Below, piece after piece: positions 1-39,701 of a DNA stretch of 39,701 nt. Under the pieces are notes generated by a model. The model was not told the DNA's origin. It made no database searches and was given only the letters and a program-made list of their open reading frames with translations. Source of the DNA: Antarctobacter heliothermus (GTDB taxonomy: Bacteria; Pseudomonadota; Alphaproteobacteria; Rhodobacterales; Rhodobacteraceae); NCBI RefSeq assembly GCF_900188425.1, contig NZ_FZON01000049.1, forward strand, positions 1 to 39,701, read 5' to 3'. Position 1 is the first letter of the stretch, and each line of letters opens with the position of its first letter. The translations under genes were made by a program, and so were the position numbers.

Positions 1-74
1 TGGTGGACACTATCAGCCGAGGGTTCCGCTCGTCAGAGCGGCGACAGCGGACGGATACTTTGGAGGTCGACACG

Positions 75-818
75 ATGCATTTCTATAGAGGGCTTCTTTT
101 ATTTAGCTCGATTTTTTTTGGCCTAGCAACAGGTGCGCTTGCCGATTCGTATCTTTGTACGAAGGCAAACCTTCCATCGGCCTCAAGTGAGGTGTGTTTG
201 CAGCACACGACAGCGGGCGACATTCTCTTGACCTATGGCGGAAATGTTTTGGCCAGTGAACGCTTGGATAAAGTCGGAAATCAAAGAGTAAAGTGGGGGT
301 GGAACCAAGCGTGGGTGAAGGAGAACGGCTTCATCCTCCTTTTCGTTGAAGGCAAAGAGAGACACAATATCCACGCCTATTATGTTGAAATACTTGAGGG
401 GAAAGCTGTGCTTCGCAGTCACCTTGATCATGGCTTTGGCAACACGTGCGGCGATATAGGTAGAAAAACGCTTGTTTGGGTTGATGGTGATCCGGGTAGG
501 CAGCGCATCAAGGTTGCTTGGGGGGCCGGTAACCCTCTGTGCGACGGTGAAATTCTGTACGATAACGACGCAGGATTAGCAATAAGAGCACCTTGGAAAC
601 CCGCTGTTACATGTTCTCAAGATTTTAGCGGAACGTTAGCCATCTCTGTCCCAGAAGAGTTTGGTGAGGAATCCGATACCGCAGAAGCCGTCAAATGGGC
701 AAAGGAAAACGGCAAACAGGTCCCGGAAAATTTGGAGCCGAAGATCGTGGCGCCGGGGGTTCTCGCATTAGGGAAAAAGGGAGGCGGTACAGGCGGAGCC
801 TGTCTGTACCAAGGTTAA
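75..818 (+). CDS. Secreted protein of unknown function
   Basis: Encodes 247 residues. I chose the ATG at 75 because a GGAGG lies at 62-66 and because translation from it begins with a clear signal peptide: a basic start, a hydrophobic core, and a likely cut after GALA near residue 23. The mature part has several cysteines, which suits an oxidising periplasm, and ends in a Gly-rich tail just before the stop. I do not recognise a family. Base composition is visibly richer in A+T than the genes from 1131 onward, and codons such as TTT, AAA and ATA are more frequent, so it may have been acquired horizontally. The next ORF begins one base after its stop. Confidence 0.62.
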   Translation: MHFYRGLLLFSSIFFGLATGALADSYLCTKANLPSASSEVCLQHTTAGDILLTYGGNVLASERLDKVGNQRVKWGWNQAWVKENGFILLFVEGKERHNIHAYYVEILEGKAVLRSHLDHGFGNTCGDIGRKTLVWVDGDPGRQRIKVAWGAGNPLCDGEILYDNDAGLAIRAPWKPAVTCSQDFSGTLAISVPEEFGEESDTAEAVKWAKENGKQVPENLEPKIVAPGVLALGKKGGGTGGACLYQG

Positions 819-819
819 C

Positions 820-1056
820 TTGGCAGACTCCTACGTTTTCGTCAGAGGTGGTCGCGGGATTTCGGACCAGTTGCTAAGATGGATGAAGGCGACCCGAGAA
901 CACCCGTGTTCGCATGTATCGTTGGGGCTTGTGACAGCATACGAGTGGCTTCTTGTGGTGTACGCACAACAGGATAAATTGAAAATATTGAAACTTACCG
1001 GCCCTAGGTTCGCCGAGGAACATAACCTTACCTTTTGGCCACACGCGGTTCACTGA
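820..1056 (+). CDS. Small hypothetical protein, possible YiiX/NlpC-like fragment
   Basis: A 78-residue ORF from a TTG at 820, one base after the stop of the secreted-protein gene; the only Shine-Dalgarno-like element is a weak AAGG inside that gene's end. The segment around residues 15-40 (ISDQLLRWMKA, then SHVSLGLV) resembles the start of permuted papain-fold amidases (YiiX/YaeF type), where a SHV/SHT motif carries the active His. It is far shorter than those enzymes, usually near 200 residues, so if real it is a remnant or a single motif. It shares the A+T-richer composition of its neighbour. A minus-strand ORF covers the same bases but looks less protein-like. The family resemblance is a guess. 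Confidence 0.3.
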   Translation: MADSYVFVRGGRGISDQLLRWMKATREHPCSHVSLGLVTAYEWLLVVYAQQDKLKILKLTGPRFAEEHNLTFWPHAVH

Positions 1057-1130
1057 AAAGCAGTTCTGAAAGGGATTTGTGGCACCGGCGAAAACCACCG
1101 TTCTTGACAGCCTGAAACGGGCGACTTCGG

Positions 1131-2021
1131 TCAGAGGAACTGACCCACGTCGGACAATCGCCGGTCCTTCCCCAACAACACCCTCGGCTCCTCTCTCCCC
1201 TTCTCCTCTGTCTCAAACACAAAGGTGTTGCCTGCCGCCGTGTCGTCCTCTGACAGCCCTTCGCTGGCGGAGGTGAGCATAAGCGTGGTCAGGTCGGGGC
1301 CGCCGAAGCTGGGGCAGGTGATCTTGGGTGTGGGTAGGGGAAGTGCGTGCAGGAACGCTCCGTCCGGGGAATAGCAGGCGACGCGGGAGGCACCCCATTG
1401 GGCGTTCCAGAGGTTCCCCTGCGCGTCGGTGACGGCGCCGTCGGGGTTTAGTCCTTCGGGGTTCAGGTCCAGCCAATCTGAGGGGTCGCCTGCGGGCCAG
1501 CCCTCGGCGTCCAGCGCGACGCGGCGGATGATCTTGGTTGCGGTATCGGTGAAATAGGCGTGTTCGCCGCCCGGGGAAAAGCAGATGGCGTTGGGGATGG
1601 AGATGCCCGGATACAGCTTGCGCAATTCGCCCTTGTAGTAGCGATAGATCGCCCCTGCTCCGGCTTCGGCGTTGTAGCCCATCGTGCCGATCCAGAAGCC
1701 CCCCAAAGGGTCCGCGCGGCCATCGTTGGAGCGGGTGACGGGATTGTCCGCCTCCAGATCGACCACATGGGTTTCGGTTCCGGCGGCAAGGTCGAAGGTA
1801 AAGAGGTCGCGTTCGGAGGCGATCAGCAGGCGGGTGTCGTCCACCCAGCCAGCAGCAGAGACGGCGCGGTCGAACTGCCAGTGGTGTTGCGAGGTGCCAT
1901 CGTGTTCATAGAGGCGGTGGCCAAGGATATCGAACCACAGGAAGGTGCCCCGCTGGGGGTGCCAGAGCGCGCCCTCGCCAAGGATGCAGCGAGTGTCGGA
2001 CAGGGTGGTGCATTGGGTCAT
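1131..2021 (-). CDS. SMP-30/gluconolactonase family protein (sugar lactonase)
   Basis: A 296-residue beta-propeller of the SMP-30/regucalcin/gluconolactonase family, which hydrolyses aldonolactones using a divalent metal. Expected metal ligands are visible: Glu16 in LGEGALWHP, Asn144 in PNAICFSP and Asp194 in NPDGAVTD, with Asn99 in the SNDGRADP loop near the substrate site. Length is normal for the family. The start follows a TGAGGA overlapping the stop of the upstream SDR gene, with 9 bases between the genes, so the two are translated from one minus-strand message. An SDR plus a lactonase is the usual pair for oxidising an aldose to its lactone and opening it. The sugar cannot be read from the sequence. 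Confidence 0.9.
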   Translation of the reverse strand: MTQCTTLSDTRCILGEGALWHPQRGTFLWFDILGHRLYEHDGTSQHHWQFDRAVSAAGWVDDTRLLIASERDLFTFDLAAGTETHVVDLEADNPVTRSNDGRADPLGGFWIGTMGYNAEAGAGAIYRYYKGELRKLYPGISIPNAICFSPGGEHAYFTDTATKIIRRVALDAEGWPAGDPSDWLDLNPEGLNPDGAVTDAQGNLWNAQWGASRVACYSPDGAFLHALPLPTPKITCPSFGGPDLTTLMLTSASEGLSEDDTAAGNTFVFETEEKGREEPRVLLGKDRRLSDVGQFL

Positions 2022-2030
2022 GGGGTTTCC

Positions 2031-2816
2031 TCAGGCGGCAACGGTGACAACGCCGCCATCGACGGCAAGGCATTGCCCGGTGATCATGGCGCTGGCCTGC
2101 GAGGCCAGGAACAGCACCGGACCGGCAAGGTCCATCGGCTCCAGGTGGCGGCCAAGGCATTGTTTGGGCAGGAAGGCGGCCAGCGCCTCTTCATCGGCCC
2201 AGAGGCGCAACTGGCGTTCGGTCAGCACCCAGCCGGGGGCGACGGCGTTGACGCGGATGCCATCGCGGCCAAACTCACGCGCGTGGCCACGGGTCATGGC
2301 GGTGATGGCGCCGTTGGCGGTGGTGTAGGCGGTCATCTCGCCCATGCCGACCATGTAGCTGATGGAGCTGAAGTTGACGATTGCCCCGCCCCCCGCCGCC
2401 TGCATCATCGGCACGGCAATCTGGGTGGTGAGGAAATAGCTCTTGAGGTTGACCGCGATCAGCGCGTCCCATTCCTTGGACGTGGTGGTCAGCGTGTCAT
2501 GGCGGGTGTCATTGGCGGCGTTGTTGATCAGCACGGTGATCGGGCCATGCGCCTTGGCGGCCTTGGCCATGGCGGCGCGCAGGGCAGGTTCATCGGTGAC
2601 ATCGCAGCGGATGAACAGCGGGCGGTTGCCGTGCCGGGTTTCCATCCGGTCGCAAAAGACCGAGACATCCGACCGCTGGACAAAGGCGACCTTTGCCCCC
2701 TGCTGCAGGAACGCCTCTGTCAGGGCGGCCCCGATCCCGGCGCCACCGCCGGTGATGAACACCGATGCACCGCGCAGGTCCGGGTGGACGGCGGTTGTCT
2801 TCCGGGTCTCGTCCAT
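2031..2816 (-). CDS. SDR family oxidoreductase with Asn in place of the catalytic Lys
   Basis: A 261-residue classical-type short-chain dehydrogenase/reductase. I chose the ATG at 2816 because GGGAGG lies about 7 bases upstream; an in-frame ATG at 2831 is less well placed. The cofactor motif TGGGAGIG is at residues 22-29 and NNAA at 98-101. Of the usual Asn-Ser-Tyr-Lys tetrad, Asn123, Ser151 and Tyr164 are present, but the YxxxK motif reads YTTAN, with Asn168 (codon AAC, minus strand) where Lys should be. It is first in a two-gene unit with the SMP-30 lactonase, which suggests sugar dehydrogenation. The changed residue makes normal catalysis uncertain. Its start is divergent from the RAM-domain gene at 2942. 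Confidence 0.9.
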   Translation of the reverse strand: MDETRKTTAVHPDLRGASVFITGGGAGIGAALTEAFLQQGAKVAFVQRSDVSVFCDRMETRHGNRPLFIRCDVTDEPALRAAMAKAAKAHGPITVLINNAANDTRHDTLTTTSKEWDALIAVNLKSYFLTTQIAVPMMQAAGGGAIVNFSSISYMVGMGEMTAYTTANGAITAMTRGHAREFGRDGIRVNAVAPGWVLTERQLRLWADEEALAAFLPKQCLGRHLEPMDLAGPVLFLASQASAMITGQCLAVDGGVVTVAA

Positions 2817-2941
2817 CGCGGTCCTCCCCATGATCGTGCCGCTACTGTCACGCGACGGGGCGGGTTGCGCAAGACCCTCAAAGGGCTGGAATCGCGGCGC
2901 GATATCGGGTCTAGTCTGGGCACACCGCAAGAGAGGGTTCC

Positions 2942-3178
2942 ATGAACTGCGTATTCGTCCAGATCAGATGCCGTCCCGGCACGGGTTATCGCGTGGCCGG
3001 AGACATCGCCCTGCGCGAAATCCATTCCGAGCTGTACTCGACCAGTGGCGAGTATGACCTGCTGCTCAAGATGTACATTCCGGAAGACGACGACACGGGC
3101 AAGTTCATCAACGACAACCTGCTGGATATAGACGGGATCGAGCGCACCCTGACAACTTTGACGTTTCGGGCGTTCTAG
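2942..3178 (+). CDS. Stand-alone Lrp/AsnC ligand-binding (RAM) domain protein
   Basis: A 78-residue protein made only of the RAM/ACT-like domain of Lrp/AsnC regulators: VQIRCRPGTGY, then the EIHSELYSTSGEYDLLLKM core, and an IERTLTTLTF final strand. It has no helix-turn-helix. The start follows AAGAGAGG at about 2930-2937. Stand-alone RAM proteins (SraA-like) form the same dimers and rings as full Lrp proteins and bind small effectors, often amino acids. It sits between the divergent SDR gene and, 24 bases downstream, the Liv-type importer it probably precedes on one transcript. A role in sensing the imported substrate is an inference. Confidence 0.85.
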   Translation: MNCVFVQIRCRPGTGYRVAGDIALREIHSELYSTSGEYDLLLKMYIPEDDDTGKFINDNLLDIDGIERTLTTLTFRAF

Positions 3179-3202
3179 ACAACAGACGACGGGGAGAATT
3201 TC

Positions 3203-4351
3203 ATGAATTTCAAAACTTTGGCCAAGACAGTGGCAATGGGCGGCGCGGTTTGTGCCGCGCTGGCAACCGCGGCGGCGGCAGAGGTGAAGGTGGGGATGAT
3301 CACCACGCTGTCGGGTGGCGGCGCGGGTCTGGGCATTGACGTGCGCGACGGGTTCCTGCTGGCGCTGGAACAGTCGGGGCGCGACGACATCGAGGTGGTG
3401 ATCGAGGATGACCAGCGCAAGCCGGACGTGGCAGTGCAACTGGCGGACAAGCTGGTGCAGTCGGAAAAGGTGGACGTGCTGACGGGCATCATCTGGTCGA
3501 ACCTTGCCATGGCGGTGGTGCCAAGCGTGACGGCGCAGGGCAAATTCTACCTGTCGCCCAATGCGGGTCCGTCGCAGCTGGCCGGACGGGGCTGTCACCC
3601 GAACTATTTCAACGTCGCATGGCAGAACGATGCCTACCATGAGGCGGCGGGCGCCTATGCGGCGGCGGACGGGTCGAAAAAGGCCTTTGTTCTGGCGCCC
3701 AACTATCCGGCGGGTCAGGATGCGATCACCGGGTTCAAGCGCGGCTTTGGCGGGGAGATCGCCGCAGAGGTCTATACCAAGCTGGGCCAGACCGACTACG
3801 CCGCCGAGATTGCGCAAATCCGGGCCTCGGACGCGGATATCCTGTATTACTTCCTGCCCGGCGGGATGGGGATTTCCTTTATGAAGCAATACTCCGGCTC
3901 TGGCGCAGAGGTGCCGGTGATCGGGCCTGCGTTCTCTTTTGATCAGGGCATCCTGGGCGCGATTGGCGACGCAGCACTGGGCGTCAAGAACACCGCCCAT
4001 TGGTCCAAGGATCTGGACGTGCCGGGGAATGCCGAGTTCGTGGCCTCGTTCAGCGAGAAATACGGACGTCTGCCGTCGATCTATGCGGCGCAGGGGTTTG
4101 ATACCGCGCTGCTGTTGGTGTCAGCCACGGCTGCGGCGGATGTGACGGACGCGGATGCGTTCCGCGCGGCGCTGAAGGCGGCGGATTTCCAATCGGTGCG
4201 CGGGGCGTTCAAGTTTGCCGACAACCACCATCCGATCCAGACCATCTACATGCGCGAAGTGATCAAGGAGGGCGACGTGGTCACCAACCGTCTGGTTGGT
4301 CCGGCGGCCGAAGATTATGCCGACCCCTACGGTGTTGACTGCAAGATGTGA
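3203..4351 (+). CDS. Branched-chain-type ABC transporter, periplasmic substrate-binding protein
   Basis: A 382-residue binding protein of the Peripla_BP_6/LivK type. Residues 1-26 form a signal peptide ending in ATAAAA, and the mature protein starts with EVKVGMITTLSGGGAGLG, the typical first strand and loop of the family. GGGGAG precedes the ATG. It is the first component of a full five-gene HAAT importer (binding protein, two permeases, two ATPases). Family members bind branched-chain amino acids, amides, urea or aromatic acids; the ligand is not readable here. The SDR/lactonase pair and the RAM-domain gene upstream suggest a catabolic module for one compound. A strong hairpin follows the stop, as is common after binding-protein genes. 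Confidence 0.93.
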   Translation: MNFKTLAKTVAMGGAVCAALATAAAAEVKVGMITTLSGGGAGLGIDVRDGFLLALEQSGRDDIEVVIEDDQRKPDVAVQLADKLVQSEKVDVLTGIIWSNLAMAVVPSVTAQGKFYLSPNAGPSQLAGRGCHPNYFNVAWQNDAYHEAAGAYAAADGSKKAFVLAPNYPAGQDAITGFKRGFGGEIAAEVYTKLGQTDYAAEIAQIRASDADILYYFLPGGMGISFMKQYSGSGAEVPVIGPAFSFDQGILGAIGDAALGVKNTAHWSKDLDVPGNAEFVASFSEKYGRLPSIYAAQGFDTALLLVSATAAADVTDADAFRAALKAADFQSVRGAFKFADNHHPIQTIYMREVIKEGDVVTNRLVGPAAEDYADPYGVDCKM

Positions 4352-4358
4352 CGACAGA

Positions 4359-4384
4359 GGGGCGGGCGGCGTGCCGCCTGCCCC
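4359..4384 (+). other. Strong stem-loop after the binding-protein gene
   Basis: A 12-pair stem, 4359-4370 with 4373-4384 and one G-T pair, begins seven bases after the binding-protein stop. There is no T-run, so it is unlikely to end transcription fully. In other ABC operons such hairpins protect the binding-protein part of the mRNA from 3' decay, giving more binding protein than permease. That role is inferred. Confidence 0.55.
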
Positions 4385-4426
4385 CGCGATGCGCGCACGC
4401 GTCGGCACCAAAGGTATTCCCCCCTC

Positions 4427-5347
4427 ATGTCCCTGATCCTCATTGCCGAGCAAGTCCTGAACGGCTTGCAGTTCGGCATCATGCTGTTCCTGATGGCCGC
4501 CGGTCTGACGCTGATCTTTGGCGTCATGGGGCTGATCAATCTGGCGCATGGGTCGCTGTATATGGTCGGCGCGTTTTGCGCGGCGGCGGTGGCGGCGGCA
4601 ACCGGGTCGTTTGCCTTGGGGCTGGTCGCGGCGCTGGCGGGGGCGGCGGCGGCGGGTGCACTGATTGAGCTGGTGGTGATCCGGCGGCTGTATGACCGCG
4701 ACCATCTGGACCAGGTTCTGGCAACCTTTGCGCTGATCCTGATTTTTTCCGAAGGCACGCGCTGGGTCTTTGGGTCGTTTCCCTTGTATCTGGACGTGCC
4801 ACCGGCGCTGGCCGGGCCGGTCGCCCTGCCCTTTGGCATCCAGTATCCGCTGTACCGGCTGGCGCTGATTGTCATTGGTCTGGTGGTGGCGGCGGGGCTG
4901 TTCTGGCTGATCGCGCGGACGCGGATTGGCGTGCAGATCCGCGCCGGAGAGAATGACCGTGAGATGATTGCCGCGCTGGGGGTCGATATCGACCGGCTGT
5001 ACACCTTTGTCTTTGCGCTGGGGGCGGCGCTGGCCGGTCTGGCCGGCGCGTTGGTGGGCGCGATCCAGTCGGTGCAGGTGGGCATGGGCGAGCCGGTGCT
5101 GATCCTGGCCTTTGTCACCATCGTGATTGGCGGCATCGGCAGCATCAAGGGCGCGCTGATCGGCGCGTTGTTGGTGGGGCTGACCGAGACCCTGGGATCT
5201 GTATTCCTGCCGGAACTGTTCAAGCTGTTCATGGCCCCGGCGGCGGCGACGCAGACCGGCGCGTCGCTGTCGTCGATGGCGATTTACATCCTGATGGCGA
5301 TGGTGCTGATCTGGCGGCCCACCGGCCTGTTCGGAGCGCGGGCATGA
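4427..5347 (+). CDS. livH: Branched-chain-type ABC transporter permease, LivH family
   Basis: A 306-residue, very hydrophobic protein with about eight membrane segments. It has the LivH hallmarks: LNGLQFGIMLFLMAAGLTLIFGVMGLINLAHG near the N terminus and the cytoplasmic coupling loop with GVQIRAGENDREMIAALGVD at about 165-186. With LivM it forms the inner-membrane channel of the importer. AAGG at about 4411 precedes the ATG at 4427. The 75-base gap from the binding-protein gene holds a strong hairpin. A repeat element lies between its stop and livM. livH here names the family, not proof of leucine transport. Confidence 0.93.
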   Translation: MSLILIAEQVLNGLQFGIMLFLMAAGLTLIFGVMGLINLAHGSLYMVGAFCAAAVAAATGSFALGLVAALAGAAAAGALIELVVIRRLYDRDHLDQVLATFALILIFSEGTRWVFGSFPLYLDVPPALAGPVALPFGIQYPLYRLALIVIGLVVAAGLFWLIARTRIGVQIRAGENDREMIAALGVDIDRLYTFVFALGAALAGLAGALVGAIQSVQVGMGEPVLILAFVTIVIGGIGSIKGALIGALLVGLTETLGSVFLPELFKLFMAPAAATQTGASLSSMAIYILMAMVLIWRPTGLFGARA

Positions 5348-5363
5348 GGGAGAGGGCGCGCAA

Positions 5364-5424
5364 GGGGGGCTCTGCCCCGTCACAGCCAAGCTGCGACTCC
5401 CCGGGATATTTTTGGCCAGAAGAA
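5364..5424 (+). repeat. Dispersed intergenic repeat, family A, copy 1
   Basis: Between the two permease genes lies a 61-base element: a small GGGGC/GCCCC hairpin (around 5366-5378), a second weak stem (CAGC..GCTG), then CTCCCCGGGATATTTTT and AGAAGAA. A second copy with the same architecture lies in inverse orientation at 28871-28936. The livM Shine-Dalgarno sequence follows directly after this copy. Confidence 0.55.
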
Positions 5425-5441
5425 ACACGAAGGGGCGGCGC

Positions 5442-6431
5442 GTGCGGATGAGCCGGGAAGCGGTTTTCAACCTAGTGGTTCTGGCGGGGCTGGTGGCGCT
5501 GCCGCTGTATGCGCATCTGAGCGACGCGCCGTTTACCATCACGCTGGCGACGCGGGCGGTGATCCTGTCGCTGGCGGCGGTGGGGTTGAACATTGCGCTG
5601 GGGATCGGCGGGTTGGTCAGCCTTGGGCATGCGGTGTTCTTTGGTGTCGGCGGCTATGCCATGGGCATCCTTGCGTTTCATGCGCAGACCTATGCGCCGC
5701 TGATGGAGTGGCCTTTTGTGGTTGAGGGGACCAAGTCGATGCCGGTGATCTGGCTGGTGGCGGTGGTCTTTTCGGCGCTGGTGGCGCTGGGGATCGGGCT
5801 GCTGTCGCTGCGCACCAGCGGTGTCTATTTCATCATGATCACCTTGGCCTTTGGGCAGATGTTCTATTATTTCGCCATTTCCTGGTCGGCCTATGGCGGC
5901 GAGGATGGCATGTCGATCTATGTGCGCAACGGCTTTCCGGGGCTGAACACCTTGGTGCCGGTGCAGTTTTACGGCCTGTGTCTTGTGCTGCTCTGTGCGG
6001 CGCTTGCCTTTAACGCGGTGCTGTTGCGGTCGCCATTCGGGCTGGCGTTGAATGCCGCGCGGCAGGTGCCGGACCGGGTGCGCGCCGTGGGGCTGGATCC
6101 GTTCCGGTTGCGGTTGCTGGCCTTTGTTATTTCGGGCGCGATCACCGGGTTGGCGGGGGCGCTGTTTGCCGATCTGAACCGGTTTGTGTCGCCCACCATG
6201 TTCAGCTGGCAACTGTCGGGAGAGTTCATTGTCTTCATCATCATCGGCGGCACTGCGCGGCTGTTTGGGCCGGTCGCGGGGGCGGTGCTGTTTGTGGCGT
6301 TGGAGCATTTCCTGGGCGGGGTGTCGGACTATTGGCACATCTGGTTCGGGCTGTTGCTGTTGGGGGTCGTGCTGTTCGGGCGGGGCGGTTTGATTGGTGT
6401 GATCGCCGGGAGGGGCCGGGGGCATGACTGA
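5442..6431 (+). CDS. livM: Branched-chain-type ABC transporter permease, LivM family
   Basis: About 329 residues, highly hydrophobic, with the LivM signature LGLN-type run (AVGLNIALGIGGLVSLGHAVFFGVGGY, residues about 42-68) and the coupling loop PFGLALNAARQVPDRVRAVGLD around 200-221. It pairs with LivH in the membrane. The start is uncertain: GTG at 5442 lies 6 bases after AAGGGG, while ATG at 5448 lies 12 bases after it; a TTG at 5412 would fall inside the repeat element and is unlikely. It ends by overlapping the ATPase gene by 8 bases. Confidence 0.92.
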   Translation: MRMSREAVFNLVVLAGLVALPLYAHLSDAPFTITLATRAVILSLAAVGLNIALGIGGLVSLGHAVFFGVGGYAMGILAFHAQTYAPLMEWPFVVEGTKSMPVIWLVAVVFSALVALGIGLLSLRTSGVYFIMITLAFGQMFYYFAISWSAYGGEDGMSIYVRNGFPGLNTLVPVQFYGLCLVLLCAALAFNAVLLRSPFGLALNAARQVPDRVRAVGLDPFRLRLLAFVISGAITGLAGALFADLNRFVSPTMFSWQLSGEFIVFIIIGGTARLFGPVAGAVLFVALEHFLGGVSDYWHIWFGLLLLGVVLFGRGGLIGVIAGRGRGHD

Positions 6432-7173
6432 GGCTGTTTTGCAGACACGCGGGTTGTTCAAGGCGTTTGGCGCGTTGCAGGCTACGGAGGATGTGTCGAT
6501 CGAGTTGCGTCCGGGCGAGATCCACGCGGTGATCGGGCCGAATGGCGCGGGCAAGTCGACGCTGATTGGCCAGATCAGCGGCGCAATTGTGCCGGATGCG
6601 GGGGCGGTCCTGTTGGGCGGGCGCGATGTGACGGCGCTGGCGGTGCCGGGGCGGGCCAAGGCGGGGCTGGCGCGGACCTTTCAGATCAGCCAGTTGGCGA
6701 TGGAAGACACGGTGTTGCAGAACGCGCTGCTGGGGGCGTTGGGGGCCGCCGGGCGGCCCTTTGACATGCTGCGCCCGGTGGCGCGCCGGGGGGCGCTGCG
6801 GGACCGGGCAGAGGCGGCGTTGGCGCGGGTTGGTCTGACGGATCAGGCGCGGATGCGGGTGGCGGAGTTGAGCCACGGGCAGCGGCGGCAATTGGAGGTG
6901 GCGGTGGCGTTGACGCTGGCGCCCAAGTGTTTCGTTATGGATGAGCCGATGGCGGGACTGGGCACCGAAGGGTCGGCGCGGTTGACCGGGTTGTTGGACG
7001 GGTTGCGCGCCGAGGCACCGATCCTGTTGGTCGAGCATGACATGGACGCGGTCTTTGCCCTTGCGGACCGGATCAGCGTGCTGGTCTACGGGCGGGTGAT
7101 TGCCAGCGGGACGGTGGCGGAGATCCGCGCCGACCCTGCCGTGCGTGAGGCCTATCTGGGGGACGCGGCATGA
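6424..7173 (+). CDS. livG: Branched-chain-type ABC transporter ATPase, LivG family
   Basis: A 249-residue ATPase that powers import from the cytoplasmic face. Walker A is GPNGAGKST at residues 38-46, the signature motif is LSHGQRRQLE near 154-163, and Walker B is FVMDEPMAGL, followed by the His-switch segment VEHDMD. The LTDQARMRVAELSHGQ stretch and the long helical subdomain with FQISQLAMEDTVLQNALLGAL are typical of LivG rather than LivF. It overlaps livM by 8 bases and livF by 4 bases (ATGA), so the last three genes are translationally coupled. Confidence 0.95.
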   Translation: MTEAVLQTRGLFKAFGALQATEDVSIELRPGEIHAVIGPNGAGKSTLIGQISGAIVPDAGAVLLGGRDVTALAVPGRAKAGLARTFQISQLAMEDTVLQNALLGALGAAGRPFDMLRPVARRGALRDRAEAALARVGLTDQARMRVAELSHGQRRQLEVAVALTLAPKCFVMDEPMAGLGTEGSARLTGLLDGLRAEAPILLVEHDMDAVFALADRISVLVYGRVIASGTVAEIRADPAVREAYLGDAA

Positions 7174-7859
7174 GCGCGCTGTTGCAGGTGAGCGGGCTGG
7201 AGGCGCGGTATGGCAGCAGTCAGGCGCTGTTTGGCGTGGACCTTGAGGTGGCGGCCGGTGAAGTTGTGGCGCTGATGGGGCGCAACGGGATGGGCAAGAC
7301 CACGACGGTGCGCTGCATCTGCCGGATGATGCGGGCCGAGGGCGGGATTTCGTTTGATGGCAGGGATTTGCGCCGTCTTCCGTCGCACCGCGCGGCGCGG
7401 TTGGGGATTGGGCTGGTGCCCGAAGGACGGCGCTGTTTTGCGGACCTGACGGTGCAGGAGAACCTGATCGCGGCGGCGCGTCCCGGCGCATGGGATATGG
7501 CTGCTGTCGGGCGGCTGTTTCCCCGGCTGGCAGAACGTCAGGCGCAGGTGGCGCGGTCGCTGTCAGGCGGTGAGCAACAGATGCTGGCCATCGGGCGGGC
7601 GTTGATGACCAACCCCCGGCTGTTGATTCTGGACGAGGCGACAGAGGGGCTTGCCCCGTTGATCCGCGCCGAGATCTGGGAGGCGATCGGGCGGTTGAAG
7701 CGCGACAGCGGGCTGGCGATCCTGATCATCGACAAGAGCCTGAAAGACCTGACGGCGGTGTCCGACCGCGCGGTGATCCTTGCTCGGGGCCGCTCGATCT
7801 GGAGCGGCGCGTTGGAGGGATTGCCGCCCGATCTGGCGCAACGATACCTGGGTGTCTGA
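7170..7859 (+). CDS. livF: Branched-chain-type ABC transporter ATPase, LivF family
   Basis: A 229-residue ATPase, the usual LivF length. Walker A is GRNGMGKTT at residues 37-45, the signature is LSGGEQQML, Walker B is LLILDEATEGL, and GLVPEGRRCFADLTVQENL is the LivF-type Q-loop downstream segment. It pairs with LivG as a heterodimer. Its ATGA overlap with livG indicates coupled translation. It is the last gene of the importer. The 79 bases to the convergent protease gene contain no clear terminator. Confidence 0.95.
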   Translation: MSALLQVSGLEARYGSSQALFGVDLEVAAGEVVALMGRNGMGKTTTVRCICRMMRAEGGISFDGRDLRRLPSHRAARLGIGLVPEGRRCFADLTVQENLIAAARPGAWDMAAVGRLFPRLAERQAQVARSLSGGEQQMLAIGRALMTNPRLLILDEATEGLAPLIRAEIWEAIGRLKRDSGLAILIIDKSLKDLTAVSDRAVILARGRSIWSGALEGLPPDLAQRYLGV

Positions 7860-7938
7860 GGTCAGCCCTGCCCGCGCCTGACCGGCACGGGCCCCTGTGA
7901 CGGTGCCGAGCCGACCGGACCGCAGCGCCAAAGCCCGT

Positions 7939-9174
7939 TCATTTGACCACATAGGTGCCAAAGCTGTAACCGACGGGGCCGCTGTCGATGGTCACGGTTC
8001 CGTCCAGTTTGCCCTGCGCCAATGCAGCTACGACCAACCGCAGCGCCGCCTTGAGCTGGGCCGCGTCGGCCACGCCGCTCGGGCTGCACAGGTAGCCGAT
8101 GTTGTGCGGCCCCTTTTCATCCTCTTGCTGGATTTCCAGACCATAGGTGCTGGTCGCGGTGACCTGATACCGGGTCTGAAGGGTGTTGAGTTCAACCTTT
8201 TCGAACACCTCCAGCGGGATCGGCGTCAGTTTGCGATTGGGGGAGATATCGACAAACGCAGGCGTGCAGCCGGTCGGGACGTCGGCGACGATGGACAGCT
8301 CTTGCCCGACCCCCAGTTCCTTGGGGAACAACGTCATGATCAGCGACAGCGGCTTGGGGTCCGGGGTCGGGCGGGGGTCCGGGTCCGGCTGGATCTTGAG
8401 CACCTTTGAGACCGCAAGGATTTCTGCCATCGGGATGCCAAAGTTCACGCCGATCTTCTCAATGCCGGAATTGTGCAGCCCGATGACCTTGCGCGATGAA
8501 CTGTCGATGATGGGTGATCCCGAATTTCCGCCCAATGTATCGCAGAGATGGCGCAAACGGACGCCGTCCTGCACCTCTGGCGCGGGGCCGATCGGCGGGC
8601 GGGCGGCGCGACAGCCTTCGCGGCTGATGTGTTGGGATTTGCCCAGCGGATGGCCGATGATCCAGTAGGGCATCCCCTCGGTCGCATCGAGATCGGTCAG
8701 CGGCAGCGGCGGGAACAGATCCGTCGGCACGCCGGTCACCTCAAGGATGGTATAGTCCAGCTCTGCCGAGGTTTCGACAGGATCGGGATTGACAGAAAAA
8801 CGCCGCGCCTCATCCGCGCGGCCCGGTTCCAGAAAGCCTGCAACCCAGGTCAGCGAGATCAATTTGGTGGCCCCGATGCGCGGATCCTTGAGCACGCCGG
8901 GGATGCAGTGGTGATTGGTCAGCAGATGTGTGTCGTCGACCAGAAAGGCGGTGCAGGGGTTCTGGCCAGCGTCGTGGACGATCTGCAACATGCCCACACC
9001 GCGCCCGAGTTTGCGGAAATCCGCGTTTTCGGAATAGGTGTTGATCGGCTCATTGTTGTAGCCTGTGACGCTGACTTCGGTCTGGAACCCCTCAAGCGGC
9101 ACCGGACCCGCGACAAGCGGCGCGGCGGTGAGGGCGGCGGTGAGGGCGGCGGTCAGGCGAACGGCAAATGACAT
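7939..9174 (-). CDS. Secreted trypsin/V8-like serine protease
   Basis: A 411-residue exported protein. I chose the ATG at 9174, about 8 bases after AGAGGA; it opens a signal peptide containing the run TAALTAALTAA, coded by a short direct repeat. The chymotrypsin-fold triad is visible: His89 in TNHHC, Asp140 in AELDYTILEV and Ser208 in GGNSGSP. Several cysteines could form disulphides. After the protease domain comes a Pro-rich linker (PDPDPRPTPDPKP, about 262-275) and a C-terminal domain of about 130 residues that I do not recognise. It is divergent from the two OmpA-domain genes and probably acts in the periplasm or outside the cell. Substrate unknown. Confidence 0.88.
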   Translation of the reverse strand: MSFAVRLTAALTAALTAAPLVAGPVPLEGFQTEVSVTGYNNEPINTYSENADFRKLGRGVGMLQIVHDAGQNPCTAFLVDDTHLLTNHHCIPGVLKDPRIGATKLISLTWVAGFLEPGRADEARRFSVNPDPVETSAELDYTILEVTGVPTDLFPPLPLTDLDATEGMPYWIIGHPLGKSQHISREGCRAARPPIGPAPEVQDGVRLRHLCDTLGGNSGSPIIDSSSRKVIGLHNSGIEKIGVNFGIPMAEILAVSKVLKIQPDPDPRPTPDPKPLSLIMTLFPKELGVGQELSIVADVPTGCTPAFVDISPNRKLTPIPLEVFEKVELNTLQTRYQVTATSTYGLEIQQEDEKGPHNIGYLCSPSGVADAAQLKAALRLVVAALAQGKLDGTVTIDSGPVGYSFGTYVVK

Positions 9175-9306
9175 GAAAATCCTCTGGTCGGAAAGAACCT
9201 GTGCCGAGCATAGCAAAACCCGACCTGCCTGCGCGGAAAAAATGCTCTATCTGGAAAAATGCGACTGGTTGGGTTATCTTTGGACGTGATTTGCACGGAG
9301 GTTTTT

Positions 9307-9912
9307 GTGATCAAGCATATTCTTTCCGCCGCTTGCGTGGTTCTGGCCTGCCCAACGGTGTTGCCTGCGGACTCGGTTCAGACCCTCAAGTCGATTTCGC
9401 TGGACGATGATCCCGTTGGCGAGGCTGCGGAAATGCGTACCTGCCTCGCCGATCCCGGCGCCTGTACCAACACCGAGTTCAAGACGACCAAAAAGTTGTC
9501 GTTGGAGGACGTGGTCAACCTTGGCGTGATCGACCGGAGTGCAGCGGAGGCCAGTTCGGAGCCGTTATCGACTATAGATCTGGAGATCCTGTTCGCCTAC
9601 GACTCGGATGCGCTGACGCCCGAGGCCGAAATGAAACTGTCGTCGCTGGCCACGGCCCTGACCGACCCCGGTCTTGACGGTGGCTCGCTGCTGTTCATCG
9701 GCCATACCGACGCGGTGGGCAGCGCAGCCTACAACAAGGCGCTGTCGCAGCGCCGTGCCGATGCGGTGGCGGGCTATATCCGCGCCGCGCTGGGCCTGGA
9801 CCCGAGCCGGATCAAGACGGTGGGTCAAGGCTTTGACGATCTCAAGACCCCTGCCGCGCCGGAGGCGGCAGCGAACCGCCGCGTGCAACTGGTACTACTC
9901 CCGAACACCTGA
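9307..9912 (+). CDS. Secreted OmpA-domain protein, first of a tandem pair
   Basis: A 201-residue protein started at GTG 9307, five bases after GGAGG at 9297-9301; starting upstream at 9259 would spoil the signal peptide. Residues 1-21 are the signal sequence. A short segment SISLDDDP..EMRTCLADPGACTNTEF..LSLEDVVNLGV is shared with the next gene. The C-terminal domain (about 90-200) is OmpA/MotB-like: FAYDSDALTPEA, FIGHTDAVGS, LSQRRADAVAGYI and a final NRRVQLVLLP, the parts that bind peptidoglycan diaminopimelate. There is no beta-barrel and no lipobox Cys at the cut site, so it is probably a soluble periplasmic protein. The next gene follows after 31 bases. Confidence 0.86.
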   Translation: MIKHILSAACVVLACPTVLPADSVQTLKSISLDDDPVGEAAEMRTCLADPGACTNTEFKTTKKLSLEDVVNLGVIDRSAAEASSEPLSTIDLEILFAYDSDALTPEAEMKLSSLATALTDPGLDGGSLLFIGHTDAVGSAAYNKALSQRRADAVAGYIRAALGLDPSRIKTVGQGFDDLKTPAAPEAAANRRVQLVLLPNT

Positions 9913-9943
9913 CCCCGTTCACAAGACAAAGCTGGACCCCGCC

Positions 9944-10606
9944 ATGACCAAATCCCTTTATCTCGCCGCTTTTGCCGCCACCGTTCTGCCCGGTCTGGCG
10001 CTTGCCCAGTCGACCGTGACGCTGGATTCCTTTTCGCTGGATGACGATCCCAAGCCCGACGTCGCCGCATCCGAGATGCGCGATTGCCTGCTGGACGCAT
10101 CAGCCTGTGCCAGCAACGAATTCAGCGGCGGCACCAAGTTCTCACTGGACGATGTTGTCAATCTGGGCGTGGTCGAGCGCAAGCCCAAGCCGCCCGTTGT
10201 CGCGGGCACGCCGTCCACGGCGATTGCCGTCACCGACCGGACAAAGGCGGCAGAGCCGCTGCCAACCATCGACCTTGAGGTGCTGTTTGCCTACGATTCC
10301 GACCAGCTGTCGCCGCAGGCCATGGCCAAGCTGTCGACGCTGGCCAACGCATTGGCCGACCCGCGCCTGCAGGGCAGCAAGCTGATCTTCATCGGTCATA
10401 CCGATGGTGTCGGCAGCGCCGTCTACAACCGCGAACTGTCCAGACGCCGGGCGGATTCGGTGGCGCGCTACGTCCGGTCGACATTGCGCATGTCGCCTTC
10501 GCAGATTGAGGCGGTGGGCGTCGGATTCGATTACCTCAAGAATTCGCGTTTTCCCGACTCGGCCGAAAACCGGCGTGTGCAACTGGTGCTGGTTCCGGGC
10601 ACCTGA
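9944..10606 (+). CDS. Secreted OmpA-domain protein, second of a tandem pair
   Basis: A 220-residue paralogue of the preceding protein. Residues 1-21 form a signal peptide ending in LALA. The N-terminal block SFSLDDDPKPD..EMRDCLLDASACASNEF..FSLDDVVNLGVVE repeats the pattern of its neighbour, so the pair arose by duplication of the whole gene. The linker between this block and the OmpA domain is longer (about 20 extra residues). The OmpA domain has FAYDSDQLSPQAM, FIGHTDGVGS, LSRRRADSVARYV and NRRVQLVLVP. The two paired cysteines of the N-terminal block are conserved. A strong terminator follows 32 bases after the stop. Confidence 0.88.
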   Translation: MTKSLYLAAFAATVLPGLALAQSTVTLDSFSLDDDPKPDVAASEMRDCLLDASACASNEFSGGTKFSLDDVVNLGVVERKPKPPVVAGTPSTAIAVTDRTKAAEPLPTIDLEVLFAYDSDQLSPQAMAKLSTLANALADPRLQGSKLIFIGHTDGVGSAVYNRELSRRRADSVARYVRSTLRMSPSQIEAVGVGFDYLKNSRFPDSAENRRVQLVLVPGT

Positions 10607-10638
10607 TCCCGAATTTGCGGGACATGACCATGGCAATG

Positions 10639-10662
10639 GGGGGCCCGAGCGGCCCCCTTTTT
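10639..10662 (+). terminator. Rho-independent terminator of the OmpA pair
   Basis: GGGGGCC (10639-10645) pairs with GGCCCCC (10651-10657) around a CGAGC loop, followed by TTTTT (10658-10662). It ends the plus-strand OmpA transcript and separates it from preT. Confidence 0.88.
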
Positions 10663-10713
10663 CATGCCGGTTTTCCGGGCATGCCCTCCGGATGGAGACA
10701 ATTTTCGCGTCGC

Positions 10714-10741
10714 CGGTAAATTTTACCGTTTGATAAAATTT
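10714..10741 (+). promoter_or_regulatory. Nested palindromes upstream of preT, possible operator
   Basis: CGGTAAA-T-TTTACCG (10714-10728) is a perfect palindrome, and AAATTTT (10718-10724) also pairs with AAAATTT (10735-10741). The site is an A+T-rich island 50-75 bases before the preT start. It does not match the RutR box found at 14695, so a second regulator may act here. Binding is inferred from symmetry only. Confidence 0.4.
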
Positions 10742-10789
10742 CGACTTGTGGCACGCTGACTCCAGACAACAGGAGAACAGGGAGAGGCC

Positions 10790-12115
10790 ATGACCAGCCC
10801 GCAGACACCCGGCATCACGTCCGGGCGCCTCAGCCAGGAGCAATTGGCGCAAAACTTCGAAGACCTTCACGCCCCCTGCGACGGGCATGAGGCGGCGGTT
10901 GCGGCGGATCGCTGCTATTTCTGCCATGACGCGCCCTGCGTGACGGCCTGCCCCACCGACATCGATATTCCGCTGTTCATCCGGCAGATTTCGACCGGCA
11001 TGTCAGAGGCCGCGGCGCGCACCATCTTTGAGCAGAACATCCTTGGCGGCATGTGCGCCCGCGTCTGCCCGACAGAGACGCTGTGCGAAGAGGTCTGTGT
11101 GCGTGAGACCGCCGAGGGCAAGCCGGTCGAGATCGGCAGGCTGCAACGCTTTGCCACCGACAGCCTGATGGCGCGGCAGGGGCATCCGTTTGCCCGCGCC
11201 GAGGCAACGGGCAAGCGGGTCGCGGTTGTGGGGGCTGGCCCGGCGGGTCTGGCCTGCGCGCACCGTCTGGCCATGAAGGGCCATGAGGTGGTGATCTATG
11301 AGGCCAAGCCGAAACCGGGCGGTCTGAACGAATACGGCATCGCCACCTACAAGACGGTCGATGATTTTGCCGCGCGTGAGGTCGACTGGCTGCTGGGCAT
11401 CGGCGGAATCACCATCGAACATGGCCGGTCGCTGGGGGTCGAGGTGACGCTGGACGGTCTGGTGGAAAACTTTGACGCGGTGTTCCTGGGCATGGGTCTG
11501 GGCGGGGTGAACCTGCTGGAGATCGACGGCGGCGAGATGGCCGGGGTCGAGGATGCGGTGAGCTTTATCTCCGCTCTGCGGCAGGCCGAGGACCGCGCCT
11601 CCGTGTCGGTTGGACGCAATGTTGTGGTGATCGGTGGCGGCATGACGGCGGTGGATGCCGCCGTGCAGGCCAAGCTGCTGGGCGCGCAATCCGTGACGTT
11701 GGCCTATCGGCGCTCACAGGCCGAGATGCCCGCCAGCCGGTATGAGCAGGATCTGGCGGCGTCCAAGGGCGTGCATCTGCTGTGCAACGTGATGCCGGTG
11801 GCCATGCACGGCGATGGTGCGGTGGCCGAGATAGAGCTGGAGTATACGCAGGTCGTGGATGGCCGCGTGACCGGCACCGGCGAGACAATGCGCCTGCCCG
11901 CGGATCAGGTGTTCCGCGCCATCGGGCAAACGCTGGCCCCGGCGGACGGGCTGGAACAGGAGCGCCGCAAGATCAAGGTCAGCGACACCGGGCGCACGTC
12001 GATGGACGGGGTCTGGGCCGGGGGCGATTGCACGCCCGGCGAGGATCTGACCGTGGTCGCCGTCGCCGAAGGGCGCGATGCGGCCGAGGATATACATGTG
12101 GCGTTGATGGCATGA
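10790..12115 (+). CDS. preT: NAD(P)-dependent dihydropyrimidine dehydrogenase, PreT subunit
   Basis: A 441-residue flavoprotein resembling the glutamate-synthase small subunit. PreT takes electrons from NAD(P)H by FAD and passes them through Fe-S clusters to PreA, which reduces uracil or thymine to the dihydro form. The N terminus holds the Fe-S cysteines in two groups: C42, C45, C50, C54 and C89, C93, C99, C103. The FAD motif VVGAGPAGLA is at 146-155, a second dinucleotide motif VVVIGGGMTAVDAA lies around 280, and AGGDCTPGEDL near the C terminus is the closing FAD motif. GGGAGAGG precedes the ATG. preA follows after 93 bases, and the pair fits bacterial PreTA, which divides the single mammalian enzyme into two chains. 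Confidence 0.93.
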   Translation: MTSPQTPGITSGRLSQEQLAQNFEDLHAPCDGHEAAVAADRCYFCHDAPCVTACPTDIDIPLFIRQISTGMSEAAARTIFEQNILGGMCARVCPTETLCEEVCVRETAEGKPVEIGRLQRFATDSLMARQGHPFARAEATGKRVAVVGAGPAGLACAHRLAMKGHEVVIYEAKPKPGGLNEYGIATYKTVDDFAAREVDWLLGIGGITIEHGRSLGVEVTLDGLVENFDAVFLGMGLGGVNLLEIDGGEMAGVEDAVSFISALRQAEDRASVSVGRNVVVIGGGMTAVDAAVQAKLLGAQSVTLAYRRSQAEMPASRYEQDLAASKGVHLLCNVMPVAMHGDGAVAEIELEYTQVVDGRVTGTGETMRLPADQVFRAIGQTLAPADGLEQERRKIKVSDTGRTSMDGVWAGGDCTPGEDLTVVAVAEGRDAAEDIHVALMA

Positions 12116-12123
12116 GACACCTG

Positions 12124-12183
12124 CCCCGGGCGTGTTCCGGGGCCTCTGCATCCCCCCATGAGGCCCCGGATCACATCCGGGGC
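12124..12183 (+). repeat. Palindromic intergenic repeat, family B, between preT and preA
   Basis: Four alternating CCCCGG / CCGGGG blocks at 12124, 12137, 12163 and 12177 can form competing hairpins. The longest is CCGGGGCCTC (12137-12146) with GAGGCCCCGG (12160-12169). The unit at 12160-12182 (GAGGCCCCGGATCACATCCGGGG, split here as GAGGCCCCGG + ATCACAT + CCGGGG) has a diverged copy in inverse orientation at 20001-20023. There is no T-run, so preT and preA may still be one transcript. Confidence 0.5.
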
Positions 12184-12208
12184 GCGACGAGACAGAGGAG
12201 ACACTTGA

Positions 12209-13513
12209 ATGGCTGATCTCACATCGAACTTTCTGGGCATCAAAAGCCCGAACCCCTTCTGGCTGGCCTCTGCGCCGCCAACCGACAAGGAATACAACGT
12301 CCGCCGCGCCTTTGAGGCCGGGTGGGGCGGTGTGGTCTGGAAGACGCTGGGCGAAGAAGGCCCGCCCGTCGTCAACGTCAACGGGCCGCGGTATGGTGCC
12401 ATCTACGGTGCGGACCGTCGGTTGCTGGGTCTGAACAACATCGAGTTGATCACCGACCGCCCGCTGGAGGTGAACCTGGAGGAAATGGCGCGGGTCAAGG
12501 CCGACTACCCCGACCACGCGCTGATCGCCTCGATCATGGTGCCCTGCGAAGAAGCGGCATGGAAGGCGATCCTGCCCCGCGTGGCCGAGACCAATGCCGA
12601 CGGGATCGAGCTGAACTTTGGCTGCCCGCACGGCATGTCGGAACGCGGCATGGGGGCCGCCGTGGGTCAGGTGCCGGAATACATCGAAATGGTGACCCGC
12701 TGGTGCAAGCAGTACTATGACCGGCCAGTCATCGTGAAACTGACGCCCAACATCACCGACGTGCGCAAACCCGCAGCGGCGGCCCGCAACGGCGGCGCGG
12801 ATGCGGTGTCGCTGATCAACACCATCAACTCGATCACCTCTGTCGATCTGGACAGCTTTGCGCCGGAACCCACCATCGACGGCAAAGGGTCGCACGGCGG
12901 CTATTGCGGCCCGGCGGTGAAACCCATCGCCCTGTCGATGGTATCCGAAATCGCGCGCGACCCGGCGACGGCGGGCCTGCCGATTTCCGGCATCGGCGGC
13001 GTCACCACATGGCGCGACGCGGCAGAGTTCATGTCGCTGGGCTGTGGCAACGTGCAGGTTTGCACCGCCGCCATGACCTATGGCTTCAAGATCGTCGAAG
13101 AGATGAAGCGCGGCCTGTCGCAGTGGATGGACGAAAAGGGCTATCGCACAACCGCCGACTTCATCGGGCGTGCGGTGCCCAATGTCACCGACTGGCAGTA
13201 CCTGAACCTGAACTATGTCACCAAGGCGAAGATTGATCAGGATGCCTGCATCAAGTGCGGACGCTGCTATGCGGCCTGCGAAGACACCAGCCATCAGGCG
13301 ATCTGGATGAAAGAGGGCCGGGTGTTCGAGGTGAACGACGCGGAATGCGTGGCCTGCAACCTGTGCGTCGATGTTTGCCCGGTCGAGGACTGCATCACGA
13401 TGGAGCGGATGGAGGGCGGTGCGGTCGACCCGCGCACGGGGCAGACCGTGTCGAACGACTACGCCAACTGGACGACACATCCGAACAACCCGATGGCGAA
13501 GGCGGCGGAATAA
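12209..13513 (+). CDS. preA: NAD-dependent dihydropyrimidine dehydrogenase, PreA subunit
   Basis: A 434-residue protein: an FMN-binding dihydroorotate-dehydrogenase-like barrel followed by a two-[4Fe-4S] ferredoxin domain. The barrel shows ELNFGCPHGMSERGMG (about 134-149), KLTPNITDV and the FMN-phosphate loop SGIGGVTTWRDAAEF. Fe-S ligands are C347, C350, C353, C357 and C380, C383, C386, C390. It reduces uracil and thymine with electrons from PreT, the first step of the reductive pathway. In mammalian DPD the proton-donating Cys671 lies in a GLACGQ loop; here the aligned loop reads GAAVGQ, with Val at that place. GAGGAGAC precedes the ATG by about 7 bases. Confidence 0.94.
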   Translation: MADLTSNFLGIKSPNPFWLASAPPTDKEYNVRRAFEAGWGGVVWKTLGEEGPPVVNVNGPRYGAIYGADRRLLGLNNIELITDRPLEVNLEEMARVKADYPDHALIASIMVPCEEAAWKAILPRVAETNADGIELNFGCPHGMSERGMGAAVGQVPEYIEMVTRWCKQYYDRPVIVKLTPNITDVRKPAAAARNGGADAVSLINTINSITSVDLDSFAPEPTIDGKGSHGGYCGPAVKPIALSMVSEIARDPATAGLPISGIGGVTTWRDAAEFMSLGCGNVQVCTAAMTYGFKIVEEMKRGLSQWMDEKGYRTTADFIGRAVPNVTDWQYLNLNYVTKAKIDQDACIKCGRCYAACEDTSHQAIWMKEGRVFEVNDAECVACNLCVDVCPVEDCITMERMEGGAVDPRTGQTVSNDYANWTTHPNNPMAKAAE

Positions 13514-13517
13514 GACC

Positions 13518-13569
13518 GGTGGGCGCGGCGCGGTGGCGCTGCGCCCACCCTGCAACACCGATCAGGGTG
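13518..13569 (+). other. Two overlapping, mutually exclusive stem-loops after preA
   Basis: Five bases after the preA stop, GGTGGGCGC (13518-13526) can pair with GCGCCCACC (13541-13549). CACCCTG (13546-13552), which overlaps that stem's right arm, can pair with CAGGGTG (13563-13569). Neither has a T-run. They may protect the preA 3' end or modulate read-through to the next gene; this is inferred. Confidence 0.35.
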
Positions 13570-13664
13570 TCAGGCCGCGATGATCTTGCCGTCCGCTGGG
13601 TCAGGTCTGCTGGGCCAGTTTCACCACGGACAGTCGGGACAACGACTGAAGCGGAGGATTCTTC

Positions 13665-13976
13665 TTGGCCCTTCTCAACATCACGCGCTGGCCGACGATC
13701 ATGATCTTTCTCTTTGCCGGGATCGCGGCGGCCACCTTTGCCTTTGTGACCGTCAATCTGTTTTCCCAAGCCATGGCCAGTCTGGACTTTCTCAAGACCT
13801 TTGGCTGGGAGGCGATCCGGCACGGAGCGCTTCGGCAAGTGGCAGAACTGGCGGTTTGGGGGACGCTGTCGCTGTCCTGCTGGCTGTCGTTCAAGGTCTG
13901 CGAACATGTTCTCGAGGACCGCTATCTGGAGTGGGCGCACGGGTTGCGCACGTCTCGTAGGGACAGCGACCGCTAG
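13665..13976 (+). CDS. Small two-segment membrane protein
   Basis: A 103-residue protein from a TTG at 13665, seven bases after GGAGG (13653-13657). Two hydrophobic segments at about residues 10-32 (MIFLFAGIAAATFAFVTVNLF) and 58-76 (VAELAVWGTLSLSCWLSFKVC) suggest a small inner-membrane protein with a short charged tail ending in RTSRRDSDR. I do not recognise a family. It lies 151 bases downstream of preA and its stop overlaps the convergent rutR stop by four bases. Position in the locus suggests, but does not show, a link to pyrimidine catabolism. Confidence 0.62.
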   Translation: MALLNITRWPTIMIFLFAGIAAATFAFVTVNLFSQAMASLDFLKTFGWEAIRHGALRQVAELAVWGTLSLSCWLSFKVCEHVLEDRYLEWAHGLRTSRRDSDR

Positions 13977-14608
13977 GGCGTCAGCAAACGCCGGAACAGA
14001 GTGTCCAGATGGATTTCCGCCCCCGGAAACGGATCATCTTCGTTCAGCACCGCCCGCACCTGCACGTCGAAATCTGCGTAATGCTGGGTCAGGGACCAGA
14101 CCGAGAACAGCAGGTGATGCGGGTCGACCGGAGCAAGGCGGCCCGCTGCGATCCAGCCTTTGATCACCTTGGCCAGCGTATCGACAAGGTCGCGCAACTC
14201 GCCTTCGAGGGCGGGCATGATGCGCGGCGCGCCCTGCACGATCTCATTGGCGAACAGGCGGCTTTCGCGTGGAAAATCGCGCGACATCTGTAGCTTGCGC
14301 TCGACGTAGGCCAGGATTTCCTCGACCGGTTCGCCCTTGGGATCAATGGCTTGCAGCGGGTGCAGCCATGTGGCCAGCAGGTCACGCAACAGCGCCTCAT
14401 AGATCGCCTCTTTGGAGGGGTAGTAGTACAGCAGGTTGGGTTTCGACAGGCCCGCCTCACCGGCGATTCGATCCAGCGTGGCACCGCGAAATCCGGCCTC
14501 GGAGAACACCGTCAGCCCGGCCTCAAGGATCTGACGCCGCTTGGCACGCTGGATGCGGGTCTGCGGCGCTGCGTCGCCCTCTTGCAGGGATGCCGATTTT
14601 TCCACCAT
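13973..14608 (-). CDS. rutR: TetR-family regulator of pyrimidine catabolism, RutR-like
   Basis: A 211-residue regulator, close to the 212 of E. coli RutR and similar along its whole length. The N-terminal helix-turn-helix is at about 20-65: RRQILEAGLTVFSEAGFRGATLDRIAGEAGLSKPNLLYYYPSKEAIY (given as family motif; key part LSKPNLLYYYPSKEA). The C-terminal part keeps RutR segments such as LFANEIVQGAP, IAAGRLAPVDPHHLLF and TQHYADFDVQV. RutR binds uracil or thymine and then leaves DNA. It is divergent from the beta-ureidopropionase gene across an 18-base palindrome matching the RutR box, so it probably represses the degradation genes and itself until pyrimidines appear. Confidence 0.9.
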   Translation of the reverse strand: MVEKSASLQEGDAAPQTRIQRAKRRQILEAGLTVFSEAGFRGATLDRIAGEAGLSKPNLLYYYPSKEAIYEALLRDLLATWLHPLQAIDPKGEPVEEILAYVERKLQMSRDFPRESRLFANEIVQGAPRIMPALEGELRDLVDTLAKVIKGWIAAGRLAPVDPHHLLFSVWSLTQHYADFDVQVRAVLNEDDPFPGAEIHLDTLFRRLLTP

Positions 14609-14694
14609 GACTGCCGCCGCTCGCCTCTTTTCAACGCATCTGCCGGATTTGGTGGCAGGACGCTTGACTGACTACGCTCCTCTGGTAGCGTTCT

Positions 14695-14712
14695 TTTGAC
14701 CGATTGGTCAAA
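14695..14712. promoter_or_regulatory. RutR-type operator
   Basis: TTTGACC-GATT-GGTCAAA is a perfect inverted repeat. The E. coli RutR box is TTGACCANNTGGTCAA; this site matches both TTGACC/GGTCAA arms and differs only at one inner base. It lies between rutR (start at 14608) and the beta-ureidopropionase gene (start at 14758), 46 bases before the latter, well placed to control both. Confidence 0.78.
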
Positions 14713-14757
14713 TCGGAAAGCACCCGCAGCAGTGGGGAAAAGACGGGGAGTTACGCC

Positions 14758-16008
14758 ATGGCCGGACCAGCAGCCAACATGACCATCAACGCCGACCGGC
14801 TGTGGGACAGCCTCATGGAGATGGCCAAGATAGGCCCCGGCGTCGCCGGAGGCAACAATCGCCAGACACTGACCGATGAGGACGCAGAGGGACGCGCGCT
14901 GTTCAAAGCATGGTGCGAGGACGCGGGATGCACCATGGGTCTGGACACCATGGGCAACATGTTCGCGCGGCGCGAGGGCACGGACCCGGACGCGCTGCCG
15001 GTCTATGTCGGCTCTCACCTGGATACGCAGCCCACGGGCGGCAAATACGACGGCGTTCTGGGCGTTCTGGGCGGGTTGGAGATCATCCGGTCGCTGAACG
15101 ATCTGGGGATCAAGACCAAGCATCCCATCGTGGTCACCAACTGGACCAACGAGGAAGGCACGCGGTACGCGCCCGCGATGCTGTCGTCCGGGGTGTTTGC
15201 CGGGGTGCATGAACAGGATTGGGCCTGTGCGCGTGAGGACGCCGAGGGCAAGGCCTTTGGCGCCGAGCTGGAGCGGATCGGCTGGAAGGGTGCCGAGGAA
15301 GTGGGCGCGCGCAAGATGCATGCCTTTTTCGAGTTGCACATCGAACAGGGGCCCATTCTGGAGGCTGAGGGCGTCGATATCGGCGTTGTCACCCACGGGC
15401 AGGGCCTGTCATGGACGCAGGTGACGGTGACGGGCAAGGACGCGCACACCGGGTCCACCCCGATGCCGATGCGCCGGAACGCCGGTCTGGGCATGGCGCG
15501 TATCTTGGAAAAGGTCGAGGAGATCGCCCTGAGCCACGCCCCCCATGCGGTGGGCGCTGCGGGCCATATCGACGTCTACCCGAACTCGCGCAACGTGATC
15601 CCCGGCAAGGTCGTGTTCACAGTTGATTTCCGGTCGCCCGAACTGGCGGTGATCCGGGACATGGAGGCGCGTTTGAAGGTGGCGGCAGGGGAGATCTGTC
15701 GCGACATGGAGTTGTCGGTCGAGTTCGAAAAGGTCGGCGGGTTTGATCCGGTGGACTTTGATGAGGGCTGTGTCACGGCGGTGCGCAATGCGGCGGAACG
15801 GCTGGGGTACACGCATCGCAACCTGATTTCGGGCGCGGGGCATGACGCCTGCTGGATCAACCGGGTGGCGCCGACGGCCATGGTGATGTGCCCCTGCGTC
15901 GACGGGCTGTCACACAATGAGGCCGAGGAGATCAGCAAGGACTGGGCCAAGGCGGGTGCGGACGTGCTGTTCCATGCGGTGGTGGAGACGGCGGGGATTG
16001 AAGGGTGA
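14758..16008 (+). CDS. Zn-dependent amidohydrolase, probable beta-ureidopropionase
   Basis: A 416-residue M20-family amidase of the N-carbamoyl amino acid hydrolase type. I chose the ATG at 14758, seven bases after GGGGAG; an upstream in-frame start at 14704 would lie in the RutR operator. Metal ligands are seen as His87 and Asp98 (with Asp89) in GSHLDTQPTGGKYDG, Glu132/Glu133 in NEEGT, and a late His in LSHNEAE. HTGSTPMPMR is the dimer-domain substrate motif. In this locus it should cut N-carbamoyl-beta-alanine (or its 2-methyl form from thymine) to the beta-amino acid, CO2 and ammonia, the third step of the reductive pathway. An alternative role on allantoate or carbamoyl-alpha-amino acids is less likely given the neighbours. 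Confidence 0.88.
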   Translation: MAGPAANMTINADRLWDSLMEMAKIGPGVAGGNNRQTLTDEDAEGRALFKAWCEDAGCTMGLDTMGNMFARREGTDPDALPVYVGSHLDTQPTGGKYDGVLGVLGGLEIIRSLNDLGIKTKHPIVVTNWTNEEGTRYAPAMLSSGVFAGVHEQDWACAREDAEGKAFGAELERIGWKGAEEVGARKMHAFFELHIEQGPILEAEGVDIGVVTHGQGLSWTQVTVTGKDAHTGSTPMPMRRNAGLGMARILEKVEEIALSHAPHAVGAAGHIDVYPNSRNVIPGKVVFTVDFRSPELAVIRDMEARLKVAAGEICRDMELSVEFEKVGGFDPVDFDEGCVTAVRNAAERLGYTHRNLISGAGHDACWINRVAPTAMVMCPCVDGLSHNEAEEISKDWAKAGADVLFHAVVETAGIEG

Positions 16009-16019
16009 TTTGTCGGATG

Positions 16020-16286
16020 TCAGCTGCGAGGCAATTTAAATCGCACTTGGAGCCGTCCACCTTGTCCTTTGGGCGGCGAGTAGACAATCTCGTCTTTTGC
16101 AGTGCAAAATTCTCTCAAAACGTTGGAAGCTTGAGGCATCTGGTTCGGATGCGATCCTTGATTAAACTCGGTCGCATCGTCAAGTTCTTTTGCCGTGATA
16201 CTTACTGCAACCTTACCGGACTTGGTGGCAAGTTCGAGCAGGCGGCCCAAGGTTTGCCTAAGCCTATCCGCGTTTGTGACTTCCAT
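16020..16286 (-). CDS. Small hypothetical protein in an A+T-rich insert
   Basis: An 88-residue ORF on the strand opposite its neighbours, between the beta-ureidopropionase and dihydropyrimidinase genes. The sequence looks like a real small globular protein: a helical start (NADRLRQTLGRLLELATKSG), a middle NQGSHPNQMPQASNVLREF and a beta-rich end DEIVYSPPKGQGGRLQVRFKLPR. I do not know the family; the ending resembles small winged-helix-like proteins. The Shine-Dalgarno sequence is weak (TAGGG four bases upstream). The whole 350-base gap is visibly richer in A+T than the flanking operon, suggesting an inserted gene. A plus-strand ORF over the same bases looks less protein-like. Confidence 0.5.
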   Translation of the reverse strand: MEVTNADRLRQTLGRLLELATKSGKVAVSITAKELDDATEFNQGSHPNQMPQASNVLREFCTAKDEIVYSPPKGQGGRLQVRFKLPRS

Positions 16287-16360
16287 ATGACCCTAAATTC
16301 CTACGCTACGTTTAATCCTATGATCCAGACTAGCGAACAACCGACGAAGTGGAAGATAAA

Positions 16361-17815
16361 ATGACCACAGTCATCAAGAACGGAACAATCGTCACGGCGG
16401 ACCTCAGCTGGAAGGCGGACGTATTGGTCGACCGCGACAAGATCATCGAGATTGGCGACAACCTGAGCGGCGACAAGGAGCTCGACGCCACCGGCTGTTA
16501 CGTCATGCCGGGCGGGATCGACCCGCATACGCATCTGGAAATGCCCTTTATGGGCACCTATTCCACCGATGATTTCGATTCTGGCACGCAGGCGGCGCTG
16601 GCAGGTGGCACCACGATGGTGGTGGATTTCGCCCTGCCCTCGCCCGGTCAGGGGCTGCTGGACGCGCTGCAGATGTGGGACAACAAATCGACCCGCGCGC
16701 ATTGCGATTATTCCTTCCACATGGCGGTGACATGGTGGAGCGAGCAGGTCTTCGATGAGATGAAGACTGTGATCGAGACGCGCGGCATCAACACGTTCAA
16801 GCACTTCATGGCCTACAAGGGCGCGCTGATGGTGCAGGACGATGAGATGTTCGCCAGCTTCCAGCGCATCGGGGAACTGGGCGGCATCGCCATGGTCCAC
16901 GCCGAAAACGGCGATGTGGTCGCCGATCTTCAGGCGCGACTGCTGGCCGAGGGCAACACCGGCCCCGAGGCGCATGCCTATTCGCGGCCCCCGCAGGTCG
17001 AGGGTGAGGCCGCCAACCGCGCCATCATGATCGCCGACATGGCGGGTGTGCCGCTGTATATCGTGCATGTGTCCTGCGAAGAGGCGCATGAGGCGATCCG
17101 CCGTGCACGCCAGCAGGGCAAGCGCGTCTGGGGTGAGCCGCTGATCCAGCACCTGACGCTGGACGACCGCGAATATGCCCATCCCGATTGGGACCATGCC
17201 GCGCGCCGGGTGATGTCGCCGCCCTTCCGCAATGCGAAACATCAAGACAGCCTGTGGGCCGGGTTGCAGTCCGGGTCGCTGAGCGTCGTGGCCACCGACC
17301 ACTGCGCCTTTACCACTGATCAGAAACGCTATGGCTTGGGCGATTTCACCAAGATCCCCAACGGCACCGGCGGCCTTGAGGACCGGATGCCGATGCTGTG
17401 GACGCATGGGGTGGAAACGGGTCGCCTGACGAAAGAGGAATTTGTCGCCGTGACCTCGACCAATATCGCCAAGGTATTGAACTGCTACCCGCGCAAGGGG
17501 GCGATCCGGGTCGGATCGGATGCGGATATCGTGGTCTGGGATCCGACAAAAACCAAAACGATTGCGGCCGCGAACCAAGTGTCTGCCATTGATTACAATG
17601 TGTTCGAGGGCAAAGAGGTCAAGGGCCTGCCGCGTTACACGCTGACTCGCGGGCAGGTTGCGGTGACCGATGGTGTGCTGACCTCTGAAGAAGGGCATGG
17701 CAAGTTTGTCGAACGCAAGGGCGGCACGCCGACCAACACCGCGCTGAGCACCTGGAAAGAGCTGACCGCTCCGCGTCCGGTGAAACGCAGCGGCATTCCC
17801 GCAAGCGGGGTCTGA
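16361..17815 (+). CDS. hydA: Dihydropyrimidinase (hydantoinase)
   Basis: A 484-residue cyclic amidohydrolase, normal length for the family. I chose ATG 16361, five bases after GGAAG; an in-frame GTG lies at 16349. The binuclear metal site is complete: His56 and His58 in DPHTHLEMP, carbamylated Lys153 in FMAYKG, His180 in MVHAEN, His236 in IVHVS and Asp313 in ATDHCAF. It opens dihydrouracil or dihydrothymine to the N-carbamoyl beta-amino acid, step two of the pathway, between PreTA and the beta-ureidopropionase. Its stop overlaps the start of the PLP decarboxylase gene by one base (TGATG), so the two are coupled. It is separated from the upstream gene by the A+T-rich insert. Confidence 0.94.
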   Translation: MTTVIKNGTIVTADLSWKADVLVDRDKIIEIGDNLSGDKELDATGCYVMPGGIDPHTHLEMPFMGTYSTDDFDSGTQAALAGGTTMVVDFALPSPGQGLLDALQMWDNKSTRAHCDYSFHMAVTWWSEQVFDEMKTVIETRGINTFKHFMAYKGALMVQDDEMFASFQRIGELGGIAMVHAENGDVVADLQARLLAEGNTGPEAHAYSRPPQVEGEAANRAIMIADMAGVPLYIVHVSCEEAHEAIRRARQQGKRVWGEPLIQHLTLDDREYAHPDWDHAARRVMSPPFRNAKHQDSLWAGLQSGSLSVVATDHCAFTTDQKRYGLGDFTKIPNGTGGLEDRMPMLWTHGVETGRLTKEEFVAVTSTNIAKVLNCYPRKGAIRVGSDADIVVWDPTKTKTIAAANQVSAIDYNVFEGKEVKGLPRYTLTRGQVAVTDGVLTSEEGHGKFVERKGGTPTNTALSTWKELTAPRPVKRSGIPASGV

Positions 17816-19200
17816 TGACCCTGACACCGGACGAAAGCGCGGCAATCGACGCGGCGGGGCGCATGGCCATCGCCTTTCGGGATGGGCTGGGTGCGCGGAC
17901 CGTGCCCCCGGCTTTGCGCCCGGACGCGATTGCCGGCCGCTTTGCCGGGGCGCTGCCGCAGGGCGGCGCGTCGGCGGCGTCGGTGATCGAACAGCTGGCC
18001 GCGGAGGCCACGGAGGGTGTGCATGGCCACGCCTCGCCGCGGTTTTTCGGCTATGTCTGCGGCGGGTCGATGCCAGTTGGCGTGGCGGCCGAAACCCTTG
18101 TTTCGGCCTGGGGGCAAAACTCGGCCTCCTCGTGGGAAAGCCCGGCGGTGGCGGCGATCGAAGAGGCGGTGTGCCGCTGGTGTCTGGACCTGTTGGGGCT
18201 GCCTGCGGACAGCGGTGTGGGCATCGTCACCGGCGCGACCATCGCCAACACCCAAGGCATCATGACCGCCCGCCACGTTCTGTTGGCGCGGCAAGGCTGG
18301 GACGTCGAGGCGGACGGCCTGTTCGGCGCGCCCGAATTTCCGGTGCTGATTGGCGCGGATGCCCATTCCGCGCCGCTTGCCGGGCTGCGCTATGCCGGTC
18401 TGGGTTCAAAGCGGGTTGTGCAGGTGGGCACCGACGATCAGGGGCGGATCAGCCTCGCCGCGCTTGCCGAGTCACTTGACCGCTGCACCACGCCGCCGCT
18501 GGTAATCTTGCAGGCGGGACAGATCAACACCGGGGCCTTTGATCCTTTCGCCGAGGCCATTGCGCTGGTCCATGCAACAGGTGGCTGGGTCCATGTGGAC
18601 GGCGCCTTTGGGTTGTGGCTGAAGGCGGCGCCGTCGCTGCGCGATCGGCTGGCCGGCGTGGAAGACGCCGACAGCTGGGCCGTCGATCTGCACAAGATGT
18701 TGAGCGCGCCGTTCGATGCTGGTCTGTGTATCGTGCGCGACCGCCCCGCCCTGGTCGAGTCGATGACGGCGCGCGGGGCTTATCTTCCATCGTTGTCGGC
18801 AAACTGGGATCCGTCGGATACGACGCTGGAACTGTCGCGTCGTGCGCGCGGTGTGGCCAGCTACGCCATCCTGCGGCATCTGGGCCGACAAGGCGTCGAG
18901 GATTTGATGACGCGGCTCTGTACCCTTGCGGAACATGTGGCGGCGCGGCTGGCGGCGGAACCGGGACTGGATGTGCTGAACGACGTGGTGAGCAATCAGG
19001 TGATTGTTGCCTTGGCCAGTGACGACCTGACCGACGCCGCGTTGGCCGAAGTGCAACGGCGCGGCCACGTCTATCCCAGCCACGGCGAATGGCGCGGGCG
19101 CAAGGTAATCCGGATGTCGGTGACCAACTACGGCACGCAGATCGCAGATGTGGATCTGCTGGCAGACGAAATCATACTGGCAGCACGAGGGCTTGCATGA
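17815..19200 (+). CDS. PLP-dependent group II amino acid decarboxylase family protein
   Basis: A 461-residue fold-type I PLP enzyme of the group II decarboxylase family (glutamate/aromatic/diaminobutyrate decarboxylase relatives). The PLP Lys is Lys294 in AVDLHKML, with the usual preceding His293; WVHVDGAFG carries the Asp that holds the pyridine nitrogen, and TGATIANTQGI is the phosphate loop. It overlaps dihydropyrimidinase by one base and the ABC ATPase by four, so it is embedded in the pyrimidine operon. No decarboxylase belongs to the known reductive pathway. Possible jobs are on beta-amino acid products or on a side substrate; the reaction cannot be told from sequence. Confidence 0.85.
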   Translation: MTLTPDESAAIDAAGRMAIAFRDGLGARTVPPALRPDAIAGRFAGALPQGGASAASVIEQLAAEATEGVHGHASPRFFGYVCGGSMPVGVAAETLVSAWGQNSASSWESPAVAAIEEAVCRWCLDLLGLPADSGVGIVTGATIANTQGIMTARHVLLARQGWDVEADGLFGAPEFPVLIGADAHSAPLAGLRYAGLGSKRVVQVGTDDQGRISLAALAESLDRCTTPPLVILQAGQINTGAFDPFAEAIALVHATGGWVHVDGAFGLWLKAAPSLRDRLAGVEDADSWAVDLHKMLSAPFDAGLCIVRDRPALVESMTARGAYLPSLSANWDPSDTTLELSRRARGVASYAILRHLGRQGVEDLMTRLCTLAEHVAARLAAEPGLDVLNDVVSNQVIVALASDDLTDAALAEVQRRGHVYPSHGEWRGRKVIRMSVTNYGTQIADVDLLADEIILAARGLA

Positions 19201-19979
19201 CCGATACAACGGCGGTGATCCGCGCCAGTCACCTGGACCTGACCTTTCAGACCGCGGACGGGCCAGTGCATGCCCTGAAGGATGTCAGTCTGGACATCGA
19301 AAAGGGCAGTTTTGTCAGCTTTATCGGCCCCTCGGGCTGCGGCAAGACCACCTTTTTGCGCTGTATCGCGGCGCTGGAGCACCCGACGGGCGGCAGCCTG
19401 ACGGTCAACGGCATGACCCCGGATGAGGCCCGACGTGCGCGCGCCTATGGCTATGTGTTTCAGGCGGCGGGGCTGTATCCGTGGCGCACAATCGGGCGCA
19501 ATATCGCGTTGCCGCTGGAGATCATGGGGTTTTCCAAGGCAGAGCAAGCCGAGCGTGTGAAGCGCGTGCTGGAGCTTGTGGAGTTGTCGGGTTTTGAAAA
19601 GAAATTCCCCTGGCAACTGTCGGGCGGGATGCAGCAACGTGCGTCCATTGCAAGGGCGCTGGCCTTTGACGCCGATATCCTGCTGATGGATGAGCCGTTC
19701 GGCGCGCTGGATGAGATCGTGCGCGACCGCCTGAACGAAGAGCTGCTGAAGCTGTGGGCCAAGACGGAAAAGACCATCGGCTTTGTCACCCACTCGATCC
19801 CCGAGGCGGTATATCTGTCGACGCATATCGTGGTGATGTCGCCCCGTCCCGGGCGGATCACGGATGTGATCGTGTCGCCGCTGCCCAAGGAACGGCCGCT
19901 GGATATCCGCGATAGCCCCGAGTTCATCGAGGTGGCGCACCGGGTCCGCGAAGGACTGCGCGCGGGGTATGAGGAATGA
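19197..19979 (+). CDS. ABC transporter ATPase, nitrate/taurine/NMT1 type
   Basis: A 260-residue ATPase of the SsuB/TauB/ThiZ type. The ATG at 19197 overlaps the decarboxylase stop (ATGA). Walker A is GPSGCGKTT at residues 44-52, the Q-loop is YVFQAAGLYPWRT, the signature LSGGMQQRASIARAL, Walker B ILLMDEPFGALD and the switch His is in VTHSIPEAV. It should drive the two permeases downstream. Position in the pyrimidine operon suggests a pyrimidine or related heterocycle as cargo, but the family also carries sulfonates, thiamine precursors and riboflavin. Confidence 0.93.
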   Translation: MTDTTAVIRASHLDLTFQTADGPVHALKDVSLDIEKGSFVSFIGPSGCGKTTFLRCIAALEHPTGGSLTVNGMTPDEARRARAYGYVFQAAGLYPWRTIGRNIALPLEIMGFSKAEQAERVKRVLELVELSGFEKKFPWQLSGGMQQRASIARALAFDADILLMDEPFGALDEIVRDRLNEELLKLWAKTEKTIGFVTHSIPEAVYLSTHIVVMSPRPGRITDVIVSPLPKERPLDIRDSPEFIEVAHRVREGLRAGYEE

Positions 19980-20000
19980 GAGTGTCACAGGCAATTCCCG

Positions 20001-20023
20001 CCCCAGACCTGATCCAGGGTCTC
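20001..20023 (-). repeat. Diverged copy of palindromic repeat, family B
   Basis: In the 69-base gap between ATPase and permease, the reverse complement of 20001-20023 reads GAGACCCTGG + ATCAGGT + CTGGGG. It agrees with the unit at 12160-12182 at 18 of 23 positions and keeps the same fold-back form. Both copies lie within the pyrimidine locus. Confidence 0.4.
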
Positions 20024-20048
20024 CCGTCCTGTAAACAAGGGGCGAAAG

Positions 20049-21056
20049 ATGTCTGAGGACACGCTTGGCAAGAAGTCCCGGGGCAAGTCCGGGACGGGAT
20101 GGCCACGCTGGCTGCGTCTGCCCCCGGTTCTTGGCATGGTGCTGGCGCTGTTTGCGCTGTGGTATGTCGCCGTGGTGCCAATGAACGTGAAAGAGGTACT
20201 GACGGCGGCTGAACGCGCGGGGGTTGCGGTATCGCCCCCCTCGGCGGTTGAACGGCGCGATATGGGCAACTGGGCGCTGGTCATGCGCAACACCCACGCG
20301 CTGGGGGATAGCTGGAGCTCGGACCGGCCCAAGCTGCCCGCGCCGCATCAGGTGCTGGTGGAACTCTACGACTCGACCATCGACGAGGAATTGAACGGGC
20401 GGCGCGGGATCGTGAAATCGGGGACATTGTCCAACCGGTCGCTGGTTTACCATGCCATCGTGACGCTGAATGCGACCTTTCTGGGGTTTGTGATCGGCAC
20501 GGTACTGGGGTGCGCCTTGGCTGTTGGGATCGTGCACAGCCGCGTCATGGATATGAGCGTGATGCCTTGGGCGATTGTCAGCCAGACCATCCCGATTGTC
20601 GCGCTGGCACCGATGATCATCGTGGTGCTCTATTCGATTGGGGTGCAGGGGTTGATCCCCAAGGCGGTGATTTCGGCCTATCTGTCGTTCTTTCCGGTGG
20701 TTGTGGGCATGGTCAAAGGACTGCGGTCTCCGGATGCCATGCAGATGGACCTGATGCGCACCTATAGCGCGCCGACGACCGCTGTACTGTGGAAGCTGCG
20801 CCTGCCCGCATCGGTCCCCTATCTGTTTGCCTCTCTCAAGATCGCCATCGCGGCCAGCCTTGTGGGGGCCATCGTTGGGGAACTGCCGGTGCAAAAAGGC
20901 GGCCTTGGCGCGCGGATGCTGGCGGGCAGCTATTACGGCCAGACCGCACAGATCTGGGCGGCACTGCTAGTGGCGGCGGGTCTTGCGGCGGTGCTGGTCT
21001 GGGCGACAGGCTGGATGGAGCGGCGGACCCTGCGCAAGATGGGGGCGAAACCATGA
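20049..21056 (+). CDS. ABC transporter permease (nitrate/taurine/NMT1 type), subunit 1
   Basis: A 335-residue inner-membrane protein with about six segments in the BPD_transp_1 fold. The EAA coupling loop is at about 235-262: MQMDLMRTYSAPTTAVLWKLRLPASVPY (key residues LMRTYSA and LRLPASVPY). A periplasmic stretch of about 75 residues, rather hydrophilic, lies between the first and second membrane segments and is longer than in SsuC-type permeases. A strong GGGGCGAAAG precedes the ATG. It pairs with the next permease to form a heterodimeric channel and overlaps it by four bases. Confidence 0.92.
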   Translation: MSEDTLGKKSRGKSGTGWPRWLRLPPVLGMVLALFALWYVAVVPMNVKEVLTAAERAGVAVSPPSAVERRDMGNWALVMRNTHALGDSWSSDRPKLPAPHQVLVELYDSTIDEELNGRRGIVKSGTLSNRSLVYHAIVTLNATFLGFVIGTVLGCALAVGIVHSRVMDMSVMPWAIVSQTIPIVALAPMIIVVLYSIGVQGLIPKAVISAYLSFFPVVVGMVKGLRSPDAMQMDLMRTYSAPTTAVLWKLRLPASVPYLFASLKIAIAASLVGAIVGELPVQKGGLGARMLAGSYYGQTAQIWAALLVAAGLAAVLVWATGWMERRTLRKMGAKP

Positions 21057-21904
21057 CACTTGTGATGTTTGCCGTCCTTCTCTGGGCTGTCGGCTTTGGC
21101 GTGAACGTGATGCTGGCGAACGGCCCGGCGCGGGACACGGGCGCGGTGCGCCTTGCGGTGCCGCTGATCTTTGGCGCGACGATGCTGGGCATGTGGGAAC
21201 TGATCGTGCGCGGGACACAGGTGCCGACGGTGATCCTGCCGCCGCCCTCGCTGATTGCGGCCAGCTTTGTCGGGAACCTGTCGACCCTTTGGGGCGATTT
21301 CACCCAGACAATCCTGAAAGGCGCGTTGTCAGGCTATATCATCGGCTGCGGGGCCGCCTTCCTGACCGCGCTGCTGGTGGACCGCAGCGACTACCTGCGC
21401 CGCGGGCTGCTGCCCTTGGGCAACTTCATGGCGGCGCTGCCGATCGTGGGCACCGCGCCCATCCTTGTGATGTGGTTCGGCTTTGGCTGGCAGTCCAAGG
21501 CGGCGGTTGTGGTGCTGATGGTCTATTTCCCGATGCTGGTGAACACGGTCGCGGGCCTGTCGGAGACATCCGCGATGCAGCGTGACCTGATGCGCACCTA
21601 CGCCGCCACCTGGGGGCAATCGCTGTGGACACTGCGCCTGCCCGCCGCACTGCCGTTCATCTTTAACGGGCTCAAGATTTCCTCGACGCTGGCGCTGATC
21701 GGGGCCATCGTTGCCGAGTTCTTTGGCAGTCCGACCCAAGGGTTGGGGTTTCGCATCTCGACCAGCATCGGACAGCTTGACCTTGGCATGGTTTGGTCGG
21801 CCATCCTCGTGTCGGCGCTGTCGGGAACGGCGTTCTACGGGCTGGTGGCTCTTGCCGAACGCCGCATGACATTCTGGCACGCCTCGTATCGAGGCGGGCG
21901 ATAA
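21053..21904 (+). CDS. ABC transporter permease (nitrate/taurine/NMT1 type), subunit 2
   Basis: A 283-residue permease started at ATG 21053, overlapping the stop of subunit 1 (ATGA). Six or so membrane segments, with the EAA loop MQRDLMRTYAATWGQSLWTLRLPAALPF (key residues LMRTYAA and LRLPAALPF) matching its partner. VILPPPSLI after the first segment is typical of SsuC/ThiX-type permeases. Two distinct permeases rather than a homodimer is the rarer arrangement in this family and is seen in riboflavin or pyrimidine-precursor-type importers. The binding protein follows after 52 bases. Confidence 0.92.
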   Translation: MTLVMFAVLLWAVGFGVNVMLANGPARDTGAVRLAVPLIFGATMLGMWELIVRGTQVPTVILPPPSLIAASFVGNLSTLWGDFTQTILKGALSGYIIGCGAAFLTALLVDRSDYLRRGLLPLGNFMAALPIVGTAPILVMWFGFGWQSKAAVVVLMVYFPMLVNTVAGLSETSAMQRDLMRTYAATWGQSLWTLRLPAALPFIFNGLKISSTLALIGAIVAEFFGSPTQGLGFRISTSIGQLDLGMVWSAILVSALSGTAFYGLVALAERRMTFWHASYRGGR

Positions 21905-21956
21905 CCGGACCGGGAAAACCGGCCACACGACTTAGGCACCAAGGAGGTACTGAAAG

Positions 21957-22943
21957 ATGAAACAGACATGGATCGCCGCCGTTGCGGCATTGGGGATCGC
22001 GTCCCCGGCGCTGGCCGCGGACGAGATCAAACTGCAGCTGAAGTGGGTCACTCAGGCGCAGTTCGCGGGCTACTATGTGGCGCTGGAAAACGGCTATTAC
22101 GACGAAGCCGATCTGGACGTGACCGTCATGCCCGGTGGACCGGACATTGCGCCCACGCAGGTGATCGCCGGGGGCGGTGCCGACGTGATCGTCGAATGGA
22201 TGCCCGCCGCCCTGTCGGCGCGGGAAAACGGCCTGCCGCTGGTCAATATCGCGCAGCCCTTCAAGTCCTCGGGCATGATGCTGACCTGCTGGAAGGACGC
22301 CGGGATCGAAGGTCCGCAAGATCTGGACAACCGCACCTTGGGTGTCTGGTTCTTCGGCAACGAATTCCCCTTCCTCGCATGGATGAGCCAGCTGGACATC
22401 GCCACCGACGGCAAGGCCGAAGGCTCCGTCGAGGTGCTCAAGCAGGGCTTTAACGTCGATCCGCTGTTGCAGCGTCAGGCCGATTGCATCAGCACCATGA
22501 CCTACAACGAATACTGGCAGGTGATCGACGCGGGCGTGGACCCGTCGGAACTGATCACCTTCAAGTACGAGGATCAGGGCGTCGCGATGCTGGAGGACGG
22601 TCTGTATGTGCTTGAGGAAAACCTCGAAGACCCGGCCTATGTCGACAAGATGGCGCGCTTTGTTGCAGCCTCGATGAAGGGCTGGAAATGGGCCGAGGAA
22701 AACCCCGAAGACGCGGCGATGATCGTGCTGGACTACGATGAGACCGGTGCCCAGACCGAAGCGCACCAGATCCGCATGATGGGCGAAGTGGCCAAGCTGA
22801 CCGGCGGATCAGACGGCGCTCTGGACCCGGCGGATTATCAGCGCACGGTCGATACCCTGCTGGCCGGTGGGTCGGACCCCGTGATCACCAAGCAGCCCGA
22901 GGGTGCCTGGACGCATGTTGTCTCGGACGCGGCGCTGAAATAA
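21957..22943 (+). CDS. ABC transporter substrate-binding protein, NMT1/THI5-like; candidate pyrimidine receptor
   Basis: A 328-residue periplasmic receptor with a signal peptide ending in ASPALA near residue 20. KLQLKWVTQAQFAGYYVALENGYY (key part KWVTQAQFAGYYVA) and the MPGGPDIAPTQVIAGGGADV stretch are the hallmark of NMT1/THI5-like receptors for pyrimidine-type and flavin-type heterocycles. A near-perfect Shine-Dalgarno AAGGAGGT (21941-21948) lies 8 bases before the ATG, much stronger than in the neighbouring genes, as expected for an abundant binding protein. It is the last gene of the locus, closed by a strong terminator. Uracil, thymine or a dihydropyrimidine as ligand is inferred from context. 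Confidence 0.9.
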   Translation: MKQTWIAAVAALGIASPALAADEIKLQLKWVTQAQFAGYYVALENGYYDEADLDVTVMPGGPDIAPTQVIAGGGADVIVEWMPAALSARENGLPLVNIAQPFKSSGMMLTCWKDAGIEGPQDLDNRTLGVWFFGNEFPFLAWMSQLDIATDGKAEGSVEVLKQGFNVDPLLQRQADCISTMTYNEYWQVIDAGVDPSELITFKYEDQGVAMLEDGLYVLEENLEDPAYVDKMARFVAASMKGWKWAEENPEDAAMIVLDYDETGAQTEAHQIRMMGEVAKLTGGSDGALDPADYQRTVDTLLAGGSDPVITKQPEGAWTHVVSDAALK

Positions 22944-22960
22944 GCGGTTGAAACGACTGA

Positions 22961-22992
22961 CGCGAGGCCCTTTTGCGGGGCCTCGCGTTTTT
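22961..22992 (+). terminator. Rho-independent terminator of the pyrimidine locus
   Basis: CGCGAGGCCC (22961-22970) pairs perfectly with GGGCCTCGCG (22978-22987) around a seven-base loop, followed by TTTTT. It ends the plus-strand transcript right after the binding-protein gene. Confidence 0.94.
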
Positions 22993-23008
22993 GACAGGGT
23001 CACGCGGA

Positions 23009-23977
23009 TCAGCCGCCCTTTACACCCGCCACATTGACATAGAGCGCATAGACCGACTGTGCCGCCGCCATGAAAATCCGGCTGTTGGCGCGTCCACCAA
23101 AGCACAGGTTGGCGCAGCGTTCGGGCAGGGCGATGCGGCCGATGGGTCGGCCATCCGGCGCAAAGACCATGACCCCGTCCAGTTCCGGATCGCCCATGCC
23201 CCAGCCGCACCACAGGTTGCCCTCCACATCGCAGCGCATCCCGTCGGGCGTGCCCGGCCCGGCGTCGATCTGAACACGCTTGTTGGACAGGGTGCGCCCG
23301 TCGCTGCCCATATCGTAGGCAAGGATCTTGCGGGTCGGGACGCCGCGCGACTCGACGATGTACAGGATGCCTTCATCCGGTGAAAAGCACAGGCCGTTGG
23401 GGCCAAGGATATCATCGGCGACAACGATTGCTTTCCTTGTTTCCGGATCGAGGCAATAGACGTTCTGGTTCAGTTCCGGCTCTGACCTGTAGCCCTCGTA
23501 GTTGCCCAGAATGCCGAACACCGGGTCCGAGAACCAGATCGAGCCGTCGGATTTGACGATGATGTCATTGGGAGAGTTCAGGGGCTTGCCATCAAAGCTG
23601 TCCATCAGGACGGTGATCGTGCCGTCATATTCCGTCCGGGTGATGCGCCGCCCGCCATGTTCGCAAGAGATCAGGCGCCCCTGCCGGTCCCGCGTGTGGC
23701 CATTGGCAAAATTCGACGGCGCGCGATATTCGCTGACCTGCCCGGTCTCTTCATCCCAGCGCATGATGCGGTTGTTTGGAATATCGCTCCACAACAGGTG
23801 GCGGGCATCGCCGAACCAGACCGGCCCTTCGGACCAGCGCATCCCGGTGGCCAGCCGTTCGACCCCGGCCAAGGGCAGGCGGTACTTGTCAAAGACGGGG
23901 TCCAGCGATTGCACCGCCGGATCGGGATAGCGAGTCGTCGGCGCCCAACCGTTCGGGAAAAGGTCGTTGTCGCTCAC
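23009..23977 (-). CDS. SMP-30/gluconolactonase family protein
   Basis: About 322 residues from a GTG at 23977, preceded by AGGAGA about 7 bases upstream; the longer in-frame start at 24031 lacks one. Six-bladed propeller ligands expected for the family are visible: Glu in RWSEGPVWF, Asn in LNSPNDII, Asn in GPNGLCFSP and Asp in GTPDGMRCD. It is closer to bacterial gluconolactonases than the other SMP-30 protein in this window (1131-2021), and the two are not recent duplicates. It lies 59 bases downstream of the thioesterase gene and may share its transcript. Substrate unknown. Confidence 0.9.
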   Translation of the reverse strand: MSDNDLFPNGWAPTTRYPDPAVQSLDPVFDKYRLPLAGVERLATGMRWSEGPVWFGDARHLLWSDIPNNRIMRWDEETGQVSEYRAPSNFANGHTRDRQGRLISCEHGGRRITRTEYDGTITVLMDSFDGKPLNSPNDIIVKSDGSIWFSDPVFGILGNYEGYRSEPELNQNVYCLDPETRKAIVVADDILGPNGLCFSPDEGILYIVESRGVPTRKILAYDMGSDGRTLSNKRVQIDAGPGTPDGMRCDVEGNLWCGWGMGDPELDGVMVFAPDGRPIGRIALPERCANLCFGGRANSRIFMAAAQSVYALYVNVAGVKGG

Positions 23978-24036
23978 CTGAAATCTCCTGTTCTGCTGCG
24001 CGTGGTGGCGCGGATATTGGGGGCCGGCCAAGCACT

Positions 24037-24555
24037 CTAGCGCTTTTTCAGGGCGATCCCTTGCCCTGCTTGCGAAGGTCGCTCCAGCGTCGCGTGTGCG
24101 GCCAAGACCTGCGCCAGCCGGTCGGCCACCGGCGGCTGCCAGTTTTCGGCGCGGCGCGCATCGAGGTTGAAGCCAAGGAATTTGACCTCATTCGTGGCGC
24201 TGAGATTGCCATTCGCGTCCATCACCCGATGGAACAGGACCAGCCGCTTGGCGTCCACGTCCAACAGGTGTGTCTGAATGGAAAACGCGTCGCCCTCTGC
24301 CAGTTCGCCGGTATAGGTGACGTGGTTTTCGACGATGGCGTATTCATGGCCCTGCCGCCCCTCGATGGTCTGGACCGGCGCGTTGATCCAGTTCCAGAAG
24401 GCCCAGTTTGCCTGATCGCATATGGTCAGGAAATGCGCCATGTTGAGGTGGTGAAATTCATCCACCCAGTCGGGTTTGACGGTGTTGCGGACCAGCACCA
24501 GCGGGGCCGCGATCTCTCCGGTCCAGTCGTGCAGGAAGGTCTCTGTCACCAACAT
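24037..24555 (-). CDS. Hot-dog fold acyl-CoA thioesterase
   Basis: A 172-residue single hot-dog domain of the 4HBT family. TVKPDWVDEFHHLNMAHFL is the start of the central helix region, in which a VDxxxHxN pattern carries the active-site acid, and VTYTGELAEGD and LLDVDAKRLVLFHRVMDANG are the following strands. This layout resembles the thioesterase domain attached to carnitine 3-dehydrogenase, which acts on betainyl-CoA. Its start overlaps the stop of the CaiD-like dehydratase gene by one base, so the two are coupled. Thioesterase assignment is firm; the carnitine link rests on resemblance and neighbour. Confidence 0.8.
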   Translation of the reverse strand: MLVTETFLHDWTGEIAAPLVLVRNTVKPDWVDEFHHLNMAHFLTICDQANWAFWNWINAPVQTIEGRQGHEYAIVENHVTYTGELAEGDAFSIQTHLLDVDAKRLVLFHRVMDANGNLSATNEVKFLGFNLDARRAENWQPPVADRLAQVLAAHATLERPSQAGQGIALKKR

Positions 24556-25337
24556 CAGCGGCCCTTCCAGACGGGATCACGTTTCTCAGAGAAGGAGGCA
24601 ATGCCCTCTGCCGCGTCCGCGCTGGCGTAGATGCTGTCATAGATCGGCAAATCGCCGGACCGCATCCGGGCATAGGCGTCCTGTTCATTCAAGCCGGTGG
24701 TGGCGTGGTCGATTTCCTTTATCGCCTGCAACGACAAGGGGGCAGAGGCGGCGACACGGTCCGCCAGCGCCATCGCGGCGTCCAGCAGGTCAGCGCCGGG
24801 GACAACCGCATTCACCACGCCCCAACGGGCGAGTTCCTCTGCCGTGGCGCGGCGCCCCGTCATCATCATTTCCATCGCCACGGCGCGCGGCAGCAGGCGC
24901 GGCAGGCGGATTGTCCCGCCAGAGTCCGGCACCACTCCGATGGTGGCCTCTGGCAAGCCAAATTCAGCGTGATCCGCCGCTACGATCATGTCCGCCGCCA
25001 AGGCCAGCTCAAACCCGCCGCCCAGCGCCATGCCGTTGACGGCGGCGATCACCGGCTTTTTCAGGCCCCAGAATTCTGTCAGCCCGGCAAAACCGCCGAC
25101 ACCCTGATCGGCATCCGCCGCCTCCCCCTCTGCTGCGGCCTTGAGATCCCAGCCGGCGGAAAAGAACCGCGTGCCGCCGCCGGTGATGATGCCCACCGAC
25201 AGGCCATCATCGTCCTGCAGGGTCTGGAATGCCGCGCCCAGCGCCATGCTGGTGGCCGCCGCGATGGCGTTGGCCTTGGGCCGATCCAAGGTGATCAGCA
25301 GGACACGCCCGTGTCGCTGTGTGGTGACGTCGCTCAT
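24555..25337 (-). CDS. caiD: Enoyl-CoA hydratase family, carnitinyl-CoA dehydratase (CaiD)-like
   Basis: A 260-residue crotonase-fold enzyme. It matches what I know of E. coli CaiD at several stretches: [53 protein letters not shown], and the exact C-terminal ending [10 protein letters not shown]. The oxyanion-hole segments (SAGWDLKA and NGMALGGG) and the Glu in [15 protein letters not shown] are in place. CaiD interconverts crotonobetainyl-CoA and carnitinyl-CoA. No CaiB/CaiC-type CoA transferase or ligase lies in the window. Its ATG overlaps the rmlA stop by four bases (ATGA), an odd partnership, and the thioesterase follows directly. Confidence 0.82.
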
Positions 25338-26209
25338 GTCTCAACCAATCGTGCAAGGTAGGCACCGTAGCCTGATTTTCCGAACAGCCTCGCACGTTCC
25401 ATTAGCGCGTCGGCGTCGATCCAGCCCTTTTGATAGGCGATCTCTTCGGGGCAGCCAACCTGTTGCCCCTGCCGTTCCGACAGGGTCCGCACAAAATTCC
25501 CAGCGTCCAGCAAGGACGCATGAGTGCCGGTGTCCAGCCAGGCATAGCCCCGGCCCATCTGCTGCACGTTGAGCAGCCCGGCGTGCAGGTACATTTCCAG
25601 CAACGAGGTGATCTCCAGCTCTCCCCGAGGAGAGGGCGTCACCGCGCGGGCGCGTTCGGGGGCAGAGCCATCAAGGAAGTAAAGCCCCGTCACCGCATAG
25701 GGAGATGGCGCTTTCACAGGTTTCTCGATGATGCTGCGCACCGTGCCGTCCGGGCTGAAATCGACCACGCCATAGCGCTCCGGGTCGGCCACCCGATAAC
25801 CAAAGACCGTGCCGCCCACCGCCTGCTCATCCGCCGCGCGCAATTGTTCCGGCAGGCCGTGACCGAAAAAGATGTTGTCCCCCAGCACCATTGCCGACGG
25901 CGCGTCCGCAAGGAACGCCTCTGCCAGAAGGTAAGCCTGCGCCAGCCCGTCCGGAGAGGGCTGTACCACATAGTCCAACGATAGGCCCCACTGGCTGCCA
26001 TCGCCCAGCGTGCGGCGGAACTGGTCCTGATCCTGCGGTGTGGTGATGATACAGATCTCGCGGATGCCGGTCAGCATCAGCACCGACAGCGGGTAGTAGA
26101 TCATCGGCTTGTCGTAGATCGGCAAGAGCTGTTTCGACACGCCCATGGTGATCGGGTACAGCCGTGTGCCCGATCCCCCGGCCAGAATAATGCCCTTGCG
26201 CTGTGTCAT
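25334..26209 (-). CDS. rmlA: Glucose-1-phosphate thymidylyltransferase
   Basis: A 291-residue nucleotidyltransferase, the family's normal length. I chose ATG 26209, about 9 bases after AAGGGG; a longer in-frame extension to 26329 has no family match. [17 protein letters not shown] is the nucleotide-binding loop, followed by [17 protein letters not shown] and VLGDNIFFG. It makes dTDP-glucose from dTTP and glucose 1-phosphate, the first step to dTDP-L-rhamnose. It is divergent from rmlC across 188 bases, and its stop overlaps the CaiD-like gene. The phosphorylase further on at 29028 would release glucose 1-phosphate, its substrate. Confidence 0.96.
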
Positions 26210-26397
26210 GGGTGGTGTGCCCCTTTTGCTCGACGGTTGCGGGTCTGATGCCCGCGCACTCTGACAAGAGTGAGGCAAAATCGGAAACACTCTTGGCCCG
26301 TAGGTGGTGTCCTGTGCCAGACGGGCCACGGTTGCGCCTTACTGTTGCCCGGTCTGCCGTGTAAAACGAAGCGAACGACAGGACCGACGGGGCCCCG

Positions 26398-26967
26398 ATG
26401 CTTGACGTACAACCCACCGCGCTGCCCGGCGTGATGATCCTGACACCGCGCCGGTTTGGCGACGGACGCGGGTTTTTCAGTGAAACCTGGAACCGGCAGC
26501 GTATGGCAGACCACGGGATCCAGATAGAGTTCGTGCAGGACAATCATTCACTATCGGCAGATGTGGACACCATACGGGGCCTGCATTTTCAGGCCCCGCC
26601 GCACGCGCAGGACAAACTGGTGCGCTGCGGGCGCGGACGGCTGTTTGACGTGGCGGTGGATATCCGTGTCGGATCTCCCACTTACGGCAACTGGATCGGA
26701 GTGGAGTTATCGGCAGAAAACGGCAAGCAATTGCTGATCCCGGCGGGGTTCCTGCATGGCTTTGTCACCCGCACCCCGGACACGGAGATCATCTACAAAT
26801 GCTCGGACTACTACGCGCCGGAAACCGAGGGCGCGGTGCGGTTTGACGACCCCAGTATCGGCATCGACTGGGGGCTGACCGGCGCTGCGGTGCTGAGCGA
26901 CAAGGATGCCGAGGCTCCCTCGTTCAAATCCTTTCAAAGCCCGTTCACATGGGAGGGCGCGGCATGA
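26398..26967 (+). CDS. rmlC: dTDP-4-dehydrorhamnose 3,5-epimerase
   Basis: A 189-residue cupin-fold epimerase. [17 protein letters not shown] carries the catalytic His, SFSETWN-type [10 protein letters not shown] the substrate loop, and [25 protein letters not shown] the conserved C-terminal motif. It converts dTDP-4-keto-6-deoxyglucose to the 4-keto-rhamnose form. It is first in the plus-strand rmlC-rmlB-rmlD series, and its stop overlaps the rmlB start by four bases. The divergent region to rmlA contains the imperfect inverted repeat CAGACGGGC / GCCCGGTCTG (26318-26326 and 26347-26356), a possible operator. Confidence 0.95.
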
Positions 26968-28007
26968 AGCTGTTGGTCACAGGCGGCGCCGGGTTCATCG
27001 GCTCTGCCGTGGTGCGCCGGGCGATTGCGCAGGGCCATGATGTGGTCAATCTGGATGCGCTGACCTATGCCGCCTGCCTCGACAATGTCGCCAGCGTGGC
27101 GGGCCACCCCAACTATGCGTTTGAGCAGGCCGATATCCGTGACCGCGCCGCCTTGGATCGAGTATTCGCCGCGCATCAACCCGACGCGGTGATGCACCTG
27201 GCCGCCGAAAGCCATGTGGACAGGTCCATCGACGGGCCGGGCACCTTTATCGACACCAATGTCATGGGCACCTTTCACCTGCTGGAGGCGGCGCGCGCCT
27301 TCTGGACCGGCGCGGGAAAACCTCAGGCGTTTCGCTTTCACCACATCTCGACCGATGAGGTATTCGGCTCTCTGGGACCAGAGGGCCAGTTCACCGAAGA
27401 AACGCCCTACGATCCACGGTCCCCCTATTCCGCGTCCAAGGCCGGGTCTGACCATCTGGTACGCGCCTGGGCCGAGACCTACGGGCTGCCGGTGGTGCTG
27501 ACCAATTGTTCCAATAATTACGGCCCATATCACTTTCCCGAAAAGCTGATCCCGGTGGTGATCCTGAACGCCTTGGCGGGCAAGCCGCTGCCCATCTATG
27601 GCGACGGGTCCAACGTGCGCGACTGGCTGTATGTCGAGGATCACGCAGAGGCGCTGTTGCTGGTCATTACGCGCGGCGCGGTTGGGCGCAGCTATAACAT
27701 CGGTGGCGAGAATGAGCGCACGAACCTGCAACTGGTGCAGACACTCTGCGCAATCCTTGACCGCAAGCGCCCCTTGCCGAAGGGGTCATATTCCGATCTC
27801 ATCCAGTTTGTGACCGACCGCCCCGGACATGACGCCCGCTATGCCATCGACCCCGCCCGCATCCGCATTGAGCTGGGCTGGCAACCTTCGGTGACGGTCG
27901 AGGAAGGGCTGGAAATGACCGTGGACTGGTATCTGGCGAATGAACCCTGGTGGCGCGCCTTGCAGGACCGCCAAGGTGTGGGTCAGCGGTTGGGAGTGAC
28001 CGCGTGA
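26964..28007 (+). CDS. rmlB: dTDP-glucose 4,6-dehydratase
   Basis: A 347-residue extended SDR. The ATG at 26964 overlaps the rmlC stop (ATGA). [10 protein letters not shown] is the NAD motif at about 6-15, STDEVFGSL holds the catalytic Asp-Glu pair, and [10 protein letters not shown] is the YxxxK motif. [15 protein letters not shown] and [17 protein letters not shown] are typical of RmlB. It turns dTDP-glucose into the 4-keto-6-deoxy sugar, the second step of the rhamnose pathway. The gene order C-B-D is common in alphaproteobacteria. Confidence 0.96.
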
Positions 28008-28849
28008 TCCTTGTCTTTGGCCGCACCGGGCAGGTCGCGACAGAACTGCGGCGTCTGGGTGACGTTACAGCCCTTGGCCGCGGCGACGCCGATCTGGAAA
28101 ACCCTCAGGCCTGCGCAGACGCCATCCACCAGCACCGCCCCGATATCGTCATCAACGCCGCCGCCTACACCGCCGTGGACCGCGCCGAAGAAGATGAGAC
28201 ACGGGCCACCCTGATCAACGGCACGGCCCCCGCCGCCATGGCCCGCGCCTGCGCGCAAACTGGCGCGGCACTGGTTCATATCTCGACCGACTATGTCTTT
28301 GACGGCACCGGCACAGTCCCCTTTGCGCCAGACGCACCCACCGCGCCGATAAATGTCTATGGACGGTCGAAACTGGCCGGAGAAGCGGCCATTCGCGCGG
28401 CGGGCGGCCCCCATGCCATCCTGCGCACCTCGTGGGTGTTCTCGGCACATGGGACCAACTTCGTGAAAACCATGCTACGGCTGGGGGCGGAACGCGGCCG
28501 GCTGAGCATCGTCGCCGACCAGATCGGTGGCCCGACCTCTGCCGCCGCCATCGCCCGCACCTGCCTGGCCGTGGGTCAGGCGCTGCGCCATGCACCGGAA
28601 AAGTCCGGCACCTATCACCTCTCCGGAGCTCCGAACGTCAGCTGGGCCGATTTCGCCCGCGCGATCTTTGACCGGGCGGGCCTGACCCCAGAGGTTCAGG
28701 ACATCCCAACCAGCGCCTACCCCACGCCTGCCGTGCGCCCGCTGAATTCGCGTCTGGACAACACAAGCCTCACCCGGACGTTCGGGGTGCCGCGCCCCGA
28801 TTGGCGGGCCGATCTGGATCAGGTCTTGCGAGAATTGGCTGCACACTGA
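28004..28849 (+). CDS. rmlD: dTDP-4-dehydrorhamnose reductase
   Basis: A 281-residue extended SDR from GTG 28004, which overlaps the rmlB stop (GTGA). [10 protein letters not shown] is the cofactor loop, [14 protein letters not shown] and [10 protein letters not shown] are typical RmlD motifs, and [10 protein letters not shown] carries the YxxxK pair. It finishes dTDP-L-rhamnose. C-terminal [10 protein letters not shown]-type segment appears as [13 protein letters not shown]. The stop lies inside a 14-base tandem duplication (28841-28867). No glycosyltransferase follows, so the rhamnose acceptor is not visible here. Confidence 0.95.
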
Positions 28850-28867
28850 TCACTGCACACTGATCAC
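28841..28867 (+). repeat. Short tandem duplication at the rmlD stop
   Basis: GCACACTGATCACT (28841-28854) is followed directly by GCACACTGATCAC (28855-28867). The first unit contains the rmlD stop codon. It looks like a recent slippage duplication. Confidence 0.75.
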
Positions 28868-28870
28868 GGC

Positions 28871-28936
28871 TTCTTCTCTGTAAAAATACCCCGGGGGTGA
28901 ATGCGCCGTAGGCGCAGAGGGGGCAGCGCCCCCTCC
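28871..28936 (-). repeat. Dispersed intergenic repeat, family A, copy 2
   Basis: Read on the minus strand, this stretch has the same order as copy 1 at 5364-5424: a GGGGGC-GCT-GCCCCC hairpin, a second stem (TGCGCC-TACG-GGCGCA), ACCCCCGGGG, TATTTTT and AGAAGAA. The two copies differ in detail but keep the paired stems, showing conserved folding rather than a recent copy. Confidence 0.6.
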
Positions 28937-29027
28937 CGCCCAACAACCGTGCAATTTGCCTTTTATTCGCGCCGCGATACCCCCGGACTGCTTCCAGATT
29001 GCGTCACCGCTTGCCTATGATGAGGGC

Positions 29028-30794
29028 ATGACCACAGACGAATCCTTTCCCGTGACGCCACCGGCCCAGTTGTCTGCCCGCTTGCGCGCGCTTTTGATGC
29101 GGATCTATCCGGACCGTGACACGGACGAACTGACCGCGCAGGTGATCGACGCCTTCTGGCCCGCCATACCCGCCGCCCGCAAACGCGCGCGCAAACCCGG
29201 AAACACGTTGTGGTCGCAAAAGGATGCACTGCTGATCACCTACGGCGACAGCCTGATCGACGGCTTTTACAAACCGCTGGACCTGTTGCGCGATTTTCTC
29301 AGCAGCCATATGCCCGGCGTGGTGAACGGGGTGCATATCCTTCCGTTCTTTCCCTTCACCTCGGACGATGGTTTTGCCGTCACCGACTATCGCAAGGTCA
29401 ACCCGACGCTGGGCGATTGGCCGGACATCAGCCGGATCGGCGCCGAATGGCACCTGATGTCGGATCTGGTGCTGAACCATGTGTCCAGTCAGGGCACCTG
29501 GTTCAACGCCTACCGGCAGGGACAGGCCCCCTACGACACGTTCTTTTACGAAGCCTCGCCGGACGATGACCTGTCGATGGTGGTGCGCCCGCGCATCACG
29601 CCGCTGCTGCAAGAGGTCGAGACAGCGATGGGCACGCGGCATGTCTGGTGTACCTTCAGCCATGATCAGGTTGATCTGGATTTCCGCAACCCCGAGGTCC
29701 TGCTGGAGATCATCCGCATCATCCGCCTGCATGTGGATGCGGGGGTCAAGATCATCCGGCTGGACGCGGTGGCCTTTGTCTGGAAGGAACCGGGTACGCC
29801 GTCCATTCACCTGCCCAAGACCCATGCCATTGTACAACTGTTGCGCGTGCTGGCCGATTTCGCGGCGGAACCGATTGTCCTGCTGACCGAAACCAATGTC
29901 CCCAAGGCGGAAAACCTCAGCTATTTCGGCCAGCTGAACGAGGCGCACTGGATCTACAACTTTCCGCTGCCGCCGCTGATCCTGCATGCGATGCTGTCGG
30001 GCGACGCGAAATCCCTGTCGAACTGGCAACGGGCGATGCCGCCTGCCCCGCACGGTTGCGCCTATCTGAACTTTTCCGCCAGCCATGACGGTATCGGAAT
30101 GCGCCCCGCCGAAGGGCTGCTGCCGGATGAGGAAATCGCGCGGATGATCCAGACTGTGCAGGAGGCTGGCGGGCTTGCCTCCATGCGGGCGCTGCCGGGG
30201 GGCGGCACAGCGGTTTATGAACTGAACACCACCTTCTTTTCCGCCATGCAGCGCACCTACAAGGGGGACGACGGGAAACAGGTGGACCGGTTCGTCTGTT
30301 CACAGACCATCGTAATGTCGCTGGAGGGCATCCCTGCCTTTTACATCCACGCCATGCTGGCCACGCCCAACGATCTGGAGGGCGTCGCCCGGCGCGGCAT
30401 GAACCGCGCGATCAATCGCCACCGCTGGGACTATTCCGATTTGCAGGAGAAACTTGCCGATCCGGGCAGCGATCCGGCGCGGGTTCTGGCCGCTATGTCA
30501 GACCGCTTGCGGCTGCGATCCCGGCAGGCAGCGTTCCACCCCAATGCGACCAACTTTACGCTGGCGGTGGATGACCGGGTCTTTGCCGTGTGGCGGCAGG
30601 CGCTGGATCGCAGCCAGTCGATCTTTGCGTTGCACAATGTCAGTGCGGAAACGATCGACCTGCCGCCCCGTGCGCTGAACCTGATTGCCGATGAGCATTG
30701 GGTCGACCTGCTGTCCGGAGAGACGCTGCACCCCGAAGAGGACGGCGTCACCCTTGCTCCCTACCAATGCCGGTGGATCACCAACCGGGCCTAG
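29028..30794 (+). CDS. GH13_18 sugar phosphorylase, probable glucosylglycerate phosphorylase
   Basis: A 588-residue sucrose-phosphorylase-like enzyme. The ATG at 29028 follows GAGGG. Catalytic residues: nucleophile Asp246 in IIRLDAVAF, acid/base Glu288 in LLTETNVP, stabiliser Asp354 in FSASHDGIGMRP. YGDSLIDGFYKPL and HILPFFPFTSDDGF are the family's barrel start. Genes making glucosylglycerate (gpgS, gpgP) lie just downstream on the other strand, so the likely reaction is glucosylglycerate plus phosphate to alpha-glucose 1-phosphate and D-glycerate. Sucrose or sucrose-6-phosphate phosphorylase are alternatives, but their partners are absent. It ends 6 bases from the convergent caspase-like gene. 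Confidence 0.85.
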   Translation: MTTDESFPVTPPAQLSARLRALLMRIYPDRDTDELTAQVIDAFWPAIPAARKRARKPGNTLWSQKDALLITYGDSLIDGFYKPLDLLRDFLSSHMPGVVNGVHILPFFPFTSDDGFAVTDYRKVNPTLGDWPDISRIGAEWHLMSDLVLNHVSSQGTWFNAYRQGQAPYDTFFYEASPDDDLSMVVRPRITPLLQEVETAMGTRHVWCTFSHDQVDLDFRNPEVLLEIIRIIRLHVDAGVKIIRLDAVAFVWKEPGTPSIHLPKTHAIVQLLRVLADFAAEPIVLLTETNVPKAENLSYFGQLNEAHWIYNFPLPPLILHAMLSGDAKSLSNWQRAMPPAPHGCAYLNFSASHDGIGMRPAEGLLPDEEIARMIQTVQEAGGLASMRALPGGGTAVYELNTTFFSAMQRTYKGDDGKQVDRFVCSQTIVMSLEGIPAFYIHAMLATPNDLEGVARRGMNRAINRHRWDYSDLQEKLADPGSDPARVLAAMSDRLRLRSRQAAFHPNATNFTLAVDDRVFAVWRQALDRSQSIFALHNVSAETIDLPPRALNLIADEHWVDLLSGETLHPEEDGVTLAPYQCRWITNRA

Positions 30795-30800
30795 CGCGCT

Positions 30801-32027
30801 CTATTGGCCAAAGCCGCGCTGGATATTGCTGAGCAACACGCGCGCTCGTTGGGCGTGCGCGCCGTTGGGATATTGCCCCAGATACAGGCGCAAGCCCGTC
30901 TCGCCGCGTGCGCGGCCCCATGTTGCGGTTTCCTGAGCCGACACGCCATTGCGGGCGGGTTGCCTGACCGGCGGTGTGGCTGCGACAGGGTCTTGCGGCG
31001 CTTGGGCCGCGGCGAGGTCCGCCAATTGCGCAATCTGTGCGGCATCAAGGTAGCCCGTCACATCTGCCCCGTTCCGGTTTTGCCATGCGGCAATCGATCC
31101 GCGCGTGCGCGGGCCAAAAATGCCGTCGATGCCGCGTGTGTCAAAACCCAGTTGCGCCAGATCGCGCTGGATCGCCCTGCGCGCGGTGACGTTCAGCGCC
31201 AGCGCCGCTTCAGTTATGCGTGCCTTTGCCCTGTCCGCGTGCCGCCCCTGTGGGAAACTGTCCAGATAGGCACGATATGCCGCCGCGCTGTCCCCGCCTT
31301 GCGCCCGTTGCCAGGCCAGATCGTCGACCTGCCGCGCCCGGTCACGCGCGGCAGCCTGTTCCGCCTCGGTCGGCGGTCTGACCTCTGTATGTTCCAGCAC
31401 GACAAGGCTGTCCGCTGTATGTCCCGCGATGATCAGGTCATAGCCCTCTGCCGCCTGCGTCAGCCGCGTTCCAGGGTGCGCCATCTCACCGGCGGCGAAC
31501 TGCGCCACCTGATCGGACGGGCCACGGATCACGGTCACACCGTCCGGAATGTCCAGCGTGGCAAGCCCAGAGTCAGGCCCAATGTCAGGCCCCGTTTCGC
31601 CTAGTACCAGAAAGGCGCGGCGCGGGCTTTGCGCCAGAACGTCCAATACGGCGGACAGGGACAGACCCGGCTGCGCGGTCCCTTGTTGCGGACCGGAGGG
31701 CTGCAAGTAGACCCCGTCCGCCCCCTGCGCGAACACGCCCGACAGCACGACGATCAGGGGCGTCTCATCCTCGGAAATGGAGGCGGAAAATGCCCCAACG
31801 GCCTGCGCCATGGCGTCATGCCCACCGTTTGCCAGTGCCTCGACCTCTTGCCCGCGCAGGCGCAGGGCGTGGGCCACCTGCTGCACCTCGGCCGGGCCGA
31901 ACCCCGTCGCGCCATCGCCGGGGGCCGCATTGCCGATAACCAGCGCATCGCCGGTGATGAAGGCCGCAAACGAAGGGCCCGCCACAAGGGCGCCCAATAG
32001 CGCCAGTCCCGCTGTCCACTTTACCAT
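30801..32027 (-). CDS. Secreted caspase-like pseudoenzyme with peptidoglycan-binding domain
   Basis: A 408-residue exported protein; GGAGG lies 6 bases before the ATG at 32027, and residues 1-21 form a signal peptide. Residues about 27-160 have the layout of a bacterial caspase-like (C14) domain: DALVIGNAAPGDG, a VAHALRLRGQEVEALAN helix, PLIVVLSGVFAQGADGVYLQP, and RRAFLVLGETGP. In active family members the third motif is SGHG with the catalytic His, here SGVF (Val98), and the fourth ends in a DACR-type Cys, here GET (Glu144). A peptidoglycan_binding_1 domain is at 280-335, flanked by two YLxxYPxGxHAxxA repeats (245-275 and 370-402). It is probably a non-catalytic cell-envelope protein. Confidence 0.78.
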   Translation of the reverse strand: MVKWTAGLALLGALVAGPSFAAFITGDALVIGNAAPGDGATGFGPAEVQQVAHALRLRGQEVEALANGGHDAMAQAVGAFSASISEDETPLIVVLSGVFAQGADGVYLQPSGPQQGTAQPGLSLSAVLDVLAQSPRRAFLVLGETGPDIGPDSGLATLDIPDGVTVIRGPSDQVAQFAAGEMAHPGTRLTQAAEGYDLIIAGHTADSLVVLEHTEVRPPTEAEQAAARDRARQVDDLAWQRAQGGDSAAAYRAYLDSFPQGRHADRAKARITEAALALNVTARRAIQRDLAQLGFDTRGIDGIFGPRTRGSIAAWQNRNGADVTGYLDAAQIAQLADLAAAQAPQDPVAATPPVRQPARNGVSAQETATWGRARGETGLRLYLGQYPNGAHAQRARVLLSNIQRGFGQ

Positions 32028-32128
32028 GCCATCCTCCGTACCGTCCCGAGTCGCCACTTTGCTTGGCGTTCAAGCAAAGCCTAACGGGTTCGATCCCTCC
32101 CGTCGACGGTGGCGGGTGGTGCGATGGA

Positions 32129-33361
32129 TCAGAAGGCCACCGGTGCAAATTCTTCGCAATCCGCCGCCACGGCAGCGCGCAATTCACTGACAATCCCGGC
32201 GTCGGCGGCGTTTACGCGGCTCCAGTTCGGGACAAAGGGGGTCTCATTCGGCTTGTCGAGAAAGACATGGCCCGCCTCCATGATGTTGTTGGCGAACAAC
32301 TCGATGGTCTTTTCCTCACGGTGGCGGTCGATGGTCAGGCCGTTCATCTTGGCGTCGTTGTCGTAGAATTCCACCAGATCCAGCGCGACGCGGTAGTAGG
32401 TGGCCTTTAGCGCGCGAAAGACATTGGGCGTGAACACCGTGCCATCGGCGGCCAGCTTGCGAAAGATCGCCTTGCAGATGTCCATCGACATGCGGTTGAG
32501 GCCAGTCGCGGCATCCGCTTCGCTGACGTCCTGGTGTTTGTGGTCATAGGCATCGGCGATTTCCACCTGACAGACGGAATGCCGCCCCAGATTGCGCCAG
32601 ACCTCTGACAGGACACCGATTTCCAGCCCCCAGTCCGACGGGATGCGCAGGTCCGGCAACAGCGAGGTGCGCAGCGCAAATTCACCCGAAAGCGGATAGC
32701 GAAAGGCGCGCAGATAATCGATGTAATCGCGGTCCCCCACCACCTTTTTCAGCGCGATCAACAGCGGTGAGACCAACAGCCGTGTCACCCGCCCGTTCAG
32801 CTTGCCGTCGCCGATGCGCGGATAATACCCCTTGGACAGTTGATAGCGGAAATTGGGGTTCACCACCGGATAGACCAGCCGATCCAGCAGGTCGCGTTTG
32901 TAGGTGACGATATCGCAGTCGTGCAGGGCCATCACGGCGGTGTCGGCGCAGGAAATCAGGTAGCCCATGCAGGTCCACATGTTCTTGCCCTTGCCTTGCT
33001 CCTCGGGGGCCAGTCCCATGTCGACCAGTTTGGCGTTCAGTGCCTGCATCCGGGGGCTGTCATTCCAGAGCACCACATGATCCTGCGGCAGGCGGGCAAA
33101 GAAATCGCGCGCGCGGCGGAACTGGGCCTCATCGGCGCGGTCCAGCCCGATGATGACGCGGTGCAGGTAGGACACCTTGCTCAGCTCGTCGATGATGTTG
33201 CCCATGGCCGGACCTTCGAGTTCGGAATACAGGCAGGGCAGGACAAGGCTGATCTTGCGGGTCTGGGCGTAGGTTTCAATCTCGTAGATCAATTCCTCGA
33301 CTGGGCGGGACCGCAGGTTGTGAAACTGGGCGATATTGCCGTTCTGGTGAAAATCCGCCAT
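32129..33361 (-). CDS. gpgS: Glucosyl-3-phosphoglycerate synthase
   Basis: A 410-residue GT81 glycosyltransferase that joins glucose from NDP-glucose to 3-phosphoglycerate. I chose ATG 33361; AAGGA overlaps the end of the phosphatase gene, 5 bases upstream. LPCLYSELEG (41-50) is the nucleotide-binding start, GKGKNMW precedes the metal site, and the metal-binding DxD is Asp148-Cys-Asp150 in LHDCDIVTYKRD. SDWGLEIGVLSEVWR and DAYDHKHQDVS are typical GpgS segments. The phosphatase upstream would remove the phosphate to give glucosylglycerate, a compatible solute made under salt, heat or nitrogen stress. Confidence 0.92.
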   Translation of the reverse strand: MADFHQNGNIAQFHNLRSRPVEELIYEIETYAQTRKISLVLPCLYSELEGPAMGNIIDELSKVSYLHRVIIGLDRADEAQFRRARDFFARLPQDHVVLWNDSPRMQALNAKLVDMGLAPEEQGKGKNMWTCMGYLISCADTAVMALHDCDIVTYKRDLLDRLVYPVVNPNFRYQLSKGYYPRIGDGKLNGRVTRLLVSPLLIALKKVVGDRDYIDYLRAFRYPLSGEFALRTSLLPDLRIPSDWGLEIGVLSEVWRNLGRHSVCQVEIADAYDHKHQDVSEADAATGLNRMSMDICKAIFRKLAADGTVFTPNVFRALKATYYRVALDLVEFYDNDAKMNGLTIDRHREEKTIELFANNIMEAGHVFLDKPNETPFVPNWSRVNAADAGIVSELRAAVAADCEEFAPVAF

Positions 33362-33366
33362 GCGAG

Positions 33367-34137
33367 TCAGTCCTTTATGTCGTTCAGAATGGCCAGCACC
33401 GCCTCGGCCCAACCAGAGGGTCCGGGCTGGGTGGTGCGCCGGATGGTGCCCTGTGCCTCACCGGGCAATTCGGGGATGCCGGGGCCGTGGTCATTGCGCA
33501 CGATGACGCCGAGGCTGGCGGCCTGCAGCATGTCGGTGTCATTGGGGGCGTCGCCCAGCGCCAGCGTGCGGCGGGCGCCCAATTCGGCGGCAATCTGGCG
33601 TAAGCCATCCGCCTTGGTCCGCCCGTGTGAGAGCGTCAGGAAACGCCCCCCTGCACGGGCCTGAATGCCCAGTTCCGCAAGGGCGGCCAGAAAGATGGCG
33701 CGTTCCGCATCGCTGCCGTGCCAGAGACCCGGCTCTGAGTGTTGGCGTTGCCGCGCGCGCTGTGCCGATTCCAGTGGCAGGCCGGTGATCTGCACGACCT
33801 TGGCGTCCGTCATGTCGCCAAAGCCGGTAAAAGACCCACGCAGGTCGGCGGGAAGTGTATCCAGTGCGGCGCGGATCGCCGCATAGGGGGCGGTGTCCGC
33901 GTCTTTGCTGCCGGGACGGTAGATGCCCGCACCGTTTTCGACGATGGCGGGCCATTGCCCAAGTTTCAGTGACTTGTGCAGCACTGCGACCTCGGCGGCG
34001 GTCTTGGAGGTGGCAAGGATCAGCGGAATGCCCCGCGCCCCAAGCGCGTCCAGCGCCGGTTGCGCCGCAGCGTATGAGTAGGTTTCGTGATCCAGAAGGG
34101 TTCCGTCCAGATCGCTGAAGACGACAAGTTCTGTCAC
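33367..34137 (-). CDS. gpgP: Glucosyl-3-phosphoglycerate phosphatase, HAD superfamily
   Basis: A 256-residue HAD phosphatase of the mannosyl/glucosyl-3-phosphoglycerate phosphatase family (Cof-type cap). Asp9 and Asp11 in FSDLDGTLLD are nucleophile and acid; LATSKTAAEV and VENGAGIY are family motifs; the late LGDAPNDTDML holds the Mg-binding Asp. The start is GTG 34137 with no clear Shine-Dalgarno sequence. It ends five bases before gpgS. It should convert glucosyl-3-phosphoglycerate to glucosylglycerate. 143 bases separate it from the kinase gene upstream, which includes an 18-base palindrome. Confidence 0.87.
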   Translation of the reverse strand: MTELVVFSDLDGTLLDHETYSYAAAQPALDALGARGIPLILATSKTAAEVAVLHKSLKLGQWPAIVENGAGIYRPGSKDADTAPYAAIRAALDTLPADLRGSFTGFGDMTDAKVVQITGLPLESAQRARQRQHSEPGLWHGSDAERAIFLAALAELGIQARAGGRFLTLSHGRTKADGLRQIAAELGARRTLALGDAPNDTDMLQAASLGVIVRNDHGPGIPELPGEAQGTIRRTTQPGPSGWAEAVLAILNDIKD

Positions 34138-34246
34138 GCGGTGTGCCGATTTATCATTGCCGTCCCGTTATGGCGGGCGATGGCGGGGCAGGCCAGAGGT
34201 GACGCGCACAGCGCAGGCAGTGTGCGCAAAAACTATGCAAACGCCT

Positions 34247-34264
34247 GCAATTCACCCGAATTGC
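34247..34264. promoter_or_regulatory. Palindrome between kinase and phosphatase genes
   Basis: GCAATTC-ACCC-GAATTGC is a perfect inverted repeat, followed on the plus strand by CTTTTTTC. It has the form of a plus-strand terminator, but no plus-strand gene precedes it, so an operator for gpgP-gpgS is also possible. Confidence 0.4.
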
Positions 34265-34280
34265 CTTTTTTCTAGGCATA

Positions 34281-34901
34281 TCAGGTTTGATGCACCACAA
34301 CGTCCACCGGGGCCCGACCGGCCAGCACCCGACGCGCGTTCGGGATGTCGTTGGACAGGGCCTTTTGCCGGGCGTCCTCTGGCGCATATCCATAGCCAAG
34401 CCAGCGGCTGATCAGACGGCGTTCCAATTCCGCCTCGGGGACCTCCAGAAAGACGGTTGCATCCCAAAGCGGCATCAGGCTGTCCCACGGTGTTTCGGCA
34501 AAACAGAGGTAGTTGCCCTCAACCACAACGGTGTCCGTATCCGGGCCAATCTCTTGCGCGCCCGCGATGGCGATCTCGCGGGAACGGTCAAAGACTGGCA
34601 AGAGGACGGACGGTTCAGCGGCGACCCGGGCGAGCGTCGCCTTGAGACCGTCGAAATCAAAGCTCTCCGGCGCGCCTTTGCGCGGCAGTAGGCCGCGCGG
34701 CTCCAGCAGGCGGTTGTCGAGGTGAAACCCGTCCATCGGCATAAGCACGGCGCGCGGACCAAGGTGACCGACCAGCGCCTCTGCCAAGGTGGATTTGCCC
34801 GATCCGGGCGGCCCCGCGACCGCCAGCATCATGCGGCGGCCTTTGGCGGTGACGTGGCTCAGGTGGTCGGTGATCTGTTGCAGGTCCGTATCGGGGATCA
34901 T
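34281..34901 (-). CDS. P-loop kinase of the uridine kinase/FrcK family
   Basis: A 206-residue P-loop kinase. Walker A is GPPGSGKST at residues 30-38, MDGFHLDNRLLEPRGLLPRKGAPESFD is the substrate/lid segment seen in the FrcK/uridine kinase/pantothenate kinase group, and VVVEGNYLCF carries the Walker B-like strand. The plant-type D-glycerate kinase belongs to the same superfamily. It starts three bases after the glpK stop, so it is coupled to glpK. Given the phosphorylase that would release glycerate, a glycerate kinase role is a reasonable guess; a sugar or nucleoside is also possible. Confidence 0.8.
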   Translation of the reverse strand: MIPDTDLQQITDHLSHVTAKGRRMMLAVAGPPGSGKSTLAEALVGHLGPRAVLMPMDGFHLDNRLLEPRGLLPRKGAPESFDFDGLKATLARVAAEPSVLLPVFDRSREIAIAGAQEIGPDTDTVVVEGNYLCFAETPWDSLMPLWDATVFLEVPEAELERRLISRWLGYGYAPEDARQKALSNDIPNARRVLAGRAPVDVVVHQT

Positions 34902-34904
34902 GTC

Positions 34905-36404
34905 TCAGACCTCCTGCGCCGCCGCAACGGCGCGTTTCCAAGCGGCGTATTTTGCTGCACGGGTATCTTCATCCATATCCGGTTCAAACCGCCGTTCCAG
35001 CGCCCAGGTGTCGGCAAAGCCCGCCATGTCGGGATACACTCCGGCGCGTTGACCGGCCAACCAGGCCGCCCCCATCGCGGTGGTTTCCAGCACCTCGGGA
35101 CGGTCGACTGACGCGCCAATGATGTCCGACAGGAACTGCATCGCCCAGTCAGAGGCGGTCATGCCGCCATCGACCCGGAGCGTCGCAGCGGTTCTGTCCC
35201 CGCCGCCAGAGGCGTCCCAATCCGCCTGCATCGCCTCCAGCAGATCACGAGTCTGATAGCCTACGGATTCCAGCGCCGCGCGCGCCAGTTCCGCCGGGCC
35301 GGAATTGCGGGTCAGGCCAAAGATCGCGCCACGGCAATCGGCGTTCCAATACGGCGCGCCAAGACCGGTGAAGGCGGGCACCAAGATCACGTCCTGTCCG
35401 GCATCGGCGGTTTCGGCCAGCGGCTGCGTCTCTGCCGCATCCCGAATGATCTTCAGCCCGTCACGCAGCCATTGCACCACCGCGCCCGCAACAAAGATCG
35501 ATCCCTCGAGCGCGTAGCTGCGCTTGCCGTCCAGTTGATAGGCGATGGTGGTCAGCAGCCGGTTTTCGCTGCGCACGGGTGTTTCGCCAGTGTTGAGCAG
35601 GGCAAAGCAGCCGGTGCCATAGGTGGATTTCAGCATGCCGGGCTGGAAACAGGCCTGCCCCACGGTGGCGGCCTGCTGGTCGCCCGCAACCCCAAGGATC
35701 GGGATTTCGCGCCCAAACAGATCGGCGCGCGTCATGCCGAAATCGGCGGCGCAGTCCAAAACCTCTGGCAACATCGACTTGGGGATGTCCAGCATGGCGC
35801 ACATCTCGTCCGACCATGTCCCACGGTGGATGTCGAACAGCATGGTGCGCGCCGCATTGGTGGCATCGGTGACATGGCGCGCGCCGCCGGTCAGGTTCCA
35901 GATCAGCCAGCTGTCAACGGTGCCGAACAGCAGATCCCCTGCCTTGGCCCGTTCGCGAGCACCCTCGACGGTGTCCAGCAGCCAGGCCAGCTTGGTTCCC
36001 GAAAAATAGGGGTCCAGCAGCAGTCCGGTGGTGTCGGTGACTGTGCCTTCGTGACCCGCGTCCTTGAGCCTGCGACACAGGTCAGAGGTCCGCCTGTCCT
36101 GCCAGACAATGGCGTTATGGATCGGTTTTCCGGTCTTGCGATCCCAGACCACCGTTGTTTCGCGCTGATTGGTGATGCCGATAGCGGCAATCTCCTGTGC
36201 GCTGATCCCTGCCTTTTCGATGGCGGCGCGGCAGGTGGCGGCGGTGGTCGCCCACAGGTCCGACGGATCATGTTCGACCCAGCCAGAAGCTGGAAAGTGT
36301 TGGGGAAACTCCTCTTGCGCAGAACTGACGATCTGCAAATCCTGATCGAAAAGCAGGGCCCGGCTGGATGTGGTGCCCTGATCTATGGCGAGAATATAGC
36401 CCAT
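34905..36404 (-). CDS. glpK: Glycerol kinase
   Basis: A 499-residue FGGY kinase, close to the 502 of E. coli GlpK. The ATG at 36404 follows GGAGG by 8 bases. [15 protein letters not shown] is the N-terminal phosphate loop, [16 protein letters not shown] the substrate region, and [20 protein letters not shown] the motif shared with GlpK proteins. [20 protein letters not shown] and the GAAWLAG segment close the ATP site. It phosphorylates glycerol to sn-glycerol 3-phosphate. It is first in the minus-strand series with the kinase, gpgP and gpgS, and shares a two-way promoter candidate with the PRC-barrel-like gene. No glpF or glpD is present. Confidence 0.92.
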
Positions 36405-36500
36405 GGTCCGCTCCTCCCGAGTTTGGCGCCTGCGCTGCACCGCCCCTCAGTGAGTAGCTCTGGCCGTCTGCGCTGACAAGGTAGTGCCATGCCCGTAGGG

Positions 36501-36528
36501 GGAACGCCGCAAGGGTGGCGCGCGTTCC
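36501..36528. promoter_or_regulatory. Bidirectional EcfG-type (general stress) promoter candidate
   Basis: On the plus strand GGAAC (36501-36505) and CGTT (36523-36526) are 17 bases apart. On the minus strand GGAAC (36528-36524) and CGTT (36506-36503) are also 17 apart. The site is thus a GGAACG...CGTTCC palindrome. GGAAC-N16/17-CGTT is the consensus for EcfG/SigT/RpoE2 promoters in alphaproteobacteria. It lies between glpK (minus) and the PRC-barrel-like gene (plus), giving leaders of about 90 and 60 bases. Confidence 0.62.
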
Positions 36529-36592
36529 TTACAGGACCACAGTGACGGGTGCGCGCGCCGCCCACCCGCAGGATGCACAAGGAGAGACCCCC

Positions 36593-37261
36593 ATGTTGCA
36601 CGACCTTTCAGAGCTATTTGAGACACCGCTTGAGACACATTCCGGCCCGGCAGGTCTGCGCGAGGTCTTTTTTGATCGTGGCAACGGGCGCATCCGCCTT
36701 GTCGCAATCGAGATGGCGCATTCCGCCCCCCGGACAGAAGCGCTGATCGACGCGGCCCGCCTGTCCACGCCGGTGCACGATGGCGGCGGCTGGACCCTGT
36801 CGGTGGGGGACGATGAAATCGACGAGGCGCTCAGCTGGCCCGAGGTGCTGGAACAGGACGCAATGGACCTGTCCATTTGGCCGATGGTTGTGGCCGGTCC
36901 GCTGGGCACCAGCTTTGCCCCCCTGCTGGCACTGTCGGCGTTGCGAGCCAACCCGCCGGAGTCTGACCCGACATCGCCCGACACCCAGACCGCCAATGAA
37001 TTGGTCGCCCCGCTGGAACAGGCTGGCGACTGGATCGGCGCGGCGGTCTTTGGCCATGACGGAGAGCTTGGACACCTGACGGGGCTGATGTTTGAGCCAG
37101 CCACCCGGACCATCCGCGCATTGCGCCTGACGGATACACCCGCCGGGGGGCCGGTTGATCTGCCCTACGACCGCCTGCGCTATCGGGCAGAGAGCGGCGG
37201 CCATCTTGTGGTCGATGCGACGCGCGCTGATCTGGAACAGGTCGGCACCGAAAGCGCCTGA
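36593..37261 (+). CDS. Protein with two PRC-barrel-like halves
   Basis: A 222-residue soluble protein; AAGGAGAG lies about 8 bases before the ATG at 36593. Both halves look like PRC-barrel domains: LHDLSELFETPLETHSGPAGL.EVFFDRGNGRIRLVAIE (key part LFETPLETHSG) and WIGAAVFGHDGELGHLTGLMFEPATRTIRALRL (key part GELGHLTGLMFEP). PRC-barrel proteins are common members of the alphaproteobacterial general stress regulon. It has no signal peptide or membrane segment. The EcfG-type promoter candidate lies about 65-90 bases upstream. Specific function unknown. Confidence 0.72.
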   Translation: MLHDLSELFETPLETHSGPAGLREVFFDRGNGRIRLVAIEMAHSAPRTEALIDAARLSTPVHDGGGWTLSVGDDEIDEALSWPEVLEQDAMDLSIWPMVVAGPLGTSFAPLLALSALRANPPESDPTSPDTQTANELVAPLEQAGDWIGAAVFGHDGELGHLTGLMFEPATRTIRALRLTDTPAGGPVDLPYDRLRYRAESGGHLVVDATRADLEQVGTESA

Positions 37262-37306
37262 CCGGGACGCTCGCCTGGGACGATTGTAAAAAAGTGGATC
37301 AGTGCG

Positions 37307-37331
37307 GGAACCAAACCTCTCGTCAGGCATT
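37307..37331 (+). promoter_or_regulatory. EcfG-like promoter candidate upstream of the sRNA
   Basis: GGAAC (37307-37311) is followed after 16 bases by CATT (37328-37331), one mismatch from the EcfG consensus GGAAC-N16/17-CGTT. A start about 6 bases further on would give the small RNA at 37337. Confidence 0.42.
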
Positions 37332-37336
37332 TCTTA

Positions 37337-37430
37337 GGTATCAAGGCACGAAATGATGCGGGCGCGTTTCCTCCCCTCCCCCGCTCGCATCCCAACGCCC
37401 CCGTCGGTGCTCCGCCGGGGGCGTGTTCTT
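37337..37430 (+). ncRNA. Candidate stress-induced small RNA with a C-rich loop
   Basis: A gene-free stretch with the form of a trans-acting sRNA. After an unpaired leader, GATGCGGGCG (37355-37364) pairs with CGCTCGCATC (37382-37391; one G-T pair) around a 17-base loop, CGTTTCCTCCCCTCCCC. A second hairpin at 37395-37424 followed by GTTCTT forms a terminator. A CCTCCCC loop can pair with Shine-Dalgarno sequences; this is known for several alphaproteobacterial sRNAs, including GsrN, which is SigT/EcfG-dependent. It would be about 94 nt and lies just downstream of an EcfG-like promoter. Homology to GsrN is not shown; only the design is similar. Confidence 0.5.
37395..37430 (+). terminator. Terminator of the candidate sRNA (also of the PRC-barrel gene)
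   Basis: ACGCCCCCG (37395-37403) pairs perfectly with CGGGGGCGT (37416-37424), followed by GTTCTTG. The T-run is short, but the stem is strong. Confidence 0.65.
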
Positions 37431-37478
37431 GTGCGGATCATCGCGAAAGCCGCGCCTTGGGGACAGCAGCCACATGAC

Positions 37479-37508
37479 AAAAAAAGCCCGCCGCTGAATA
37501 CGGCGGGC
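37479..37508 (-). terminator. Rho-independent terminator of the small secreted-protein gene
   Basis: On the minus strand GCCCGCCG (37508-37501) pairs with CGGCGGGC (37493-37486) around a 7-base loop, followed by seven T (37485-37479). It ends the minus-strand gene at 37535-37825. Confidence 0.9.
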
Positions 37509-37534
37509 GTTCAAGAAGGCCATAGCGTTGAGTG

Positions 37535-37825
37535 TCAGTCGCGCAGCGCGGAATGCAGCGTTGACTGCGTCCCATGCATGTCGATGTGGACCAGCGCATC
37601 GTGCTGTTCCAGAACGTCATGGATCGCCACCAGCTTGGCCACATGTGAGGCGGACGGATGATCGACAATCATCTGCAGGCGGGCCTGACCCGCAGGCGGC
37701 ACCTCGGCCAGTTCGAACGCTTCTACGAACTGGTACAGATCAGCGGCAAGCGCATCCCGGACCTGCGCATTCGCGGGGGCCGTCAGCAGAGCGGCGGCGA
37801 AGGTGAGGGCGATGATACGGAGCAT
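37535..37825 (-). CDS. Small secreted protein of unknown function
   Basis: A 96-residue protein. I chose ATG 37825, preceded by AGGAGG about 6 bases upstream, because it begins with a signal peptide (LRIIALTFAAALLTAPANA, about residues 2-20). The mature part of about 76 residues is mostly helical, without cysteine, and contains three His near the end (IHDVLEQHDALVHIDMHGTQS). I do not recognise the family. It has its own terminator at 37479 and is convergent with the candidate sRNA. Stress control is possible by position but no GGAAC-type site precedes it. Confidence 0.72.
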   Translation of the reverse strand: MLRIIALTFAAALLTAPANAQVRDALAADLYQFVEAFELAEVPPAGQARLQMIVDHPSASHVAKLVAIHDVLEQHDALVHIDMHGTQSTLHSALRD

Positions 37826-38294
37826 TGTGATCCTCCTGGTCCGGTTGCGGTCATTGGGCAAACCTTGCCCGTCGGGTCGCGCCATCATGGCGGCGGCCCT
37901 GTTTTTCATGGTCTTGCTGTTGTTTTGTCGCTTGGCGGGCCTAGCGGCCGTTCGGTCGAAACCACGGGCGGCCAGGTGGCGGCGTGCACCGCGACGGCCC
38001 TGTTGGCGTCTGTCGGCAAGTCGTATTCATCTACGTCGCCCCCCATCGGCCAACCTGTTTCAACGAATGGCGCCGCTCAGGCAGCGCCCCAGCGGAGGGC
38101 AATGTCATGGCAACGCGGCGCTGTGCCGCAAAACATGCCTCCGTCCGCTGTCTTCAATAGCAAAACTCCGCCAATGCGGAAAAGGTTCCCTTGCGGTCTG
38201 AATTCCCCGTTAACGAAGCTGCGGGGAACGAATCGTCAGACACATGCGTTACGCCATTGCGGGGCTTTTCCCGCTTTCGAAGGACACGCCAGAC
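37826..38294. other. Gene-poor gap between divergent genes
   Basis: No coding region here is convincing: the plus-strand ORFs are rich in Arg, Pro and Ser runs and have no Shine-Dalgarno sequence. The right end holds the EcfG-type promoter candidate (38225-38250) and the small hairpin TTCCCCG (38203-38209) / CGGGGAA (38222-38228), which overlaps its -35. Nothing else is recognised. Confidence 0.5.
38225..38250 (+). promoter_or_regulatory. EcfG-type promoter candidate upstream of the alpha/beta hydrolase
   Basis: GGAAC (38225-38229) and CGTT (38247-38250) are 17 bases apart, an exact match to the EcfG consensus, within GGGGAACG. A start near 38257 would leave a leader of about 38 bases before ATG 38295, and it places the upstream ATG at 38244 inside the promoter. 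Confidence 0.6.
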
Positions 38295-39146
38295 ATGAAT
38301 GCCATCCCCTGTTCGACCCGTGGCAGACCAATCCCTGTCCAGCCACTGCGGACGGCGGCGAATCCTGTGGTTTTCCTGCCCGGCCTGTTCATGACCAGCG
38401 ATGCCTGGGCACCGATCTGCCAAAGCATGGGCCTGCGCAACCACCTGCTGCTGGATCTTCCGGGGCACAGCGCTGGCGAGACGGCCAAGCAGGTGGTCGA
38501 GTTGCTCCACGGCGACCGCTGGCTGGATCAGATGGAGACCCGGATTGCCGAGTTTTCGGACGGACGCCCGGTCCATCTGGTCGGCCATTCAACCGGCGGC
38601 CTGGTGAGTCTGCTTTTGGCGTGGCGCGCGCCGCATCTTGTGCGCTCTCTGGTGCTGGTGGGTGCCCCCATCACCGGCCACCGCGATCTGCCGCGTGACC
38701 TGGGTGCAGCCCTGATGGCGCATGACTATGCCGGACGATGGACCATGCCGCTGCTCTGGCGACTGGGTCTGGCGACAAGAAACAATTTCGAGCGCACAAT
38801 GGCGACTGTGATGCCGCGTGCAGCGGCCCGGCACGTCCCCGATGAGATGCGGCAAAGTCTGCGACGCTGCACACCCGAGGCAATCCGGCAATTCGGAAAA
38901 TGGGTTCTGGAACAGGATGTGACTGCCACGATGGAACGGATCGACAAACCCTGCCTGGCCATCATCGGGCGCCATGACTGCGTGGTGCCCGCGCAACATC
39001 AGATCAAGTTACTTCACCATCTACCGCAAGCGCAGGCACAGCTTGTGCCCGGCGGCCATCTGCCTTTTGTCGAACAGCCGCAGCAATTCGCGCGGACGTT
39101 GCGCGGATGGTTGTCGCTGCCGCATGACGCGCTGGCCGCCGGTTGA
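38295..39146 (+). CDS. Alpha/beta hydrolase
   Basis: A 283-residue alpha/beta hydrolase. I chose ATG 38295 (GAAGGA about 10 bases upstream) because the in-frame ATG at 38244 lies in the promoter candidate. FLPGLFMTSDAW is the oxyanion-hole loop, LDLPGHSAGE the second family motif, the nucleophile is Ser99 in LVGHSTGG, the acid Asp is in IIGRHDCVVP and the His in GGHLPFVEQP. The long helical cap (about 125-200) is rich in Arg and His. Substrate unknown. It overlaps the DUF2254-like gene's reading frame at its end, so both may be in the same stress-controlled transcript. Confidence 0.87.
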   Translation: MNAIPCSTRGRPIPVQPLRTAANPVVFLPGLFMTSDAWAPICQSMGLRNHLLLDLPGHSAGETAKQVVELLHGDRWLDQMETRIAEFSDGRPVHLVGHSTGGLVSLLLAWRAPHLVRSLVLVGAPITGHRDLPRDLGAALMAHDYAGRWTMPLLWRLGLATRNNFERTMATVMPRAAARHVPDEMRQSLRRCTPEAIRQFGKWVLEQDVTATMERIDKPCLAIIGRHDCVVPAQHQIKLLHHLPQAQAQLVPGGHLPFVEQPQQFARTLRGWLSLPHDALAAG

Positions 39147-39151
39147 CGGGG

Positions 39152-39403
39152 ATGGCGAACAAACGCGCTTTCAGTTTCGTCCAGACCATGCTGACCCTGC
39201 GTCGGATCAGCCGCATTCTATGGGTGCGGGTGGCACTGCTGTCGGCCCTGTCCGTCATCGCGGCGCTGTCGGCAGAATTGCTGGGCCCACTGATACCAGA
39301 CGGCCCACGCGACCGATTTACCGCGTCCGCCACGCTGCCGATCCTGACGATCCTTGCCAATGGCATGTTGGCTGTGAACAGGCATGCAATTTTGACCCCG
39401 TAA
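39152..39403 (+). pseudogene. DUF2254-like membrane protein, truncated by an IS21-family element
   Basis: Only the first 76 or so codons remain. VRVALLSALSVIAALSAELLGPLIP is the first membrane segment and loop, and the ILTILANGMLAVN segment is the start of the family's conserved (S/G)MLAVxxFSLSIM motif; after the N at codon 76 the reading frame runs into the IS (RHAILTP and a stop at 39401-39403). Full DUF2254 proteins are over 400 residues. An ATG at 39152 is the likeliest start; a later one lies at 39188. It follows the hydrolase gene with a 5-base gap. The rest of the gene should lie beyond the IS, outside the window. Confidence 0.72.
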
Positions 39404-39701
39404 CGGGGTGATCGGCGTCCAACAATGACCCCCTTACACTGATGTGGATGATGCTCCCGAGGCTATCGGGGAGCACAGTGTGGGATGTTGGTTGTGGAGA
39501 CGATTGCGAAGATCCGTCGGGCGTATTTTCAGGACAAGAAGCCGATCAAGCAGATCTGCCGGGAACTGCGGATTTCACGGAACACGGTGCGCAAGGTGAT
39601 CCGGTCCGGTGCGACCGAGCACACCTACGAGCGGACCGTCCAGCCGCAGCCGAAGATCGGTCCTTGGAAGGACGAACTCGACGAGATGCTGGCGACAAAC
39701 G
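39380..39701 (+). mobile_element. IS21-family insertion sequence, left part
   Basis: The left end lies at about 39380-39385, where the DUF2254-like reading frame breaks. Repeated TGACCCC units (39393-39399 and 39426-39432) are typical of the multiple transposase-binding sites at IS21 ends, and GGGG/CCCC stems lie beside them. A hairpin TGCTCCCGA / TCGGGGAGCA (39452-39475, one bulge) precedes istA. The element continues past the window; istB and the right end are not seen. Confidence 0.85.
39485..39701 (+). CDS. istA: IS21-family transposase IstA, N-terminal part
   Basis: ATG 39485 opens a frame that runs off the window: 72 whole codons. It starts MLVVETIAKIRRAYF, followed by a helix-turn-helix, KPIKQICRELRISRNTVRKV, which is the DNA-binding part of IstA proteins, and VQPQPKIGPWKDELDEML. 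No stop is reached. IstA is the DDE transposase that joins IS ends to target DNA with help from IstB. The start is 5' of no clear Shine-Dalgarno sequence, but the hairpin at 39452 is directly upstream. Confidence 0.9.
   Translation, partial: MLVVETIAKIRRAYFQDKKPIKQICRELRISRNTVRKVIRSGATEHTYERTVQPQPKIGPWKDELDEMLATN

Follow-up and report, generated by a model that had tools for sequence, protein, structure and literature searches.

The question raised by this locus is whether the short gap between protein-coding genes at 37307-37432 (plus strand) of the window, i.e., the whole 39,701-nt stretch of DNA that was analysed and whose positions serve as coordinates throughout, holds a gene for a stress-responsive small RNA (sRNA) and, if so, of which kind. 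This element is probably a real and functional sRNA gene of the EcfG-controlled type with a C-rich loop. Its product would most plausibly be a free-standing, trans-acting sRNA of ~88-95 nt, part of the EcfG stress regulon of Mameliella, which pairs with mRNAs through the loop, a reading that we hold with good, though not complete, confidence. An earlier note had claimed a GGAAC-N16-CATT promoter, a 10-pair stem with a 17-base loop, and a terminator, all of which are present at 37307-37432.

For comparison, six genomes of the genus were used, namely G000 (the genome of the window), G001, G002, G003, G004, and G005. The -35 box of the putative EcfG-type promoter, GGAAC, occupies 37307..37311 on the plus strand and is part of the block GGGAACCA, which is found in all six orthologs. 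The -10 box at 37328..37331 (plus strand) reads CATT in five orthologs and AATT in G004, and the two boxes are separated by 16 bases in each of the six. Ahead of the -35 box lies a tract at 37288..37294 (plus strand) that may act like an UP element; it is A-rich in 6/6 orthologs and is kept although the whole upstream flank is just 46% identical among them. Judging by the distance from the -10 box, the predicted sRNA (37337..37432, plus strand) would start at approximately 37337-37340 and end in the T-rich tail. Near its 5' end AGGCACG is conserved among the orthologs (GGGCACG in G004), and the conserved stretch AAGGCACG at 37343..37350 (plus strand) lies inside a small 5' hairpin in G001, G003, G004, and G005. 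The stem-loop (37355..37391, plus strand) pairs arms 37355-37364 and 37382-37391 in 10 pairs, one of them G-U, around the 17-base loop CGTTTCCTCCCCTCCCC at 37365-37381. Three bases further begins the intrinsic terminator with its T-rich tail (37395..37432, plus strand), comprising a hairpin at 37395-37424 followed by TGTTCTTGT; both-side changes are seen at 4 of its 12 pairs in the orthologs. At minimum free energy, 37336-37432 folds into both hairpins (−42.6 kcal/mol, z = −2.6), a result equalled by 3 of 200 shuffles. In the Rfam scan of the whole window no family reached its gathering score. Sub-threshold Rfam matches over the orthologs, for example to ncS035 (25.3 bits with a gathering score of 79), BcKCsr2 (22.8 and 40), and anti-hemB (20.5 and 49.5), were taken as chance.

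According to a DNA similarity search, two of the six genus genomes contain a match, the sole relative being G002 at 95%. From promoter to terminator G002 is almost unchanged, while substitutions and indels are seen in the DNA directly on either side. A covariance model built from the window and G002 sequences and then run on the six genus genomes returned a syntenic counterpart in every one of them, with scores of 169.7 bits for G002, 169.2 for the window, 55.1 for G001, 48.6 for G005, 44.6 for G004, and 42.6 for G003. All six counterparts adjoin the same convergent gene for a 96-aa protein and the same alpha/beta hydrolase gene. Common to the six are GGGAACCA, the -10 box, the stem, the C-rich loop, and the terminator; the flanks are not conserved. 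The -35 block has a mean pairwise identity of 0.96 and the -10 box one of 0.81; the values are 0.46 in the upstream flank, 0.44 in the spacer, and 0.29 in the downstream flank.

Folded singly, each of the six orthologs forms the loop stem and the terminator, with z values from −2.3 to −4.8. In a hand tally of the stem, which omits one bulged base in G003, all 48 cells of the inner 8 pairs are standard, and both-side changes fall on pairs 2, 3, 9, and 10. Two orthologs have A-U at pair 2, two have G-C, and in the remaining two this pair is broken; pair 1 is intact in two orthologs and broken in four. When arms were exchanged among the five distinct rows, 2 of the 120 permutations attained the stem's own score, one of them being the true pairing. 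The model-aligned count gives 95.2% of cells paired and 7 pairs with both-side changes, compared with a shuffled mean of 1.4 and 0-1 for slid versions, on a model-made alignment that itself favours the structure. The covariation that had been suggested as a check is thus found; the double changes come mostly from one lineage (G003), with pair 2 in addition, and therefore represent few independent events. As for the loop, the window and G002 have CCTCCCCTCCCC, whereas G001, G003, and G004 have CCCTCATCCCCC and G005 has CTTTTCCCCC, with a length of 17 or 19 bases. The expectation that the loop is kept in relatives was borne out for its C-rich character (6/6), but not for CCTCCCC itself, which is limited to the window and G002. 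Shared by all six is UCCCCC, the last C of which already belongs to the stem in the window and G002, where it opens the 3' arm.

Promoter strength was scored with a weight matrix built from 48 GGAAC-N16/17-CGTT sites within 20 kb around nepR, which encodes the EcfG anti-sigma factor, in the six genus genomes; the box columns of this matrix cannot vary because the training sites were picked by exact pattern. The site at 37307 ranks 5th among 79,312 scored window positions, and the top five all lie within 36501-38225, where 36501 (plus) and 36528 (minus) are one palindromic site read on both strands. Orthologous sites score 9.1 in G004, 11.1 in G003, and 14.5-16.6 in the other four. The promoter had been regarded as the weaker part of the case owing to its one -10 mismatch. 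That objection loses its force, as CATT is the common state among the orthologs, but the caution itself holds: ten mononucleotide-shuffled single strands match the score of the 37307 site 0-2 times each (7 overall), so the score alone is not significant. Likewise, the six genus genomes yield 17 matches to GGAAC-N16/17-CRTT-N15/45-CCTCC versus 29 to the reversed control, which is chance level, and conservation in relatives must therefore decide. Judged on the aligned sequences, it is this conservation, including boxes and position of the putative EcfG-type promoter in 6/6 genomes, that lifts the element above chance. GGAAC-N16/17-CGTT sites abound around nepR, and in four of the six genomes this core stress locus includes a GGAACC site with CATT as well, so CATT seems to be a tolerated -10 box. 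Sites of the latter kind were noted at L080 1411 (plus), L082 2272 (plus), L083 18729 (minus), and L084 18683 (minus).

The element indeed lies between two other EcfG-type sites, GGAAC-N17-CGTT at 36501..36526 and at 38225..38250 (both on the plus strand and the same in G002). The former precedes a PRC-barrel-like gene at 36593..37261 (plus strand; Pfam E-value 3.9e-4, 20.8 bits, just under the cut-off of 21.2), and the latter precedes the alpha/beta hydrolase gene, which probably starts at 38295. Between them, the 96-aa protein is encoded convergently at 37535..37825 (minus strand); it belongs to no Pfam family, has a signal-like start judged by eye, and serves as a syntenic anchor in 6/6 genomes. 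Because the PRC-barrel-like gene ends ~45-60 bases before the -35 box on the same strand in both the window and G002, the hairpins could be merely its terminator or 3' untranslated region, with a promoter arising by chance. The PRC-barrel-like gene is present, however, in just two of the six genus genomes, compared with all six for the promoter, loop hairpin, and terminator, and GGGAACCA is better conserved than its surroundings. Moreover, the nearest upstream gene found in G001, G003, G004, and G005 is on the opposite strand, so the RNA is its own unit there and no 3' untranslated region. We consider this origin rather improbable. Even less credit is given to a small peptide in place of a regulatory RNA: an open reading frame of 102 aa does begin at 37353, yet it crosses the terminator, its ATG is missing in G001, G003, and G004, and the loop differs by two bases in length between species, which makes a coding role very improbable. 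As for the more distant glpK gene (window 34905-36440), its occurrence is patchy: G002 and G004 have a match of nearly full length, G001 retains a remnant of 31 residues, and the 20-kb segments of G003 and G005 give no match.

Among known systems, the design most resembles that of GsrN of Caulobacter, described as its own general stress unit with an EcfG-type sigma promoter and an exposed C-rich loop in the 5' hairpin (PMC5869019). The window element likewise has a putative promoter of this type in 6/6 orthologs and a C-rich loop of 17-19 bases with UCCCCC in 6/6, so the likeness would be one of promoter and loop features rather than of demonstrated shared descent. The GsrN paper gives BLASTn hits in Caulobacteraceae only, and its main text has 0 occurrences of 'Rhodobacter' (PMC5869019). 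GsrN homologs are described there as typically, though not universally, near ecfG-nepR-phyR; the distance between the window element and nepR is 14.9-15.7 kb in G001, G002, G003, and G005 and 62 kb in G004. NepR itself was found in 6/6 genus genomes. In G000 the element and nepR are on different contigs, colinear with G002 across the contig break: followed from the RNA towards nepR, G002 aligns first with the window, as far as 39372, and then with the end of contig C110. The protein at the break (window 39372-39701) has helix-turn-helix matches near the Pfam cut-offs; we take it to be a transposase, and an insertion at this point is therefore likely. It seems to interrupt an open reading frame at 39143 that resembles the start of an intact 418-aa frame in G001 (L154 11789-13045).

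The known target of GsrN is katG, paired through a G-tract in its leader (PMC5869019); for the window element, pairing with katG was not supported. GGGGG does occur 41-42 bases before the ATG in four of five katG-B leaders (the exception being G002); for katG-A it is found within 100 bases in 0/6, and the background is 15 of 161 leaders of long open reading frames elsewhere. In a test that used mononucleotide shuffles and the region from 100 bases before to 20 bases after the profile-match start, duplexes between loop and leader were no better than shuffles for all 11 katG leaders (35 to 172 of 200 shuffles equally good), so the proposed target prediction with the C-rich loop gave a negative answer on katG. 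One of the two katG-like genes in the window's genome (L184, G000:C136) has an in-frame TGA within the match.

The other known RNAs with which the element has to be compared are those of the ar14 (RF02344)/NfeR1/'cuckoo' type, which share with it a C-rich loop, a variable stem, a terminator hairpin, and alphaproteobacterial hosts (PMC7143759, PMC3927594), and CcsR1-4 of Rhodobacter sphaeroides, four stress-linked RNAs of a related bacterium that are considered together with CcaF1, are grouped with the CIN1/cuckoo type, and are co-transcribed with a DUF1127 gene from an RpoHI/RpoHII promoter (PMC10253847). The element could thus be a diverged, single-copy ar14/CcsR/'cuckoo' member acting via an anti-Shine-Dalgarno loop. 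Such descent would fit the C-rich loop over a GC stem and the weak full-length ar14 matches of 25.2 bits in the window and 24.3 bits in G002. These scores, however, are far under the gathering score of 58.8, the other four orthologs gave none at E-values up to 2, and an equally weak match (24.5 bits) lies nearby in G002 on the opposite strand. While the cuckoo RNAs are described with three hairpins carrying anti-Shine-Dalgarno CCUCCUCCC loops (PMC7143759) and with a sigma-70 promoter, the window element has one C-rich loop and an EcfG-type promoter; CCUCCUCCC is absent from 6/6 orthologs, and the terminator loop is not C-rich. Judged by its letters, the shared core UCCCCC is nearer to the tandem cytosines described for GsrN than to CCUCCUCCC. 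Set beside the RpoHI/RpoHII promoter of the CcsR locus, the conserved boxes are GGAAC/CATT; the element is single-copy, and the neighbours found are glpK, the PRC-barrel-like gene, the 96-aa gene, and the hydrolase gene, with no DUF1127 gene among them. The genus also has stronger ar14 matches in arrays elsewhere, with CTCCTCCC loops and without a GGAAC promoter in the scan of the 75 bases upstream, and altogether membership in this group appears unlikely. Equally unlikely in our view is that the RNA is a protein sponge or a structural transcript, with a C-rich loop that is no pairing seed. The variation of the loop between species outside UCCCCC, the unsupported katG target, and the conservation of the 5' AGGCACG would agree with such a role, while the presence of one short motif without repeats speaks against it, as do the C-rich loops of GsrN and NfeR1, which are described as pairing seeds (PMC5869019, PMC7143759). 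With regard to ar14 in the genus at large, one array-like locus of the window's genome (L015, G000:C118:5377-6052) has 3 matches of up to 58.0 bits, and, counting singletons, each of the other five genomes has 7-10 matches at E-values up to 1. Three Mameliella genomes have separate single hairpins (L054 448-478, L057 427-457, and L059 455-484), each with its own terminator and a loop of the CTCCTCCC type; the scan detected no GGAAC promoter within 75 bases of them.

For the favoured reading, a free-standing sRNA of the EcfG regulon, the mechanism would be as follows. Under stress, the PhyR-NepR-EcfG cascade would free EcfG from NepR, and EcfG would then transcribe the RNA from GGAAC-N16-CATT up to its own intrinsic terminator. 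The large hairpin loop would expose its C-rich bases, of which UCCCCC is the part common to the six relatives, and could pair, in the manner described for GsrN, with G-rich stretches of mRNAs, either G-tracts in leaders or Shine-Dalgarno regions; such pairing, of whichever sign, would alter translation or stability. In Rhodobacterales the general stress response has received little attention. As stated in the 2018 paper on R. sphaeroides PhyR, no analysis of what PhyR does had until then been made in any member of the order (PMC5830050). A conserved RNA of the EcfG type there would mean that the GsrN principle, i.e., a stress sigma factor acting via a C-rich-loop RNA, extends to a marine group, for which six natural sequences with differing loop seeds would become available. 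Among the open-licence papers listed in our literature search, none names such an RNA in Mameliella, which does not prove its absence from print.

Regarding the distribution outside the genus, no ortholog was recognised in a 394-genome sample of the family with the covariance model (Infernal, stricter filters). The model has matches in 42 of these genomes at E-values up to 0.5, 40 of them outside the genus, and one place was inspected in each of 12 of the 40. Nine of these places are terminator-like hairpins without a C-rich loop, including L105 with a GGAACCAAACCTC stretch; of the others, L109 is a cuckoo-type hairpin behind a DUF1127 gene, L108 a C-rich stretch without a GGAAC promoter, and L111 a C-rich hairpin read as cuckoo-like. 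The six-ortholog model R2 raised L110 to 41.7, L109 to 39.3, and L119 to 32.8 bits, which left the reading unchanged. In the DNA similarity search three of the 394 genomes matched, namely that of the window and two borderline cases, at whose loci the hairpin scan detected nothing. The 96-aa protein, used as an anchor, has matches in five of the 394 genomes, three of them outside the genus. In G325, which belongs to another genus, glpK (82% identical) adjoins the 96-aa gene with ~105 bases between them, so the neighbouring genes are present and no such RNA is seen; in G376 there are two GGAAC sites, with no C-rich hairpin seen, and the match in G190 is weak. Since no ortholog was recognised outside the genus in this sample and the 12 places inspected, the RNA looks either genus-level in age or too fast-evolving to be recognised. 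Tentatively, the element might be an analogue of GsrN with a separate origin, in which the EcfG regulon acquired a C-rich-loop sRNA in Mameliella or shortly before this genus, with the fast-changing surroundings of UCCCCC possibly rewiring stress targets in each species; we regard this as a minority option, though one to be kept in mind.

Finally, a second GGAAC-type site on the minus strand, which has the 2nd best matrix score of the window, stands at the head of a leader in the segment from 38189 down to ~38050. This leader has the core GAAG.C.GCGG..GGAGG ... CCCT.CGC.GGGG in 7/7 aligned loci, including that of G325, and is possibly a stress-driven structured leader or an sRNA before the 96-aa gene.
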